Positions 1-64,000 of a stretch of DNA of 64,000 nucleotides are shown one piece after another. Under the pieces are notes generated by a model. That model saw only the letters and a program-made list of their open reading frames with translations. It had not been told where the DNA came from and ran no database searches. Position 1 is the first letter of the stretch. Every line of letters starts with the position of its first letter. Location of the stretch: NCBI GenBank assembly GCA_014879445.1, contig JACSSC010000058.1, positions 1 to 64,000 of the forward strand, written 5' to 3'. This stretch comes from Candidatus Competibacteraceae bacterium. GTDB taxonomy: Bacteria; Bacteroidota; Bacteroidia; CAIKAF01. Both the position numbers and the translations under genes were made by a program.

Positions 1-2570
1 AAAAAATCAAACTCAGTATTCCATCTAGTGAAGGTGCTCGATTATTTGTGAGTGTTGAGAACGGCCGGAAAGTAATACAAACACATTGGATCAAATCATT
101 TGGTTCAATGACAGAACTTGAAATACCCGTTGAGGCAGGCATGGCGCCAAACGTATATATTCATGCAACATTGATACAGCCCCATGCGCAAACACTTAAT
201 GATTTGCCAATACGCATGTATGGAGTAATCCCAATTATGGTTGACGACCCTGGAACCGTGCTTTCTCCACAAATTTCCATATCAGATGTTATCCGACCTG
301 AAACGACCTCATCATTTACAATCAGCGAGAAGAATGGCGTACCAATGACTTATACCGTAGCTATCGTAGATGAAGGATTATTGATGCTTACTCGATATAT
401 TACACCCAATCCGCATGCATATTTTTATGCCAAAGAAGCACTAGGTGTAAAAACTTGGGACATGTTTGAGCAGGTAATGGGTGCATGGGGAGGTCAATTA
501 GAACGTATCCTAACCATTGGAGGAGATGAAGAATATGCAAAAAACAAACAAAAAGGGGCCAATCGTTTTAAACCGGTAGTACATTTTATCGGACCGTTTG
601 CATTAGGTAAAGGACAAAAGAAGACACATGAATTCAAGCTTCCTCCCTATTTTGGTTCCGTTAGGGTGATGGTAATTGCTCGTGAAAAAACATCGTATGG
701 ATCTACTGAAAAAACAGTAACGGTGAAAAACCCATTGATGATGTATGCCACACTTCCTCGAGTAATGGGGCCTACTGAAGAAATTCGTATTCCTGTAACA
801 GTTTTTGCAACTGAAAATAATATGGGTCAGGTTTCGGTTGAGCTTCATAAGAATCCAATGTTTGATATTGTAGGAGAAAAAAAACAATCAGTTAGTTTTT
901 CGTCTCAAGGCGAAAAAACATTGTATTTCACAGCCAAAGCACGACCACAAACCGGCATAACCAAAGTAAAAGTTTCAGCTTCATCGTCTAAAGGAAAAGT
1001 TGAACATGAAACAGAGATAGAAGTCAGAAATCCCAATCCACCTGTAGTACAATCTCAGGGCACTTCAATTCAGCCAGGTGCCAGTTGGTCAGTTGAAGCT
1101 ACTCCTGTGGGCACACCCGCTGAGAGCAAATCTTGGATTGAAATATCATCCACCCCCTCACTTCAGTTAGAAAAGCGGATGCAATATTTGATTCAATATC
1201 CACACGGATGTTTGGAGCAGATTGTATCAGGCGTTTTTGCTCAACTTACGCTACCAGAATTGATGGATTTGACAGAAACCAGACAAGCAGAAATCCAACG
1301 TAATGTGCAGGCAGGTATTCGTAAAGTAGCTAATCGGCAAAACGGAGATGGAGGATTCGCATATTGGCCTGGCGATCGTTATGGCGACGACTGGGGAACA
1401 AGCTATGCAGGGCATTTTCTGCTTCAGGCAAAATCAAGAGGTTATCACGTATCTGACGAGATGATACAATCATGGGCCAGATATCAAAAAAACAAAGCAT
1501 CAAATTGGTCGCCAACAATTGATATTATTAGGATGCAAGGCGATTTGCCTCAGGCATACCGCTTATACACGCTGGCGCTGGCACGTATGCCTGAGTTAGG
1601 CGCTATGAATCGCCTTAAAGAATTTGCTTACCTCTCCAAAGAAGCTGCATGGATGCTTGCAGCCGCTTATCACTTAGCCGGACATTCTTCTGTTGCAACA
1701 GCATTGGTGCGTAACTTATCTACTGAATTTACCAACACAAGTAATTATGGCTATAGTTATGGATCAACTTTGCGCAACTCGGCCATTGCTTTAGATGCTT
1801 TGACCATCATGGGGCAACGCAGACGAGCCGATGAATTGGTGCGTCAAATGGCCGAAAAATTAGCTGCAGATATTTGGCATAGTACACAAACTACAGCTTG
1901 GTGTTTAGTTGCCATTGCCAACTACAACGGATCTGCAAAAGATGATATAAAAATACTAGCAACCATAAACATTCAGGGCAAAAATATTGAAGCTAAATCA
2001 AATACCGTTTTTTATCAACTGCCGGTTGATGTTCAAACAGGTCGAAAATCAGTTCGTATTACTAATAAGGGCAGTAATGTGCTTTATGTTCGTCAGTTTT
2101 CAGCGGGCCAACCTTTACCCGGTGAACAGGTTATTATGCCTTCGTCTTCACCCAAACTCAAAATGAATGTTGAGTATCTTTCATTAGACGGCAAACCTAT
2201 GGATATCAGTTCGCTGCAACAAGGAACTGATTTTGTTGCAAAAGTTACCGTTACCAATCCGGGTGGTTGGGGTGTATATAGCAACATGGCGCTTTCTCAT
2301 ATTATGCCCAGTGGGTGGGAAATCATGAATACAAGAATATGGGATGCTTCTTCGGCATTTGTTTCGTCGAATTTTCGCTATCAGGATATACGTGATGACA
2401 GAGTGTACACATATTTTGACATACAAGAGAAGAAAACCTTAACTTTCTTCATTTCTCTCAATGCAGCATATATGGGTCGTTATTATTTGCCAATCACTGT
2501 ATGTGAAGCCATGTACGACAATACACTAAGTGCGTCGGTTTCGGGCAGATGGGTTGAAATTTCGGAGTAA
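1..2570 (+). CDS. Alpha-2-macroglobulin family protein, C-terminal part (gene cut by window start)
   Basis: The frame is open from the first complete codon (base 3) and has no start in the window, so about 855 C-terminal residues are present. The thioester motif CLEQ (1209-1220, within YPHGCLEQ) matches the bacterial macroglobulin form, and an alpha-helical thioester domain follows (GGFAYWPGDRYGDDWGTSYA region). Known bacterial family members are periplasmic or lipoprotein protease traps that bind attacking proteases through the thioester. The gene ends 4 bases before pbpC. The macroglobulin-PbpC pairing is well known (as in E. coli yfhM-pbpC) and suggests protection and repair of the envelope after damage. 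The signal peptide or lipobox lies outside the window. Confidence 0.93.
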   Translation, partial: KIKLSIPSSEGARLFVSVENGRKVIQTHWIKSFGSMTELEIPVEAGMAPNVYIHATLIQPHAQTLNDLPIRMYGVIPIMVDDPGTVLSPQISISDVIRPETTSSFTISEKNGVPMTYTVAIVDEGLLMLTRYITPNPHAYFYAKEALGVKTWDMFEQVMGAWGGQLERILTIGGDEEYAKNKQKGANRFKPVVHFIGPFALGKGQKKTHEFKLPPYFGSVRVMVIAREKTSYGSTEKTVTVKNPLMMYATLPRVMGPTEEIRIPVTVFATENNMGQVSVELHKNPMFDIVGEKKQSVSFSSQGEKTLYFTAKARPQTGITKVKVSASSSKGKVEHETEIEVRNPNPPVVQSQGTSIQPGASWSVEATPVGTPAESKSWIEISSTPSLQLEKRMQYLIQYPHGCLEQIVSGVFAQLTLPELMDLTETRQAEIQRNVQAGIRKVANRQNGDGGFAYWPGDRYGDDWGTSYAGHFLLQAKSRGYHVSDEMIQSWARYQKNKASNWSPTIDIIRMQGDLPQAYRLYTLALARMPELGAMNRLKEFAYLSKEAAWMLAAAYHLAGHSSVATALVRNLSTEFTNTSNYGYSYGSTLRNSAIALDALTIMGQRRRADELVRQMAEKLAADIWHSTQTTAWCLVAIANYNGSAKDDIKILATINIQGKNIEAKSNTVFYQLPVDVQTGRKSVRITNKGSNVLYVRQFSAGQPLPGEQVIMPSSSPKLKMNVEYLSLDGKPMDISSLQQGTDFVAKVTVTNPGGWGVYSNMALSHIMPSGWEIMNTRIWDASSAFVSSNFRYQDIRDDRVYTYFDIQEKKTLTFFISLNAAYMGRYYLPITVCEAMYDNTLSASVSGRWVEISE

Positions 2571-2574
2571 TGAT

Positions 2575-4962
2575 ATGCAAAAAATTAAGGTGAGGCGAGT
2601 AAGAGAATGTAAAAAAAAAACCATTCTGTTTGCCGTTTTGGCTTTGATTCTTTGGTTTTGGTTTTCGCTTCCTCGTAATTTATTCCCTGAACCCACCTCG
2701 TATGTTATGGAAGATAGAGAAGGGAATTTGCTTTCAGCAACGGTATCTGTTGATGGTCAATGGCGATTTCCGGCAAGAACTGATGTTCCAATCAAATTTG
2801 AAAAATGCATATTGGCATACGAGGATAAAAGATTCTATTCACATCCAGGAATTGATATCATATCTTTGGGAAGAGCTATTCGTCAAAACTTCTCTGCCAA
2901 GCGTGTTGTAAGTGGAGGAAGTACCATCACAATGCAGGTTGTGAGGTTGTCAAGAAAAAAAGGCAGAAATCTATTTCAAAAAGCCGTTGAAATGATTTTG
3001 GCATTGAGAGCCGAGTTGCGTTATTCAAAAAAGGAAATACTTGCATTATATGCTTCTCATGCCCCTTTTGGTGGCAATGTGGTTGGATTAGACGCGGCAG
3101 CATGGAGATATTTTGGTCGTAGTCCTGATCTCCTTTCATGGGGCGAAGCCGCTGTACTAGCTGTTTTGCCAAATTCACCCTCATTGATACATCCCGGAAA
3201 AAACAGAGATATTTTGAAAAAAAAACGGGATACTTTATTATACAAACTCCGCAAGCAAAATGTTATTGACGAATTAACCTATCTCTCATCGATTGATGAG
3301 CCCTTGCCGGGAGCACCTAAACCCTTACCCGAACTTTCTCCTCATTTATTGAACAAATACAGAAAAGACAATCAAAAAAAATCACAAACAGCGTCCACTC
3401 GGATTCAAACGACACTTGATAAGAAACTGCAGGAGCAGGTCATTCAGATTGGCCTACATCATATGAATCACTTGCGTGAAAATAATATAAATAATATGGC
3501 CATATTAGTGATGGAAATTGAATCAGGCGATGTGCTGGCATATATGGGTAATATTTTTCAGCCCCAATATCCTGAAACTGAAAGCTATGTTGACATCATT
3601 CAATCGCCTAGAAGTCCAGGGAGTTTACTTAAGCCCTTGCTTTTTGCTGCTTCGCAATATGATGGGATAACGCTCCCTCATGCCATGTTACCTGATATTC
3701 CAACTCAAATAGGTGGATATATGCCACAAAATTTTTATAAAACGTATGACGGTGCAGTACCTGCATCAGAGGCCATTTCACGATCGCTCAATATTCCCGC
3801 TGTGCGGCTGCTCAGGCAATACAAATATCCTCGATTCTATTCGGCATTGCAACAGGGTGGAATCAGCACGATAAATAATCCCGCTGATCATTATGGATTA
3901 TCTCTTATTTTGGGAGGATGTGAGATAACCATGTGGGAAGTAGCCGGACTTTATGCTTCATTGGCAAGGGCATATTTACATGCCCATAATGAAAAAGGAA
4001 ATCTCAATCAGGATGACTTTTTTATGCCAAATTATACACACTCATTACAGCATCATGTTGAGGATCAATCAAAAATGCAATTTCCAACCGATGTTGTTTC
4101 GTTATGGCACATGTTTCATGCCATGGAAGAGGTGAATCGCCCCGGCGAAGAGAGTTTTTGGCAATTATCGGGTACAGCTAGAAGAATTGCATGGAAAACA
4201 GGAACCAGTTTTGGATTTCGCGATGCTTGGTCGCTGGGATTTTCTTCACGGCATTTAGTAGCAGTATGGGTAGGAAACGCTGACGGAGAGGGCCGACCAG
4301 GGATCATAGGTTTAAGAGCAGCAGCGCCCGTAATGTTTGATGTATTTCATCATTTGCCCGAATCTCAATGGTTTGAAGCTCCTAAAACAGGATACATATA
4401 TCTGCCAATATGTACCCGTTCAGGATTTAAGGCAGGACGATTTTGTGAATCAACTAAAGAAATGATGGTATCTCCATCTGGAGTTCGTACCGATGTTTGT
4501 CCTTACCATATTCAAATTAATATGCATCCCTCATTACCGGTTCAAGTGAATGAATCTTGTTTTTCGCCACTTGAAATGCATTCAACATCCTGGTTTGTAC
4601 TACCTCCATCCATGGAGTATTATTACAGACAGATACATCCATCATACAAACTACTTCCACCGTTAATGAATGGGTGCGAAACTTTGCAACAAGAAAAAAA
4701 ACTTGCTTTACAATATCCGGTTCATCTTGCTCGTATTTACATTCCTATTGAGCTCACAGGCAAAAAAGGAGAGATGATTTGTCAGGCCGTTCATAAAAAA
4801 CCAAAAGAAATATTGTATTGGCATTTAGACGGCATGTACGTTGGCAAAACAGAAATACAGCACAATATGCCACTACAACCTGATGCAGGATGGCATACCT
4901 TAACAGTAGTTGATGAAAGCGGAGAAAAAATTACTTGCCGATTTGAGGTAATAAAAAAATAA
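2575..4962 (+). CDS. pbpC: Penicillin-binding protein 1C (bifunctional peptidoglycan glycosyltransferase/transpeptidase)
   Basis: Polymerises lipid II glycan strands and carries a transpeptidase-type domain on the periplasmic side of the inner membrane. The 795-residue product has one N-terminal membrane segment (about 15-33). A GT51 domain follows, with EDKRF (catalytic E83) and GGSTITMQ. The penicillin-binding domain has S350-L-L-K353, S404-L-N406 and K541-T-G543, and a C-terminal BiPBP_C-type beta domain covers roughly the last 90 residues. The start chosen is the ATG at 2575, four bases after the macroglobulin stop and behind a GGAG. An upstream GTG at 2530 would lie inside the preceding gene. 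Co-transcription with the macroglobulin is likely. Confidence 0.95.
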   Translation: MQKIKVRRVRECKKKTILFAVLALILWFWFSLPRNLFPEPTSYVMEDREGNLLSATVSVDGQWRFPARTDVPIKFEKCILAYEDKRFYSHPGIDIISLGRAIRQNFSAKRVVSGGSTITMQVVRLSRKKGRNLFQKAVEMILALRAELRYSKKEILALYASHAPFGGNVVGLDAAAWRYFGRSPDLLSWGEAAVLAVLPNSPSLIHPGKNRDILKKKRDTLLYKLRKQNVIDELTYLSSIDEPLPGAPKPLPELSPHLLNKYRKDNQKKSQTASTRIQTTLDKKLQEQVIQIGLHHMNHLRENNINNMAILVMEIESGDVLAYMGNIFQPQYPETESYVDIIQSPRSPGSLLKPLLFAASQYDGITLPHAMLPDIPTQIGGYMPQNFYKTYDGAVPASEAISRSLNIPAVRLLRQYKYPRFYSALQQGGISTINNPADHYGLSLILGGCEITMWEVAGLYASLARAYLHAHNEKGNLNQDDFFMPNYTHSLQHHVEDQSKMQFPTDVVSLWHMFHAMEEVNRPGEESFWQLSGTARRIAWKTGTSFGFRDAWSLGFSSRHLVAVWVGNADGEGRPGIIGLRAAAPVMFDVFHHLPESQWFEAPKTGYIYLPICTRSGFKAGRFCESTKEMMVSPSGVRTDVCPYHIQINMHPSLPVQVNESCFSPLEMHSTSWFVLPPSMEYYYRQIHPSYKLLPPLMNGCETLQQEKKLALQYPVHLARIYIPIELTGKKGEMICQAVHKKPKEILYWHLDGMYVGKTEIQHNMPLQPDAGWHTLTVVDESGEKITCRFEVIKK

Positions 4963-4967
4963 TACAA

Positions 4968-6146
4968 TTAATGCACTACAAACCTGAATGGCTTGCTATA
5001 TTCAGTTCCTGTAAGTATGCCCATATACATTCCGGGGGGCCATGCAGAAACGCACACCTCAAATGACGAAACATTACTTTGCTCGTCAAGCAGAACGATC
5101 TGACCATTCATGTTATGTATTGAAAGTATAAAATCGCCTGATTCATCGGTCTGAATGATAAGTTTATCAGAAACAGGATTAGGAAAAATTTGACAATGAA
5201 ACTTAGAATGTTCTTCAACAGAAATAGAGAGGTCGTTTTTAATAATTGTACCCAAAGATCCGACAGCATAAGCCGTTCCAAAATCAACAACATACACGCC
5301 AAATAAGTCGGAAGTAACGGGATAGTTCATATGCGTCCATGACATACCGGCATCAGTAGTTTTCATCAAAACGCCATCACCGGCTATAAATCCGGTATTT
5401 CTATCAGCAAATATCATATCATTCAAATCGAAAGGCGTTGTACTTACTATGGTTTGCCAAGACAAACCTGAATCGGGTGAAAACTCAATCATACCACCCA
5501 TTCCGCAAGCCAATATGCTATCAAGGGTAAGCATATGTATAGATGTAAGAGTTTTATTTTCTTCGTTTTCAACTTCTTCCCAGTTGCTGCCACCATCTGT
5601 AGTTCTAAAAATTCGCCCACCCATTCCGCATGTAATACCATGCAAGGCATCATAAAAATAAATACTTAGCAAAGTTATCGGTGCTTGATAAGAAATGGGA
5701 TCCCAATTATTCCCAGCATTTGTCGTGCGAAGGATAACCCCATTTTGCCCAGCACAATATCCGGTATCGGGTGTTAAAAAGAAAATGCTGTACAGCCATT
5801 CACTTGTATTAGAAGGTTTGGGCGACCAAGTAGTTCCAAAATTTGTTGATTTGTATATAATCCCACTATGCCCGCAGGCGAAAAAAACGCCATTGCCTGT
5901 ATAAACTGCATCATACAGCCATTTTGAATCATTCATATAGGTTGGGTTCCAATGCAAACCACCATCGAAAGTTTGTAGAATGACTGAGTTGTATAAAGAA
6001 CCTCCAGTCACAATACCAGTATCTTTATTGGCAAAAGCCACACCGTAGAGGTTTTCGGGCACGCCACTAACCTGATTATGCCATTGGGCATGTATAGAAA
6101 AGCTGAAAAGTAGTGGCAGCAAAAAGGCAAAAAGTTTATTCATCAA
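4968..6146 (-). CDS. Secreted Ycf48/BNR-type beta-propeller protein with T9SS type A sorting domain
   Basis: The 392-residue product has a clear signal peptide (MNKLFAFLLPLLFSFSIHAQ). About seven repeats follow of the type 'DTGYCAGQNGVILRTTNAGNNW', the pattern of Ycf48-like/BNR propeller blades (roughly residues 25-300). The last 80 residues start with FPNPVSDKLIIQ and end in PFRFVVH, a type A T9SS C-terminal domain, so the protein is probably exported across the outer membrane and anchored or released. The ligand is unknown. It converges with pbpC with a 5-base gap and is divergent from the M16 peptidase pair. Confidence 0.85.
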   Translation of the reverse strand: MMNKLFAFLLPLLFSFSIHAQWHNQVSGVPENLYGVAFANKDTGIVTGGSLYNSVILQTFDGGLHWNPTYMNDSKWLYDAVYTGNGVFFACGHSGIIYKSTNFGTTWSPKPSNTSEWLYSIFFLTPDTGYCAGQNGVILRTTNAGNNWDPISYQAPITLLSIYFYDALHGITCGMGGRIFRTTDGGSNWEEVENEENKTLTSIHMLTLDSILACGMGGMIEFSPDSGLSWQTIVSTTPFDLNDMIFADRNTGFIAGDGVLMKTTDAGMSWTHMNYPVTSDLFGVYVVDFGTAYAVGSLGTIIKNDLSISVEEHSKFHCQIFPNPVSDKLIIQTDESGDFILSIHNMNGQIVLLDEQSNVSSFEVCVSAWPPGMYMGILTGTEYSKPFRFVVH

Positions 6147-6244
6147 GTATGCAATAAGAAAAGCAAAGGTAGTTTATGGCGAGCAACTTAACAATAATTA
6201 ACCGCATTTTGGCCTATTAGGATGAGTCGCAAAGCAATTTATTA

Positions 6245-6252
6245 TATTTTTG
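6245..6252 (+). promoter_or_regulatory. Candidate -7 promoter element before the M16 peptidase gene
   Basis: TATTTTTG fits the Bacteroidota consensus TAnnTTTG and ends 23 bases before the ATG at 6276. I see no good -33 element at the usual spacing, and the region is T-rich, so chance is possible. Confidence 0.3.
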
Positions 6253-6275
6253 TTTTTTGTTAAAAAAATCAAAGT

Positions 6276-7598
6276 ATGAGAAAAACATGGTTATTGCTTG
6301 TTTCAGGATTGTTATCCGTACAGTTATCCTGGTCGCAGGCCTCTAAGATTGAGTTTGTGGAATATGATTTGCCAAACGGTCTGCACGTTATTTTGCACGA
6401 AGATCATTCCGTTCCATTAGTTGCCGTAACGGTTAACTATCATGTAGGATCCAAAAATGAGAATACTGAGCGAACAGGATTTGCTCACTTTTTTGAGCAT
6501 CTGTTGTTTGAGGGAAGCGCAAATATTAAGCGTGGAGAATTTTTCAAATATGTAAGTTCGGCCGGTGGCCAAAACAATGCCTATACAACACAAGATCAAA
6601 CATTCTATTACGAAGTTTTGCCCAGCAATCAGTTAGAATTGGGATTGTGGCTTGAATCGGAAAGATTACTTCATGCCAAAATCGAAGATATAGGTGTAGA
6701 GACACAACGCGAAGTGGTTAAAGAAGAAAAACGACTCCGTGTAGATAATCAACCTTATGGACGATTTATCTCCGAAATTTTCACCCGTGCTTTTAAGAAT
6801 CACTCATACCGATGGGCTCCCATTGGCAGCATGGATCATCTTAATGCTGCTACTCTTAAAGAATTTATGGATTTCTACCATACATATTATGTGCCCGATA
6901 ATGCCATTCTTTGTATTGCCGGCGATATTCAGATCGACAAAACCAAAGCCCTGATAGAAAAATATTTCAAAGACATTCCGAAAGGCGCCAAACCCATTAT
7001 TCGCCCTTCAAAGGATGAGCCACCACTTGGCAAAGAAGTTCGTGATATTGTTTATGATGAGTTTATTCAGCTTCCGTTAATTTCTTATTCTTATAGAATA
7101 CCATCCATGAAACATGAAGACCAATATGCGCTTCAAATGATGAGTCAGGTTCTTTCAACCGGAAGCAGCTCAAGAATGAATAAGGAGTTGGTTGATAATT
7201 TACAAAAAGCATTGCAGGCATTTGCTTTCAGCTATGCACTCGAAGATCATGGGCTTTTTATAACAGCAGCTGTTGCAGGAATGGGTGTCGAAGGAAAAGA
7301 ATTGGATGAGCTTATGGATATTGAGGTTGAAAAACTAAAAAAAGAGCTGATAACAGAAGTTGAATTTGAAAAAATAAGAAATCAAATTGAAAATCAAATT
7401 GTGAGTCAAAATGCCGGCGTACAGGGTGTGGCTACTAATTTGTCAAACAGCTATCAGTTTTTCCGTAACACAAATCGGGTAAATACAGAGTTGGAAGGTT
7501 ATTTGAAGGTTACGCGTGAAGATATTAAGCGTGTAGCGAATCAATATCTGACAAAAGAAAACAGGGTAGTTTTGTATTATTTACCTGTAAAAAAATAA
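6276..7598 (+). CDS. M16 family zinc metallopeptidase (catalytic partner)
   Basis: Secreted or periplasmic peptidase of the pitrilysin/insulinase-like family, 440 residues, with an N-terminal signal peptide ending near WSQA. The inverted zinc motif HFFEH (H71, H75, with E74 as general base) is intact. The distal glutamate lies about 76 residues later in REVVKEEKR (E150/E151). Two M16 halves are visible, the second ending in a conserved 'VVLYYLPVKK' tail. It is followed after 34 bases by a second M16 gene lacking the zinc motif, so the two products very probably form a heterodimer or clamshell. The natural substrate is unknown. Confidence 0.93.
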   Translation: MRKTWLLLVSGLLSVQLSWSQASKIEFVEYDLPNGLHVILHEDHSVPLVAVTVNYHVGSKNENTERTGFAHFFEHLLFEGSANIKRGEFFKYVSSAGGQNNAYTTQDQTFYYEVLPSNQLELGLWLESERLLHAKIEDIGVETQREVVKEEKRLRVDNQPYGRFISEIFTRAFKNHSYRWAPIGSMDHLNAATLKEFMDFYHTYYVPDNAILCIAGDIQIDKTKALIEKYFKDIPKGAKPIIRPSKDEPPLGKEVRDIVYDEFIQLPLISYSYRIPSMKHEDQYALQMMSQVLSTGSSSRMNKELVDNLQKALQAFAFSYALEDHGLFITAAVAGMGVEGKELDELMDIEVEKLKKELITEVEFEKIRNQIENQIVSQNAGVQGVATNLSNSYQFFRNTNRVNTELEGYLKVTREDIKRVANQYLTKENRVVLYYLPVKK

Positions 7599-7632
7599 AC
7601 ATTAATTGAAATTTGAATTTAACAGAAAGGTT

Positions 7633-9693
7633 ATGAAAAAATATATTGTCATACTGTTTATCGGATTGATATCTGGTCAGATGTTTGCTCAGGTTGATCG
7701 CAGCAAAGCACCTGCTCCCGGTCCTGCACCTAAAATTTCATTAGGAAAATATGAATCATTTGTTTTAAAAAATGGATTAAAAGTCATTGTGGTTTCCAAT
7801 CATAAACTACCGGTTGTGTCGTACAATTTGGTCGTGGATGCAGATCCGGTATTGGAGGGTAATAAAGCCGGCTATGTTGAGTTGTTTGGGCAATTGTTGT
7901 CGCGTGGCACTAAATCAAGATCGAAAAATCAAATTGATGAAGAAGTAGATTTAATTGGTGCTGATTTTTCAACATCCTCATCAGGTGCATATGGAAAATC
8001 ACTCAAACGTCATCATGAAAAATTACTTGCCTTGATGGCAGATGTTATCATAAATCCTTCTTTTACCCAATCAGAGTTTGATAAAGTAGTTAAACAGTTG
8101 CTTGACGGCTTATCAACAGTTAAAACAGACGCCAATATGATTGCCGATAATCTTATCAATCGTTCGGCTTATGGCAAGTCGCATCCATACGGAGACGTGG
8201 CAACCGATAGTACCGTTGCTAAAATATCGCTGGATGATATTCGAAACTATTATACACAAAACTTCATGCCCAACATCTCGTATTTAGCTGTTGTGGGCGA
8301 TGTTACCAAAGAAGAAGTACAACCTTTGATTGAAAAATATTTCGGTTCATGGGCAAAAGGCACACCGGCTAAATCTAAACTAACAGCTCCTCAACCTCCC
8401 TCTAGCGTTCAGATTGTGATGAACGACAGAGCCGGAAGCGCACAGTCAACCATTCGTATAGTATATCCCATTCAAAATAAAATTGGAGACCCTGATTTTA
8501 TACGCCTTCGCTTATTAAACAACATTTTGGGAGGTGGCGCTACTGCCCGTCTGTTTATGAACCTTCGCGAAAAACATGGCTATACATACGGAGCATACAG
8601 CTCTATCACCGCCGATAAACATGTGGGATTGTTTACTGCCAGCGCTGATGTGCGTACCGAAGTTACAGATAGCGCTATTTATCAATTTATTTATGAACTT
8701 AATAAAATTAGTACACAAGGTGTAACTGAGGAAGAACTGACAAATACAAAAAACGAATTAACGGGGAAGTTTGCTATTGGGCTCGAAAATCCACAAACCG
8801 TTGCTACATTCGCAATAAATATTGATAGGTACAAGTTGCCCAAAGATTATTACAGCAATTACCTCACTACACTAAATGCTATTACGCTTGAAGAAGTGAA
8901 TGAAGTTGCAAAAAAATATATCCTTCCATACAATTTTTATTTGGTTATAGTGGGCGACCGTAGCGCGGTGGAAAAGAAAATCATGAAATACGACAGCGAT
9001 GAAAAAATCACTTTCCTCGATCATTTTGCAGCACCGGCTGCTGAGTTGAAGGCCGTACCATCAGGTGTAACTTTACAAACGGTTATTGATAAATATCTAA
9101 CAACATTGGGTGGAAAAGATAAAATCAGTAAAATCTCTGATATTATTATGAAAGGTAAATTATCAGGGCAATTTGGAGTGCTTGATATTACATCCATTTA
9201 CAAAACACCATACAAAAAGTTTGAAACCATCTTCATGAGTGGTTCTTTGGTGCAAAAAGATGTGTTTGATGGAACACAAGGAAAAACAGATGGAATGCAG
9301 GGAGGAAGACCATATGATGCTGAAGCACTTAAAGATGCTAAAGTAAATGCATCGTTGGTATTTGAATCCGAAATGGATCAACTCGGTGTGCAGGGTACAC
9401 TCTTGGGTATTGACTTATTGGATGGGAAAGATGCATATAAAGTACAATACGTTATGCCTAGCGGAAAAAAATCATTCTGCTGGTATAGTGTAAAAACAAA
9501 CCTTCTGATGAAGACCAGTACCATAGAAAAAACAGAACAAGGCAGTATGGAGGTAGTTAATTACCCATCCGATTACCGCGAAGTAAATGGTGTTCTATTC
9601 CCATTTACTGTTAAAACAATGTTTGGAGATGTGTATTATGACACTATCGAAATCAATACAGGTGTTAAGGATGATGTATTCAACACAAAATAA
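7633..9693 (+). CDS. M16 family protein without zinc motif (inactive partner) with a C-terminal extension
   Basis: 686 residues with a signal peptide (MKKYIVILF...MFAQ). The M16 fold is recognisable, including the R/Y region ARLFMNLREKHGYTYGAYSS. Where the HxxEH motif should be, the sequence reads YVELFGQ, so zinc binding and catalysis are lost. In other bacteria such paralogs complete the catalytic chamber of an active partner, which is encoded just upstream. An extra domain of about 190 residues at the C terminus (from about residue 490) looks like a LolA-type beta sheet fold; that reading is inference. The start chosen is the ATG at 7633, preceded by AGAAAGG; a TTG at 7606 is less likely. 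Confidence 0.9.
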   Translation: MKKYIVILFIGLISGQMFAQVDRSKAPAPGPAPKISLGKYESFVLKNGLKVIVVSNHKLPVVSYNLVVDADPVLEGNKAGYVELFGQLLSRGTKSRSKNQIDEEVDLIGADFSTSSSGAYGKSLKRHHEKLLALMADVIINPSFTQSEFDKVVKQLLDGLSTVKTDANMIADNLINRSAYGKSHPYGDVATDSTVAKISLDDIRNYYTQNFMPNISYLAVVGDVTKEEVQPLIEKYFGSWAKGTPAKSKLTAPQPPSSVQIVMNDRAGSAQSTIRIVYPIQNKIGDPDFIRLRLLNNILGGGATARLFMNLREKHGYTYGAYSSITADKHVGLFTASADVRTEVTDSAIYQFIYELNKISTQGVTEEELTNTKNELTGKFAIGLENPQTVATFAINIDRYKLPKDYYSNYLTTLNAITLEEVNEVAKKYILPYNFYLVIVGDRSAVEKKIMKYDSDEKITFLDHFAAPAAELKAVPSGVTLQTVIDKYLTTLGGKDKISKISDIIMKGKLSGQFGVLDITSIYKTPYKKFETIFMSGSLVQKDVFDGTQGKTDGMQGGRPYDAEALKDAKVNASLVFESEMDQLGVQGTLLGIDLLDGKDAYKVQYVMPSGKKSFCWYSVKTNLLMKTSTIEKTEQGSMEVVNYPSDYREVNGVLFPFTVKTMFGDVYYDTIEINTGVKDDVFNTK

Positions 9694-9705
9694 TTTCATA
9701 TATAT

Positions 9706-10311
9706 ATGTTCAACCTACAATCATATAAGGCCATAAGAGTGGCTATTGCTTTCTTCTTACTTATTGCGTCAAACTTGCATGCTCAAGAATTTCGATATGA
9801 AGTCAGCTCTTTGGGGATTAAAGCAGGAGAAGTACAGGTTTCTCGAAAGGTAAATGGGAATGTTGAGCAATATCATATATCAAGCAATTCCAGCGTTGAC
9901 TATCTGTTTGGCAAAATTACAGTTGTAAATACAACATCTACTACTTTTAAAGACGGTGTGATGCAATCATGTTTCTTGCGTACAGATAAAAACGGTGAGG
10001 TTGATAAATATTGCAGTGCAAATTATGATGGGAAAACATATCAGGTGCAAACAGAAAGTAAAAAGTTTACTATTAATCAACCCGTTACTTTCAGCATCAC
10101 AAAAATGTATTTTAAAGAGCCCATTGGAGTATCTGAGATATTTTCAGAAGTATGGGGCGAATTGGTGCCTGTTACCAAAACCAAACCCAATCAGTATTCT
10201 CTGAAGCAGCCTGATGGAAAATACCACAGATATACATACGAAAATGGCGTAATTGTAGAAGTTGAAGTTCCTTCGCCTATCGGCAAAGCACATATTCGAC
10301 TAAAAAAGTAA
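9706..10311 (+). CDS. Secreted protein, DUF6134-like
   Basis: 201 residues with a signal peptide ending in LHAQ. The rest is beta-rich (EFRYEVSSLGIKAGEVQVSRK..., SVDYLFGKITVVNTTSTTF), resembling the DUF6134/DUF3108 class of envelope proteins whose role is not established. It starts 12 bases after the M16 pair and on the same strand, so it is probably in the same transcript. No catalytic motif is visible. The family assignment is from memory of the pattern and is moderate. Confidence 0.7.
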   Translation: MFNLQSYKAIRVAIAFFLLIASNLHAQEFRYEVSSLGIKAGEVQVSRKVNGNVEQYHISSNSSVDYLFGKITVVNTTSTTFKDGVMQSCFLRTDKNGEVDKYCSANYDGKTYQVQTESKKFTINQPVTFSITKMYFKEPIGVSEIFSEVWGELVPVTKTKPNQYSLKQPDGKYHRYTYENGVIVEVEVPSPIGKAHIRLKK

Positions 10312-10576
10312 TTGTAACTTCACTCAGATCTTCTTCTGAATTCGGTCTGAATGTATTAGATATGATTCATTTGCTTACAATATTTAGGAATTACTATGTT
10401 GCATAATCCTCTAACAATATGCATAAAAAATCTAAGTAGTTCTTCCTATAACCGACTAGTATTTGCTCTCAATTGAGGTAGTAATAATTAGGGTATCATT
10501 CACCAAGCTCAAAAAATGTAAGCGTAGTTCATTTAGGTAAAGTTAAAATAGTATCAGTTGGATGATGCAAGCAAAA

Positions 10577-13500
10577 CTATGCTTTCACTTCTGCAAGCAG
10601 CGCATCTAGTTGTTCTTCGCTCAAACTGTCAATATCTTGCATCAGAGCTCCACTTTGTATCACCTTTTCAATGACGATGGAAGCAAGTTGCGACACATTA
10701 GGGCCACTTAAAAGTTCCATTGTACTCACATCAACGCCAAAGCGTGCCGAAATGGCTCTTCCTAACTCAACTGCGATTAAGGAGTCAACGCCCAAGAAAT
10801 TGATACCTCTGGATTTATCAATTTTTTCGACTGAGAGTTTCAATACATTAGCAAGTTGTTCGGCAACTGCATTTTCAACATATACAGTTCTTTCGTTATC
10901 AGCAATGATAGAAAGCTCTGCAGCAAACTCATTCAACTTGCTACCGGCACCAGCTGATGCACCGCGTGTTTCGGCAAGATGACGAAAACGAGACGACTGC
11001 GCACTCTTAGGATTGATTGAACTCCAACGCGACCAATCCACATCAAACATGCCAACCTGAGCAGGCGTAGTTTCGATAACTTTCATCAATCCTTCAATGG
11101 CTTCGCGTGTTGTGAAACCAAAGATGCCACCACTCTCCAATACAGCAGTAACATTGGCATCGCGTGCAGCCACACCTACTTCACCTAAGACACCTAAGTT
11201 AATGGTGCTTGCCTGCATTCCATTGGCTCTTCTGAAATGAGCAAACTGATCGAGGAAAGTGTTGGATGAAACATAGTTTGCCTGTCCGGCATTACCAATA
11301 AGAGCCGAGATAGAGGAGAAAGATATAAAGAAGTCAAGCGGTATCTTTTTTGTAAATTTATGTACATTAAGCAACCCTCCAACTTTAGCATGGTAAGAAG
11401 TAACAAATCGTTCATGCGTCATATCCACAATAAATCCATCATCAAGCACAACTGCTCCATGAATGATTCCTTTGAGAGGAGGCATCTCATTCTGTATCTT
11501 ATTGATGATGCCGGCAACAGCATCTGCATTTGTAATATCAATAGGTTCGGCATAAACCTTAACGCCTTTTGATTCCATATAACGGATGGCTTCTTTAGCT
11601 TCATCCGATTTAGCGCCACTTCTACTCGCCAGTACTAACTGAGCTGCTCCTTTATCGGCGAATGCTTTGGCAATCTGTAACCCAAATCCTCCGGTTCCTC
11701 CTGTTATCAGATAAGTAGCATTTTTTTCAAATGTTTTGCCTGTTGATTTAACAGGCACATCCACTTCCTGATGTTGGAATTGAATCACTACTTTTCCAAT
11801 ATGCTTAGATTGTAGCATAAAGTTAAAAGCTTCAACAGCATCAGAAGCATTAAATAAATGAGTGTTGACTGCTTTAAAAACACCATCTTCATAAAACTTC
11901 TCAATATTGCGGTGTATCTGTTGCACAACCTGTGGCCGCTCCATCATTAATCGATCCACGTCAATACCATGGAATGTAATATTGTTATTGAATTGCTGCA
12001 TGGGTAATCCTGTGTTCTCTGTGATATCGCGTTTGCCAATTTCAACAAATCGGCCATATGCAGCCAGTAATTCGAATGACTGATAAAGCGATTCTCCGGC
12101 AATGGCATTCAACACCACATCTACCCCGTATCCATTGGTATCCGCTTTAATCTGCTTTACATATTCAAGCGAACGTGAATCATAGATATTTTTAATACCC
12201 AATTGACGAAGATATTCTCTTTTCTCTTCGCTTCCTGCTGTAGTAAATATTTCGGCGCCTACATATTGCGCATACTGAATAGCCGCTAAACCTACACCAC
12301 CTGTTCCATTGTGAATCAGGATTTTTTCTCCTTTTTGCAGTTGAGCCCGATTGCGCAAACTGTACAATACAGTCATGTATGGAACCACCATCAATGCATC
12401 TTCAAATGCAATATGCTTGGGTTTGCGCAAATAATAAGTCGGTACGGATACAACATAAGAGCGTAAACATCCTTCAGGTGCTGCTAGAATAATTTCCTCT
12501 CCCACCTTAAAATCTGTCACATTAGAACCCACACGTGTAATCACACCGGCAGCTTCGTGACCGATATTTCTTTCGTAGTATGAACCCTGTGTTGCTTTTT
12601 CAGACAACTGACCAATCACTTTCAGTCCATCTTTGAGATTCAAACAGGCCGCAAAGTTTTTAATTTCAATTTCGTCAGGAGCTAACGATTCTTTGCGTTC
12701 AAATTCATCGTAATATAAACTATCTAAGCGTCCAATTTGAGCAACCTCTAACGAAACAGGCACATCTGTACTGACACGTTTTGTTTCAGTTCCTGATTGA
12801 CCGTTTAGTGAAAGTGCAGATAACATTCTGCCAAACCTTTTTTGCAGACGAATGGCTACATCCTCTTCTTTGCTTGATGAGATTATTTCGGCAACAAGTA
12901 TTTTGAATTCATTCTCTTCAGAAATTTGGTGTAGATCAATCGTTTTGGGTGAAATGGCAGGATTTTCATTACCAATCAAATGGTTTAATCCCCAAAAAGC
13001 TGACGTTTCCAAAGAAATGCCTTTATCATCTCCAACAACTACCTGCACACCACGTGTTACGATGATAAGACGCAGTTTATCGGCAATTTGAATACGAGAT
13101 AAAGCTTTAGCCATATAGACCACAGGCATGGTCTGATCTACAGCTGTTTCCATAGAGATATCATCCGCAAGACCTGAAGTTTCGAGCGACCAGGTATATA
13201 ATATATGTTGTGGTATTACTTCAGCAAACAAGCGATCATAATCTTCTTCCACATTTGGTCGAATAGAAATCAATCCCTCATCATTACTATATGCATCTCC
13301 TTTGGTAACAATAATAAAATCTATACCTTTTTCATTTAGTTCTTGCAATAAATCAATGTTATCGTAATCGCCAAACACCATATATTTCCCTGCTGCCTGA
13401 GTATGGTCATTTGCTGCTAATGACTCTAGTTCGTGCCATGTATATTCATAAAAACAATTGGCCATCTTATCACCTTCCTCATTCCTATTGCTTTGTATTG

Positions 13501-16500
13501 CTTGACAAGTAATGCCTTCAAGCGATACCATCACTTCGCCATTATCGTCAAACAGCATCAGGTCACCTTTAATGGTATTTGAAGTAACATCAGTAATGCG
13601 ACACCAGCACCAACATTCATTTAATGGGCTGGTATAAAACACCACTTCATCAATGGATACAGGAACGAAAGGATTGGGATTTTGACTTGTATCGCCAACA
13701 ATAGCAACCATGGATTGAAAACCTGAGTCAAGGATTGATGGGTGAAGCAAATAATTATCGACATTCCGTATAAGAGAAGAGTGCCCTTCTATTTTTGCCA
13801 AAACTTCCTGCTGCCCTTTAAAAATTTCTTTTACACCTTGAAACCAAGGGCCGTAATTTAAGCCACGTTCAGATAGTTGTGTATAAAACAATTCGGCATC
13901 GGCCTGTTTTGAACAGCGATTGCGAACATCAGCAAAAGAGACAATGGGTACTTTTCGAGAAATAGAATCCTTAAGCATACGTCCGCTTGCATGCAGTGTC
14001 CAGGGAGAATTGTCTTCGCGGAATCTGCTATACACACTATAACGATTGGTTTGAGGATTAAAGGATGTATGAAACATCTGTATGCGTTTTTCATCCACTA
14101 CCAAAACCTGATTAAATTCCAAATTCTGCAGTGTGCATACCTGAGTAGAGAATTCTTTTTCATGAAGAGCTAGGCCCGCTTCAACATATGCAGCACCAGG
14201 TATAACCGTCATGGCTTCAATCTTATGATCATCCATCCAAGGCATAAAATAGCGGTTGATTTCAACCTCCCATGCCGGATAAGGCATATGCATATTGTTA
14301 TTCATGAATACATGACCGGGCACGCCCATTTTATCCTCGACAGAGGCCAGGGATTCTTGCCAGTAAACCTCCTTGTCCCATGCGTAAGTAGGAATTTTTA
14401 TGAACTTTCCGCCTGATGTGAATGGAGTCCAATCAACTTGCACATCGAGTGTATGCAAAGCGCCGAAAGAGTTCAATAATGTGGGTAATTCGGGATCGCC
14501 ACGACGTAATGACGGAATAGTATAGCCCTTTTTGTCAGCAGCTGTGAGACATTCATTGATATTGGTGCGGAGTACAGGATGCGGCCCCACTTCGAGAAAT
14601 AGAGTGTAGCCGTCGTTTACAATAGTTTGAGCAGCTTTGGCAAATCGAACAGGTTGACGCACATTTTGCCACCAGTAGTTATTGTCAAACTCAGTACCAT
14701 TCATAATGGTACCTGTAACCGTTGAGTAAAGAGGTATAGTTGCCTTTTGTGGTGCAACAGATTGAAGCGAATGAAGAAGTTCCTGATGAAGCGGATCCAT
14801 TTGATAGCTATGATAAGCCACTTCAACTGTCAGCATTTTATTGAAAATATTTTGTGGAGTAAGTACTTCACTGATTTTCTCAAGTGCATTTCGAGTTCCG
14901 GCAATCGTAACACCATTAAAGGAATTAATAGCGGCAATCGAAATTTCATTTTCGAGTTTTTGATCGCGGATGAGCTTATCTGCCGCATCCTCACCCAAAC
15001 CGATAGCTAACATAGTTCCTTGTCCGGCTGTAGTTTGCTGACAACGACTTCTGTGATAACTCACCAACACACCTTCTTCGAGTGTAAGAGCGCCTGACAC
15101 GTATGCTGCAGGTACTTCTCCAACGGAGTGACCTACTACGGCATGTGGTTTCACTCCCCAACTATTCCATAAGTCGGTAAGTGCTGCCTGAATGAAGAAG
15201 TTTGCCGGCTGAGCAATGGCTGTTTCGTTCATCCGTGATTCATTTTCTGGTTTCATCATTTCATCAAGCAACGACCATCCAGTAATATCTTTGAAAATCT
15301 TGTCGCAACGGTCAATGGTGTTCTTAAACACCGGTTCAGAAGCATATAATTCACGCCCCATAGCCCACCACTGTGGCCCCATTCCTGTAAACACAAATAC
15401 GAGTCGGTTATTTTCCTGTGCCTGATTAAAGCTAACGCCGGTTAGCATTTCACCTTGGGCATATGCCTCTAATTTTTCAATCAGCTCATTTCGATCAGCA
15501 GCTACTATTGTTACCCGATTAAGATGGTGAGTACGGCGATAAGCCAACGTATATGCAAAATCGACAAGAGAGACAGGATTTTTCTTCAGATAATCGGCAT
15601 ATTTTCTACAAATACTTTTCAATGCGTTATCGCTTTTGGCAGAGATAGGAAAAACACGGAGTATATTTTCTTTTTCTTTTTCCTGTGTATTGAAAGATGC
15701 CAAATAATCGCGTGGTGGTTCTTCCAACACCATGTGTCCGTTTGTGCCACCATAGCCAAAAGAATTGATGGATGCTAAAAGTTTATCTTGGTTATCAAAG
15801 GGCTCTGGTTTGAGAGCAACTTTAAGTGATAATGATTCAAAATTGATTTTTGGATTCGCTTTTTTGAAGTGCAGATGTGGAGGAACTAAGCGTTTGTTTA
15901 CTAACAATGCAGATTTAATAATACCGGCAATACCGGCAGCTGCTTCTAAATGCCCTATATTGGTTTTTACAGAACCTACAAAAACTTTATCATTAGTTCC
16001 ACGACCTTCACATAACACATTGTTGAGAGCAGTAATTTCAACAGGATCACCGGCTTTTGTTCCTGTTCCATGTGCTTCTACATAGCGAATATCCGAAGCA
16101 TTGATGCCTGCTTTAGCATACACTTCACGGATTAAAGCTTCCTGCGCATCAGGATTGGGAACTGTGATACCGTTTGTGGCGCCATCCTGATTGGATCCGG
16201 TGGCTCTTACGCATGCATAAATATAATCTCCGTCGGCAATGGCTTGACTAAGCGGTTTGAATACAACAACACCAACACCTTCGCCACGAACGTATCCTCC
16301 TGCATCTTCGTCAAATGCTTTGCATCGTGCGTGCTTAGAGAGGAACTGCCCTTTACTCATCGCAATTGGATATTCAGGTCGTAACATCACATTCACACCA
16401 CCGGCAATGGCCATCTTGCTTTCGCCGGTCCAAATGCTCATGCAGGCATAATGCGCTGCAACCAACGCCGAAGAGCATGCCGTATCAATCGTTAGTGATG

Positions 16501-17026
16501 GTCCACGCAAATCAAACGAATAAGAAATGCGATTTGATAACATTACCATAGTGGACGAAGTAGCTGTATGCTGTCCAATCAAGTCGCGATTTAGCACGCC
16601 CAACTGCTGCATTTTATTATCCAAACAAAATCCACCAATAAATACACCAGTTGCCGACCCCTTCAATTCTTTTTCAGTTAATCCGGCATCCTCAAACGCT
16701 TCCCATGTTGACTCTAACAACAATCGTTGCTGAGGGTCAAGAATGGCAGCTTCACGTGGCGACATGCCAAAAAATAAGGGATCAAACTCATCTAATTTTA
16801 ACTTCAGAAAACCCATTTGAGGCTGGTGCGTTTTGCCCGGGCGATCAGAATCGGGATCATAAAAACGACGCATGTCCCAACGGTCGGCAGGTACGTCAAC
16901 AATACAGTCGGTTCCCTCGGCCAACAATCTCCAAAACTCTTCCGGCTGTGTAGCACCTCCTGGAAAACGTAATCCTATCCCAACGATTGCGATGGGCTCA
17001 AAGGACAAGTTAGTTGTATCACTCAT
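10577..17026 (-). CDS. Single-module, fully reducing type I polyketide synthase (KS-AT-DH-psiKR-ER-KR-ACP)
   Basis: A 2149-residue multidomain synthase. KS is at about 8-440 (C184 in DTACSS, H319, H359). AT is at about 540-860 (S634 in GHSVGE; specificity motif VAYH at 736-739). DH is at about 905-1180 (H934 in HKIEAMTVIP, D1100 in HPSILDSGFQ). A structural pseudo-KR is at about 1195-1420, ER at about 1430-1750 (GTGGVG at 1574), KR at about 1770-2000 (GGTGGFG, Y1918, LDD motif) and ACP at about 2050-2125 (S2082 in GVDSL). There is no methyltransferase, loading or thioesterase domain. The order is that of animal fatty-acid synthase, MAS-like and fungal highly reducing synthases, so iterative use making a saturated or partly reduced chain is likely but inferred. 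The start at 17026 (MSDTTN) is preferred over 17068. It stands alone: flanking genes are not biosynthetic. Confidence 0.95.
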   Translation of the reverse strand: MSDTTNLSFEPIAIVGIGLRFPGGATQPEEFWRLLAEGTDCIVDVPADRWDMRRFYDPDSDRPGKTHQPQMGFLKLKLDEFDPLFFGMSPREAAILDPQQRLLLESTWEAFEDAGLTEKELKGSATGVFIGGFCLDNKMQQLGVLNRDLIGQHTATSSTMVMLSNRISYSFDLRGPSLTIDTACSSALVAAHYACMSIWTGESKMAIAGGVNVMLRPEYPIAMSKGQFLSKHARCKAFDEDAGGYVRGEGVGVVVFKPLSQAIADGDYIYACVRATGSNQDGATNGITVPNPDAQEALIREVYAKAGINASDIRYVEAHGTGTKAGDPVEITALNNVLCEGRGTNDKVFVGSVKTNIGHLEAAAGIAGIIKSALLVNKRLVPPHLHFKKANPKINFESLSLKVALKPEPFDNQDKLLASINSFGYGGTNGHMVLEEPPRDYLASFNTQEKEKENILRVFPISAKSDNALKSICRKYADYLKKNPVSLVDFAYTLAYRRTHHLNRVTIVAADRNELIEKLEAYAQGEMLTGVSFNQAQENNRLVFVFTGMGPQWWAMGRELYASEPVFKNTIDRCDKIFKDITGWSLLDEMMKPENESRMNETAIAQPANFFIQAALTDLWNSWGVKPHAVVGHSVGEVPAAYVSGALTLEEGVLVSYHRSRCQQTTAGQGTMLAIGLGEDAADKLIRDQKLENEISIAAINSFNGVTIAGTRNALEKISEVLTPQNIFNKMLTVEVAYHSYQMDPLHQELLHSLQSVAPQKATIPLYSTVTGTIMNGTEFDNNYWWQNVRQPVRFAKAAQTIVNDGYTLFLEVGPHPVLRTNINECLTAADKKGYTIPSLRRGDPELPTLLNSFGALHTLDVQVDWTPFTSGGKFIKIPTYAWDKEVYWQESLASVEDKMGVPGHVFMNNNMHMPYPAWEVEINRYFMPWMDDHKIEAMTVIPGAAYVEAGLALHEKEFSTQVCTLQNLEFNQVLVVDEKRIQMFHTSFNPQTNRYSVYSRFREDNSPWTLHASGRMLKDSISRKVPIVSFADVRNRCSKQADAELFYTQLSERGLNYGPWFQGVKEIFKGQQEVLAKIEGHSSLIRNVDNYLLHPSILDSGFQSMVAIVGDTSQNPNPFVPVSIDEVVFYTSPLNECWCWCRITDVTSNTIKGDLMLFDDNGEVMVSLEGITCQAIQSNRNEEGDKMANCFYEYTWHELESLAANDHTQAAGKYMVFGDYDNIDLLQELNEKGIDFIIVTKGDAYSNDEGLISIRPNVEEDYDRLFAEVIPQHILYTWSLETSGLADDISMETAVDQTMPVVYMAKALSRIQIADKLRLIIVTRGVQVVVGDDKGISLETSAFWGLNHLIGNENPAISPKTIDLHQISEENEFKILVAEIISSSKEEDVAIRLQKRFGRMLSALSLNGQSGTETKRVSTDVPVSLEVAQIGRLDSLYYDEFERKESLAPDEIEIKNFAACLNLKDGLKVIGQLSEKATQGSYYERNIGHEAAGVITRVGSNVTDFKVGEEIILAAPEGCLRSYVVSVPTYYLRKPKHIAFEDALMVVPYMTVLYSLRNRAQLQKGEKILIHNGTGGVGLAAIQYAQYVGAEIFTTAGSEEKREYLRQLGIKNIYDSRSLEYVKQIKADTNGYGVDVVLNAIAGESLYQSFELLAAYGRFVEIGKRDITENTGLPMQQFNNNITFHGIDVDRLMMERPQVVQQIHRNIEKFYEDGVFKAVNTHLFNASDAVEAFNFMLQSKHIGKVVIQFQHQEVDVPVKSTGKTFEKNATYLITGGTGGFGLQIAKAFADKGAAQLVLASRSGAKSDEAKEAIRYMESKGVKVYAEPIDITNADAVAGIINKIQNEMPPLKGIIHGAVVLDDGFIVDMTHERFVTSYHAKVGGLLNVHKFTKKIPLDFFISFSSISALIGNAGQANYVSSNTFLDQFAHFRRANGMQASTINLGVLGEVGVAARDANVTAVLESGGIFGFTTREAIEGLMKVIETTPAQVGMFDVDWSRWSSINPKSAQSSRFRHLAETRGASAGAGSKLNEFAAELSIIADNERTVYVENAVAEQLANVLKLSVEKIDKSRGINFLGVDSLIAVELGRAISARFGVDVSTMELLSGPNVSQLASIVIEKVIQSGALMQDIDSLSEEQLDALLAEVKA

Positions 17027-17492
17027 AATGTATCGAACAATATAGATTAAGCCCTGCTTACGCAGCACTAAGGTTTTTTAACAATTTTGCAAAAATATAA
17101 TGAAATTTTGTAGTTTAAAAGCAAATGCATGCAATAATATCAAGTTTCGATTATATAATTTTGATTTTCAAACATATATCTCTCTATCTGCTTAGGATTT
17201 GAGTCGGAAAATTCAGCGTTGCAAACGCCGCGTAAAGGCAGATGCATACTCATTTTGGTTGGGAGTAAAACTTTTGTGGCCGGTATGATGTTAGTAGGGA
17301 ATAATAATAAATCAAATTGAGATGAAATTTGTTCAATGCAACCAAAAATCAAATTCGCCTGTAAAATAACAGGTGGCACATATAGGGGGTGTCGAAAATT
17401 CATCTTACTAAAAACACTTAAAGCGGAAGATTTATTTTCAAAAAGTATGCCAATCGCTTATTTTAGCAACAAAATCATAATTCAAAATTGAC
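17027..17492. other. Gene-free stretch between the PKS and the DUF6132 gene
   Basis: This stretch must contain the promoters for two divergent genes. On the minus strand a TATTTTTG (17097 to 17090) fits the -7 consensus and would place the PKS transcript start about 57 bases before its ATG, but no good -33 element is visible at the normal distance. An 87-codon open frame on the minus strand (17140-17403) shows no protein-like features. Nothing else is evident. Confidence 0.5.
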
Positions 17493-17747
17493 ATGATAAA
17501 ATCATTGATTTACTACCTAACAGGTGGGATATTGGGTGCCGTTGGAGGATTCTTGTATTGGTATTTTGTGGGGTGCACTGGCGAAAGTTGCGCCATCTGG
17601 TCGAGTTGGTGGAAAAGTTCTGCTGCCGGTATTGTGCTAGGAGCGCTAGGAGGTGGTTCACTTTTTGATTTGTTGACATACAGGCAAAACAAAAAATCAA
17701 ATACACCACAATCCACTGACAACAAAAATACAAATACAGGCAATTAA
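17493..17747 (+). CDS. Small membrane protein, DUF6132 family
   Basis: 84 residues with two hydrophobic segments (about 4-26 and 42-62) separated by a loop with GCTGESCAI. The glycine-rich segment plus GC-x3-SC-I pattern is that of DUF6132, small membrane proteins common in Bacteroidota that often sit near redox or metal genes. The tail (62-84) is polar and rich in N, T and K. The two loop cysteines could bind a metal or form a disulphide; this is speculation. The next gene is a ZIP transporter 39 bases downstream on the same strand. Confidence 0.72.
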   Translation: MIKSLIYYLTGGILGAVGGFLYWYFVGCTGESCAIWSSWWKSSAAGIVLGALGGGSLFDLLTYRQNKKSNTPQSTDNKNTNTGN

Positions 17748-17786
17748 CTACATTTGCCGATCAAATTGCAATATTTTTAATACAGA

Positions 17787-18509
17787 ATGTGGGCTATAAA
17801 CATACCGGGCATGTTACTGCTTGTTGTCGTCATAATAGCAAGCAGCATGTTGAGTTGGCTAATTTCACTAAAAAAAAACCAATTGCGGTTGCAGCTTTCA
17901 TTTAGTGCAGCATTTCTACTTGCCATTACATTTTCCACAATTTTACCAGAGGTTTTTGAGCACGATTCAAATCAACTTACTGCAATTGTAATTTTAGGCG
18001 GATTTTTTTTGCAAATTATTTTAGAGGCATTTTCTCATGGTATTGAACATGGTCATGCGCATCTTCATCAATCAAAAAATGGCTTAACTTATCTGATGCC
18101 CCTCACTCTCAGTTTATGTATTCATTCATTTCTCGAAGGATTACCTTTACATGGAGATGAAGCTTTTGAAAATCCAATCTATTGGGGTATTGTGTTGCAT
18201 AATATTCCTGTTTCGTTTACATTCGGATCTTTGATACAGGGAATGCAGATCCCTCGCAAAACAGGAATATTTCTCATTTTTGCTTTCGCTTTATCCACAC
18301 CTCTCGGTTGGCTTAGCAGTTTTTTCATTTCTCAAATTGGCAGCATACACGATTTTCATCATTTATCACTGGCTGTTACAGTTGGCATTTTCTTGCACAT
18401 ATCAACTACCATTATTTTTGAAGCAGGAGAAAATCATAAATACAATCTGCAGAAAATGCTGACTATCCTTTTCGGATTTGCGCTGGGATTGTTGCCCGGC
18501 CTATTATAA
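17787..18509 (+). CDS. ZIP family divalent metal transporter
   Basis: 240 residues with about seven to eight membrane segments. The metal-site helices are recognisable: HSFLEGLPLHGDE (family HxxxEG signature) and VLHNIPVSFTFG. A histidine-rich loop (HGIEHGHAHLHQ, about residues 85-97) joins helices 3 and 4, as in ZIP proteins that sense or buffer zinc. It probably moves zinc, or another divalent metal, into the cytoplasm. It follows the DUF6132 gene by 39 bases and may be co-transcribed. No zinc-uptake-regulator site was recognised upstream. Confidence 0.88.
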   Translation: MWAINIPGMLLLVVVIIASSMLSWLISLKKNQLRLQLSFSAAFLLAITFSTILPEVFEHDSNQLTAIVILGGFFLQIILEAFSHGIEHGHAHLHQSKNGLTYLMPLTLSLCIHSFLEGLPLHGDEAFENPIYWGIVLHNIPVSFTFGSLIQGMQIPRKTGIFLIFAFALSTPLGWLSSFFISQIGSIHDFHHLSLAVTVGIFLHISTTIIFEAGENHKYNLQKMLTILFGFALGLLPGLL

Positions 18510-18650
18510 TTTCTTATATTTTAATGCTAATTTAATAGCCAATAAAGCATAGAAACTCATTTTGGGAGTGCTTAACTATATTTAACGCGATATAGCTTAT
18601 TAATAGAAACTAATACTGTAATATTGTGTTGATTTAATTAATGCTTTAGC

Positions 18651-19157
18651 ATGAACGGAATTCCGACCCGTGAGGTAAAAAATGGTATGAATAAAGCGAT
18701 ATCAAAAACACTATCACTAGGTGATTTTGCGCCTGATTTTGTGCTGAAGGATCAGCACAATGATTTGGTGCGATTGTCTGAAGTTCTCAAACGTGCTTCT
18801 GTTGTTTTGTATTTTTATCCTAAAGATGATACACCGGGATGCACAACTGAGGCCAAGTGCTTTAGGGATAACTATGAATTATTTTTATCGTTGGGCGCTG
18901 AAGTTATTGGTATAAGTTCTGATTCAATGGCATCTCATATTCGTTTTGCCGACAAGCACAAACTGCCATATACATTACTTAGTGATGTTACCGGCAAAGT
19001 AAGAGAATTGTACGGTGTACAGAAGTCGTGGTTTGTTTTGCCAGGCAGGGTTACATTTGTAATAGACAAGCAAGGGGTTATTCGGCACATTTTTTCTTCA
19101 CGATTTCAAGTTGCTCGCCACATACATGAATCAATAGAGATATTAAAAACAATTTAA
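18651..19157 (+). CDS. bcp: Thioredoxin-dependent peroxiredoxin of the Bcp/PrxQ type
   Basis: Reduces hydroperoxides in the cytoplasm. 168 residues from this start; an internal ATG at 18687 (MNKAISKTLSLGD, 156 residues) fits the usual family length at least as well. The peroxidatic cysteine is in DDTPGCTTEAKCFRDNYE. The usual Bcp resolving cysteine is five residues after it (C-x4-C), but here the second cysteine is one position later (C-x5-C). Whether it can still resolve the sulfenate is unclear. The protein converges with ribH with a 5-base gap. Confidence 0.92.
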   Translation: MNGIPTREVKNGMNKAISKTLSLGDFAPDFVLKDQHNDLVRLSEVLKRASVVLYFYPKDDTPGCTTEAKCFRDNYELFLSLGAEVIGISSDSMASHIRFADKHKLPYTLLSDVTGKVRELYGVQKSWFVLPGRVTFVIDKQGVIRHIFSSRFQVARHIHESIEILKTI

Positions 19158-19162
19158 GCCGA

Positions 19163-19654
19163 TTATTTTTCACACGCTTGTTGAAGAGCTATCATTCGAA
19201 TGGCTGTGTAAGCTGCCTCATCGCCTTTGTTGCCATGCATCCCACCGCTTCTGTCTTTGGCTTGTTCAAGTGAATTAACGGTTAATACGCCAAAAATAAC
19301 AGGCAGATTGTAGTCAATATTTAATCTCATAATTCCGTCGGCAACGGCTTGTGAAATAAAAGTAAAATGCGGCGTTTCACCTTGAATGACACAGCCCAAA
19401 CAAATGACAGCATGCACCTGTTGGTTTTCGAGCAGCCATTGCGCACCTAATGGCAGTTCAAAACTACCCGGAACGAATTTTACTACAATTTGTGTGGATG
19501 TTAATCCGGCCCGAAGTAATGTTTGCTGTGCACCCTGAAGTAGTGAATGTGTGATTTCCTGATTCCAGTCGGCAACCACAATTCCTATACGAATATCAGC
19601 AGATAGCTGTTGGTCAGTGCTGAATGAGGAAAGATTATGTTGAGTAGAAGACAC
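19163..19654 (-). CDS. ribH: 6,7-dimethyl-8-ribityllumazine synthase
   Basis: Condenses 5-amino-6-ribitylaminouracil with dihydroxybutanone phosphate, the penultimate step of riboflavin synthesis. 163 residues with the conserved core FVPGSFELPLGAQWL, CLGCVIQGETPHF (catalytic His) and FGVLTVNSLEQAKDRSGG. The N terminus has about 20 extra residues, typical for the family. The start is a GTG at 19654, 9 bases after the preceding TPR gene; there is no ATG before the conserved core. The rest of the riboflavin pathway is not in the window. Confidence 0.96.
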   Translation of the reverse strand: MSSTQHNLSSFSTDQQLSADIRIGIVVADWNQEITHSLLQGAQQTLLRAGLTSTQIVVKFVPGSFELPLGAQWLLENQQVHAVICLGCVIQGETPHFTFISQAVADGIMRLNIDYNLPVIFGVLTVNSLEQAKDRSGGMHGNKGDEAAYTAIRMIALQQACEK

Positions 19655-19663
19655 GTTGGAATA

Positions 19664-20350
19664 TTATTGCTGAGCAAATTCGATTCGTGTAATGAATTTT
19701 CCGATATCTCGTCCCTCTGTGGTATTGCTATATTCATCCTGAATTTTGCGATAGATTTTCAATGCTTTTTCAGGATTTTTCAAATCTTCTTCATAGGTCA
19801 TACCCGCTTTTTTTAGATACAAAGGAGCCGTAAATGAGTTATTGTTGTCGGCAGCGGCCTTTTCGTAATATTTTACGGCATCCTCCGACTGTCCGAGTTC
19901 GCGATATGCATCGCCAATGCATCCCAAAGCCAGTGGTGATAGAATAACATCCGATGATGAGAACTTTTTGAGATGCTCAATGGCTTCTTCAAATTTTCCG
20001 GTTTGTAAATAACATATACCTGCATAGTATTGAGCCAAATTACCGGCTTTGGTGGATCCAAATTCATCAATCACCTGCAAAAAGCCATAAAATTCACCCT
20101 CTCTGCCCTGCAATGCCAGGTTAAAAGAATCTTTGGCAAAGTAAAATTCTGCCGTAAAAAGCTCTTCAAATGCTTTTCTTTCTTTGGGTTTTTTAATCAT
20201 CTCGGCGTAATACATATAGCCACCCACCAACACAACGATTGCACCCAACCCAATGGTCAGTTGCTTTTTGTATTTGTTGTAAAAATTAACGGCCTTTTCG
20301 TAAGTGCCACCAATATCAACCAGTGTTTCGTCAGTTTCGTTTTTACCCAT
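19664..20350 (-). CDS. Membrane-anchored tetratricopeptide repeat protein
   Basis: 228 residues. A cytoplasmic N terminus is followed by one membrane segment (LTIGLGAIVVLVGGYMYYA, about residues 31-49). Four or so TPR units follow, e.g. NLAQYYAGICYLQTGKFEEAIEHLKKF and GDAYRELGQSEDAVKYYEKAA. This layout resembles YfgM/TPR_21-type proteins that act with the Sec translocon and periplasmic chaperones; that link is inference. The start at 20350 (MGKNETDE) gives a normal N terminus, while an ATG at 20398 would add 16 residues. It is upstream of ribH and close enough to share a transcript. Confidence 0.82.
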   Translation of the reverse strand: MGKNETDETLVDIGGTYEKAVNFYNKYKKQLTIGLGAIVVLVGGYMYYAEMIKKPKERKAFEELFTAEFYFAKDSFNLALQGREGEFYGFLQVIDEFGSTKAGNLAQYYAGICYLQTGKFEEAIEHLKKFSSSDVILSPLALGCIGDAYRELGQSEDAVKYYEKAAADNNNSFTAPLYLKKAGMTYEEDLKNPEKALKIYRKIQDEYSNTTEGRDIGKFITRIEFAQQ

Positions 20351-20561
20351 TGGGATAATTTTAGCTGCCAAAATTACATTTTTTTTAATAGCAACCATAC
20401 CCTTTTCATAAAATCTTATCCCTCAGGGGCGGAATAAATCTGGCTTTGATTTTGAATCGGTTTAGATATACATAATAAATACATGTAAATAAATACACCT
20501 ATATGATAAGAATTAAGCATAAAATCTATTATTTTTGGCATCAAAACAATATACTCATTGT

Positions 20562-21125
20562 ATGGCAAAAGCATCAGATATGTCTGTTGGTACATTCATT
20601 CGTTATAACAACGAACTTTGTGTTATTTCTGAATTTCAGCATCGCACCCCCGGTAACCTGCGGGCATTTTATCAGGCGAAAATGCGAAACCTCAAATCCG
20701 GCAAACAAACCGAAAATCGTTTTCGCCCTGATGAAGAAGTAGAGATTGTGAGGGTTGAAGAACGCGACCTTCAATATTTGTATAAAGAGGCCGATGCGTT
20801 GGTTTGTATGGATACAAATTCTTTCGATCAATATAACATTGCAGCATTCCTTTTTGGTGAAGCTGAAAAATTCATGAAAGAAGGCGCGATGGTTAGGGTG
20901 TCGTTTGAAGGAGAAAATCCGATTTATGCCACACCCCCAAAATCTGTTGTATTGGAAGTTACTTATACCGAACCCGGTTTGAAAGGCGATACTGCTACTC
21001 GTACATTAAAACCGGCTACGCTCGAAACCGGTGCTGTGATTTCCGTTCCTCTGTTTATCGAACAAGGCGAAATGATTAAGGTGAATCCGGAAACCGGTGA
21101 ATATATGGAAAGGGTTAAGAATTAA
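20562..21125 (+). CDS. efp: Elongation factor P
   Basis: Relieves ribosome stalling at polyproline stretches. 187 residues starting MAKASDMSVG, the normal EF-P N terminus. An ATG-like upstream extension from 20535 is not needed. KOW-like domain I (1-65), the OB domain II and the C-terminal domain III (ETGAVISVPLFIEQGEMIKVNPETGEY) are all present. At the tip of domain I the loop reads HRTPGNLRAF. The position that is lysine (K34) in E. coli aligns with Asn. A variant tip residue exists in several EF-P subfamilies. No EpmA/EpmB or EarP candidates are in the window. It converges with the Rrf2 gene, overlapping by 11 bases. Confidence 0.97.
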   Translation: MAKASDMSVGTFIRYNNELCVISEFQHRTPGNLRAFYQAKMRNLKSGKQTENRFRPDEEVEIVRVEERDLQYLYKEADALVCMDTNSFDQYNIAAFLFGEAEKFMKEGAMVRVSFEGENPIYATPPKSVVLEVTYTEPGLKGDTATRTLKPATLETGAVISVPLFIEQGEMIKVNPETGEYMERVKN

Positions 21126-21567
21126 TATCCTGATAGATATATCCCCATTCCAATTCTTCGTTTTTGTTTTTCTCACTCAATTGATTTATGCTATTTGTAG
21201 TACACCACATCCTGAATGTTTCGCGTAGCTGTGCATACTGCTCATGCATAGCACATAGCTTATCTTCGTGGCAGGGCTGAGTGCCTACTATACATGACTC
21301 AAGTGATTCCGCCTCACCTAACGCCTGAATAACTGACAATACGGGTAATGAGCGTTGCTTGCTAGAAAGATAAAACCCACCTCCCCTTCCTTTACTGCTC
21401 GAAATAACCTGTTTGCCTGACAATCGCTGAAGAATTTTACCTACGGTATGTTTGTTGGCCTCAATTTCTTTTGCAATCTCATCCAGGCCAGCTCTTGCTT
21501 TCGTGTGATGAAGAGTGCATAGGTAGGATACAGCACGAATGGCTATTTTGCATGAGGCCGAAATCAT
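21115..21567 (-). CDS. Rrf2 family transcriptional regulator with a three-cysteine Fe-S motif
   Basis: 150 residues. An N-terminal winged helix-turn-helix (IAKEIEANKHTVGKILQRL, then GRGGGFYLS wing) is followed by C92-x6-C99-x5-C105 (SCIVGTQPCHEDKLC), nearly the spacing seen in NsrR and IscR. Known members bind an Fe-S cluster and sense nitric oxide, redox state or cluster supply. It is the last gene of a tight operon with a MIP18 Fe-S factor (3-base gap), an oxidase/NnrS-like membrane protein and a DUF2249 protein, so it probably regulates that operon. Confidence 0.92.
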   Translation of the reverse strand: MISASCKIAIRAVSYLCTLHHTKARAGLDEIAKEIEANKHTVGKILQRLSGKQVISSSKGRGGGFYLSSKQRSLPVLSVIQALGEAESLESCIVGTQPCHEDKLCAMHEQYAQLRETFRMWCTTNSINQLSEKNKNEELEWGYIYQDINS

Positions 21568-21570
21568 GGC

Positions 21571-21894
21571 TTACATGTTTAAAAACATCCGGCCTTCTTC
21601 CGAAATCATATCATAATTCCAGGCCGGCTCAAATGTCAATTCAATATCTGCTTCATACCCGGCAAAAGCATCCTGAATAGCAAATTTTGCAGCATCGGTG
21701 ATAGATTCACCCATTGGGCAAAACTGTGTAGTAAGCGTCATCGTGCATACAATCTTCTTTTCCTCTTCAAAAAAATCAATCTGATATATCAAACCTAAAT
21801 CTACAATGTTCAACCCAATCTCCGGATCAATAACTTTTTTCAACGCCTCTGATGCCCTACGGGATAGTGACGGATTATTACTAACGATTTGCAT
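21571..21894 (-). CDS. MIP18 family (DUF59) iron-sulfur assembly factor
   Basis: 107 residues. VIDPEIGLNIVDLGLIY at the N terminus and the conserved cysteine in TLTTQFCPMGESI mark the SufT/PaaD/MIP18 family, which helps Fe-S cluster maturation. It overlaps the end of the membrane protein gene upstream by 14 bases and precedes the Rrf2 gene by 3 bases. The operon context suggests a role in maturing or repairing Fe-S proteins under nitrosative or low-oxygen conditions; this is inferred. Confidence 0.93.
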   Translation of the reverse strand: MQIVSNNPSLSRRASEALKKVIDPEIGLNIVDLGLIYQIDFFEEEKKIVCTMTLTTQFCPMGESITDAAKFAIQDAFAGYEADIELTFEPAWNYDMISEEGRMFLNM

Positions 21895-23185
21895 AGCGAT
21901 TACTTTTTTTAAGTGTGATAATAAAAAACAAGTGTAGCAGGTAACTAACAGATGCTACCAATAGTCCGGCTGAACCGGCATACATCAATTCTTGAAGCTG
22001 CCATACTATTCCTATGGCAAATAGCATCGCTCCAAGAAGATAACTTATAAGCATGATTTTGAAAAGCAAAGGATGAAACATATCCTTAGGATTTGGCACT
22101 TTTTGTGAATCCTTGTTATGCAACTGATACAAACGATTCCAGACAATAAATGGAAGCGTCTTGAATGTCATACCCATTATCAAAGAGCTTATCCAACCAA
22201 AGAATAGAATAAAACCATACAACAGAATAACCGGATTAGACAACTGTACGCCGGCAAAAAAAAGGAATGTAAACAATAGTGCCAGGCCGCTAGGAATTAT
22301 AAGAGCTACTATTGAAAATAACGATAAAGCCATCGGATTCTCTACTTTTTTTCTAATCCGGTTTTGGTAGGCCCGATAAATATAATAGGCAAAAAGTAGA
22401 ACCGCCACAAACATCAGCACGGATGGAATAATCAAATAATAGGAAGGTGTATAGAGATACAGAAAAACAAACAGCACCAAGGCCACATTCATTAACCAAA
22501 AGATTGACCATAATATGGCTGGCCTACTGTATTTAGAAATTAAAAACATCGGAATCAATCGTGCTGCAACCCCTGTAATGAGCATCAAAAACCAACCCGC
22601 CAACCCTGCATGTGCATGCAATGGTAAATATTGCAATGAATCCAATCGAAATACACGATATCGAAAATTCAGCACCAACAAAAATCCCAAAACTATAGTA
22701 ATCATCAACCAAACAGCAGAAGAGAAAATAAAAACGGCATGTACATTTTCAGTTTGTGATTGTACCATGCTCTTGCCCATATTAATCATGAAAGCAAAAA
22801 CTGAAAGTATAATCAGTACACTGCCAATCGGCGCCAGCAGCGCCATATCAAAAATATAAAATCCCCAAACCAGCATTGGAATTCCCAATGCAGCTAAAGC
22901 AAATGTAACATAGCCCAAGGTGATGCTATACAATCGTCCTTCTATCAACACGGGAACCAATTGATGCGCTGCGCCAAAAATCACCATCGTTCCCCATCCC
23001 AATGCCATGGTATGTGTAATGGCCAGCAACGAGGGCGTGAAATAATGCCCTGCAAAATCAGATACTGACAGCCATAAAAAAACACAAGAAAGTACAAATG
23101 AAAATCCGCCATACAGATAAAAAGGCAATACAATGCCGTGGGCCGTAGTGCGATTGGATAAGGAATTTACAGGAACAGCAAACAT
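21881..23185 (-). CDS. Polytopic membrane protein, NnrS / heme-copper oxidase subunit I-like
   Basis: 434 residues with about twelve hydrophobic helices. Histidines within or beside helices (THTMALGWGTM, GAAHQLVPVLIEGR, LPLHAHAGLAGWF) recall heme-copper oxidase subunit I and the haem-copper NnrS proteins. The full set of oxidase ligands is not apparent, so it is probably not itself a terminal oxidase. Proteins of this kind occur in Bacteroidota clusters for nitric oxide metabolism. It starts 2 bases after the DUF2249 gene ends and overlaps the MIP18 gene. A role in NO tolerance or haem/copper handling is inferred. Confidence 0.75.
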   Translation of the reverse strand: MFAVPVNSLSNRTTAHGIVLPFYLYGGFSFVLSCVFLWLSVSDFAGHYFTPSLLAITHTMALGWGTMVIFGAAHQLVPVLIEGRLYSITLGYVTFALAALGIPMLVWGFYIFDMALLAPIGSVLIILSVFAFMINMGKSMVQSQTENVHAVFIFSSAVWLMITIVLGFLLVLNFRYRVFRLDSLQYLPLHAHAGLAGWFLMLITGVAARLIPMFLISKYSRPAILWSIFWLMNVALVLFVFLYLYTPSYYLIIPSVLMFVAVLLFAYYIYRAYQNRIRKKVENPMALSLFSIVALIIPSGLALLFTFLFFAGVQLSNPVILLYGFILFFGWISSLIMGMTFKTLPFIVWNRLYQLHNKDSQKVPNPKDMFHPLLFKIMLISYLLGAMLFAIGIVWQLQELMYAGSAGLLVASVSYLLHLFFIITLKKSNRYANR

Positions 23186-23187
23186 GC

Positions 23188-23997
23188 TTATTCTTTGAAA
23201 ATTATCAAATGAATTTCATTTTCAGATATTTCTTTTGTGGCATAAGAGTATCCCTTTTCATACAACTCCGGAAGAAGATACACAGGTATGCGTTTATGAT
23301 ATACAAATAAGGCCTGTCCTACTTCAAGTTGTTGTATGGCTTCCAAAATTGAAATCATGGGTAATGGCATTTCTAAATTTCTAACATCCACCGTTTGAAA
23401 TTTTCCGTCAAACCGCTGTATGGCATCATCCCAGTTTACTGCTTGAGCATCTTCACGTGGCACATCAGCAACCTCTGTTGCTCGATGATAAAAATAAGTA
23501 AGGATAACATCGCCCGTATGCTCCACATACGAGTCGAATCCTTTTTTTTTCAATAAGTGTATCAGCGGAACCGGCTCAAACGTATTGATGATTTTCAATG
23601 CATGCCCCGAAGGCAAGTCTCCTATTTGCTTTAATATAACCTCTAATGGATCATTCCCTGAAGCAATCATCGGGCGTACATCCATTTCAACCAGGTTGTT
23701 TACTTCTATTGCCTTGAGTACTTCGGGCATGGATGAATCTTTTTGTTCTTGCATATCTTCAATTTGTATTTGTTCAATTTCAAAACCCAACGATGCCATC
23801 TTTTGCATAAAATCTTCTATGCTGCACCCCCCGACCTTGCATGCCATACGTATGCTGGTGCGTGGAGTCATCAATTTACGTAATAACGGATTCCTTAATT
23901 TCTCAAATGATGGCGAAAGCGAAACTATGGCCTCCAAAGCATCTGGATGCGCTTTAATGAGCTTGTCAATACGAGTATCAGGATGTATCGAAATCAT
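23188..23997 (-). CDS. DUF1858 / double DUF2249 domain protein
   Basis: 269 residues. The N-terminal 75 residues (PDTRIDKLIKAHPDALEAI... ACKVGGCSIEDFMQKM) match DUF1858. Two DUF2249 units follow, about 105-175 (VEMDVRPMIASGNDPLEVILKQIGDLPSGHALKIINTFEPVPLIHLL) and 200-268 (VDVRNLEMPLPMISILEAI...), a fold related to TusA-like sulfur/iron handling proteins. These proteins accompany nitric oxide reductase and hemerythrin genes in other bacteria. It is the first gene of the operon. The start at 23997 (MISIHPD) is preferred over 24018 because the conserved domain begins there. Confidence 0.83.
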   Translation of the reverse strand: MISIHPDTRIDKLIKAHPDALEAIVSLSPSFEKLRNPLLRKLMTPRTSIRMACKVGGCSIEDFMQKMASLGFEIEQIQIEDMQEQKDSSMPEVLKAIEVNNLVEMDVRPMIASGNDPLEVILKQIGDLPSGHALKIINTFEPVPLIHLLKKKGFDSYVEHTGDVILTYFYHRATEVADVPREDAQAVNWDDAIQRFDGKFQTVDVRNLEMPLPMISILEAIQQLEVGQALFVYHKRIPVYLLPELYEKGYSYATKEISENEIHLIIFKE

Positions 23998-24042
23998 ATA
24001 ATGATTAATGATTATCACGCAAAGTAAATCATTCGATTCTAA

Positions 24043-24064
24043 TTAAAGTAAAAAAATACTTTAA
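24043..24064. promoter_or_regulatory. Perfect inverted repeat TTAAAGTA-N6-TACTTTAA, candidate operator
   Basis: Two 8-base arms (24043-24050 and 24057-24064) are separated by six A residues. The repeat lies 46 bases before the first gene of the DUF2249/Rrf2 operon and 126 bases before the divergent ABC-F gene. A near-consensus -7 element (TTACTTTG, minus strand, 24027 to 24020) would place the repeat at about -30 to -51 of the operon promoter. Binding by the operon's own Rrf2 regulator is inference; a CRP/FNR-type factor is an alternative. Confidence 0.45.
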
Positions 24065-24189
24065 ATACCCTTTTTAGGGGATATCGAGCATCATGCAATT
24101 TCATTCATTTTGCCTACCTTCGGCATTGCGTTGGATGTATATCATACGTGCTTAATATAACTCTAACGCTGATTTTGATTGCTATTTTT

Positions 24190-26061
24190 ATGAATTATCT
24201 GTTGGCCGAATCACTCAGCAAATCATTTGGGATTAGAGAACTTTTTTCAAACTTGACTTTTGGATTACAAAAAGGGCAAAGGGTGGCATTGGTTGCCCGA
24301 AACGGCTCAGGCAAATCTACATTGCTTAAAATTTTGGCCAAACAAGAATCGCCGGATAGTGGCAAGGTGGTGTTGCGCAATGGCCTTGTGATGGGGTATC
24401 TGGAACAATCTCCTGTATTAGACCCACAAAAAACTGTCATTGAATGTATGCTGTCGCAGGATGAACCATCTATGCTGGCCATTCGTGATTACGAACAGGC
24501 GCTGATTCAGTTCGAAAATACCGGCGCCGAGCATGATTATACTCGTCTTACATCATGCATGCAACGGATGGACCAATTGCAGGCATGGGATATGGAATCC
24601 CGTATCAAACAAATTCTTCATCGGTTAGATATTACTGATTTTGATGCAAAAGTGGCTACACTTTCCGGCGGACAAGTGCGACGTGTTTCGCTGGCTTCGC
24701 TACTTATTAAACTGCCTGACGTACTCTTGCTTGACGAGCCAACTAACCATCTCGACATTGAAATGATTGAATGGTTGGAAGATTATCTCACAGCACCCGA
24801 AATCACCCTACTGATGGTTACGCACGACCGGTATTTTCTTGATCATGTTTGCACCGACATCTATGAGCTTGACAGAGGAGTACTCATTCCGTATCATGGT
24901 AATTATTCCTATTTTATGGAGAAAAAAGCCGAACGTGAACAAGCCCTACTCAGCGAAAACGAAAAAGCCAAAAATTTATATTACCGCGAATTAGAATGGA
25001 TTCGCAAAATGCCCAAAGCACGCAGTACAAAATCCAAAAGCAGGGTAGATGCCTTTGACGATATACGTGAAAAAGCATTCAGCATGCGCAAAGAAAAAGA
25101 AATTGATATTAACATGCGTATGCAGCGCATGGGAAGCAAAATCGTTGAACTCATTAAAGTTTCAAAATCATTTGGGGATAAAAAAATCATGAAGCGATTT
25201 TCCTATTCTTTTCGTAAAGGTGAACGTATAGGCATTGCCGGAAATAATGGCACGGGAAAAACTACTTTTCTGAAGATGCTGACAGGAGAAATCAAACCTG
25301 ACGAAGGGAAAGTAATTATTGGCGATACCATTCAGTTTGGATATTATGGTCAGCAAGGGCTTGCTATCAAGGAAGATAAACGTGTGATTGAAGTAATCAA
25401 AGATATTGCCGAAGTGATTGATGTGGATAAAAGCGCTAAAGTAACTGCTTCGCAAATGCTCACCCGCTTCGACTTCCCTCCAGAAATGCAATTCACACCC
25501 GTCAGCAAACTTAGTGGTGGCGAAAAAAGACGCTTGTATCTGCTTACTGTTTTACTAAAAAATCCCAACTTCCTAATTCTCGATGAACCCACCAACGACT
25601 TGGATATACTAACGCTTACCAAACTCGAAGAGTATTTGCTCAACTATCAGGGATGCCTCATGATTGTGAGTCACGACCGATACTTTATGGATAAACTATC
25701 CGACCAAATTTTCGTGTTTAAGGGTGACGGTGATATTGATATTTTCAGCGGCACATATTCCGAATATAGAATACAACAAAAAATGGATGAAAAAAAATCC
25801 ATACCCAGAACAGAATCTACAGCACCTGAAAACAAAGCAGAAAAAAAGAAACTCAGCTATAAAGAAAAATTAGAATGGGATCAGATTGAAGAATCATTGC
25901 CTGCCCTTGAAATAGAAAAAGCAACCTTGCAACAGGCATTGGCAAATCATCAATCCGACCACGAAAAACTCATTCAACTCACCGAACGCCTCACTGAAGT
26001 CATTCGTGAAATTGATGAAAAAACAGATCGCTGGTTGTATTTATCACAATGGATAGTTTAA
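24190..26061 (+). CDS. ABC-F family ATPase, Uup-like
   Basis: 623 residues with two ABC domains and no membrane segments. Domain 1 has Walker A GSGKSTLL, signature LSGGQ and LLLDEPTNHLD. Domain 2 has GTGKTT, LSGGEKRR and LILDEPTNDLD. The C terminus (about 560-623) is a charged coiled coil of the Uup type. Soluble ABC-F proteins act on ribosomes, and Uup-type members also affect DNA structures and ribosome assembly. The ATG at 24190 (MNYLLAESLSKSFG) gives the standard N terminus; an upstream start at 24148 would add a spurious hydrophobic segment. The DUF3089 gene follows after 7 bases. Confidence 0.94.
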   Translation: MNYLLAESLSKSFGIRELFSNLTFGLQKGQRVALVARNGSGKSTLLKILAKQESPDSGKVVLRNGLVMGYLEQSPVLDPQKTVIECMLSQDEPSMLAIRDYEQALIQFENTGAEHDYTRLTSCMQRMDQLQAWDMESRIKQILHRLDITDFDAKVATLSGGQVRRVSLASLLIKLPDVLLLDEPTNHLDIEMIEWLEDYLTAPEITLLMVTHDRYFLDHVCTDIYELDRGVLIPYHGNYSYFMEKKAEREQALLSENEKAKNLYYRELEWIRKMPKARSTKSKSRVDAFDDIREKAFSMRKEKEIDINMRMQRMGSKIVELIKVSKSFGDKKIMKRFSYSFRKGERIGIAGNNGTGKTTFLKMLTGEIKPDEGKVIIGDTIQFGYYGQQGLAIKEDKRVIEVIKDIAEVIDVDKSAKVTASQMLTRFDFPPEMQFTPVSKLSGGEKRRLYLLTVLLKNPNFLILDEPTNDLDILTLTKLEEYLLNYQGCLMIVSHDRYFMDKLSDQIFVFKGDGDIDIFSGTYSEYRIQQKMDEKKSIPRTESTAPENKAEKKKLSYKEKLEWDQIEESLPALEIEKATLQQALANHQSDHEKLIQLTERLTEVIREIDEKTDRWLYLSQWIV

Positions 26062-26068
26062 GCTCTAT

Positions 26069-27085
26069 ATGATGAAAAATGGTATTATCATAATACAAAT
26101 TATTACTTACTCTATAATGGGGATTATAACATCATATGCTCAAGGCAACCGAAATACTGCAACGCCAACAACACCTGATCCTCCCGATTATTCACAACCT
26201 ACATCATGGAGCGCACTTCCATTCAGAAATGACGCTGCCGACCATCTCCCGTTCGGCGAAATAGCAATACACGATTCACTCAAACAGGCCGATGTGTTTT
26301 ATGTGTATCCTACACTGTACATGCGTGGAAAAACTTGGAATGCATCTTTAGACAACAAACGCCTGAACCGACGTATTGATAAATATCCTGTGGCATATCA
26401 GGCATCTGTTTTCAATCGTACTGCAAGGGTATATGCTCCCAGATATCGCCAAGCCATTATTCATAGTTTTTTCGATACCACCGGACGTGGTAATCAAGCA
26501 CTCGATTTGGCTTATGATGATATCAAGTTGGCCTTTGATTATTACTTGAAAAACTTTAACCAAGGAAGACCTATCATCCTTGCTTCGCATAGCCAGGGAA
26601 CACATCATGTTCGACGTCTGATGTCCGATTTTTTTGATAAAGATACGCTGCTCTCAAAACAACTTGTATGCGCATATGCCATTGGCTTAGCAATGCACGA
26701 AAAACAGTATACTACGCTTACGCCTTGCACATCGCCCGACCAAACCGGATGCTACGTTACTTGGTCTAGCTTCAGAAAGGGACATATTCCCGATAGTGCA
26801 TCTATGCTCATCGGCGATGTTTGTATTAATCCCATTTCTTGGAAAAGAGATACTTTTCCGGCTTGCAGCTCAGGAGGGGTTATGATAAATATGCGCAAAA
26901 GAAAAGGATTTGCCTCCGAAGCTGTTATTCATAATAGATATCTTTGGGTAAAAACACGCATGCCCATTGTGAAACATTGGAAAAACTTGCATCTTGTTGA
27001 CATCAATTTATTTTGGCACAACATACGCCACAATGTGGCCATTCGATTTGATGCATTTCAAATTTCTCATCAAAACCAACGATGA
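26069..27085 (+). CDS. Secreted alpha/beta-hydrolase-like protein, DUF3089 family
   Basis: 338 residues with an N-terminal signal segment (IIIQIITYSIMGIITSYAQ). The core has the family motifs ADVFYVYPTLY, ARVYAPRYRQA, DLAYDDIKLAFDYYL and the nucleophile elbow ASHSQGTHH (G/A-x-S-x-G type). The substrate is unknown. It is on the same strand as the ABC-F gene, 7 bases after it. Its 3' end overlaps the convergent hldD gene by 16 bases, which implies transcripts that run into each other unless terminated within the coding ends. Confidence 0.85.
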   Translation: MMKNGIIIIQIITYSIMGIITSYAQGNRNTATPTTPDPPDYSQPTSWSALPFRNDAADHLPFGEIAIHDSLKQADVFYVYPTLYMRGKTWNASLDNKRLNRRIDKYPVAYQASVFNRTARVYAPRYRQAIIHSFFDTTGRGNQALDLAYDDIKLAFDYYLKNFNQGRPIILASHSQGTHHVRRLMSDFFDKDTLLSKQLVCAYAIGLAMHEKQYTTLTPCTSPDQTGCYVTWSSFRKGHIPDSASMLIGDVCINPISWKRDTFPACSSGGVMINMRKRKGFASEAVIHNRYLWVKTRMPIVKHWKNLHLVDINLFWHNIRHNVAIRFDAFQISHQNQR

Positions 27086-28035
27086 GGTTGCAAATAAGTT
27101 GACACATACGTTTTTATACCTTCTTCCAGTGTGTAAAAAGGTTCTTGATATCCGGCTAATCTGAGTTTATTCACTTCGGCCTCCGTGTAATATTGATAAG
27201 ATAACCGAATATCAGCAGGCATATCTATAAAATCAATCACAGGGTTGATTTGCATAGCCGAAAAAACAGCATGAGCCAAATCAAGAAAAGTACGGGCAAC
27301 GCCCGTGCCTGTATTGTATATGCCATTGGCCGGACGATGCTGAAAAAAATACAGAAGTATAGATGCTATATCCTGAACATAAATGAAATCTCGTCGCTGT
27401 TCTCCATCCTGCCATCCTTCACGGTGAGATTTAAATAGTGACATACTACCTCGATCTTCTATTTGTTTGAATGCATGATAAACCACAGAGGCCATCCGAC
27501 CTTTATGATACTCATTCGGCCCATATACATTGAAAAATTTAAACCCATACCAATGAGATGGCGATGACTGTTGCGAAATAGCCCAAAGGTCAAACCGGTG
27601 TTTTGATCTGGCATAAGGATTCAATGGTTCGAGCATCGAAAGAAGCGACTCATCATCAGAATAACCCTGCTTACCATTTCCGTATGTGGCCGCCGACGAT
27701 GCATAAAAAAGCGGAATATCATATTGCGAACAGATATGCCAAACCAATTTTGAATAATTAAGATTAAGTTGATTGAAAATATCTTCATTCTGCTCTGAAG
27801 TATCTGTTCGGGCACCCAAATGAAATACCGCTTCTACCTGCTCGGCTTGCAATGAAAACCATTCGATAAATGCATCGCGATGAATATACAAGTTGCAATT
27901 AATGTTTTCGTAATTGGATGCCTTCTTTTCAATGCCAAAATCATCTACCAACACAAGATTCTTATATCCTGCCCGGTTCAAACATCCACTCAGATAACTG
28001 CCAATAAATCCCGCTGCTCCTGTAACAACAATCAT
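27070..28035 (-). CDS. hldD: ADP-L-glycero-D-manno-heptose 6-epimerase
   Basis: Epimerises ADP-heptose at C6 for lipopolysaccharide core synthesis. 321 residues. The extended-SDR fold has NAD(P) motif TGAAGFIGS at the N terminus and catalytic S/T and Y-x3-K in SSAATYG and YARSKHRFD. Family-specific stretches include FHLGARTDTSE, FFNVYGPNEYHKGRMASV and DGEQRRDFIYV. No other heptose genes are adjacent. It converges with the DUF3089 gene (16-base overlap) and is separated from the esterase gene upstream by a terminator. Confidence 0.93.
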   Translation of the reverse strand: MIVVTGAAGFIGSYLSGCLNRAGYKNLVLVDDFGIEKKASNYENINCNLYIHRDAFIEWFSLQAEQVEAVFHLGARTDTSEQNEDIFNQLNLNYSKLVWHICSQYDIPLFYASSAATYGNGKQGYSDDESLLSMLEPLNPYARSKHRFDLWAISQQSSPSHWYGFKFFNVYGPNEYHKGRMASVVYHAFKQIEDRGSMSLFKSHREGWQDGEQRRDFIYVQDIASILLYFFQHRPANGIYNTGTGVARTFLDLAHAVFSAMQINPVIDFIDMPADIRLSYQYYTEAEVNKLRLAGYQEPFYTLEEGIKTYVSTYLQPHRWF

Positions 28036-28071
28036 TTATCAATTTTCAAACAAAGGTACATTTTAGCCGCT

Positions 28072-28103
28072 ATGAAAAAAAAAGAGGGCAATACGCCCTC
28101 TTT
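28072..28103 (-). terminator. Intrinsic terminator after the T9SS esterase-like gene
   Basis: On the minus strand AAAGAGGGC-GTATT-GCCCTCTTT forms a 9-bp stem with a 5-base loop followed by a run of T. It begins about 20 bases past the stop at 28125 and lies before hldD. Confidence 0.85.
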
Positions 28104-28124
28104 ACTTATGATTTATGAAAAATA

Positions 28125-29675
28125 TTATTTGATAATAATCTTCTCTGTTGCTGTGCCCAACGTAGAATATATGCGAAGCAAATAAGTGCCTGTAGGCAAT
28201 CCGTAGGTATATGTCACAAACTTATCTGCACCTATCTGATCGCGACGCATCAATACACGACCACTCAAATCAAGCAATTCAACCGAATGAATAGTGGCAT
28301 TGCCTTTGAGTGAAATAGTAATTTGGTCGGTTGTGGGATTGGGATAAATCACAAATTCTGCTTCTTCCTGATTCTCCAAACCAATGGTCGGATCCTGAAT
28401 AACAAGATACATTCGTGGTGCTAAGAATCCCACAATGGTATCAATATATGCAATGGCTTTCGCTTTGCTCATATCCGGATTGGTTGTCAAACTGGATGAA
28501 TGAATGGCTGTTCCATTTTGACCAATCAATGCAGCTTCAGCCACAACTGCAGTCGAATCCCACCATTCCCATGGTGCACCTTCCTGAGCACCGAGCGTGG
28601 GACAATCAGGACGCTCAATTTGAAACAATCCTTCATGTGTCACTTTTGCATTCATCGCATAAGCACGGGTAGAGATGCCATCCGTAAATGTATGATTCAC
28701 CCATACATCATTAAGGCCTTGACTAACTGCCTTTGCAAGCACAGTTCGCGATCCATGCACAAATACTACCACCTGTTGTGTTGTTGGCACTACAACATTA
28801 CCGCTATCAAAAGGGGCAAAAATATCTTTACGACAATGCAAACTTGCCACAGGCACACGAGGCCATTCCTGATCCATCCAGCTTATATCACCCATAGCAC
28901 CGCCAATATTAGCTACCATCGCTACATCATTGGTATATCCGGGGTGATTGTATATGTTAAATGCTCCACCGTTACCTAAAATGCCTCCTACCAATGAGGT
29001 ATCAATAACGGAATTACCTAATCCATCCAAAAATTTAGGCAACTCCGTTTCTGAATATTTATCTAAAAAGGCATATGCAAGCGATGCATATCCGCCTGAC
29101 CCCTGCCCTATCATGAAAATCTTCTTGGGGTCAATGCGATAAGTATTGGAGGTGGCTGCATCTTTCTTAAAGAAACGAACCGATGTTTTAGCATCATTGA
29201 TTAAACGATACACTGCATTCAAAATCTGACGCGTACGCTCAATCTGGGTTGGGGCCAATGGATTCCATCCTAAACGATAGTTCAACGCCGCCACTACATA
29301 TCCTTTTTGTGCAAATCGGGTACATATTTCTACCACCGAGCTGTCTTTGTTGTTTCCTGTCGTTTGTCCGTTGATGAATTTGGGAAGAAAACTACCCGTA
29401 TGTAAATAGATAACTACCGGACGATCATTCTCTGTATCGCTTACAGGTGGTGTATAAACATCCATCAACAATACTGTATCTTTAGGCGTGCTTGAACTGG
29501 TGCCGGCGGGCGCTGGCGGAAAATTCAAAAAGTAATAGTTCTCACCAAACACAACATTGGTAGTGCGTACAACCTGCGATTTGGTGAAAATGTCATCCAA
29601 ATATCTAACAGGTTGAGCAATGGCTGCTATTCCTACACCCGTGATTAATAAATGTGTAAAGAGTAGTTTTTTCAT
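28125..29675 (-). CDS. Secreted carboxylesterase-like alpha/beta hydrolase with T9SS type A sorting domain
   Basis: 516 residues with a signal peptide (MKKLLFTHLLITGVGIAAIAQ). A carboxylesterase-like core follows (DVYTPPVSDTENDRPVVIYLHTGSF, AALNYRLGW, RTRQILNAVYRLINDAKTSVRFF). The last 75 residues form a type A T9SS domain (IYPNPTTDQITISLKG ... GTYLLRIYSTLGTATEKIIIK). Where esterases have GQSAGG the sequence reads GQGSGG, so the serine is displaced by one and the standard nucleophile is missing; it may be a non-catalytic or altered enzyme. It lies 98 bases downstream of the TonB receptor on the same strand. Confidence 0.83.
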   Translation of the reverse strand: MKKLLFTHLLITGVGIAAIAQPVRYLDDIFTKSQVVRTTNVVFGENYYFLNFPPAPAGTSSSTPKDTVLLMDVYTPPVSDTENDRPVVIYLHTGSFLPKFINGQTTGNNKDSSVVEICTRFAQKGYVVAALNYRLGWNPLAPTQIERTRQILNAVYRLINDAKTSVRFFKKDAATSNTYRIDPKKIFMIGQGSGGYASLAYAFLDKYSETELPKFLDGLGNSVIDTSLVGGILGNGGAFNIYNHPGYTNDVAMVANIGGAMGDISWMDQEWPRVPVASLHCRKDIFAPFDSGNVVVPTTQQVVVFVHGSRTVLAKAVSQGLNDVWVNHTFTDGISTRAYAMNAKVTHEGLFQIERPDCPTLGAQEGAPWEWWDSTAVVAEAALIGQNGTAIHSSSLTTNPDMSKAKAIAYIDTIVGFLAPRMYLVIQDPTIGLENQEEAEFVIYPNPTTDQITISLKGNATIHSVELLDLSGRVLMRRDQIGADKFVTYTYGLPTGTYLLRIYSTLGTATEKIIIK

Positions 29676-29773
29676 AACGATAATTTATTTTGTTTAACTG
29701 TTCAAATATAAATATATAGTTGGAATTGATGCATCCTATTGAGCAAATCAGGGTTTTGATTGAGGATTCTTTA

Positions 29774-32683
29774 TTATTTGAAGTTCCAATCGAACAATAC
29801 CGAACCATAAACCATACGCCCAACACGCGGTCCACCATATACCTGAAATACCTGATTATCGGTAATATTTTGAGCACCCAGCTTAAAAGTGAGATGTGCT
29901 TTTTTGATGGTATAACTCAATTGTGCGTCTAATAAGTAATATGAGGGCACTTCGCCAGTAAACTGTGGCGAACCCTCAAATATAAATCCTTGTATCCACT
30001 TAAAGTTGACGTTGAATCCCCAATTATTGATTTTTGCCTTGCCAATCTTCATCTGTATGTCGCGACCGTCAATAGATATGTTAAACTTATGCTCTGGTGT
30101 GTTAAAGGCAGGTATGATGGGATCCTGACCCGTTCTAAACAAACGGTTCCATGTATAATTGCCACTAAGCGTAAAGTACTTGGCAAAGTAATAACTCACC
30201 TGCGTGCTAAACCCCATCGTATAAACAGTTTCTATTGCATTGGTGGCGATACGGTAAACTTTCGTTTTATTTGTTGGGAAGCCGATGATGTCAAAATCTC
30301 CGTCAATCCCTACTTTGTAGCCAATAAAATCCTGATACAAACTGAAATAATAACTGCCATCAATATACACCTTATTCGATATAATTCCTCTGTATCCTAT
30401 CTCAGCCGAATATACCCTTTCAGGGCGCACAGGATCTATTGTTGACGAATCATTACCACTATTGATATAACGCAATACCGAAGGATCCAGATAATTCATG
30501 TATTCCTGAAAGGATGCTACCGTAATCAGCGAATCGTAGCCCGTAATATTGCCTCGCAGTGTTGCTCTTCCTACGTTGTAAAATAAATACTGGTCGGCTA
30601 ACGTCGGATTCCTTACTCCACTCGATAAGTTATATCGTATCGTATGATTTTTGTGTGGCGTATGAACCAGTGAAAATGCAGGACTGAACAATACAGGAAA
30701 ATTCTGATTTTTATCAATTCGCACCGTGCCATTTATCTTTACCTTCTCCCATCGCTTCTCAAAACCAAGATAGGCACCCATCTCCCAATTGGTAATCTTC
30801 ACCCCTCCCGTATCTGCAAAAATAGTTCCTTTGGTGTCCGGTGTATATATCCGAAAATTGGCACCTACTGTAAAATCAACCGTACTAAATCCCTGTGTGA
30901 ATTTTGTCCATCCTGTTGGCTTATCTTTCTCTTTGGCCGGCTTAAACCTAAACTTGTATTCGCCATGCACATGATACAACGCACTTTGGTCTATCAACCG
31001 CGAACCGCCCTGCCCCAATGGGCGCGACGTGATACCTGCAAATGCCGTATCAAACTCATATGTGCCGGGTGCAAAATATGGTCTAAATAGCGATCCATGC
31101 GTCATAGTGTTGGCATAGTCGCGTGCTTCCTGATGCCATACCGACAACGAATCGCTCAGCATAGCTAACATTGACGCTGCAAGTGCAAAATCATAATTAT
31201 TTACCGATGTGGCTGAAGATTGAAACGGATATCCGTACAACGTCTGAAATGCATCAAACAAGCGCCCATTGTTCTGAAAGGATATATTGTTTTCCCAATA
31301 CGATAAGTAATCATTATTCCAATTCTTTATGCCTGAGCCCTGTGGCTTATTGTTGTTTTGAAGCAAAAATGCCGTAACAACCGCATCATACGTGTCGCCG
31401 GCATTCTCATGCGTAGCATACGCTCGTATAAAAAATTTATCCTTCTTCGATACCTCTATCATGTTTTGATGAAACGATATGTCACGCAAACTATAGCGAT
31501 TTTCTCCCTGATACACCGTTGTGCCATATCCAAAACTGCTACGTGCCGTAAATTCTATCTTCTTACGCGTCATATAATGCAACGAAAGCGATGATTTCAA
31601 ATTCTCCGTATTATAATCCACCAAATCCTCTTCCTTGTATCCGTCTCTATAAAAGAACCCCAAACCCGGTCGGTCTTTGCGCAACGATAAATCCGTATAA
31701 AAATCATATCCATTTGCCAATGCCTCATCCCCATATACATTCACAGCATCGTAGCCCCCCGGATTCTCTACCCCAACTTTCGAATCTGTGGACGCATTAT
31801 AATTCCGTGCCTCCCAATCATCAGCTCGCAAATAGCAAAAATTAAACTTTATCGCAAAACGGTCATAGCCCTTTTTATCCTTAAATTTTTCTGCCACACG
31901 TATCGCACCTTCAAACAGGTTACGCTCTCCGCCCTTTAGCATAACACTCAATCCCGGAAAATCAAACGGACTTTTTGTTTGCATGGCAATCACTCCGTTA
32001 AAAGCTCCCGGCCCGTAAAATGCCGAACTGGCACCCTGTATCAAATCCACTTTCTGTATGTCAAGCTCCGAAGCCCCTAGAAAATTCCCTAACGAAAAAT
32101 TCAATCCCGGCGACTGATTATCCACCCCATCTATCAGTTGTAACGACCGAACCGGCGATGTGCTGTTAAATCCTCGTGTATTGATGATTTTAAATCCAAT
32201 ACTGGCCGATGTCAAATCAACGCCCTTTAACGCTCCCAAACCATCATAAAACGATGCCGATGCCGTTTGCCTGATAGCTATAGCATCCATCGACTCCACC
32301 GTCAGTGGTGCCTCCTTCTGCTTCTCCGTTATCCTTGTATCCGTTACCTGCATCTCCTCCAATTGCACCTGATCGGCCTCCAGCAATATCGTTACTATAT
32401 CTTTGGCCTGATTCACCGTTACCGACCTCTTTATGTATCCCAAGCCCGAAATATCAATCTGTGCCGGAAGTCCTTTGGTCAGCTTCAACTGAAACTGTCC
32501 GTCAAAATCACTCGATGTGCCATTCGTCGTCCCTTTCTCTATCACATTAATCCCAAAAAGCCCCTCTTTCGTATCCTTATCCTTTATCACTCCGCGTATA
32601 ATCTGCGCCTGCGCAGTCATCGATGCCAACAAAACAATAATCAGGGTACAGCTCTTTATCATGAATTTGCGTGTTTTATTCAT
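29774..32683 (-). CDS. TonB-dependent outer membrane receptor
   Basis: 969 residues. A signal peptide (ends MTAQAQ) is followed by a carboxypeptidase-regulatory-like domain (GVIKDKDTKEGLFGINVIEKGTTNGTSSDFDGQFQL, about 28-105). Next come a plug (about 115-230, with INTRGFNSTSPVRSLQLIDGVDNQSPGLNF and QGASSAFYGPGAFNGVI) and a beta barrel ending in YGSVLFDWNFK with a terminal aromatic. There is no SusD partner, so it is not a SusC/SusD glycan importer. The substrate could be a metal chelate, cofactor, oligopeptide or similar. The esterase-like T9SS gene follows on the same strand. Confidence 0.93.
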   Translation of the reverse strand: MNKTRKFMIKSCTLIIVLLASMTAQAQIIRGVIKDKDTKEGLFGINVIEKGTTNGTSSDFDGQFQLKLTKGLPAQIDISGLGYIKRSVTVNQAKDIVTILLEADQVQLEEMQVTDTRITEKQKEAPLTVESMDAIAIRQTASASFYDGLGALKGVDLTSASIGFKIINTRGFNSTSPVRSLQLIDGVDNQSPGLNFSLGNFLGASELDIQKVDLIQGASSAFYGPGAFNGVIAMQTKSPFDFPGLSVMLKGGERNLFEGAIRVAEKFKDKKGYDRFAIKFNFCYLRADDWEARNYNASTDSKVGVENPGGYDAVNVYGDEALANGYDFYTDLSLRKDRPGLGFFYRDGYKEEDLVDYNTENLKSSLSLHYMTRKKIEFTARSSFGYGTTVYQGENRYSLRDISFHQNMIEVSKKDKFFIRAYATHENAGDTYDAVVTAFLLQNNNKPQGSGIKNWNNDYLSYWENNISFQNNGRLFDAFQTLYGYPFQSSATSVNNYDFALAASMLAMLSDSLSVWHQEARDYANTMTHGSLFRPYFAPGTYEFDTAFAGITSRPLGQGGSRLIDQSALYHVHGEYKFRFKPAKEKDKPTGWTKFTQGFSTVDFTVGANFRIYTPDTKGTIFADTGGVKITNWEMGAYLGFEKRWEKVKINGTVRIDKNQNFPVLFSPAFSLVHTPHKNHTIRYNLSSGVRNPTLADQYLFYNVGRATLRGNITGYDSLITVASFQEYMNYLDPSVLRYINSGNDSSTIDPVRPERVYSAEIGYRGIISNKVYIDGSYYFSLYQDFIGYKVGIDGDFDIIGFPTNKTKVYRIATNAIETVYTMGFSTQVSYYFAKYFTLSGNYTWNRLFRTGQDPIIPAFNTPEHKFNISIDGRDIQMKIGKAKINNWGFNVNFKWIQGFIFEGSPQFTGEVPSYYLLDAQLSYTIKKAHLTFKLGAQNITDNQVFQVYGGPRVGRMVYGSVLFDWNFK

Positions 32684-32773
32684 TCATATTTAAAACCAAA
32701 GTAAATAAAAAAAAATATCAACACTGCATTTTTGCATAATCTATCACTCCATCCATTATTCCCATTTAACATT

Positions 32774-32870
32774 AGGGCGCCCGCCCCGCACTTGCAGCTG
32801 CGGGGCACCGGGCTATGCAGGGCTGCGCTTCGCTCCGGTGCTACGCACCGCTGCCTTTGGGCAGCGCCCT
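32774..32870. repeat. GC-rich multi-hairpin intergenic element bounded by 7-base inverted repeats
   Basis: In AT-rich surroundings this 97-base segment is strongly GC-rich. Its ends AGGGCGC (32774-32780) and GCGCCCT (32864-32870) are perfect inverted repeats. Inside are GCCCCGCA/TGCGGGGC (32783-32790 with 32799-32806), CGGTGC/GCACCG (32836-32841 with 32845-32850) and GCTGCC/GGCAGC (32850-32855 with 32860-32865). It looks like a REP- or MITE-like intergenic repeat. Only one copy is in the window, so repetition in the genome is inferred. Confidence 0.65.
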
Positions 32871-32894
32871 TACTATCCCTGACGCATAAGAGTG

Positions 32895-33000
32895 ACTTGT
32901 CCTGAAATAGGTTTACACAAATAGTGAAAATTTAACACCGCACAAGTAATGAAATGAAACTCATCGAACACCATTGAAATAAACTATAAATGAGATAAAC
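32895..33000. mobile_element. Possible decayed insertion-sequence end
   Basis: The segment beginning ACTTGTCCTGAAATAGGTTT resembles, from memory, terminal sequences of IS elements common in Bacteroidota. No transposase reading frame and no matching opposite end is visible. It lies directly after the GC-rich hairpin element. Low confidence. Confidence 0.2.
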
Positions 33001-33345
33001 CCGTGTTGAATAAAAACGCGCTAATATTCATGCTCAGCATAGCCAAAGTATGGATATATCGTATTTTGAAATTATTCATTTCAAAGTTTTTTGCTCGTGG
33101 TTTGAGCAGGTTTTAGCGTGTTTCCCTTCACATTAGCACATACATGGCAGTTGGGCTATTTGCAGATACGCACAAACCAACCCCCGAAGTCAATACCCAT
33201 ATACTTCTCTTCAAATAAAAATATTGTCTATTTTTGAGATTCGTATAACGAGATTATTGGTTATTAAATGAAATGAAGTAATCCTACATTGATATTAAAA
33301 CAAAAAAAGTGCAGAGTCAGCACGATAAAATCTGACTTGATTGAT

Positions 33346-34497
33346 ATGAAAAACCTTCTGATTCTAATTCTGCTTTTTTTAAAAATGACCCTATTAAATG
33401 CACAACATACAAAAGGTGTTTATTATGTTTCAGGCAGGCCTGGAGAACACGGAATATGGCTTTCAACCTTGGATTCAGCAACAGGAACTTGGAACAGAGG
33501 GGATAAAGTTTTATTGAACGGCGTTTTTGACGGCGATGCCGTTGACCCTGATGTCGTATTATTGAGCAATCATACTTACAGGCTATATTATTATAAAGGA
33601 TATTTTGTCACACCCCCGCCACCTCCCCCTCACGGTCCACGAAAAATTTATTCTGCTGATTCTCAAGATGGGGTAAATTTTACAATAAATGGAGTAGCTT
33701 TTGAACATCATAGCATAACTGACCCTTCCATTGTTGAATTGCCTAATGGAAATTATTTAATGGCTTGTGCTATGATAGGCCAAACAACTATTCAATCTAT
33801 TATCTCTTTAAGTATTGACGGGGGATTAACTTTTGATTCGCTAACCACCATTCAAGATACCGGAATTCCCGAATTGTTTGTTTTAAGCGATGGGTCGGTT
33901 CGCATATTCTATAATGGCTCAGGTGGTATCATCAGTAGTCGCTCATACGACAATGGGGTTACCTGGAATACTGAATCTGGTTTACGATTAAGCACAACAG
34001 AGTTCATAGGCGACCCAAGTATTGTTAAGGTTGAAAATAACAAATGGCTATTGTTTGTGAAAGGTTTTAATAGTAGTGGAGATCCAACTCCAACCGGTCA
34101 CAAAATAATGCTTGCTGAAAGTAATGACGAAACCAACACTTTTAATTTAATTCAGCCCCTGATATTAGATAGTGCCAGTGTGCCTGAAGGCGTATTTATA
34201 AGTAATCCAAACACCTCAGTTGAAGAAAATCAATTACTTACTTTTCAAAATGAAGAAATTCTTTTATATCCAAATCCAGCATCAAAACATACAACTATTA
34301 AATTTTCTTTTCATAATTATAGCAATTGCTTGATTAGATTGTACAATGCTCAAGGGCAATTATTAAAAACCATCAGCAATATTAATACGTCCAAAGTGCA
34401 TCTCGACACTCAAAACTTAACTGAAGGAATTTATTTTATACAGCTCGAAACGAACCAGCAAATAATTAAAACCGCAAAAATGATTATTACAGAATAA
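33346..34497 (+). CDS. Secreted beta-propeller protein (sialidase/glycosidase-like fold) with T9SS type A domain
   Basis: 383 residues with a signal peptide (MKNLLILILLFLKMTLLNAQ). About 280 residues of repeated blades follow (DPDVVLLSNHTYRLYYYKGYF, DPSIVELPNGNYLMACAMIG, SIDGGLTFDSLTTIQDTG, DPSIVKVENNKWLLFVKGF). The D-P-[SD]-[IV]-V pattern is that of five-bladed GH43/GH32-like or BNR sialidase-like proteins. Catalytic acids cannot be assigned with confidence. A proline run (TPPPPPPHGPRK) interrupts one blade. The C-terminal 80 residues (LYPNPASKHTTIKF ... KTAKMIITE) are a T9SS sorting domain. The start at 33346 is chosen for its signal peptide. Confidence 0.82.
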   Translation: MKNLLILILLFLKMTLLNAQHTKGVYYVSGRPGEHGIWLSTLDSATGTWNRGDKVLLNGVFDGDAVDPDVVLLSNHTYRLYYYKGYFVTPPPPPPHGPRKIYSADSQDGVNFTINGVAFEHHSITDPSIVELPNGNYLMACAMIGQTTIQSIISLSIDGGLTFDSLTTIQDTGIPELFVLSDGSVRIFYNGSGGIISSRSYDNGVTWNTESGLRLSTTEFIGDPSIVKVENNKWLLFVKGFNSSGDPTPTGHKIMLAESNDETNTFNLIQPLILDSASVPEGVFISNPNTSVEENQLLTFQNEEILLYPNPASKHTTIKFSFHNYSNCLIRLYNAQGQLLKTISNINTSKVHLDTQNLTEGIYFIQLETNQQIIKTAKMIITE

Positions 34498-34507
34498 TAA
34501 ATATAAT

Positions 34508-34975
34508 ATGCATTTTTTTAGCATGAAAGCAATCAATACTTCAATATTCATCATCCTATTCTCATGTTTGGCTTTTGGCGGTTCGGGTACTGCTGTTCTT
34601 ACATGCACCTCCGAGTCAGGTAGAACCAAATTCATTGCCCATCTGCAAGATATTGTCGGATTGCTTGAGAGTGCCACCTTTACCATTGACAATGCAAGCA
34701 TTCAGTTTTCGAGTGATGAAAGTATTTATACCATATTCGATCCCAAAAACGGTGTGTTTACTATCTACATTGAAGGAAAAACAAACAGCACATATCCCAA
34801 CCATAAATACATTCAATTTTGGGCCATTCCTTCTACATTCAAAACCATAAAAAATGATCGCATTCATCAAATATATGAGTTTAAGGCCAAAATATATGGA
34901 ACAGAGCCCCGACCTGATAAGGAAATGCATTGCCCTGAAATTGAGTTAAACTGCAAACTCGAATATAAAATATAA
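34508..34975 (+). CDS. Small secreted hypothetical protein
   Basis: 155 residues. I do not recognise a family. The N terminus (MKAINTSIFIILFSCLAFGGSG) is a signal sequence; an internal ATG at 34523 would suit it better than the one at 34508. The remainder is beta-rich with three cysteines (TCTSESGRTKF, MHCPEIELNCKLEY), the last two spaced so that a disulphide is possible. It follows the T9SS propeller gene by 10 bases on the same strand and lies next to a variable-looking intergenic patch, so it may be accessory. Confidence 0.7.
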   Translation: MHFFSMKAINTSIFIILFSCLAFGGSGTAVLTCTSESGRTKFIAHLQDIVGLLESATFTIDNASIQFSSDESIYTIFDPKNGVFTIYIEGKTNSTYPNHKYIQFWAIPSTFKTIKNDRIHQIYEFKAKIYGTEPRPDKEMHCPEIELNCKLEYKI

Positions 34976-34996
34976 CCTGTGCCCATAATTTATCAT

Positions 34997-35004
34997 TAAC
35001 TTTG
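34997..35004 (+). promoter_or_regulatory. Candidate -7 promoter element before the DUF423 gene
   Basis: TAACTTTG matches TAnnTTTG and ends 21 bases before the ATG at 35026, which would give a short leader. No clear -33 element is seen. Confidence 0.4.
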
Positions 35005-35025
35005 TGCCTTAAATTTATCAGCACA

Positions 35026-35427
35026 ATGCTACCCATGAAGCGTAGATTTTTGATTGCCGGCGTTTGGATGGCGTTGGTAGCTACACTATTTGGTGCATTA
35101 GGGGCACATGCATTCAAACATCATATAACTGCCGAGCAGTGGAGCAGCTTTCAAACCGGTATTCAATATCAATTTATTCATTCTCTGGCATTAATCATTA
35201 CCGGTATTCTTTACGCACACTGGCCTGATAAATTTGTACTTTGGTCGGGCTATCTATTTTTATCCGGGGTTTTAATGTTTTCGGGCAGCATCTATTTACT
35301 TGCCACACGTGATATAATTGGTTACAACTATAGCTTCATTGGGCCTATCACGCCTTTGGGTGGATTGATGCTGATGGCCGGCTGGATTTCATTACTCATC
35401 TCATTATTTCGAATGAAAAATGATTAA
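35026..35427 (+). CDS. DUF423 family small membrane protein (YgdD/TMEM256-like)
   Basis: 133 residues with four hydrophobic segments. The N-terminal signature GALGAHAFKHHITAEQWSSFQTGIQYQFIHSLAL is diagnostic of DUF423, and FSGSIYLLATRD and FIGPITPLGGLMLMAGW match the later conserved parts. Its function is unknown. An alternative ATG is at 35035. The stop overlaps the start of the M32 carboxypeptidase gene (ATGATTAA, 8 bases), so the two are translationally coupled. Confidence 0.9.
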   Translation: MLPMKRRFLIAGVWMALVATLFGALGAHAFKHHITAEQWSSFQTGIQYQFIHSLALIITGILYAHWPDKFVLWSGYLFLSGVLMFSGSIYLLATRDIIGYNYSFIGPITPLGGLMLMAGWISLLISLFRMKND

Positions 35428-36916
35428 CAGCCGATATGCATGGTTTGAAGAATCATTAAAAAAAATTGCACTACTTGCTAGTGTGGGTGGCGTTTTGGCT
35501 TGGGATCAAGAAACCGGCATGCCTCCTGATGCAGTAGGTATCCGTTCTCAACAGGCAGGCATACTTAGCGGCATTACTCACGAAATGAGAACCTCGCAAG
35601 CATTACAGGATTGCGTAGAGGAACTTTTGAATGATTCTTCTCTAACGCCATACCAGAGCGTGAATGTGAAAGAATTTCACCGCACTTTGCAAAAATCAAT
35701 CCGGCTGTCAAAAGAATTTGTTGAGCAACTCAGCTTAACGGTTTCGGCTGCATACCCTGCCTGGTATCAAGCCAAAACTCAAAACCAATTTGACATCTTC
35801 GCACCACATCTTGAGAAAATTATTGCATTAAAAAAAGAAGAAGCTCAGCTCATTGGCTATGCAAAACATCCCTACGACGCCTTGATGGATGAGTTCGAAC
35901 CCGGCTTTACCGTGGATGATGCCGACCGACTTTTTACTGATATGAAAACATCTCTCCTGCCCTTTACCAAACGCATTGCATCACAAACTCAACCCAATGA
36001 TGATTTTTTTAGACAACCTTTCGACTCTTTCTCTCAAAAAAAATTCGGACGTTCCCTACTTACTGCAATGGGATATAAATTTTCGTCCGGAAGAATGGAT
36101 CATTCCGAACATCCATTCTGCATTGGACTGCATCCCTCCGACGTGCGGGTAACGTATCGGCTAAACCCTAACGACCTCTCCGAATTTATTTGGGGGCTAA
36201 TGCACGAAGGCGGTCATGCACTATATGAACAAGGGCTCCAGACCAAATACTGGGGAACACCGATGGGATCAACCGTTTCGCTCGCCATTCACGAATCACA
36301 ATCCAGATTTTGGGAAAACAATATCGGTCGCTCTGCTCCCTTTTGGAAATACTGGTTTCCTGTTCTACAAAATACATTCCCTGATGCATTCAAGAATTCA
36401 GATTTTCAACATTTCTATGTTGGCATTAATCGCATTGCACCTTCTCTCATTCGCATTCAAGCCGATGAACTTACTTATCATTTTCATATCCTCATTCGCT
36501 ATCAAATAGAGAAATCTATCTTTGAAGGCAATTTGAGTGTAAATCAAATACCTACCGTATGGAATAATCTTTACAAAGAATATTTAGGACTGGATGTTCC
36601 AAATAATACATCGGGTGTGCTACAAGATGTACACTGGAGTCATGGCGGATTCGGATATTTCCCGACTTATTCGCTGGGTAGTTTTTATGCTGCACAATTT
36701 TTTCATGCCCTCTCTGCCCAATCCCCAATACAGGAATGGCTAGAACAAGGACAGCTTCAACCTATCACAACATGGCTGAACGAAAACATTCATAGCAAAG
36801 GTATGGAGCTGTCAGCAAATGAACTTTGCAAAAAAATAACCGGCGAGTCGTTAAATTTTGCATACTTTATGCAGTATGCTCAGCAAAAATTTAATCCTAT
36901 TTTCAATCTATCATAA
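35420..36916 (+). CDS. M32 family zinc carboxypeptidase
   Basis: 498 residues, the normal length for thermostable carboxypeptidase 1-type enzymes, which remove C-terminal amino acids in the cytoplasm. The zinc motif HEGGH is in GLMHEGGHALYEQGL, with the third ligand region HESQSRFWEN about 35 residues later. Other family blocks are WDQETGMP, LMDEFEPGFT, HPFCIGLHPSDVRVTYR and ADELTYHFHILIRYQIE. There is no signal peptide. It overlaps the DUF423 gene by 8 bases and is followed by a lipoprotein gene 11 bases downstream. Confidence 0.96.
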   Translation: MINSRYAWFEESLKKIALLASVGGVLAWDQETGMPPDAVGIRSQQAGILSGITHEMRTSQALQDCVEELLNDSSLTPYQSVNVKEFHRTLQKSIRLSKEFVEQLSLTVSAAYPAWYQAKTQNQFDIFAPHLEKIIALKKEEAQLIGYAKHPYDALMDEFEPGFTVDDADRLFTDMKTSLLPFTKRIASQTQPNDDFFRQPFDSFSQKKFGRSLLTAMGYKFSSGRMDHSEHPFCIGLHPSDVRVTYRLNPNDLSEFIWGLMHEGGHALYEQGLQTKYWGTPMGSTVSLAIHESQSRFWENNIGRSAPFWKYWFPVLQNTFPDAFKNSDFQHFYVGINRIAPSLIRIQADELTYHFHILIRYQIEKSIFEGNLSVNQIPTVWNNLYKEYLGLDVPNNTSGVLQDVHWSHGGFGYFPTYSLGSFYAAQFFHALSAQSPIQEWLEQGQLQPITTWLNENIHSKGMELSANELCKKITGESLNFAYFMQYAQQKFNPIFNLS

Positions 36917-36927
36917 ATAATATAGCC

Positions 36928-37332
36928 ATGAAAACAATCCTCAAATTAGCAATCGTCAGCACACTCATCGCCGCACTGAACATCGCTTGTAAAACACAAC
37001 AGGAAAATACGCGACAATCACATAACCAGCATGAAGGAGAAAAAAAATATGAACTGGTTGTATCCTTCTTTAGTGTGGCCTATGGTATCGATTCAAAAGC
37101 GTTAACAGGTTTAGATCATCTGATACAACAAGACACAACCCAAAACGGTTATAGCATTCAATTGCTAAAAACACCGTGGGGGCGTGAAGGTGAAATAGAT
37201 TATTGTTTCGACCTATCAGCTCTTAGCAATCAACAGAAGAAAAGTTTTATTGCATCAGTCAAATCCGTTTTGGCAGAATCCAAACTGGTACACATCAACG
37301 AAAATGCACCATGCAGACATGCCGCCCGTTGA
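36928..37332 (+). CDS. Small lipoprotein of unknown function
   Basis: 134 residues. The N terminus is a lipoprotein signal (MKTILKLAIVSTLIAALNIAC, lipobox LNIAC), so the mature protein should be anchored at Cys21. The mature part, about 114 residues, contains KKYELVVSFFSVAYGIDSKAL and a C-terminal ENAPCRHAAR. No family is recognised. It is the last gene before the pckA promoter and may share a transcript with the M32 gene. Confidence 0.72.
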   Translation: MKTILKLAIVSTLIAALNIACKTQQENTRQSHNQHEGEKKYELVVSFFSVAYGIDSKALTGLDHLIQQDTTQNGYSIQLLKTPWGREGEIDYCFDLSALSNQQKKSFIASVKSVLAESKLVHINENAPCRHAAR

Positions 37333-37401
37333 TAAAAACATAAATCTCTTATTTTTAGCCAGTTTCTCTTGTTAATTACCCTAAAACGAATGAAATGTTT
37401 C

Positions 37402-37431
37402 TTGTATTCAAGTTATTTTCATATACATTTG
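37402..37431 (+). promoter_or_regulatory. Bacteroidota-type promoter for pckA
   Basis: A -33-like TTG (37402-37404) and a -7 element TACATTTG (37424-37431) are separated by 19 bases, close to the known Bacteroidota spacing. The ATG lies at 37472 behind AAAGAAAGG. Of the promoters noted here it is the only one with both boxes well placed. Confidence 0.6.
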
Positions 37432-37471
37432 TACCCTCTTTCGGAATAATTAATTAAAATAAAGAAAGGCA

Positions 37472-39091
37472 ATGACCGAACACGGCTTCAAATCACCAAC
37501 AGCCACCCTTGAATCCATCGGACTATCAAAAGTAAGAACTGCTTACTGGAACCTGCCACCGGCAGAGCTTGTTCAGCACTCGTTAGACAAAGGTATGGGG
37601 CGATTGACCGATGCCGGTGCCTTGGCTGTCAATACTGGAAAATTTACTGGACGTTCGCCTAAAGATAAATTTACAGTAAAAGATACCCTTACTGAAAATA
37701 CTGTTGACTGGGGAGATATTAATATCCCAATTTCTCCAGAAAATTTTGACAACATCTATGCTGCTGTAACATCCTATTTGGATGGTAAAGAAGTGTATGT
37801 CCGTGATGCTTATGCATGTGCCGACCCCAAACATCGCCTCAATATTCGCGTGGTGAATGAATATCCATGGGCAAATCTTTTTTGCTATGACCTTTTTTTA
37901 CGTCCTACAGCACAAGAGTTGGAAACCCAACAACCCGAATGGCTCATTTTGCAAGCACCCGGATATGAAGCCCCCAATCCCGCCGAATGGGGTTTACGAC
38001 AAGGCAATTTTACAGTAGTAAACTTCACCAAAAAAATAATACTAATTGGTGGCAGCGCATATACTGGCGAAATGAAAAAAGGAATATTTGGCGTATTAAA
38101 CTTTATTTTGCCTCACTATAAAAATGTACTCAGCATGCACTGCAGCGCCAACGAAGGCGTAAATGGCGATGTGGCTTTATTCTTTGGATTGAGTGGAACA
38201 GGTAAAACAACACTCAGCGCCGACCCCAACCGCCAACTCATCGGTGATGATGAGCACGGCTGGGATTCTGGCTCTATTTTCAACTTTGAAGGCGGATGTT
38301 ATGCTAAATGCATTGACCTCTCAGAAGAAAAAGAACCTCAGATTTTTAAAGCCATCAAGCCCAACGCCCTTGTAGAAAATGTTGGTTTCTTTGAAGGAAC
38401 CAATACCATTGACTTTGCAGATGCTTCCATCACAGAAAACACCCGAGTAGCATATCCTATTTCTCATATTGATAATGCAAAAGAACCTTCCATTGGAGGC
38501 AATCCCAAAAACATTTTCTTTTTAACCTGTGATGCGTATGGAATTTTGCCCCCTATCTCTCGTCTGAACCGTGGACAAGCCATGTATCACTTCATCAGTG
38601 GATACACAGCCAAAGTGGCCGGCACAGAGGTTGGCGTTACCGAGCCGCAAGCAACATTCTCGGCTTGTTTTGGCAAAGCATTTCTTCCTTTGCATCCAAC
38701 CCAATATGCCGAATTGCTCGGTAATAAATTAGACCAACATCCAGATGTAAATGTTTGGCTCATTAATACAGGATGGAGCGGCGGCCCTTACGGCGTTGGA
38801 AGTCGAACCAAACTCTCATTTACACGTGCTATGATTACAGCTGCCATGAATGGTGAACTTCAAGATGTATCTTTTGTTCCTCATTCAGTTTTTGGCGTTG
38901 ATGTGCCTCAATCATGTCCAAATGTTCCTGATCTTATCCTGAACCCACGAGATACTTGGAACGACAAAGATTTGTATGATAAGAAAGCGGCAGAATTAGC
39001 TCAACTCTTTATCAAAAACTTTGAGAAATACGCAGACAAAGCAAATGCTGATATTTTATCTGCAGCACCTAAAGTTGTTGTAAACGCTTAA
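37472..39091 (+). CDS. pckA: Phosphoenolpyruvate carboxykinase (ATP)
   Basis: Converts oxaloacetate and ATP to phosphoenolpyruvate, the first step of gluconeogenesis, in the cytoplasm. 539 residues, the usual length. Visible motifs are TGRSPKDKF, the substrate/metal region SMHCSANEG, the P-loop FGLSGTGKTTLS, the metal site IGDDEHGWD and RVAYPISHI. The ribosome binding site AAAGAAAGG precedes the ATG. The gene has its own promoter and a strong downstream terminator, so it is monocistronic. Confidence 0.97.
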   Translation: MTEHGFKSPTATLESIGLSKVRTAYWNLPPAELVQHSLDKGMGRLTDAGALAVNTGKFTGRSPKDKFTVKDTLTENTVDWGDINIPISPENFDNIYAAVTSYLDGKEVYVRDAYACADPKHRLNIRVVNEYPWANLFCYDLFLRPTAQELETQQPEWLILQAPGYEAPNPAEWGLRQGNFTVVNFTKKIILIGGSAYTGEMKKGIFGVLNFILPHYKNVLSMHCSANEGVNGDVALFFGLSGTGKTTLSADPNRQLIGDDEHGWDSGSIFNFEGGCYAKCIDLSEEKEPQIFKAIKPNALVENVGFFEGTNTIDFADASITENTRVAYPISHIDNAKEPSIGGNPKNIFFLTCDAYGILPPISRLNRGQAMYHFISGYTAKVAGTEVGVTEPQATFSACFGKAFLPLHPTQYAELLGNKLDQHPDVNVWLINTGWSGGPYGVGSRTKLSFTRAMITAAMNGELQDVSFVPHSVFGVDVPQSCPNVPDLILNPRDTWNDKDLYDKKAAELAQLFIKNFEKYADKANADILSAAPKVVVNA

Positions 39092-39113
39092 AATTTGAAC
39101 ATAGTACTGCTTC

Positions 39114-39139
39114 AAAGGAGGGCGAGCCCTCCTTTTTTT
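39114..39139 (+). terminator. Intrinsic terminator of pckA
   Basis: AAAGGAGGG-CGAG-CCCTCCTTT forms a 9-bp stem with a 4-base loop followed by a T run. It starts about 23 bases after the pckA stop. Confidence 0.93.
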
Positions 39140-39229
39140 GTTTGATGACCTTAAATTCAAGCTATATTGATGATGTTAGCTCAATTTAGAAATATCATTC
39201 AAATATTTTTTTTGTATATCACAAATCAG

Positions 39230-39237
39230 TATATTTG
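39230..39237 (+). promoter_or_regulatory. Candidate -7 element before the small secreted protein gene
   Basis: TATATTTG fits TAnnTTTG and ends 21 bases before the ATG at 39259. A TTTG at 39211-39214 is only 15 bases upstream, shorter than the usual spacing. Confidence 0.35.
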
Positions 39238-39258
39238 TTTATCAAACAAAAATTAAGT

Positions 39259-39618
39259 ATGCGATTCCCCACTATTCTTCTTTCTTTTGTTTTGATGAGT
39301 ATTACTTATGCTTTAAATGCACAATCTCCTCAAAACGACACTATTTTTATTCAGAATGATGTTAATTCAGCCGTCAGTTTCAGCAAAGGCAATCATAAAT
39401 ATTTGCTGATACAAAACATTATTCCTGCTGATATCCCATCTAAAGATTTGAATATGCAGCTTATTTCGTCCAAATCAACTGAGATTGATTCCAAGTTATT
39501 CTTCACGATAGGAAATCACATATTAATTCCCCTCTCGTTGTTTGATGAAAAATTTTACACACTCTATATTAAAAAAGGTAAAATCTCAGCGTACACGAAA
39601 CGAATTGTAATCAAATAA
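39259..39618 (+). CDS. Small secreted hypothetical protein
   Basis: 119 residues with a signal peptide (MRFPTILLSFVLMSITYALNAQ). The mature part of about 95 residues has no cysteine and ends with a beta-hairpin-like YTLYIKKGKISAYTKRIVIK, reminiscent of the final strands of T9SS sorting domains. It lacks the usual YPNP start, so that likeness is weak. It sits 4 bases before the large choice-of-anchor L gene and is almost certainly co-transcribed with it. The start at 39259 is preferred over a TTG at 39235, which would lie inside the candidate promoter. Confidence 0.68.
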   Translation: MRFPTILLSFVLMSITYALNAQSPQNDTIFIQNDVNSAVSFSKGNHKYLLIQNIIPADIPSKDLNMQLISSKSTEIDSKLFFTIGNHILIPLSLFDEKFYTLYIKKGKISAYTKRIVIK

Positions 39619-39622
39619 CACT

Positions 39623-41278
39623 ATGAAAAAAAGCTTATTATTTTTTAGCTGCTTGGCCTGTACGACCTTATCTTTTTCACAGTTGCAAGTTAATAACACA
39701 CAAACACCCAACGACTTAGTTCAAAACATATTGGCCGGCCAAGGTGTACAAATCAGCAATGTATTATTTAATGGCGCTCCTGGCAATACCATTAATCCAC
39801 AAATAGGTTCATTTAATGGCGCTACCTCAAATATCGGGCTACCAAGTGGCATTATCATGTGTACTGGAGATATTGGTGTAGCAGTAGGACCTAACAACCA
39901 AGACGGAGCAACTGTAGGTGGTGGATTTTTTGGTGCCTCTGACCCTGATTTGGATATACTGGCAGGCAATAATACCAATGATAAAGCTGTATTGGAGTTT
40001 GACTTTATACCCGCCGGAAATACCGTTACCTTTCGTTATGTTTTCGGTTCAGAAGAATATAATGAATATGTCTGCTCAGGATTTAATGATGTATTCGGCT
40101 TTTTTATTAGTGGGCCTGGTATTACAGGTACATTTCAGCTTCAGGCCATCAACATTGCCATCATACCCAACACCAGTACACCTGTAGCTATCAACACAAT
40201 CAACAATGGCACTCCGGGAGCATTTGGATCTGCACCCACCTGTGCTGCCATCGATCCCCTTTGGAACACACATACTGCATATTATTTTGATAACGCAGGC
40301 GGTACTTCTGTTCAGTTTGACGGATTTACAGTCGTTATGGAAGCTGTAGCACAAGTGCAATGCAATCAAACATATCATCTTAAAATTGCCATTGCCGATG
40401 CCGGCGATACCGGATTGGATTCAGGCGTATTTCTTGAAGCCGGATCATTACAATCCGATGAACTTCAAATTGCAGGTATTACTTCAAGTGGCGACTCTCT
40501 GATGATTGAAGGTTGTAACACTGCTTACTGGATTTTTACTCGACCTAATGCCAACGACACCGCCTATATTGATATTGGCGTATTTGGTACAGCCACTATG
40601 GGAGTTGACTATTCAAACCTACCTTCGCAAATCGTTATGCCTCCCGGTGTGTTTTCTGATACAATCTCCATTTCTTCTATTGCTGACTTTATTACCGAAG
40701 GAACTGAAACCATCACTTTGGCCATTTATTTCTCAAATGCCTGCTCTGGCGACAGCGCAACTGCCACACTTTATTTACAGGATTATGAAAACTTGTCGGC
40801 TATATTAATGAGCGATACGGTTGTATGCACGCAAATTGGTGAATCCGCTTTGCTCTATCCATTAATTTCAGGAGGCGCTGCTCCTTACTCCTTTGTATGG
40901 AATAACTTGACTGACACTACCGACACCGTTACTGTTTCCCCACCCATTACTACTGATTTTTTTGTAACAATTCAAGATGGCTGTGGATACTCAACGATTT
41001 CAGATACCATAACGGTTACCATTCAATGTCCTATTATTGTACCCAACGTGTTATCAGCCAACAGCGACGGACTTAATGATGTGTTCTTTATACCTAACAT
41101 TGACCAATATCCCGGCAATGAAGTATATGTATATAACCGGTGGGGGTGGTTGGTATATCATGGATCAAATTACCAAAACGACTGGGCTCCTACCAACTTG
41201 GTTGAGGGTGTTTACTTTTATGTAGTAGATAACAAGATTACCGAACCGGTAAATGGCACTCTACATATTTTCCATTAA
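39623..41278 (+). CDS. Choice-of-anchor L domain surface protein with T9SS type B (gliding-type) sorting domain
   Basis: 551 residues with a signal peptide (ends LSFSQ). The choice-of-anchor L domain (about 18-275) shows SGIIMCTGD, FGASDPDLD, AVLEFDFIPAGNTVTFRYVFGSEEYNEYVC and NDVFGFFISGPG. A Calx-beta-like region and an Ig-like SprB-type repeat region follow. The C-terminal 85 residues (VPNVLSANSDGLNDVFFIPN ... VYNRWGWLVYHG) are the CHU_C/type B sorting domain used by large adhesins. It is probably a cell-surface or released adhesin; the ligand is unknown. Confidence 0.9.
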   Translation: MKKSLLFFSCLACTTLSFSQLQVNNTQTPNDLVQNILAGQGVQISNVLFNGAPGNTINPQIGSFNGATSNIGLPSGIIMCTGDIGVAVGPNNQDGATVGGGFFGASDPDLDILAGNNTNDKAVLEFDFIPAGNTVTFRYVFGSEEYNEYVCSGFNDVFGFFISGPGITGTFQLQAINIAIIPNTSTPVAINTINNGTPGAFGSAPTCAAIDPLWNTHTAYYFDNAGGTSVQFDGFTVVMEAVAQVQCNQTYHLKIAIADAGDTGLDSGVFLEAGSLQSDELQIAGITSSGDSLMIEGCNTAYWIFTRPNANDTAYIDIGVFGTATMGVDYSNLPSQIVMPPGVFSDTISISSIADFITEGTETITLAIYFSNACSGDSATATLYLQDYENLSAILMSDTVVCTQIGESALLYPLISGGAAPYSFVWNNLTDTTDTVTVSPPITTDFFVTIQDGCGYSTISDTITVTIQCPIIVPNVLSANSDGLNDVFFIPNIDQYPGNEVYVYNRWGWLVYHGSNYQNDWAPTNLVEGVYFYVVDNKITEPVNGTLHIFH

Positions 41279-41334
41279 AATTTCTGCCTGATTATATTGC
41301 TTTACAGTAAGTATTCTGATATATTTCATTTGCT

Positions 41335-41342
41335 TACCTTTG
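41335..41342 (+). promoter_or_regulatory. Candidate -7 element immediately before a TPR lipoprotein start
   Basis: TACCTTTG matches TAnnTTTG and ends only four bases before the ATG at 41347. Transcription would start about at the ATG, implying a leaderless or nearly leaderless mRNA if the element is real. Confidence 0.4.
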
Positions 41343-41346
41343 TTGT

Positions 41347-42390
41347 ATGAAACATTTATTTCATCTAATTAGATTTCTGATTATCATTATAGCTGCAAAT
41401 GGCTTTCTATACCTTAGCAGTTGTGGTAATAAAAAAACGCATCCAACCATTGCCGACTCCCCATTAGTTGATACTTCAGAAAAAAAACTTCAAATTCTAA
41501 ACAAACGAATTTTAGACGACCCCAACAATCCATCTTTGCTATATCAGCGAGCAATGGTATTTTACAACATGAAAAACCTGTATAAAGGTATGGAAGACAT
41601 CATTCGGGCTATTAATATGGATTCGTCTGAGGTAAAATATCATTTATTATTGGCCGATTTCTACTATGCCGACACCCGAATTGATGAAGCAAGAGAACGC
41701 ATTGAAAAAGCCCTCTCTCTTAACCCAAATGATATTAATGCCAATATCAAAATGGGAGAGCTTATGTTCTATCTTGCAGATTACGTTAAAATGTTCACTC
41801 ACCTCGATATTGCCTTAAAGCAAGACCCTTACAATGCAAAAATCTACTTCATCAAAGGCATGGGATTTAAGGAAATGGGGGATACAAATCTGGCTATCTC
41901 AAGTTTTGCCACTACCATCGAACAAGATCCTGAATATTTTGACGCATATATGCAATTGGGAAATTTGCACGCTACACGTCACAATCCAATAGCCATTCAA
42001 TACTACAATAATGCTATTCGTATTAATCCATTAATGATCGAAGCCCATTATGGATTGGCTTACTATCTCCAAGAAAATGGCAAACCCGATGATGCCATAA
42101 AAATATACAATGACCTGTTATCTATTGATCCATCTAATGCAGTAGCTAATCATAATATCGGATACATATTCCTTTTTTACAAAAACGATCCTGCTGCTTC
42201 TCTTCAATGGTTCAATCGCTCCGTATCCCTGAATCCAAAAGCAGCCAATACTTATTATCACCGCGGATATGCATACGAGCTCTTGCACGATTTTGAAAAA
42301 GCCAAAGAAAACTATAATCTTGCTATTGAAGCATCTCAGAACCAATTTCCGATGGCAACAGAGCGCTTAGCAAGAATTCAAAATAAATAA
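41347..42390 (+). CDS. TPR-repeat lipoprotein
   Basis: 347 residues. The N terminus is a lipoprotein signal with lipobox-like LSSC (Cys27). About eight TPR units follow, such as ISSFATTIEQDPEYFDAYMQLGNLHATRHN, AIRINPLMIEAHYGLAYYLQENGKPDDAIKIYNDLL and AANTYYHRGYAYELLHDFEKAKENYNLAI. It is probably an envelope scaffold for protein-protein contacts; no partner is evident. The DUF4199 gene follows after 7 bases. Confidence 0.88.
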   Translation: MKHLFHLIRFLIIIIAANGFLYLSSCGNKKTHPTIADSPLVDTSEKKLQILNKRILDDPNNPSLLYQRAMVFYNMKNLYKGMEDIIRAINMDSSEVKYHLLLADFYYADTRIDEARERIEKALSLNPNDINANIKMGELMFYLADYVKMFTHLDIALKQDPYNAKIYFIKGMGFKEMGDTNLAISSFATTIEQDPEYFDAYMQLGNLHATRHNPIAIQYYNNAIRINPLMIEAHYGLAYYLQENGKPDDAIKIYNDLLSIDPSNAVANHNIGYIFLFYKNDPAASLQWFNRSVSLNPKAANTYYHRGYAYELLHDFEKAKENYNLAIEASQNQFPMATERLARIQNK

Positions 42391-42397
42391 TCATATT

Positions 42398-42940
42398 TTG
42401 ACAAATCATATTTCCATAAAGCAATTATATCTTCCATCTGTCAATTACGGCACATTAGCCGGACTTATAAGTTTTGCTTTGTATATGTTGCTATACAAGC
42501 TGGGTTTTAGCCCTCTTCTCGACTGGAGATATGTAGGTGTTTGGATTCCATTCTTATTTATCTTCTTAGCAATTCGTCGTATCAAAAAAACATTATATCC
42601 AACCCCCCTTACATTTGCTCGTAGCTTTTATTCAGGCATTATTACTACTTTTTTCATGTCTTCGCTCAAGGCCATTTTGGTTTATATCACAATCTCTCTT
42701 ACTGGCGAAGGAATTATTGATCAGTATTTCGAATCGCTTCAAAGAGTTATTAACGAAAGTAAGATGAGGGGTGATGAGATATTACCGATTTTGAACGACC
42801 TGCCAGCATTACGCAAACAATTTAATGCACGCATGTTGGGCATTATGGAATTTAACTTGCACTTCTTTGGAGGAGCTGTTGTGTCTCTTATTATTTCATT
42901 GTTTTTAAAGTCGAAAAAAAAAATTGCCCTATCCCAATAA
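42398..42940 (+). CDS. DUF4199 family membrane protein
   Basis: 180 residues with four hydrophobic segments (about 18-36, 48-60, 78-100, 152-170). The arrangement and the LTFARSFYSGIITTFFMSSLKAILVY block match DUF4199, a Bacteroidota family of unknown function. The only plausible start is a TTG at 42398, seven bases after the TPR lipoprotein stop; the next ATG would remove the first membrane segment. Its end overlaps the convergent pseudouridine synthase gene by 12 bases. Confidence 0.8.
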   Translation: MTNHISIKQLYLPSVNYGTLAGLISFALYMLLYKLGFSPLLDWRYVGVWIPFLFIFLAIRRIKKTLYPTPLTFARSFYSGIITTFFMSSLKAILVYITISLTGEGIIDQYFESLQRVINESKMRGDEILPILNDLPALRKQFNARMLGIMEFNLHFFGGAVVSLIISLFLKSKKKIALSQ

Positions 42941-43624
42941 CCGGCCGCCCCATTGGGTATTATATTTTTCCCACAAACCTTTGGATAAAGGAAAATGCTC
43001 AATATGCATTTTTTGATTTGTTATAGGGTGAAGAAAACTCAGTTTGTAGGCATGTAACGTGATACCATTCGACACCCCTGATGGATATTTTGAGCCATAC
43101 ATCACATCTCCTGCAACGGGATGCCCAATTGAGCCAAGCTGCGCCCTGATTTGATGATATTTTCCTGTGATAAGATCTATCTCTAATAACGAAAACAATG
43201 AATCTGACTGCAATATTTTATAAGAAAGTGAAACCGGTTGAAATTGCCGTGATAATGAGCTTAATGCAATAACGGCTTTTTTATTTTCCTTGTCTTTTAT
43301 ATGGAATTGATTTAAAATTTGCTGTTCAACAGCCGGTATTCCTTCTACCAAAGCCAGATATTTCTTTTCAATTTGACGCTTCTCTATCATCTGCTGCAAA
43401 GGCACAGTTGCTGTTTTCTTCTTTGATACAATCAATATACCCGATGTGGGCCTATCGAGACGTTGCATCAATTTCGGACGAACAGATTGCTGGCATTTGT
43501 AATATTCAACCAGCCACGATTCTAAACAAGTTGAAACATACAAATTCTGATCACTTACTAATCCGCATGGCTTATAAACTATAGCAAACCAATTATCCTC
43601 ATATATGATAGCAGGTACACTCAA
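42929..43624 (-). CDS. RluA-family RNA pseudouridine synthase
   Basis: 231 residues, catalytic domain only, without an S4 domain. The active-site block reads MQRLDRPTSGILIVSK (Asp of RLD), with GKYHQIRAQLGSIGHPVAGDVMYG later, as in RluA/TruC enzymes that isomerise uridines in rRNA or tRNA. The target cannot be told. The start is a TTG at 43624 that overlaps the stop of the upstream gene as TTGA; no in-frame ATG exists near the conserved N terminus, so translation is probably coupled. Confidence 0.9.
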   Translation of the reverse strand: MSVPAIIYEDNWFAIVYKPCGLVSDQNLYVSTCLESWLVEYYKCQQSVRPKLMQRLDRPTSGILIVSKKKTATVPLQQMIEKRQIEKKYLALVEGIPAVEQQILNQFHIKDKENKKAVIALSSLSRQFQPVSLSYKILQSDSLFSLLEIDLITGKYHQIRAQLGSIGHPVAGDVMYGSKYPSGVSNGITLHAYKLSFLHPITNQKMHIEHFPLSKGLWEKYNTQWGGRLLG

Positions 43625-44010
43625 AGCAAATTCACTTTGTACACATCAAAAGAATTACGTGGAATATCAGAAACAAAAATGGGAAACAATTCATCAGTTT
43701 CTTCAGCCAGATCAAATGAATTACAACCAATTGTCAATGGTTCAAAAACCAATGTAAATGAAAGGGTTAATCCTTTTTCAATCCATGTCCATTCAGGCAT
43801 CATAGTCACGCCAAAAACATGCAACAATTTCGAACAACCTAATCCATCTTTTTCGCGTAAGTAAGTTTCTTGAAGTACTCTTACGCCAATATCTAGTGGA
43901 GCCGTTACAAAACAATGTACAATCACATATTTTTCTTCTAGCATGTGTAATGCCGGAACTTCGACAGTTAGATTGCTAATCTCGATATCTGTAAAATCTG
44001 AAGATTGCAT
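43621..44010 (-). CDS. Hypothetical protein
   Basis: 129 residues, no signal peptide or membrane segment. The sequence is beta-rich (FTDIEISNLTVEVPALHMLEEKYVIVHCFVTAPLDIGVRVLQETYL) and ends DIPRNSFDVYKVNLL. I do not recognise a family. It lies between queG (36 bases upstream) and the pseudouridine synthase gene, with which it shares a 4-base TTGA overlap, so it is part of the ruvB-queG-rlu transcript. Confidence 0.7.
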   Translation of the reverse strand: MQSSDFTDIEISNLTVEVPALHMLEEKYVIVHCFVTAPLDIGVRVLQETYLREKDGLGCSKLLHVFGVTMMPEWTWIEKGLTLSFTLVFEPLTIGCNSFDLAEETDELFPIFVSDIPRNSFDVYKVNLL

Positions 44011-44046
44011 AAATTGGATTAAACAAAATTAAAAAAATATTTTTTT

Positions 44047-44985
44047 TTATTCATCCAGCCTTGATAAGTTTCTCATCATGCCTGTATAGGTTGCACGTGA
44101 TATGGGTGATCTTTTAAAAGTTTTATTAAATGACGCTTCATCCATTTGTTTCCATGTTAATTTATCTAACGTGAGGAGTAATGAATCCGGATAAAAACGC
44201 GGTTCGGAATGAGGAGATGAAAATCGGTTCCAAGGGCAAACATCCTGGCAGATATCACAACCAAATATCCAACCGTCAACCGGATAATCTGAGAGGTTAG
44301 GAGAATTATTTTTTAGCTCTATCGTCAAATATGAAATACATTTATTAGCATCAAGCACATAAGGTGCAACGATGGCCTGAGTAGGACATGCATCAATGCA
44401 ACGAGTACATGTTCCGCAATATGAATGCATCGGCACATCTGCCTCACAATCTAAATTGCAAATAATTTCAGCTAAAAAAAAATAAGAACCTTTTTGGGGA
44501 TGAATGAGCAATGTGTTCTTACCAATCCAACCCAATCCGGCCTTGGCTGCCCATGATTTTTCTAAAACAGGAGCGCTATCTACAAAAACACGATAAGAAA
44601 AATGCCCTGTTTTTTTCTGAATTTGATTTACCAATTCATACATTTTATCTTTTACAACAAAATGATAATCCTCTCCGTATGCATACTTGCTTATTTTGGG
44701 CACTCCTTTTTGTTGCTGATGTTTGGGATAATAATTATAGAGTAAAGAAATAACAGTTGTGGCGCCTTCAACCAGTATAGATGGATTCAATCTTTTTTCA
44801 AAATGATTTTCCATGTATGACATCTCGGCATGTTTGCCGTCTTTGAGCCATAATGCAAGACGTTGTCGGTCATCATCAAGATGGGCAGCTTTCGAAATAC
44901 CACATCCAAGGAATCCTAATTCGGAGGATAATTCTTTAATGCATTGAGCATGATATGTTCGGAGTTGTTCTGTATTCAATGTCAA
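44047..44985 (-). CDS. queG: Epoxyqueuosine reductase
   Basis: Reduces epoxyqueuosine in tRNA to queuosine, using cobalamin and two 4Fe-4S clusters. 312 residues, near the usual length. The cluster motifs [16 protein letters not shown] and [12 protein letters not shown] are intact, and the N-terminal cobalamin domain has [32 protein letters not shown]. The start is a TTG overlapping the ruvB stop (TTGA), so it is coupled to ruvB. Other queuosine genes are not in the window. Confidence 0.96.
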
Positions 44986-46016
44986 CTTTCACTATCAAAC
45001 AAAGAAAGATTGTCAGGGTTTTTTAACCGTCCTAAATGTTTGTATGCTTTTTCAAGAACAATTCTTCCTCTGGGTGTACGCACTAAGAATCCTTCCTGAA
45101 TCAAGTATGGCTCATACACTTCTTCAATAGTGCCGGCATCTTCGCTTACAGCAGTAGCAATGGTGCCTAATCCAACAGGACCGCCTTTGAATTTATCTAT
45201 GAGTGTTGTAAGTATTTTATTATCCATTTCATCCAACCCGTACTTATCCACATTAAGCGCCGTTAGAGCCATCTGTGAAATATCAAAAGTAATAACACCG
45301 TCTCCTTTAATTTGAGCAAAATCACGCACCCTTCGCAACAGCGCATTGGCAATTCGCGGAGTACCACGACTTCTACGGGCTATTTCATGAGCCGCTGTTT
45401 CTTCAATCGGAATTTTCAAAATTGAAGATGAGCGTTTAACAATGTTACTTAATGTGGCCTCATCATAATATTCTAATCTAGCATTGATGCCAAAACGCGC
45501 CCTGAGCGGTGAAGTAAGCAATCCTGAACGGGTTGTTGCTCCTACTAAAGTAAATGGATTAAGAGAAATCTGTACCGATCGTGCATTCGGACCAGAGTCA
45601 ATCATGATATCAATTTTATAATCTTCCATGGCTGAATACAGATATTCTTCAACCACAGCACTCAGGCGATGAATTTCATCAATAAAAAGCACATCACTGG
45701 GCTCAAGATTGGTAAGTAATCCAGCCAAGTCACCCGGCTTCTCCAATACCGGACCTGAAGTAATTTTTATCCCCACGCCCATATCATTAGCAATAATATG
45801 TGCCAGTGTTGTTTTTCCTAAACCGGGAGGACCATGAAGCAAAACATGGTCGAGCGCTTCGCCACGCATCTTTGCAGCTTCTACAAAAACACGAAGATTG
45901 TCAACCACTTTTTGTTGACCGGTAAATTCTTCAAACTCAACAGGTCGTAAAACTTTTTCTAACTCACGTTCTGTTTTGGTAAGACGCTCATGTCCTGGAT
46001 CCAAATGCTCATTCAT
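44982..46016 (-). CDS. ruvB: Holliday junction branch migration ATPase RuvB
   Basis: Hexameric motor that drives Holliday junctions with RuvA. 344 residues, the normal length, with Walker [13 protein letters not shown], Walker [10 protein letters not shown], sensor 1 GATTRSG, and the winged-helix end [33 protein letters not shown]...TPRGR. It begins an operon with queG, whose start overlaps its stop. It is divergent from the thioesterase gene. Confidence 0.98.
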
Positions 46017-46111
46017 GATTCAAAGGTATGATATTTTCAGGTTATATTTGGCTACATCAAAGGTTCATATCATAAAATATCCGAAAAAGGTTTAACGCTC
46101 AAAAACCTTTG

Positions 46112-46119
46112 TAATTTTG
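46112..46119 (+). promoter_or_regulatory. Candidate -7 element before the thioesterase-PPTase pair
   Basis: TAATTTTG matches TAnnTTTG and ends 14 bases before the ATG at 46134, giving a short leader. No consensus -33 box is visible. Confidence 0.4.
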
Positions 46120-46133
46120 ACCAATTATCAATT

Positions 46134-46823
46134 ATGACGAATTTATTTATTTTTCCTTTTGGCGGAGGCAACGAAACTTCTTACGCTCGAATTACACAAT
46201 TGCTCCATCCATCCATTCATATTATCTCGGGTGAAAGCCCGGGTAAAGGACGACGAAATAAAGAACCATTGCTAAAAAACCTCTACCGAATGGCTGATGT
46301 TTTTTTTGAGCAATATGCGCAACAAGTGGATGAAAACAGTATCTTTCTTGGACATTCGATGGGTGCATATTTGGCCTATCTAATGGCTATCCGACTTCGT
46401 GATGAAAAACATACACTTCCCAAGCATCTTGTGCTTTCAAGCAAAATTGCACCTTCGCGCCACTTCAATAAGAAAAGAATGTTACTCACAGATGAGAAGT
46501 TTATTAAACACTTGAAAGAACTAGAAGGTATGCCGGATGCTATTCTTAGTAATGCTGAATTATTAACATTATTTTTACCCATCATTCGTGCCGACTTTGA
46601 TGCCTTAGATCAATTTAAATATATCCCTACTACCCCACTTCCAATTCCTATTACACTTTTTTGTGGCAATAGAGAAAATGTTCCCGACGAATGGCTTACC
46701 GACTGGAATAAAGAAACAACAGATTGCTTCGATTTTAAACGAATATCGGGCGGACACTTTTGGCTTTTCGACAACCCTGACCCACTCATTCAATGTATTC
46801 ACCAAATTGCAGGTATAAAATAA
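46134..46823 (+). CDS. Type II thioesterase
   Basis: 229 residues, alpha/beta hydrolase of the editing thioesterase family that frees stalled or finished acyl chains from carrier proteins of polyketide or peptide synthases. The N-terminal FPFGGGNETSY, nucleophile S75 in FLGHSMGAYLAY, the lid motif LPIIRADFDALDQF and His208 in SGGHFWLF are present. Where a catalytic Asp is expected (GxxD) the sequence reads CGNRENV, with Glu, which may substitute. It is 5 bases upstream of a phosphopantetheinyl transferase, and the only synthase in the window is the PKS at 10.6-17.0 kb. Confidence 0.9.
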   Translation: MTNLFIFPFGGGNETSYARITQLLHPSIHIISGESPGKGRRNKEPLLKNLYRMADVFFEQYAQQVDENSIFLGHSMGAYLAYLMAIRLRDEKHTLPKHLVLSSKIAPSRHFNKKRMLLTDEKFIKHLKELEGMPDAILSNAELLTLFLPIIRADFDALDQFKYIPTTPLPIPITLFCGNRENVPDEWLTDWNKETTDCFDFKRISGGHFWLFDNPDPLIQCIHQIAGIK

Positions 46824-46828
46824 AAATT

Positions 46829-47491
46829 ATGGAAGCATTCGTTGCATACACGTTCATTGATAATCTCAATCAACCCTTGCCCGATGCTGCGCTTAAAAGC
46901 TTGCCATCCATAATGAAAGACGAGATTAATTTGTACAAAATGAATGATGACCAAATTCGTTTACTCGCCGGAAAACGACTCCTTTATTATGCCCTTCAAA
47001 TAACAAATCATGAATCGGATATGATTCAGCAATATACCGTAGCACCAAATGGCAAACCATTCATACCCGGCTTTCATCCTTTCAATATCACTCATTCTGG
47101 AAACATTGTAGCTATTGCCGTATTATTAAGCAGAGGTGAAATTGGTATTGACTGCGAAATGATTCGACCTATTCAACCTTCATCATTCACTAAGCAATTC
47201 TCACCACCTGAAATGCAATGGATATTAAATGCGCAGCAACCACAACAACGATTTTTTGATGCCTGGACTATGAAAGAAGCCGTGATGAAAGCTGATGGAC
47301 GTGGAATGCGTATCCCCTTGCATCATATTCGACTGAAAAAAGATTATGCAACGATAGATGACAATCCTAATATATGGTTCCTTTATCCTTTATCTCTACA
47401 TCCAAATCACCCGGCACATCTTTGCTCTGATCAAGCCATTTCAAATATTAAAACTATACATATACTTACTAATGATCTATGGCTACTTTAG
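46829..47491 (+). CDS. Sfp-type 4'-phosphopantetheinyl transferase
   Basis: Transfers the phosphopantetheine arm from coenzyme A to carrier-protein serines. 220 residues, Sfp/Gsp length rather than the short AcpS type. The metal-binding motif reads GIDCE (usually GIDVE, with D and E retained), and the second motif is FDAWTMKEAVMKADGRG. FNITHSG is the conserved start of the second half. The ATG at 46829 follows the thioesterase stop by 5 bases; a start at 46793 would overlap the thioesterase. It is probably the enzyme that activates the PKS ACP at S2082. Confidence 0.93.
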   Translation: MEAFVAYTFIDNLNQPLPDAALKSLPSIMKDEINLYKMNDDQIRLLAGKRLLYYALQITNHESDMIQQYTVAPNGKPFIPGFHPFNITHSGNIVAIAVLLSRGEIGIDCEMIRPIQPSSFTKQFSPPEMQWILNAQQPQQRFFDAWTMKEAVMKADGRGMRIPLHHIRLKKDYATIDDNPNIWFLYPLSLHPNHPAHLCSDQAISNIKTIHILTNDLWLL

Positions 47492-47578
47492 TATGAATAT
47501 TGCCCTTATTTCATCCTTGTTTTGTAACTTGTGCAACCGTTCGACTTTATACATAATGTAGGCAAAAATCAACATGTT

Positions 47579-49090
47579 ATGAAAATTTTCACATCTAAAC
47601 AAATCAAAGAACACGACCAATACACTATACTGCATGAGCCCATCGCTTCTATTGATTTAATGGAACGTGCGGCAACGATTCTTACAGATGCTCTCATAAA
47701 CCAATGGCCTGGAGAACTTACTTTCTGCATTGTATGCGGAGCTGGCAATAATGGTGGTGACGGATTGGCCATGGCACGCATGCTTCACAAACACAATTAC
47801 AAGGTAATTGTATATCTGCTTGATGCTAGCAATAGAAGTGACGATAACCAAAAAAATCTGAAAAAACTCCCATCCGATATTACAAAGTTTGAAATAAAGG
47901 ATACAGACGCATTGCTTGAAATTCCTTCTGATGCAGTAATTATTGACGCCATATTTGGTACAGGCCTTTCACGCGAACCCGAATCTCTGTTTGCTCAATG
48001 TATAAAAAGCATAAACCGCTTGTCTAATCCGGTTATTGCTATTGATGTTCCATCCGGTTTGGGATGCGAATATACACCCTGGATGTATAATAGTGAGCAT
48101 ATTGTTCGTGCTACACATACTTTTACTTTGCAGCATCCCAAACTCTCATTTTTTCTTCCTGAAAGTGCTGCTTATACAGGCACATGGGAAGTACTTCCTA
48201 TTGGCTTACATCCCGAGTTTGAATCAATCACCTCAACCCCCTATCAATTAATTGAGAGCGAAATGGTTCTTGCTATGTTGCCTAAGCGAAAACGGAATGC
48301 TCACAAAGGACATATGGGACATACACTGATAGCTGCAGGAAGTAATGGAAAAATTGGTGCTGCAATGCTTTCGGCCAAAGCGGCTTTACGAGCCGGTGCC
48401 GGTCTAGTTACTGCATATATTCCGAAATGCGGTTACACAGCACTTCAAAGTGCATTACCTGAAATTATGGTTATCTCTTCTGATGATGAAAAGGAACTCG
48501 AAGGCACAATCTATCATCCCATGCGCTATCAAGCTATTGGAATTGGTCCTGGCATTGGAACAGGCAAAAGTGCAGCACTTGTTTTGAAAAATTTAATCCA
48601 ACAATATGATAACCCTTTGGTGATTGACGCAGATGCAATCAATATTCTTGCTGAAAATCCTACCTGGATGTCATTTCTTCATAAGCACAGTATCCTCACT
48701 CCTCATCCCGGCGAATTTGAAAGGTTAGCTGGGAAGGGAAATGGATACGAACGATGGCAAAGACAAATCGAGCTCTCTACCCGATTCCAAATATTCATCG
48801 TTTTGAAGGGCCATCATACATCCATATCAACACCAAATGGGTCGCTTTATCTTAATTATACAGGCAATTCCGGAATGGCAACAGCCGGTTCGGGCGATGT
48901 ACTTACCGGCCTAATTACAGGTCTGTTGTCGCAAATGAACAGTTCATTATTTGCTTGCATTGCAGGCGTATATCTGCATGGCTTAGCCGGTGATTTAGCA
49001 CTCAACAAACAATCTGTAGAATCGCTAATTGCCTCCGACATAATTGATCATTTCGGAAAAGCATTTGATTTTATTCGAAATCATGATTAA
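47579..49090 (+). CDS. nnr: Bifunctional NAD(P)H-hydrate epimerase / ADP-dependent NAD(P)H-hydrate dehydratase
   Basis: Repairs hydrated NADH and NADPH. 503 residues. An N-terminal YjeF epimerase domain (about 1-210; GAGNNGGDGLAMARML, DAIFGTGLSR, AIDVPSGLG) is fused to a ribokinase-like dehydratase (about 225-500; GHMGHTLIAAGSNGKIGAAMLSAKAALRAGAGL, GIGPGIGTG, LTPHPGEFERL, GSGDVLTGLI). The ATG at 47579 (MKIFTSKQI) is the natural start. It follows the PPTase by 87 bases. Confidence 0.97.
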   Translation: MKIFTSKQIKEHDQYTILHEPIASIDLMERAATILTDALINQWPGELTFCIVCGAGNNGGDGLAMARMLHKHNYKVIVYLLDASNRSDDNQKNLKKLPSDITKFEIKDTDALLEIPSDAVIIDAIFGTGLSREPESLFAQCIKSINRLSNPVIAIDVPSGLGCEYTPWMYNSEHIVRATHTFTLQHPKLSFFLPESAAYTGTWEVLPIGLHPEFESITSTPYQLIESEMVLAMLPKRKRNAHKGHMGHTLIAAGSNGKIGAAMLSAKAALRAGAGLVTAYIPKCGYTALQSALPEIMVISSDDEKELEGTIYHPMRYQAIGIGPGIGTGKSAALVLKNLIQQYDNPLVIDADAINILAENPTWMSFLHKHSILTPHPGEFERLAGKGNGYERWQRQIELSTRFQIFIVLKGHHTSISTPNGSLYLNYTGNSGMATAGSGDVLTGLITGLLSQMNSSLFACIAGVYLHGLAGDLALNKQSVESLIASDIIDHFGKAFDFIRNHD

Positions 49091-49145
49091 AATTATTCGT
49101 TCCATCTATTCTCTCTCTATTTACCTAATATCAAAATTCTTTTAT

Positions 49146-49153
49146 ACTTTTGC
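49146..49153 (+). promoter_or_regulatory. Candidate -7 element before the DUF5606 gene
   Basis: TACTTTTG matches TAnnTTTG and ends 17 bases before the ATG at 49171. No clear -33 element. Confidence 0.42.
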
Positions 49154-49170
49154 TACAAATACTTTAATGC

Positions 49171-49749
49171 ATGGAATTTGAGAAGTTGGTATCTATTAGT
49201 GGGCAATCATCGCTATATTTGGTAATCAGCAAGACAGCCAATGGCTTCATTGCCGAATCATTAGAAGATAAAAAACGCATCCCAGTTTTTCAGAATATGG
49301 ATGTGAGCATGTTGGAAGACATTAGCATTTATACCGAATCAGGTGAAGTTACACTAAAATCAGTATTTCTGAAAGTGCTCGAAAAGTACAACGGAAAAGA
49401 CACTCCCGATGCAAAAGCAGATAATGCTGAATTGTTTCGTTTTTTTGAAGAAGTACTCCCTGATTTTGACAAAGAAAAAGTATATGCCTCTCATATACGA
49501 AAAATTGTAAAATGGTACAGTCAACTTCTCAAACTAGGCATGATTGATTCGGAAAAACTGTCTCCTAAAGAAGAATCCAAAACTGAGGAATCAGAAACTA
49601 GCGAAGACAAGCCGAAAACTGATGAGAAAAAGAAAGAAGCTAAAACTGCCAAACCAAAAAGCGTAACTGTGGCAACTAAATCTACAGGTGCCGTAAAAAA
49701 TGCCCCTGCCCGCAAAGTGCAAACCGTTAGAAAAGCAGGAGGCGCATAA
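49171..49749 (+). CDS. DUF5606 family protein with a basic, lysine/alanine-rich tail
   Basis: 192 residues. The first 130 (EFEKLVSISGQSSLYLVISKTANGFIAESLEDKKRIPVFQNMDVSMLEDISIYT ... KIVKWYSQLLKLG) match DUF5606, a conserved Bacteroidota family of unknown function. The last 60 residues switch to a low-complexity stretch that is first acidic (KEESKTEESETSEDK) and then strongly basic (KKKEAKTAKPKSVTVATKS...RKVQTVRKAGG), resembling histone-like tails, so nucleic acid binding is possible. It is followed by a terminator hairpin. Confidence 0.82.
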   Translation: MEFEKLVSISGQSSLYLVISKTANGFIAESLEDKKRIPVFQNMDVSMLEDISIYTESGEVTLKSVFLKVLEKYNGKDTPDAKADNAELFRFFEEVLPDFDKEKVYASHIRKIVKWYSQLLKLGMIDSEKLSPKEESKTEESETSEDKPKTDEKKKEAKTAKPKSVTVATKSTGAVKNAPARKVQTVRKAGGA

Positions 49750-49815
49750 TCTTTTGTCTATTCTATGCCCAATAACATAGGCAAAAAATTCACACTAATA
49801 AACATATTTGATTAT

Positions 49816-49840
49816 GGCCGTTTCTGTAATGGCCTTTTTT
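49816..49840 (+). terminator. Likely intrinsic terminator after the DUF5606 gene
   Basis: GGCCGTT-TCTGT-AATGGCC forms a 7-bp stem (one G-U pair in RNA) with a 5-base loop, followed by six T. It lies 66 bases after the stop. Confidence 0.65.
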
Positions 49841-49862
49841 ATATGATTAAAAAAAATTATAA

Positions 49863-51452
49863 CTAGTAGGAAATTAAACGATAGCTATAATTGCGAAAAA
49901 CCATCATACGAACAGATTGATTATACCATCCATCAGTTATTGATTTGCGATCGAAATGAAAATGTGAATCTTCCGAAACGGATTGGTGAATACATTCACA
50001 TGTTTTCTCTCCATATGCTGCCAACATTTGCATCATGTACAGTGTAACATAATATCCTTTGAATGCATAGGTGCCGGGATCAATTTTCATTAGCTTTTGG
50101 TACTGCAATATAAAAGGTGCTGAAGCACTATCCGTATAACTGGAAAAATTTACGGTAGGTATATGTAGATTCATATTTTCGTAATAATCGGCTTCTATGT
50201 TATTGAATTCGAGCCATTCTTCTGTTCCAACAATACTCACATCTGTTTTCTCTGTTGCTTTATTTAGTTTGGTTAGATAGTCCTTAACTGTAATTTCACG
50301 TGAACATGGAAAAATCAGTACATTCTTTTTATCTTTTTGAATCCGCGATAAAGCGCCACCTGATTTTAATCGGGTAAAATGAAATCGTGTGGTGTCGTTA
50401 CCCGACCACAATTTCAGAACTCTATGATAATGAAGATGCAGTAAAGAATCTTTCTTTGTTCCTGGATCAACTAATATGTAATTGGCTTCGGGATATAAGG
50501 TCTTAAAATATTTCACTGTTCTGATAGCTACTTGTTCTTCATCCGGAGTAATTTTGATAAGATATGGGCGCCCGGATAAAAGAGTTGTTGCCCTTGAGAA
50601 TGGTGTAACTATGGGAATTTTTCGAGATGATGCAAAATCAGCAACAAGCCCCAGGTTTGCACTATACAAAGGCCCAATAATCAAATCCATATTACCCATT
50701 TCGGGTTTAAGCAAAATATCTGTAACCTGATCCGTATCATTTTTACTACGCGTATCATACACAAAAACTTCTATATGAATCCCATGATTACGTATAGAAT
50801 CAAGTGCAACCCTTGCTCCGCCAAAAAATTCGGAAGCAATCCTGTTGTTTGATTTTCCGCTGGTAGTAAACGGAAGAAGGAATGCGATTTTGAAGGATTT
50901 TTTTTCAGTTCGATACGTTTGGCAATGATTAAATGTTTGCACAGATTTTATTTCCTGTTTATTCTCCATCATTTCCTTATTAGGACCATTATCCGGCTTT
51001 TGAGTAATCGGAAAATCCACTTTGATAGATGAAGAGGGTACTCTCAATTCTTGCCCCGATTTCAATCCGTTTTTTACAAAGGGATTTAATTCAGTCAACA
51101 TCTCAACAGTCGTATTATATTTTTGAGCAATACCATACAATGTTTCTCCATTCACTACATTATGGATAGTGGTTTGCATGGGCAAAGCAGGTTCTGTTGC
51201 TGCACTAGGTTTCGGAAATCTAAGTATCTGGTCAATTTTGATACCATTTGCTGCCGACGGATTATAAAAATAGATAGTATCCTGATGCACATTATAGTGA
51301 CGTGAAATACCATAGACCGTTTCTTTAGGTTTTACAGAATGCAGATAAAAAGTACGGTTACCTACAATTTCTGTTTGTTGTGAAAAGGAAAGACCTGAAA
51401 GGCAAAAGATCATCACAAAAAACAGAAAAAAAGAATGAAATAATTTGGCCAT
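49863..51452 (-). CDS. LysM-domain protein with a periplasmic-binding-protein (PBP1) fold
   Basis: 529 residues with a signal peptide (MAKLFHSFFLFFVMIFCLSGLSFSQ). Two LysM repeats follow (about 35-80: HSVKPKETVYGISRHYNVHQDTIYFYNP; 93-140: HNVVNGETLYGIAQKYNTTVEMLTELNP), which bind peptidoglycan. From about 190 a type I periplasmic-binding-like domain begins (KIAFLLPFTTSGKSNNRIASEFFGGARVALDSI, LIIGPLYSANLGLVADFA), as in LpoA/branched-chain amino-acid binding proteins. A role in cell-wall regulation fits better than transport because no permease is nearby. The start at 51452 avoids overlap with guaA; a longer frame reaches 51521. Confidence 0.87.
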   Translation of the reverse strand: MAKLFHSFFLFFVMIFCLSGLSFSQQTEIVGNRTFYLHSVKPKETVYGISRHYNVHQDTIYFYNPSAANGIKIDQILRFPKPSAATEPALPMQTTIHNVVNGETLYGIAQKYNTTVEMLTELNPFVKNGLKSGQELRVPSSSIKVDFPITQKPDNGPNKEMMENKQEIKSVQTFNHCQTYRTEKKSFKIAFLLPFTTSGKSNNRIASEFFGGARVALDSIRNHGIHIEVFVYDTRSKNDTDQVTDILLKPEMGNMDLIIGPLYSANLGLVADFASSRKIPIVTPFSRATTLLSGRPYLIKITPDEEQVAIRTVKYFKTLYPEANYILVDPGTKKDSLLHLHYHRVLKLWSGNDTTRFHFTRLKSGGALSRIQKDKKNVLIFPCSREITVKDYLTKLNKATEKTDVSIVGTEEWLEFNNIEADYYENMNLHIPTVNFSSYTDSASAPFILQYQKLMKIDPGTYAFKGYYVTLYMMQMLAAYGEKTCECIHQSVSEDSHFHFDRKSITDGWYNQSVRMMVFRNYSYRLISY

Positions 51453-51511
51453 GCTGGTTTTCTTAATGAATGATATAGGATATATGCAATATAAATTCAT
51501 GCCAAAATTAA

Positions 51512-53035
51512 TTATTCCCATTCAATCGTAGCGGGAGGTTTGGAACTGATATCAAACACCACACGATTTACACCTTTCACTTTGTTTATAATTTCGTTGG
51601 AAACAAGCGAAAGAAACTCATGAGGCAGATGCGCCCAATCAGCCGTCATACCATCTGTAGAAGTTACAGCACGAAGACAAATGACATTTTCGTATGTTCG
51701 CTCATCTCCCATTACTCCAACAGATTGAACGGGTAAGAAAATAGTGCCTGCTTGCCAAACCTGGTGATAATAACCTTCAGATTTCAATCGGTTGATAAAA
51801 ATATCGTCAGCATGCTGTAGGATAGAAACTTTTTCTAGCGTGATGTCGCCTAAGATACGGATTCCAAGCCCAGGTCCAGGGAAAGGATGACGATTGAGAA
51901 GAGAATCAGAAATCCCTAATTCAAGCCCGATTTTCCTCACCTCATCCTTAAATAACATCCTAAGTGGCTCAACAATAGATAACTTCATATGAGCCGGTAA
52001 GCCACCTACATTATGATGTGACTTAATTGTAACTGATGGTCCCTTAACAGAAACTGACTCAATCACATCAGGGTAAATGGTTCCCTGGCCTAACCAAGTT
52101 ACATCTCCCAACTTGTGCGCTTCTGTATCAAACACTTCAATAAAGGTTTTTCCAATAATTTTTCGCTTTTTCTCAGGGTCCGATATGCCTTTTAACTCAT
52201 GAAGAAATATCTGAGAGGCATCAACAGCTATGACATGTAAGCCCAACTGGTCATAGTTTACCTGCACATCTCTAAATTCATTTTTTCGCAGAAGTCCGTT
52301 GTCAACAAAAATACAATGTAATTGACTTCCAATAGCACGACTCAGCAAAACAGCTGCCACCGTAGAGTCCACACCACCCGACAAGCCCATTACAACATGA
52401 TCGGTTCCAATCTTTTCACGAAGTTGCGTTACGGTCTCTTCTATAAATGATAATGGAGTCCAATCTCCTGAACATCCGCATATGCTTAAAAAGTTTGCAA
52501 TAATCTGACTTCCTTCTGTGCTATGATAAACTTCAGGATGAAACTGAATACCAAAAATTTTATCTTGAAGATGAGAGAATGCTGCAACCGGAATGGTATC
52601 TGTGGAAGCTGTAATCTGGAATGATTCAGGTACTCGAATAATCGAATCACCATGCGACATCCATACTTGACTGCCCATACCAACACCCTGCATCAATGGG
52701 CAAGAACTTAATGTTGTCAAATTGGCTCTCCCATACTCACGATGAGTGCTGCGATGCACTTCTCCTCCTCCCTGCTGAGCAATGAGTTGTGCTCCATAAC
52801 AAATCCCGAGTACAGGAACCGGCGACTCTTTCCAATTAAATTCGGGGAATAGTGCATTTTCTTCTTTAACCGAAAAAGGACTGCCGGAAAGAATTACGCC
52901 TTTAATGCTTTCGTCAAATGTGATGTTATGTGAAAAAGGATGTATCTCACAAAACACATGATGTTCCCTTACTCTACGGGCTATCAGTTGTGTATATTGA
53001 GAGCCAAAATCTAAAATAATAATCTTCTGATGCAT
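51512..53035 (-). CDS. guaA: GMP synthase (glutamine-hydrolysing)
   Basis: Aminates XMP to GMP, the last step of guanine nucleotide synthesis. 507 residues. The class I glutamine amidotransferase domain ([11 protein letters not shown] with the catalytic Cys, then [12 protein letters not shown]) is followed by the ATP-pyrophosphatase domain ([17 protein letters not shown]). The dimerisation domain has [15 protein letters not shown] and ends KPPATIEWE. guaB is not in the window. It is 60 bases upstream of the LysM gene on the same strand. Confidence 0.98.
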
Positions 53036-53097
53036 GGCACAAACTTAGCTATTTTTTTTGGGTCATCCTATGTACTGTGCTTAGCTTTATCTGATAA

Positions 53098-55044
53098 CTA
53101 ATAGGCCGTAATTAGAAATTCTGTACGACGGTTAAGTGCTCTGCCTTTTTCGGTTTTGTTGCTTGCCACAGGTTGGGTTTCTCCAAACCCTTTATATGTC
53201 ATTCTTTGCTCTGCTATGCCAAGAAAACTCAAATAATCAAAAACCGCTTTGGCACGATTGTCTGAGAGTATCAAGTTGTCGTTATCATTTCCCACATCAT
53301 CGGTATGACCCTGAATCACAAATGAAATGGTAGGATTTGTTTTGAGAAATTCAGAAAATTCATCAATAATACGTTTGGCTTTCTCTGACAATTCATAAGA
53401 GTTAGTGGCAAAATTAATATCATTCAGACGATAAGATTGCCCAACTTTGATTTTATCTGTTACCAACTCTACTTTCTCTGGCTTTCCTGAAGCCATCTCG
53501 TCTTTGGTTATTAATTTTGATGTAAATGCTATGCCTTCTTCTTTGATTGTCATAATATGATCATCGGTAGCCGTCACAATGGCTACATATGTTCCATCAT
53601 CTTGATTAATATCAATTTTTGTAACTTCATTTGTTCGGGTATTCTTGATTTCAATTTGCGATGCCATCACTTCTTCTTCCTTATTTTTTACTGTACCTTC
53701 AACATAAATAACCTCTGTAGGTCGTGCTGTTTCATACAGATCAAATGTATAGATATCTAATCCACCCGGACCATTGAGTTTGTCTGAAGAATAATATCCG
53801 GTTTTCCCATCCAAACTAACAAAGAAACTTACATCATCACCCTCTGTATTTATGGGCTTTCCTATATTTTTAGGTGAACTCCATTTTCCATTACTATCTT
53901 TTTTGGAATAAAAAATATCATAACCACCTAATCCCTTATGGCCTTTTGATGAGAAATATAGTGTCTGACTGTCGGAATGTAGAAAAGGAGTAAGCTCATT
54001 ATCGGATGTATTGATTTCATGCCCCATATTGATTGCTTGCCCCCATTGCCCGTTTTCCTGCTTATAACAAACATATAAATCAACACCACCTAGCCCTCCG
54101 GGACGATTGGATGCAAAAATTAAAGTTTTTCCATCATACGAAATAGTTGGCTGAGAATCCCAACTATCTGAGTTGATTGCCGAACCTGCATTCACAAAAG
54201 GTTGCCAAAATCCATCTTTCAATTCTGATTTCCAAATATCGCAATATTCAACTTGATTATTAGCACATATAACAAAATACATTGTGCGATTATCTGCTGT
54301 TATGGTTGCTCCGCCATTATTATATTTATAATTAAAAGGTCGTGGCATTTCCTCTCCTTTATCAAATATCCCATTCTGCAATGAACTCCGGGTAAAAATC
54401 TCAACAAAATTAACGCCACTGTCATACGCTTTATCTAATGACTTCCCAGAAACCATTGTTTTTCGAATAAAGTAAAAGTGTCGGTTATCAGGAGAAATAC
54501 TAGCCAAATATTCATCTTGAGGGGTACATACATTTGGCATGGGCTGAGGATTAAATGGTACAGGTTGGGAAAACAATGCTTCGTAATCTTTAATTTCTTT
54601 GAGCAACTGTTTTGCTATACCATAATCATTATCATCTTTGATATCGAAAGACAGAAATTTTTCAAAATATGAAATAGCCGTCTTATAGATGGAAGCATCA
54701 TAGGCAATGAGTCCTAAGAAAAAATGTGTGTATGGTGAGAAATCAGGACATATATCGCGAACCGACTCTAAGCGGTCTTTCGCCATGTCTTTTTTGCCTG
54801 ATTTAAAATAACTAACGCCGAGATCAAAGAGGGCTTCGTAAAAGGCATTGTCAACGGCTACTGCATCATTCAACAATTTGCGTCGTTCGGTAATATTAGA
54901 TTCGTTTAGGGCTTTGTTGTATAATTTTAAGGCGGATTTTGTAGATGTGGGTTCGCACGCGGATTTATTAATCATAAAGTCCTGAGAGAACAATAGAGAA
55001 ACGCTTCCAAATAAATACAACAGTAAAGTAAACAGTAATTTCAT
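53098..55044 (-). CDS. OmpA-family envelope protein with TPR, PD40 propeller and carboxypeptidase-regulatory domains (PorE-like)
   Basis: 648 residues from this start; an alternative ATG is at 55065. A signal peptide (MKLLFTLLLYLFGSVSLLFSQ) is followed by TPRs (about 30-140). PD40/WD40-like propeller blades come next (about 165-440; SWDSQPTISYDGKTLIFASNRPGGLGGVDLYVC and similar). A regulatory-like beta domain (about 455-530) precedes a C-terminal OmpA peptidoglycan-binding domain (VIQGHTDDVGNDNDNLILSDNRAKAVFDYL ... NRRTEF). This order is that of PorE, which ties the type IX secretion machinery to the cell wall. Bacteroidota hold several paralogs, so the exact role is inferred. Confidence 0.9.
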   Translation of the reverse strand: MKLLFTLLLYLFGSVSLLFSQDFMINKSACEPTSTKSALKLYNKALNESNITERRKLLNDAVAVDNAFYEALFDLGVSYFKSGKKDMAKDRLESVRDICPDFSPYTHFFLGLIAYDASIYKTAISYFEKFLSFDIKDDNDYGIAKQLLKEIKDYEALFSQPVPFNPQPMPNVCTPQDEYLASISPDNRHFYFIRKTMVSGKSLDKAYDSGVNFVEIFTRSSLQNGIFDKGEEMPRPFNYKYNNGGATITADNRTMYFVICANNQVEYCDIWKSELKDGFWQPFVNAGSAINSDSWDSQPTISYDGKTLIFASNRPGGLGGVDLYVCYKQENGQWGQAINMGHEINTSDNELTPFLHSDSQTLYFSSKGHKGLGGYDIFYSKKDSNGKWSSPKNIGKPINTEGDDVSFFVSLDGKTGYYSSDKLNGPGGLDIYTFDLYETARPTEVIYVEGTVKNKEEEVMASQIEIKNTRTNEVTKIDINQDDGTYVAIVTATDDHIMTIKEEGIAFTSKLITKDEMASGKPEKVELVTDKIKVGQSYRLNDINFATNSYELSEKAKRIIDEFSEFLKTNPTISFVIQGHTDDVGNDNDNLILSDNRAKAVFDYLSFLGIAEQRMTYKGFGETQPVASNKTEKGRALNRRTEFLITAY

Positions 55045-55140
55045 GCTCTTCTTTAATTCAATCATGATAAAAAACTCTCTGAAAGTAAATTTAGTATGCA
55101 GCATGAGAAAAAGTTACGATATCAATTTAAATTCAATGGT

Positions 55141-56166
55141 TTAAGGTAATTTATTTTCAAAACTATCAAGTGATTTCTGCCAATTCCATGCCGAAAGCAA
55201 TGCATCATGTAATGCATACTTCGCCTCCCAACCCAACATTTTCTTGGCTTTATTGGGATTGGCCCAAACCTGCTCAACATCACCGTGTCTGCGAGGCGAC
55301 AATCGTACCGGTATTTTCACACCGGTTGCTTCTTCAAATGCATGAAGCAGTTCAAAAACAGAAATCCCATTCCCTGTTCCAATATTAAAGACCTCTGGCG
55401 AATGTGTCGGCGTGAAACGCAATGCGCTCAAATGAGCATGCGCCAAATCATCCACATGAATAAAATCACGAATACATGAACCATCAGGCGTATCATAATC
55501 GTTGCCAAACACAGATAAAAATGGGCGTTGACCAGCTGCCGTTTGTGTTAGATATGGAACTAAATTGTTGGGTACGCCGGTTGGCAATTCGCCTATTTGG
55601 GCAGAAGGATGAGCGCCTATCGGATTGAAATAACGAAGTATGGTTGCATGTATTTGTGGGCTAACTCGACAAACATCAGCAATCATATCTTCGCATATTT
55701 TTTTGGTATTGGCATATGGCGATTGGGGTGAACCTAATGGCTCCAACTCAGTTACCGGCAAAATCTTGGGCTGTCCGTACACCGAACAAGAAGAAGAAAA
55801 AACCAAACGAGGAATGTCATATTCATTCATCATTTGCAGTACATTAATCATCCCCATCAGGTTATTATTATAATAATCCAAGGGCTTTTCTACTGATTCA
55901 TTTACTGACTTATAAGCTGCAAAATGAATGACGCCATCAAAAGGTGCATGTTGCCGACAAAAAAGGTTGAATGAAGTATAATCACAAATATTTAATTTTG
56001 CAAAAACCGGTTTTTTACCTGTAATTATGTTGATTCCATTCAATAACTGACCATCTGAAGCTGACAAATCATCCACAATACACACATCATAACCGGCCTC
56101 AAGCAACACAACTACTGTATGTGAACCTATATAACCTGCACCTCCTGTTACTAAAATTTTACCCAT
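55141..56166 (-). CDS. galE: UDP-glucose 4-epimerase
   Basis: Interconverts UDP-glucose and UDP-galactose (or the N-acetyl forms) for surface polysaccharides. 341 residues, the normal length. NAD motif TGGAGYIGSHTVV at the N terminus, catalytic SSSCSVYG and Y-x3-K in YANTKKICEDM, and the family blocks LRYFNPIGAHPS, YDTPDGSCIRDFIHVDDLA and RRHGDVEQVWANPNKA. It lies downstream of the DUF4834 gene (57-base gap) and carB on the same strand. Confidence 0.96.
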   Translation of the reverse strand: MGKILVTGGAGYIGSHTVVVLLEAGYDVCIVDDLSASDGQLLNGINIITGKKPVFAKLNICDYTSFNLFCRQHAPFDGVIHFAAYKSVNESVEKPLDYYNNNLMGMINVLQMMNEYDIPRLVFSSSCSVYGQPKILPVTELEPLGSPQSPYANTKKICEDMIADVCRVSPQIHATILRYFNPIGAHPSAQIGELPTGVPNNLVPYLTQTAAGQRPFLSVFGNDYDTPDGSCIRDFIHVDDLAHAHLSALRFTPTHSPEVFNIGTGNGISVFELLHAFEEATGVKIPVRLSPRRHGDVEQVWANPNKAKKMLGWEAKYALHDALLSAWNWQKSLDSFENKLP

Positions 56167-56223
56167 GACAGCTGATATTTCTCTGCAAAGTTAGACATTC
56201 ACGATAAAACAGTTACCGTATTT

Positions 56224-56421
56224 TTAATCCTTAATTTCTTCGTAATCTACATAATCACCATCGTTTTGATGGCTTCCCCCTGATTTTTTATGATTTGATG
56301 TTCTATTCGTATGAGGCGCTGACTTTGATTGCTGAGAAGATGAATATATTAAATTCATTATAAACCGTACAACTACATACAATCCAATAATAATAAGCAG
56401 GGTTCGAAAAACACCAATCAT
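56224..56421 (-). CDS. DUF4834 family small membrane protein
   Basis: 65 residues with one N-terminal membrane segment (VFRTLLIIIGLYVVVRFIMNLIY), then a polar, Ser/His-rich linker and an acidic end DGDYVDYEEIKD. The conserved YVDYEE ending is the DUF4834 signature. Its function is unknown. The start ATG overlaps the carB stop by one base (TAATG), so it is translationally coupled to carB. Confidence 0.82.
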   Translation of the reverse strand: MIGVFRTLLIIIGLYVVVRFIMNLIYSSSQQSKSAPHTNRTSNHKKSGGSHQNDGDYVDYEEIKD

Positions 56422-59231
56422 TACTTGCTGAGGTATAAATTACGTTCGTTATAAATTTTGATAAAAAACTTATCTTTCAATGATTCTATAAAATAAATTG
56501 CTTCGCCGGTTGATTTCATTTCTGGACCTAACTCTTTATTTACGCCCGGGAATTTATTAAAAGAAAATACAGGAATTTTAATGGCATAACCCTTTAAGTT
56601 CGGATTAAACGTAAAATCAGTAAGCTTGTGAGTCCCGAGCATCAATTTTGTTGCGTAATTTACATAGGGCTCTTGATATGCCTTGGCTATAAAAGGTACT
56701 GTACGTGATGCACGTGGATTGGCTTCAATCACATATACTTTATCGCCTTTAATAGCAAACTGTATATTAATCAGGCCTTTTACACTCATAGCTAGGGCAA
56801 TGCGTTTGGAATATTCTTCCATTTGCTCTACAACCAAAGCGCCCAGGTTGTAGGGGGGCAACACAGCATACGAATCGCCGGAATGTATGCCTGCCGGTTC
56901 GATGTGTTGCATCATCCCAATAACGCGACAATCTTTCCCATCGCAAATGGAATCCGTTTCTGCTTCAATGGTTCTTTCCAAAAAATGATCTAGCAGAACT
57001 TTATTCCCCGGAAAATCGCGAAATAAATCTACAATATGGGCCTCTAATTCATCTTCGTTTATCACGATTTTCATTTTTTGCCCACCCAGCACATAGGATG
57101 GCCTCACCAACAATGGGAAACCAAGTTGTCGGGAAAGTAATATTGCTTCTTCAGCATTGGTTACCGTACCAAATTCGGGGTAAGGAATATCCAACTCTTT
57201 AAGAAGTGTTGAAAAACGTCCCCTGTCTTCAGCCAAATCAAGCGAATCAAAACTTGTACCCATAACTGGGATTCCGTAACGATGCAGCTTTTCTGCCAAT
57301 TTCAATGCTGTTTGCCCTCCCAACTGTACAATAACGCCTTCGGGCTTTTCGTGTTGAATTATATCATAAATATGCTCCCAGAATACGGGCTCAAAATATA
57401 ATTTATCAGCCGTATTGAAATCAGTAGAAACGGTTTCGGGATTACAATTTATCATAATCGTTTCAAAACCGGCCTCCTTAGCCGCCAAAACACCATGCAC
57501 GCATGAATAATCAAATTCAATCCCTTGTCCGATACGGTTTGGACCCGATCCCAAAATAACTACCTTACGTTTGTCGGTTACTACTGATTCATTTTCTTCC
57601 TCAAATGTAGAGTAATAATAAGGTGTATAGGCCTCAAATTCAGCAGCACATGTATCCACCAATTTATAAACACGCTGAATCTTATCTTCTTTTCTTCTCG
57701 CATACACTTCACTTTCAAGACAATCTAACAGGTGTGCCAGTTGCCTGTCTCCATATCCTTTTTGTTTGGCTGTTAGCAATATTTCGCGTGGAAGGTTTTG
57801 AATGGTAAATTGTTGAATAGATTTTTCAAGTGAAACCAATTCTGCTATTTGATTCAAAAACCAGGGGTCAATTTGAGTGGCTTTATGAATGGTCGTAAAT
57901 GGTATTCCAAGCTTAAATGCGTCATATACATGGAATAATCTGTTCCAGGAAGGATGCTCCAAGCTATGTAGAATCTCATCTCGATTTCGTAATTCACGAC
58001 CATCAGCCCCCAGTCCATTTCGATTAATTTCCAACGATTGACATGCTTTTTGCAACGCTTCTTGAAAACTTCGTCCGATACCCATTACCTCTCCCACACT
58101 TTTCATCTGTAGGCCTAATCGTCGGTCTGATCCTTTAAACTTATCAAAGTTCCAGCGAGGAATCTTCACAATTACATAATCAAGTGTCGGTTCAAATAAT
58201 GCACTGGTTTTGGTAATCGGATTTTCTAATTCATCTAAATGATACCCAATGGCAAGTTTGGCTGCAATACGTGCAATCGGATAGCCGGTTGCTTTTGAGG
58301 CCAAGGCAGACGAACGACTTACTCTAGGATTAATTTCAATGGCAATGATGTCTTCTGATTCTGGATTAACGGCAAATTGCACATTGCATCCGCCTGCAAA
58401 ATTGCCGATAGATCGCATCATAAGAATAGCCATATTTCGCATACGCTGAAATACAGTATCAGGCAATGTTAGCGCAGGTGCTACTGTTATTGAATCACCT
58501 GTATGAATTCCCATGGGATCGAAGTTTTCGATAGAGCAAATGATTACAACATTATCATTTGCATCACGCAACAACTCCAACTCATATTCTTTCCACCCGA
58601 ATATGGACTGTTCAATCAATACTTCATGTATGGGTGAAGCATGAAGGCCGCGATTCAGTAATTCATCAAATTCTTCCTTTTTATGTACAAATGCACCTCC
58701 CGTTCCACCTAATGTAAATGATGGCCGGATGACGAGTGGAAAACCAATTTCCTGAGCAATTTCTTTTCCTTCCAAAAACGATTGTGCTGTTTTTGATGGA
58801 GGTACGCCTACCCCAATATCTATCATCAATTGACGAAATAACTCTCTGTTTTCTGTTCGATCTATTGCATCAATATCAACGCCAATAATCCTTACTCCAT
58901 ACTTTTCCCAAACCCCTGCTTCTTCACATTCCTTGCAAAGATTAAGGGCTGTTTGTCCTCCCATTGTAGGCAATACTGCATCTATCTTTTTTTCTTCCAA
59001 TATTCGAATGATGGAATCCATTTCAAGTGGCAACAAATACACATAATCTGCCGTCACCGGATCTGTCATGATAGTAGCTGGATTGGAATTAATCAATGTA
59101 ACCTCTATGCCTTCTTCACGTAACGATCGGGATGCCTGAGAGCCGGAATAATCAAATTCGCAGGCCTGGCCAATAATGATAGGCCCACTACCAATAATCA
59201 GAACTGATGAAATGCTTTTGTCTTTTGGCAT
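56421..59231 (-). CDS. carB: Carbamoyl-phosphate synthase large subunit, short form without the allosteric domain
   Basis: Makes carbamoyl phosphate for pyrimidines and arginine. 936 residues against about 1070 in E. coli. Both ATP-grasp halves are complete (first: GSGPIIIGQACEFDYSGSQA, RPSFTLGGTGGAF, INPRVSRSSALASKATGYP; second: GSGPNRIGQGIEFDYSCVH, RPSYVLGGQKMKI, ANPRASRTVPFIAKA). The protein stops after the second half (SLKDKFFIKIYNERNLYLSK), so the C-terminal MGS-like regulatory domain is missing. Short CarB proteins are known in Bacteroidota. The start at 59231 (MPKDKSIS) is chosen because an upstream start at 59264 lies in a hairpin. carA is not in the window. Confidence 0.97.
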   Translation of the reverse strand: MPKDKSISSVLIIGSGPIIIGQACEFDYSGSQASRSLREEGIEVTLINSNPATIMTDPVTADYVYLLPLEMDSIIRILEEKKIDAVLPTMGGQTALNLCKECEEAGVWEKYGVRIIGVDIDAIDRTENRELFRQLMIDIGVGVPPSKTAQSFLEGKEIAQEIGFPLVIRPSFTLGGTGGAFVHKKEEFDELLNRGLHASPIHEVLIEQSIFGWKEYELELLRDANDNVVIICSIENFDPMGIHTGDSITVAPALTLPDTVFQRMRNMAILMMRSIGNFAGGCNVQFAVNPESEDIIAIEINPRVSRSSALASKATGYPIARIAAKLAIGYHLDELENPITKTSALFEPTLDYVIVKIPRWNFDKFKGSDRRLGLQMKSVGEVMGIGRSFQEALQKACQSLEINRNGLGADGRELRNRDEILHSLEHPSWNRLFHVYDAFKLGIPFTTIHKATQIDPWFLNQIAELVSLEKSIQQFTIQNLPREILLTAKQKGYGDRQLAHLLDCLESEVYARRKEDKIQRVYKLVDTCAAEFEAYTPYYYSTFEEENESVVTDKRKVVILGSGPNRIGQGIEFDYSCVHGVLAAKEAGFETIMINCNPETVSTDFNTADKLYFEPVFWEHIYDIIQHEKPEGVIVQLGGQTALKLAEKLHRYGIPVMGTSFDSLDLAEDRGRFSTLLKELDIPYPEFGTVTNAEEAILLSRQLGFPLLVRPSYVLGGQKMKIVINEDELEAHIVDLFRDFPGNKVLLDHFLERTIEAETDSICDGKDCRVIGMMQHIEPAGIHSGDSYAVLPPYNLGALVVEQMEEYSKRIALAMSVKGLINIQFAIKGDKVYVIEANPRASRTVPFIAKAYQEPYVNYATKLMLGTHKLTDFTFNPNLKGYAIKIPVFSFNKFPGVNKELGPEMKSTGEAIYFIESLKDKFFIKIYNERNLYLSK

Positions 59232-59261
59232 GATTTTCAGTATGTTAATGTTGGCCGGACA

Positions 59262-59286
59262 CAAAAAAACCGAACCAACGGTTCGG
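59262..59286 (-). terminator. U-tailed hairpin between a secreted-protein gene and carB
   Basis: On the minus strand CCGAACC-GTT-GGTTCGG forms a 7-bp stem with a 3-base loop followed by seven T. It ends the gene at 59354-60259 and lies 31 bases before the carB ATG, so it could also work as an attenuator in the carB leader. Confidence 0.8.
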
Positions 59287-59290
59287 GATG

Positions 59291-59298
59291 CAAAACTA
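59291..59298 (-). promoter_or_regulatory. Candidate -7 element for carB
   Basis: TAGTTTTG (minus strand) fits TAnnTTTG. Transcription would start next to the hairpin at 59286-59262, placing that hairpin at the very 5' end of the carB message. No clear -33 box. Confidence 0.3.
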
Positions 59299-59353
59299 AT
59301 GATTTGCTAATGGTTATAGTAAATAGTTATAAACAATTATTCACAGCATCCAT

Positions 59354-60253
59354 TTATTTTTTCTCATCCGGCTGCACTTCTGTCTTTCCGGTTTTAATAA
59401 AACGAAATACCGAAATCAAATCCATAGCCAATTTAGCATCATCAATAATTAGATCAAAGCGATTCAGGTAACTCTTTTGAACATTATTCTCAAAATACTT
59501 AACGGCTTTTGTATTGTTGGAGCAAACCATATTAACGCTTAATTGATTTTTTGCTACTACAACCCTAAATGACGCCACATTAAAATCAGCCATGTAAAAC
59601 TCATAAGCCATAACCTTTTGTGCCCCTTTTGAATCCGTCTCACTAATAGAATAGGTAAGCTTGTTATTATTGCTTCTGTCAATGGTTAACATCATATTGT
59701 ATTGCTTCCCATTGGCAGAATAACTTCTTTTAATGTTTGCTTCAATCCAATTATAAGCATCCGCTTCAGATGATGGTGCAACTTTTTCAACCGGCGATTC
59801 CTTCATGAGGTACAGTATGGCTTCACGAGCATCCCGCATCTTTTGCATGTCATCAAAATATATTGGAAAAAACTGCGAATATGAAGATTTATTACTAGCT
59901 GTTTGTTTCACTAACCTCTGATCGCCTTTAGCAAAGGCATGAATCTTTAACTCCTTGCTGGATGTAAGCTGCATGATTTTATTTGGCTCCAGATGCTCCA
60001 AAAAAAACTCAAAAGAAACCGTATTGCTTTTTCCTTTGGCATCAGCTTTTACAATGGTGAGGATGACTTGCCCTTTTCTTCCGGTTTCAAACTGAAAAGC
60101 ATGCTGATACGTCAAACCGGGCTGTGTGGCTTGCGAACATTGTGAGGATAAAAATGTGCGGGCCTGATCAACTGATGTGAATTTGGCCTGAGACATTACA
60201 TTTCCAAACATGATGAAAAATATTAACATTGTTATTGCAAGTGACTTTTTCAT
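59354..60253 (-). CDS. Secreted hypothetical protein
   Basis: 299 residues with a signal peptide (MKKSLAITMLIFFIMFGNVMSQ). The mature part contains two similar halves, each with a strand-rich motif (SNTVSFEFFLEHLEPNKIMQLTSSKELKIHA and QKVMAYEFYMADFNVASFRVVVAKNQLSVNM) followed by a helix with 'DDMQKMRDAREAILYLM' or 'DDAKLAMDLISVFRFI'. An internal duplication is therefore likely. No family is recognised. It is separated from carB by a terminator. Confidence 0.75.
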   Translation of the reverse strand: MKKSLAITMLIFFIMFGNVMSQAKFTSVDQARTFLSSQCSQATQPGLTYQHAFQFETGRKGQVILTIVKADAKGKSNTVSFEFFLEHLEPNKIMQLTSSKELKIHAFAKGDQRLVKQTASNKSSYSQFFPIYFDDMQKMRDAREAILYLMKESPVEKVAPSSEADAYNWIEANIKRSYSANGKQYNMMLTIDRSNNNKLTYSISETDSKGAQKVMAYEFYMADFNVASFRVVVAKNQLSVNMVCSNNTKAVKYFENNVQKSYLNRFDLIIDDAKLAMDLISVFRFIKTGKTEVQPDEKK

Positions 60254-60374
60254 AATCAATACTCAAATTATTTATTTTACAAAGAAACAAAATTAATCTG
60301 TAATCCATACTCAACACCCCTATAAATTGTATTCCAGTTGAAAAATAACTAACATTGTTGTTTGCAATTAGTGT

Positions 60375-61283
60375 ATGAACCTTTTTTTTAACAAACAGAC
60401 ATCAGGCATATATCATTTCAGGTCGTACATGGCTGTTATCCTCATTACGCTGGGTTTCTTCTTTTTGGCTCAGATTCCCTTAGCAAATGTTGTGGCTCAA
60501 GCCGGCCAATCAAATGTTCTTTATTCACCGGCTATTCAGCAGTTGATGCCCTATCCTTTGTTTTTTCTGCTAATCAATCTTCCATTTATTGCCGGTCTTG
60601 CTGCTTTATTGATTTTTTTCTGGTTATTTCATCGCTGCAATCCCAAAACGATAATCACCTCAGCCAATAGATTTCGTAAGGGAATGTTTGGTTGGGGATT
60701 ATTCTCGGCTCTCATCGCTATTTTTATCACCGATTTGTATTATTATATCAAAGATCCATCAAATTTTATATGGCAATATTCCGCCGACCAATTTTGGACT
60801 TTCCTTCCTTTTGCCCTATTGATTTTCCCCCTCCAAATCGGATTTGAAGAAATTTTTTTTCGCGGTTATTTATTTCAAGGAATAAGCAGAAGCACACGTA
60901 GCATCATGATCGGATGGATATTAACATCAGCCCTATTTGGGTTGGCACATAGTTTCAATCTCGAAATCAGAGAATTTGGATTTTGGAAAATGCTGCTCGT
61001 TTATATTACACTAGGTATGGGGTTGGGGCTAATTACTATTTTAACAGAAGGCCTTGAATTAGCACTAGGATTTCATTTGATGAATAACCTCTATGTTGCA
61101 TTAATCAAAACCTTTCCAGGTAGTTCATTAGATACTCCTGCACTTTTTATGAGCCCACCACCCGACACTCAGTTTATTATTATTGAAACCATTTTTGGCA
61201 TTTTACTTTTTATAATTTTGGCTTTAGCCCCTTATTTAAAAAAAATACCTAAGCAACCCTTTTCAATAAATAACCGTTTATAG
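60375..61283 (+). CDS. CPBP family intramembrane glutamic endopeptidase
   Basis: 302 residues with about eight membrane segments. The family motifs are in place: EEIFFRGYLFQG (EExxxR, catalytic Glu), FGLAHSFN and GFHLMNN. Known relatives include CAAX prenyl proteases and bacteriocin self-immunity proteins; bacterial roles are mostly unknown. It is 5 bases upstream of an outer-membrane protein gene. No bacteriocin gene is nearby. Confidence 0.92.
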   Translation: MNLFFNKQTSGIYHFRSYMAVILITLGFFFLAQIPLANVVAQAGQSNVLYSPAIQQLMPYPLFFLLINLPFIAGLAALLIFFWLFHRCNPKTIITSANRFRKGMFGWGLFSALIAIFITDLYYYIKDPSNFIWQYSADQFWTFLPFALLIFPLQIGFEEIFFRGYLFQGISRSTRSIMIGWILTSALFGLAHSFNLEIREFGFWKMLLVYITLGMGLGLITILTEGLELALGFHLMNNLYVALIKTFPGSSLDTPALFMSPPPDTQFIIIETIFGILLFIILALAPYLKKIPKQPFSINNRL

Positions 61284-61288
61284 GCAAA

Positions 61289-62002
61289 ATGAGATTGATG
61301 ATAAACACTTTTCGATACCTAATTTTACTTGCTATGATATTTGTATTTTCCTTGCCGGGAAATGCTCAGGATGTTGAAACTGAAGATTTAAGCCCTCCAC
61401 CCCGCAGAGGATACTTATTTGATGTAATGCTTGATATGGGTGTGCCTCACTATGTTTACAATCCTGCCAACGCAGGTGCTTTTGAAGCCATTGGCAATAT
61501 TAGTGCAAGTTTTCATACACGGGTTTGGAAAAATCTTTCTATTGGCCCGATGTTACGATTTACCGGATTTAATATTTGGAATCCCCGCTTTAATCAATCT
61601 AATCCTTTAGCATTAACTTTTATGGCTACTGCCGATATCCGCTATGAAGTTCGGCTAAGCGATCGCTTCTCATACATTCCTGCCATCAATGCAGGGGTTG
61701 GTTTTATCTATTACAACAACTTATTATTACCCAAAAAAGGTGAATTTCATACACCACCAAAAACGCTTACTGATTGGGGCGCTATTGTGAACATTAACAA
61801 TGGATTTTACTATTTCGTTAAACCAAACAAACAAATGGGAATTGGCCTGATATTAGGCGCAACCTACTTTTCTCATGAGTTTAGCAAAAAAGATACAGGT
61901 CTTCAAAGTGACGAAACGCTTTATAATAAAAGTGACGAGGGGCCTTCTATCAATCTTACTATCGGGTTTGGATTAATCACAAAATTTGGTCGTGCAGAAT
62001 AG
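61289..62002 (+). CDS. Outer membrane beta-barrel-like hypothetical protein
   Basis: 237 residues with a signal peptide (NTFRYLILLAMIFVFSLPGNAQ). The mature part is composed of alternating strands (SFHTRVWKNLSIGPMLRFTGFNIWN, ADIRYEVRLSDRFSYIPAINAGVGFIYYN, QMGIGLILGATYFS) and ends LTIGFGLITKFGRAE, as in small eight-to-ten strand outer membrane barrels. No named family is recognised. It sits 5 bases after the CPBP protease gene in the same transcript, and it converges with the WD40 gene. Confidence 0.78.
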   Translation: MRLMINTFRYLILLAMIFVFSLPGNAQDVETEDLSPPPRRGYLFDVMLDMGVPHYVYNPANAGAFEAIGNISASFHTRVWKNLSIGPMLRFTGFNIWNPRFNQSNPLALTFMATADIRYEVRLSDRFSYIPAINAGVGFIYYNNLLLPKKGEFHTPPKTLTDWGAIVNINNGFYYFVKPNKQMGIGLILGATYFSHEFSKKDTGLQSDETLYNKSDEGPSINLTIGFGLITKFGRAE

Positions 62003-62013
62003 TTTTATTAAAA

Positions 62014-63489
62014 CTAATCTGGCATATACTGAAAGTTAAGCGCTCCGCACTTATCCAAATCTGAAGCAATCGTTAATCTTCGCTTCGACCCATTCGGTTC
62101 AATAACAGCAATGGCAGCGGTATTCGGGTGAATACGTCCTAGATTATGAGCATATAATATCAGATAATTATTTGTATTCGGCAATACTTTAATCTTAACT
62201 CTCTTTTTCTCTTTTGTAACCTCATACTCTTCTAACACCCATACTCCATTGATGTTAAGTGAAATTGTATCACCATCATAAACTGAATTATCCCAAATTT
62301 CGATTTCAAACTCTTCTTGTTTAACAATAAAATCGCCTACTTTCTGCACTTTTCTATCTCCTACTTCTGTTGGAATATTATTTTCCGTATAAATAACATT
62401 GGGTTTATTTTCAATAACAACCTGAATCGTATCTTTCACCTCAACATCAAATACTTGCACAGTATCAGGATCTATAATTGTGATTAAGGTATCTTTCTCG
62501 GGTTGAGGAAATGACCATATCTTTATCGCTCGATCATATCCGGCAGTAATAATAATTGAGTCATTTTTCCAAAATAAAAAAGATCGAACAACATCCTTAT
62601 GTCCCAATAATACCTGCTGCAACGACATATTGTCTGATTTGTAAATATTTACTCTTTCACTATCATCTCCAGAAATAAAGAGTGACTTATTGCTATTAAA
62701 CACAATACGACTGTATCCTCTACCATCACTGCTGCCGGCGGAAATGGTTTTGTTAAACTTGTATTGAGAACCATTCCAATTCCATCGTATGACTTTTCCA
62801 TCACACCAACCATACACCCAATCTTTTATAGAGGTAATATTATTCACATAAAACCCTGTCCATAGTGCATCTATCAACTTATCAGATTTATAATCCCAAA
62901 TCATTACACCATACCCCATGCTGAACATGATATATTGGTTTGAGTAATCAAGAATTCCATCTGTGATACCATAATTAGTCGTAGAACTATTGGGTAAATA
63001 AACGGTTTGAACATTTGATGTATTTGTAAGAGATGCTTTAAGAAGGCCGGTAAACTGACCGCTGGTTTGTAAGGCATAGCCGCCGAAATATACATGTCGA
63101 TCATCAGGAGTTAGAACTCCAAAATTAACACGATCGTAGGGAGCCGATATGGTATGTAGAAGATTTCGAGAAGAAAATTCAAATACTTTAACTTTTCCAT
63201 CATCACCTGCCGTAACAAACTTGTCGCCACGTGTATTAAAAAGTATTGAATTGATGGATTTTTGATGAGCTCTGATTTTCTGAATTACTTGCATACTCTG
63301 TAAATCCCATATAAATAGATACCCTCCATAATCTCCACTAAGCATATGCTTGCCATCCGGAGCAAGCACAATAATTTCTACTTCGTGTTTGTGATCTGTT
63401 TTGGTGTCTAACAATACATAGGGCTGTTGAAGAAATGCAGGAATTGCCAAACACAATAATAGGAGCGTTGAAAGCAGTCGGTTTCTCAT
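62014..63489 (-). CDS. Secreted WD40-repeat protein
   Basis: 491 residues with a signal peptide (MRNRLLSTLLLLCLAIPAFLQ); a GTG at 63501 would add four residues. The first 320 residues form WD40 blades (HMLSGDYGGYLFIWDLQSMQVIQKIRAHQKSINSILFN, FVTAGDDGKVKVFEF, IIITAGYDRAIKIWSF). After a linker rich in acidic and hydrophobic residues, the C-terminal 110 residues (FEIEIWDNSVYDGDTISLNINGVWVLEEYEV) look like a separate beta domain known next to propellers in Bacteroidota surface proteins. Function unknown. Confidence 0.85.
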   Translation of the reverse strand: MRNRLLSTLLLLCLAIPAFLQQPYVLLDTKTDHKHEVEIIVLAPDGKHMLSGDYGGYLFIWDLQSMQVIQKIRAHQKSINSILFNTRGDKFVTAGDDGKVKVFEFSSRNLLHTISAPYDRVNFGVLTPDDRHVYFGGYALQTSGQFTGLLKASLTNTSNVQTVYLPNSSTTNYGITDGILDYSNQYIMFSMGYGVMIWDYKSDKLIDALWTGFYVNNITSIKDWVYGWCDGKVIRWNWNGSQYKFNKTISAGSSDGRGYSRIVFNSNKSLFISGDDSERVNIYKSDNMSLQQVLLGHKDVVRSFLFWKNDSIIITAGYDRAIKIWSFPQPEKDTLITIIDPDTVQVFDVEVKDTIQVVIENKPNVIYTENNIPTEVGDRKVQKVGDFIVKQEEFEIEIWDNSVYDGDTISLNINGVWVLEEYEVTKEKKRVKIKVLPNTNNYLILYAHNLGRIHPNTAAIAVIEPNGSKRRLTIASDLDKCGALNFQYMPD

Positions 63490-63580
63490 GATTTTTTTCA
63501 CTTGTACAAATAATCAAACGCAAAGTTCATATAATCTGTGTAAATTTTATTTATTTTATCTTTTTTTTGTAAATCACTCT

Positions 63581-64000
63581 ATGATGAAAAGGAAAGCACT
63601 ATTGCTGATAATACTATTATTATTTGTTCAGCATCTGATATCGGCGCAGGTCAAAACCGCCGGAACTGGAGGTCGGGCATCATTGGTACAATACATGCAA
63701 TCCATCAAAAACATGGATGGGTTGGGTGGCGCCAATATTGGGATTAGCGTTAAATATGCCGATACGGGAGAGCTGATTGCCGAGCAAAACAGCCAACAGG
63801 CCATTGTACCTGCATCTGTTACTAAGTTAATTACAACGGCTACTGCATTATTAACATTTGGTGATGGGTTTCGATTCACAACATCTTTGCAATATGATGG
63901 CGAATTGGATAATGGCATATTGAAAGGTAACCTAATTATTCGGGGAGGAGGTGACCCTACGCTGGGTTCGGAACGCTTTAGCGACATGCGTGTTGATAAA
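63581..64000 (+). CDS. dacB: D-alanyl-D-alanine carboxypeptidase/endopeptidase (S13, PBP4-type), N-terminal part, cut by window end
   Basis: 140 codons remain open to the last base. The ATG at 63581 opens a signal peptide (KALLLIILLLFVQHLISAQ). GISVKYADTGELIAEQNSQQAIVPASVTKLITTATALL carries the catalytic S-x-x-K (SVTK), and NLIIRGGGDPTLGSERF is the PBP4 signature. The enzyme trims or cleaves peptidoglycan cross-links in the periplasm. The SxN and KTG motifs lie beyond the window. Confidence 0.9.
   Translation, partial: MMKRKALLLIILLLFVQHLISAQVKTAGTGGRASLVQYMQSIKNMDGLGGANIGISVKYADTGELIAEQNSQQAIVPASVTKLITTATALLTFGDGFRFTTSLQYDGELDNGILKGNLIIRGGGDPTLGSERFSDMRVDK

Follow-up and report, generated by a model that had tools for sequence, protein, structure and literature searches.

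A single-module reducing polyketide synthase of a Bacteroidota genome and its unlinked candidate partners for sphingoid-type base formation

Described systems closest to the locus

The first demonstration of bacterial sphingolipids derived from a PKS dates from 2025 and concerns a clustered locus of Pseudomonas (PMC12134224). PfSgaA and PfSgaB of Pseudomonas fluorescens MYb115 yield C24-28 sphinganines, with SgaB being almost exclusively specific for serine (PMC12134224). By description and not by sequence, PfSgaA-PfSgaB(-SgaC) resembles the gene set reported here, namely a monomodular type I polyketide synthase (PKS; iterative, as is probable here as well), a PLP-dependent alpha-oxoamine synthase (AOS) and an SDR reductase (PMC12134224). 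The sga genes are clustered, whereas here the PKS, the AOS with the SDR, and a type II thioesterase (TEII) with a phosphopantetheinyl transferase (PPTase) lie at separate places; furthermore, SgaC is a classical KDSR while the SDR considered here is an extended, HpnA-like one. In a Pseudomonas plasmid cluster the SDR gene follows the AOS gene in fifth place, a spacing to which published locus tags point for sga as well. The printed sgaAB primer sequences find no match in this cluster, and the plasmid locus is therefore not equated with sga.

In RkpA-RkpG-RkpH of Sinorhizobium meliloti and the WcbR-type loci, the PKS shares the domain order seen here and is succeeded by AOS and SDR genes (L178); RkpG is 47% identical to the AOS here. 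In KS trees, however, RkpA and the Pseudomonas plasmid PKS, both of about 2500 aa compared to 2149 aa here, are found in a clade separate from that of our PKS, and the Rkp and WcbR-type loci adjoin genes for capsular polysaccharide, neighbours which are missing here. The same domain order recurs in SwfA (KS-AT-DH-ER-KR-ACP) of the Swf cluster of sponge symbionts, which also encodes the reductase-sulphotransferase SwfB (PMC3908369). The release enzyme differs, and SwfA carries HATGT and IAFH instead of the HGTGT and VAYH found here; a Swf-like trait is observed in Bryobacterales relatives within the KS clade of our PKS, where a thioester reductase is encoded downstream, joined in L023 by sulphotransferase genes.

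Mycocerosic acid synthase (MAS) and Pks2 are colinear with the PKS (KS-AT-DH-psiKR-ER-KR-ACP, no TE) but belong to another KS clade; the PKS here has an apparently malonyl-type AT, and no FadD or PapA genes are seen alongside it. Bacteroidota are known for ordinary sphingolipids based on serine palmitoyltransferase (SPT). That pathway likewise leads to long-chain bases by an AOS, with the catalytic residues conserved, and a ketone reductase, but its acyl chain is supplied by type II FAS, where here it would come from a PKS. Literature searches found no published PKS of such kind in Bacteroidota.

Architecture and class of the synthase

The window, a contiguous stretch of 64,000 nucleotides, harbors the PKS gene (Table 1) as an open reading frame at 10577..17068 on the minus strand; the ATG at 17026, whose methionine is common to several relatives in sequence comparison, gives the 2149-aa product. 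The single intact module foreseen in the original prediction was recovered by Pfam and a residue check, with all named catalytic residues at their predicted positions, including S634 of the AT. Pfam matches comprise KS (PF00109, 292 bits, and PF02801), AT (267 bits), DH (PF14765 and PF21089), pseudo-KR (PF21394), ER (PF00107 and PF08240), KR (201 bits) and a single ACP (PF00550), while methyltransferase, thioesterase and loading domains were not detected in the 2149-aa protein, again as predicted. The DH motif is HKIEAxxxxP, with Ala where Gly is usual, and this position is A, S, G or N in close relatives. By its motif the AT is presumably of malonyl type. The domain set is that of one fully reducing module; its iterative use is probable, and it likely supplies a lipid with a long, reduced acyl chain.

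Table 1. Features of the synthase and of its candidate partner genes.
Feature	Position	Strand	Basis
Fully reducing type I PKS, one module, KS-AT-DH-psiKR-ER-KR-ACP, 2149 aa	10577..17026	-	ORF and Pfam; relatives
Ketosynthase (KS), aa 10-440, C184/H319/H359	15707..16999	-	Pfam, residue check, KS trees
Acyltransferase (AT), aa 543-862, GHSVGE at 632, VAYHS at 736	14441..15400	-	Pfam, residue check
Dehydratase (DH), aa 917-1180, H934/D1100	13487..14278	-	Pfam, residue check
Structural pseudo-ketoreductase region (psiKR), aa 1214-1382, no methyltransferase domain	12881..13387	-	Pfam PF21394
Enoylreductase (ER), aa 1428-1749, GTGGVG at 1574	11780..12745	-	Pfam, residue check
Ketoreductase (KR), aa 1770-1947, B-type LDD at 1861, S1905/Y1918/N1922	11186..11719	-	Pfam, residue check
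Acyl carrier protein (ACP), aa 2053-2116, S2082	10679..10870	-	Pfam, residue check
Acidic C-terminal helix of PKS, aa 2132-2149, candidate docking element	10580..10633	-	conserved in relatives
Type II thioesterase, PF00975, RifR-like, GHSMG	46134..46823	+	family match, co-distribution
Sfp-type phosphopantetheinyl transferase, PF01648, overlaps thioesterase gene	46793..47491	+	family match, co-distribution
AOS, PKS-linked family	G000:C2:21483-22862; L132:8984-10363	+	same genome, outside window
SDR reductase	G000:C2:22881-23861; L132:10382-11362	+	same genome, outside window

The PKS contains the only multidomain KS of a 100%-complete genome, the other full KS being a 424-aa FabF-type protein. 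PKSs of sister genomes are 83-84% identical over their full length, which excludes a chance reading frame, and within the family of 16 genomes 11 others contain relatives at 63-84% identity. In the KS trees, put forward earlier as a check, the KS lies outside the mycobacterial Mas/Pps group, and its closest relatives are a wide clade of single-module synthases from bacteria. A fungal-like architecture had been proposed and is rejected together with membership in the fungal HR-PKSs: for KS-AT the scores are 702 bits for CurL, about 580-630 for DEBS modules and 569 for MAS compared to 489 for LovB, for DH-ER-KR MAS reaches 416 bits while LovB aligns at the KR alone (99 bits), and MAS, CurL and DEBS all outscore LovB/PsoA. 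Nor does the AT motif lean towards fungi as had been thought, VAYH/VPYH being usual across the bacterial relatives. A PUFA synthase is rejected as well (391 of 1010 bits for the PfaA profile). Divergent Nostoc KSs (L102 and L105), which may be of HglE type, are placed far from the KS of the PKS. Inside its own clade, other release partners are found, namely thioester reductase (L023/L014), methyltransferase (Verrucomicrobia) and NRPS (others), and the PKS alone consequently leaves the product unfixed.

Candidate partner genes in the window and on another contig

No biosynthetic genes were recognised over about 10 kb to the left and right of the PKS, be it in the window or in relatives, and the gene order around it differs between genera. 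To this extent the predicted lack of biosynthetic neighbours stands, but the TEII and PPTase pair sits 29 kb away in the window and the AOS and SDR lie on a different contig of the same genome. Five Flavobacteriales loci share a conserved, divergent MBL-rhodanese gene on the upstream side of the PKS. Although partner-like at first sight, it is judged incidental, being of persulfide-dioxygenase type and missing next to the PKS both in the window and in most g2 loci.

AOS and SDR are separated by 19 bp. PKS and AOS are unlinked (contigs C51 and C2), so that the adjacency of SgaAB and RkpA-RkpG is not found here; in other family genomes the two are also on separate contigs, or, in G005, far apart on one contig. 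A survey of neighbourhoods in relatives, suggested in the original prediction, nevertheless speaks against an orphan. Across the wider clade of PKSs, some 20 loci drawn from many phyla have an AOS gene close to the PKS gene, usually at 3-50 bp on its downstream side; among them is Chitinophagales L048, the nearest relative outside the Flavobacteriales. In Planktothrix and Streptomyces, PKS-linked AOSs are fused to a PKS. In the AOS tree the protein of our genome belongs to a 42-row clade with 100% support, almost all PKS-linked and separate from KBL, BioF and SulA. It is 53% identical to a PKS-adjacent Pseudomonas AOS compared to at most 40% for the best ordinary AOSs.

The catalytic H, DxxH, K, R and S of SPT are conserved in the alignment of the AOS, and the closest solved structure is an SPT (260 bits). 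Since the AOS stays under the NCBIfam thresholds of SPT, KBL and BioF alike, its family does not fix the amino acid. Assignment as a Bacteroidota SPT (NF047600) is rejected at 327 of 640 bits, and the canonical Bacteroidota enzyme (SPT_CFB) is over its cut-off in none of the 16 family genomes, while one control genome exceeds it.

PKS, AOS and SDR occur in an identical set of 13 of the 395 genomes of the class, from two families, these counts being drawn from related genomes; the sole apparent absence of AOS (G012) is a gene cut by a contig end. Within the family, orthologues of TEII and PPTase are present in 12/12 PKS-positive and 0/4 PKS-negative genomes, the PPTase gene adjoining the thioesterase gene in every positive one; a TEII relative is also found in G139. 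The partner genes are thus scattered around the genome, yet kept or missing together with the PKS. Furthermore, KS and AOS distances correlate over 16 loci (r=0.69; 0/20000 permutations). Given the separate locations of the PKS and AOS genes in the present lineage, their pairing rests on comparative evidence; on such evidence (co-occurrence, adjacency in relatives) coupling of the PKS to its partners is well supported. The label of orphan is accordingly abandoned. The idea of a split assembly line is correct insofar as the rest of the putative pathway is encoded elsewhere in the genome, but these are not further PKS modules.

Proposed pathway and competing explanations

The single-module reducing architecture, a dedicated PKS-linked AOS in the genome and an SDR beside it as ketone reductase, though of extended type, are shared with SgaAB and RkpA-RkpG. 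The PKS probably assembles the acyl chain in a pathway of PKS, AOS and SDR that is dispersed over the genome and leads to a sphingoid-type long-chain base. The PPTase would attach phosphopantetheine to the ACP, and the PKS, using malonyl units iteratively and fully reducing every beta-carbon, would build a long saturated acyl-ACP, with TEII probably removing stalled chains for proofreading or rescue. The AOS may dock onto the PKS through a basic N-terminal helix and would free the chain by condensing it, in a PLP-dependent decarboxylative reaction, with an amino acid that is probably L-serine. The resulting 3-keto base would be reduced by the SDR to an amino alcohol resembling sphinganine, for use in lipids of the membrane or the surface. 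Which amino acid is used, how long the chain becomes and what lipid finally results are inferred.

Among the alternatives, the one with most weight, although still doubtful, is a variant of this same reading in which the AOS employs alanine, glycine or another amino acid, resulting in 1-deoxy-sphingoid bases or other alpha-amino ketones. The scores below the SPT, KBL and BioF cut-offs leave room for it, but the closest solved structure and the serine specificity of PfSgaB, the characterised PKS-linked AOS (PMC12134224), point to serine. It is rather unlikely that the PKS serves as a fatty-acid factory, with TEII hydrolysing its saturated chain and AOS and SDR acting in another co-inherited pathway. 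Such a chain is indeed the predicted product and TEII, encoded in the same window, has the distribution of the PKS in the family; contrary to this, AOS and SDR track the PKS exactly across the class, AOS genes directly adjoin PKS genes in many related loci and are fused to one in Planktothrix and Streptomyces, and TEII enzymes are usually editing enzymes.

An iterative PKS that is truly orphan, with a surface lipid or glycolipid as its product and release unaccounted for, would agree with the bare and variable surroundings, but is contradicted by the co-distribution of five genes and the adjacent AOS in relatives and seems highly improbable. Least credible of all is a MAS-like synthase of methyl-branched acids for esterification. 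MAS is the best full-length PDB match (995 bits) and the Pks2 model NF041183 a top NCBIfam match (1259 bits), both scores being high due to the shared domain order. Membership is rejected, as the Pks2 cut-off is 2400 bits and the KS falls outside the Mas clade, whose reference L109 was assigned by its position beside pps genes and not by a family model. Methylmalonyl-type ATs show the pattern GHSQG/YASH, in contrast to GHSVGE and VAYH here.

Within the preferred PKS-AOS-SDR reading, a bolder version is offered tentatively, at somewhat less than even confidence: a Bacteroidota lineage lacking canonical SPT may form sphingoid bases through a PKS-fed AOS, the PKS setting the chain length, from genes at no fewer than three chromosomal sites, with docking helices and co-inheritance replacing clustering. 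An apparently solitary Bacteroidota PKS would have unclustered partners of the Sga kind. If true, Bacteroidota would possess a second way of making long-chain bases, and pathways of such dispersed kind would escape cluster-based mining.

The docking of PKS and AOS by terminal helices is a hypothesis suggested by their sequences. The acidic C-terminal helix of the PKS (...DSLSEEQLDALLAEVKA) could find its counterpart in the basic N-terminal helix of the AOS (LSVEEKKELLKKLMKEKA); a crude-motif test of PKS C-terminal acidic helices against N-terminal basic helices of the next protein was not significant (p=0.057).

The polyketide synthase and its bacterial kinship

According to Pfam the window PKS consists of the domains KS-AT-DH-ψKR-ER-KR-ACP and no others; its start methionine is common to several relatives, and each catalytic residue named in the original prediction is correct. 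Its genome, 100% complete and 2.69 Mb in size on 62 contigs, contains no other multidomain ketosynthase. Sequence identities amount to 83-84% in congeners and 63-76% in the other genera of the family, and the gene neighbourhoods differ among these relatives.

The fungal-like character originally proposed is not borne out. Among solved structures, the KS-AT half is closest to CurL and the DEBS modules, followed by MAS, with LovB well below. For the DH-ER-KR half MAS ranks first and animal FAS second, the LovB match being confined to the KR. Owing to its domain order, MAS is also the best full-length match. In a KS phylogeny (114 rows; references from Mycobacterium, Nostoc and Myxococcus genomes), the window PKS is placed in a large and diverse clade made up of single-module PKSs from bacteria (62 rows), and mycobacterial Mas/Pks2-like and Pps sequences fall outside it, the "Mas" row being assigned by its position beside pps genes. 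An IQ-TREE mixture-model tree is concordant, with support of 96/84 for the window group plus the Chitinophagales locus L048 and of 100/97 for a 13-row clade. The AT motif VAYH/VPYH is the usual one in this bacterial clade and, together with GHSVGE, suggests malonyl-CoA as the AT substrate.

Partner genes in the same genomes

The view of the gene as an orphan devoid of biosynthetic partners is contradicted, as type II thioesterase (TEII) and phosphopantetheinyl transferase (PPTase) genes in the window and α-oxoamine synthase (AOS) and reductase (SDR) genes elsewhere in the genome are co-distributed with the PKS. Full-length PKS orthologues (≥50% identity, counting contig-end fragments in genomes G002, G006 and G139) occur in 13 of 395 class genomes, namely 12 of the window's family and G139 of another family. 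Full-length AOS orthologues (≥66%, with the N-terminal extension) are present in 12 of these 13 and in no other class genome; the next-best matches reach at most 40% and have no such extension. The remaining genome, G012, also contains the AOS, truncated there by a contig end. The SDR gene, 19 bp after the AOS in the window's genome, is distributed over exactly the same 13 genomes. The TEII-PPTase pair, always adjacent, is found in 12/12 PKS-positive family genomes; the pair, PKS, AOS and SDR are all missing from the family's four PKS-negative genomes. G027, a congener of G139, is devoid of PKS, AOS and SDR. G139 contains a thioesterase relative (38%), but some genomes that have no window-type PKS carry weaker relatives too. 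Since the genomes are related, these counts are not independent; the gene set is present in at least two lineages, the family and G139, and is unlinked in both.

Features of the window, its genome (G000) and related loci (L, numbered loci; G, genomes; C, contigs)
Feature	Location	Strand	Remarks
PKS ORF	10577-17068	minus	ATG at 17026, giving 2149 aa
Type II thioesterase	46134-46823		best structure RifR
Sfp-type PPTase	46793-47491		overlaps thioesterase gene
Gene run	21571-24018	minus	FeS-assembly domain, weak COX1-like match, DUF1858/DUF2249 domains; perhaps a respiratory module
AOS	G000:C2:21483-22862		459 aa; distinctive N-terminal extension (MSEGKNLSVEEKKELLKKLMKEKA); match to L048 AOS
SulA-matching AOS	L145:1976-3235 (G000:C45:10475-11734)		cysteate-C-fatty acyltransferase SulA, 574 bits
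Chitinophagales cluster	L048:4736-19334		PKS-AOS-P450-amine oxidase-like-SDR
PKS-AOS fusions	L176:3614-11212; L177:6374-11197		plasmids; Planktothrix; Streptomyces anthocyanicus
Thioester reductase region	L023:16439-19739; L014:16265-17533		Bryobacterales
Divergent gene	L005:8353-9804; L009:8304-9728; L011:8300-9724; L012:8353-9771; L019:8405-9850		upstream of PKS
Further PKSs	G064:C11:328651-334926; G064:C8:221485-227844		full-length, single-module, 33%

The AOS was located by searching the family with that of L048. In the AOS tree it groups at 100% support among 42 rows, nearly all PKS-adjacent or PKS-fused, and KS and AOS distances in the clade correlate (r=0.69, 16 loci, 0/20000 permutations, without species-tree control). 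Besides this AOS, the genome encodes others of the class: KBL, BioF adjoining bioB/bioD (bio gene names taken from the sequence context) and a SulA-matching protein. SulA-type matches occur in nearly all family genomes, PKS-positive and PKS-negative alike, and capnine-type sulfonolipids are probably also made by these bacteria. No canonical Bacteroidota serine palmitoyltransferase (SPT) was found above the cut-off in the 16 family genomes; therefore the PKS-linked AOS may be their only sphingoid-base enzyme besides the SulA homologue, although unmodelled SPTs may be present too.

A proposed route to sphinganine-like bases

In the AOS reaction, an amino acid is condensed with an acyl thioester and CO2 is lost. 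The SPT catalytic residues, as generally assigned, are kept in the AOS of the window's genome (alignment to 3a2b). On pSymB of S. meliloti a PKS-AOS-SDR trio adjoins capsule genes; the genes of this trio are those named rkp. In P. fluorescens MYb115 the iterative monomodular PKS SgaA and the AOS SgaB yield C24-C28 sphinganines, serine being used almost exclusively by SgaB and a nearby SDR being the proposed ketone reductase (PMC12134224). On these grounds a PKS-AOS-SDR pathway is proposed: the PKS, activated by the PPTase and edited by the TEII, would supply an acyl-ACP, from which the AOS would form a 3-keto base to be reduced by the SDR to a sphinganine-like base. The analysis establishes the component genes, how they are distributed and the family to which the AOS belongs; iteration of the PKS, use of malonyl units and serine, chain length, ketone reduction and the final lipid are predicted features of this scheme. 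The PKS and the AOS may also dock, by way of an acidic C-terminus on the former and a basic N-terminus on the latter (docking-helix motif test, p=0.057).

Strict membership in the SgaAB/RkpAG systems is not assigned, because in the window's genome, unlike in these systems, the PKS and AOS genes lie apart, the SDR represents another type, and, in the comparison with RkpA and a Pseudomonas plasmid PKS, the KS belongs to a different clade.

Partners beside related synthases

When the neighbour genes of 77 related loci were clustered, the commonest conserved neighbour proved to be an AOS-class PLP enzyme (23 loci, L048 included), whose gene usually follows the PKS at a distance of 3-50 bp. On two plasmids the PKS C-terminus is fused to a PKS-linked AOS, supporting a direct hand-over of the chain.

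Other branches of the clade carry other partners. In the Bryobacterales, a stand-alone thioester reductase whose N-terminal helix is AOS-like comes after the PKS. In L023 a sulphotransferase and a similar gene come next, an arrangement reminiscent of the Swf clusters known from sponge symbionts (PMC3908369) but outside sponges. Six Verrucomicrobia loci (L021, L039, L041, L067, L075, L079) encode, after the PKS, a conserved protein of ~470 aa that includes a methyltransferase domain, with signalling and response-regulator genes further on, and have neither AOS nor docking-like tail. In Paenibacillus and relatives (L065, L066, L070, L072, L081), PKSs of ~1850 aa, several ending in acidic helices, directly precede genes for proteins of 2164-3328 aa, probably NRPSs, with basic, AOS-like N-terminal helices. 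Neighbour clustering revealed no AOS, methyltransferase, thioester reductase or NRPS of these kinds at the Flavobacteriales PKS loci. Upstream of the PKS, five relatives have a divergent gene, not present beside the window PKS, for a persulfide dioxygenase-like protein with an MBL fold and two rhodanese domains. In G064, from another family of the class, no AOS of the PKS-linked kind was found, and a thioesterase relative lies 13 kb from one of its two PKSs. The L048 cluster, with its weakly KDSR-like SDR, appears to be a clustered form of the pathway with additional modifications, within the same phylum.
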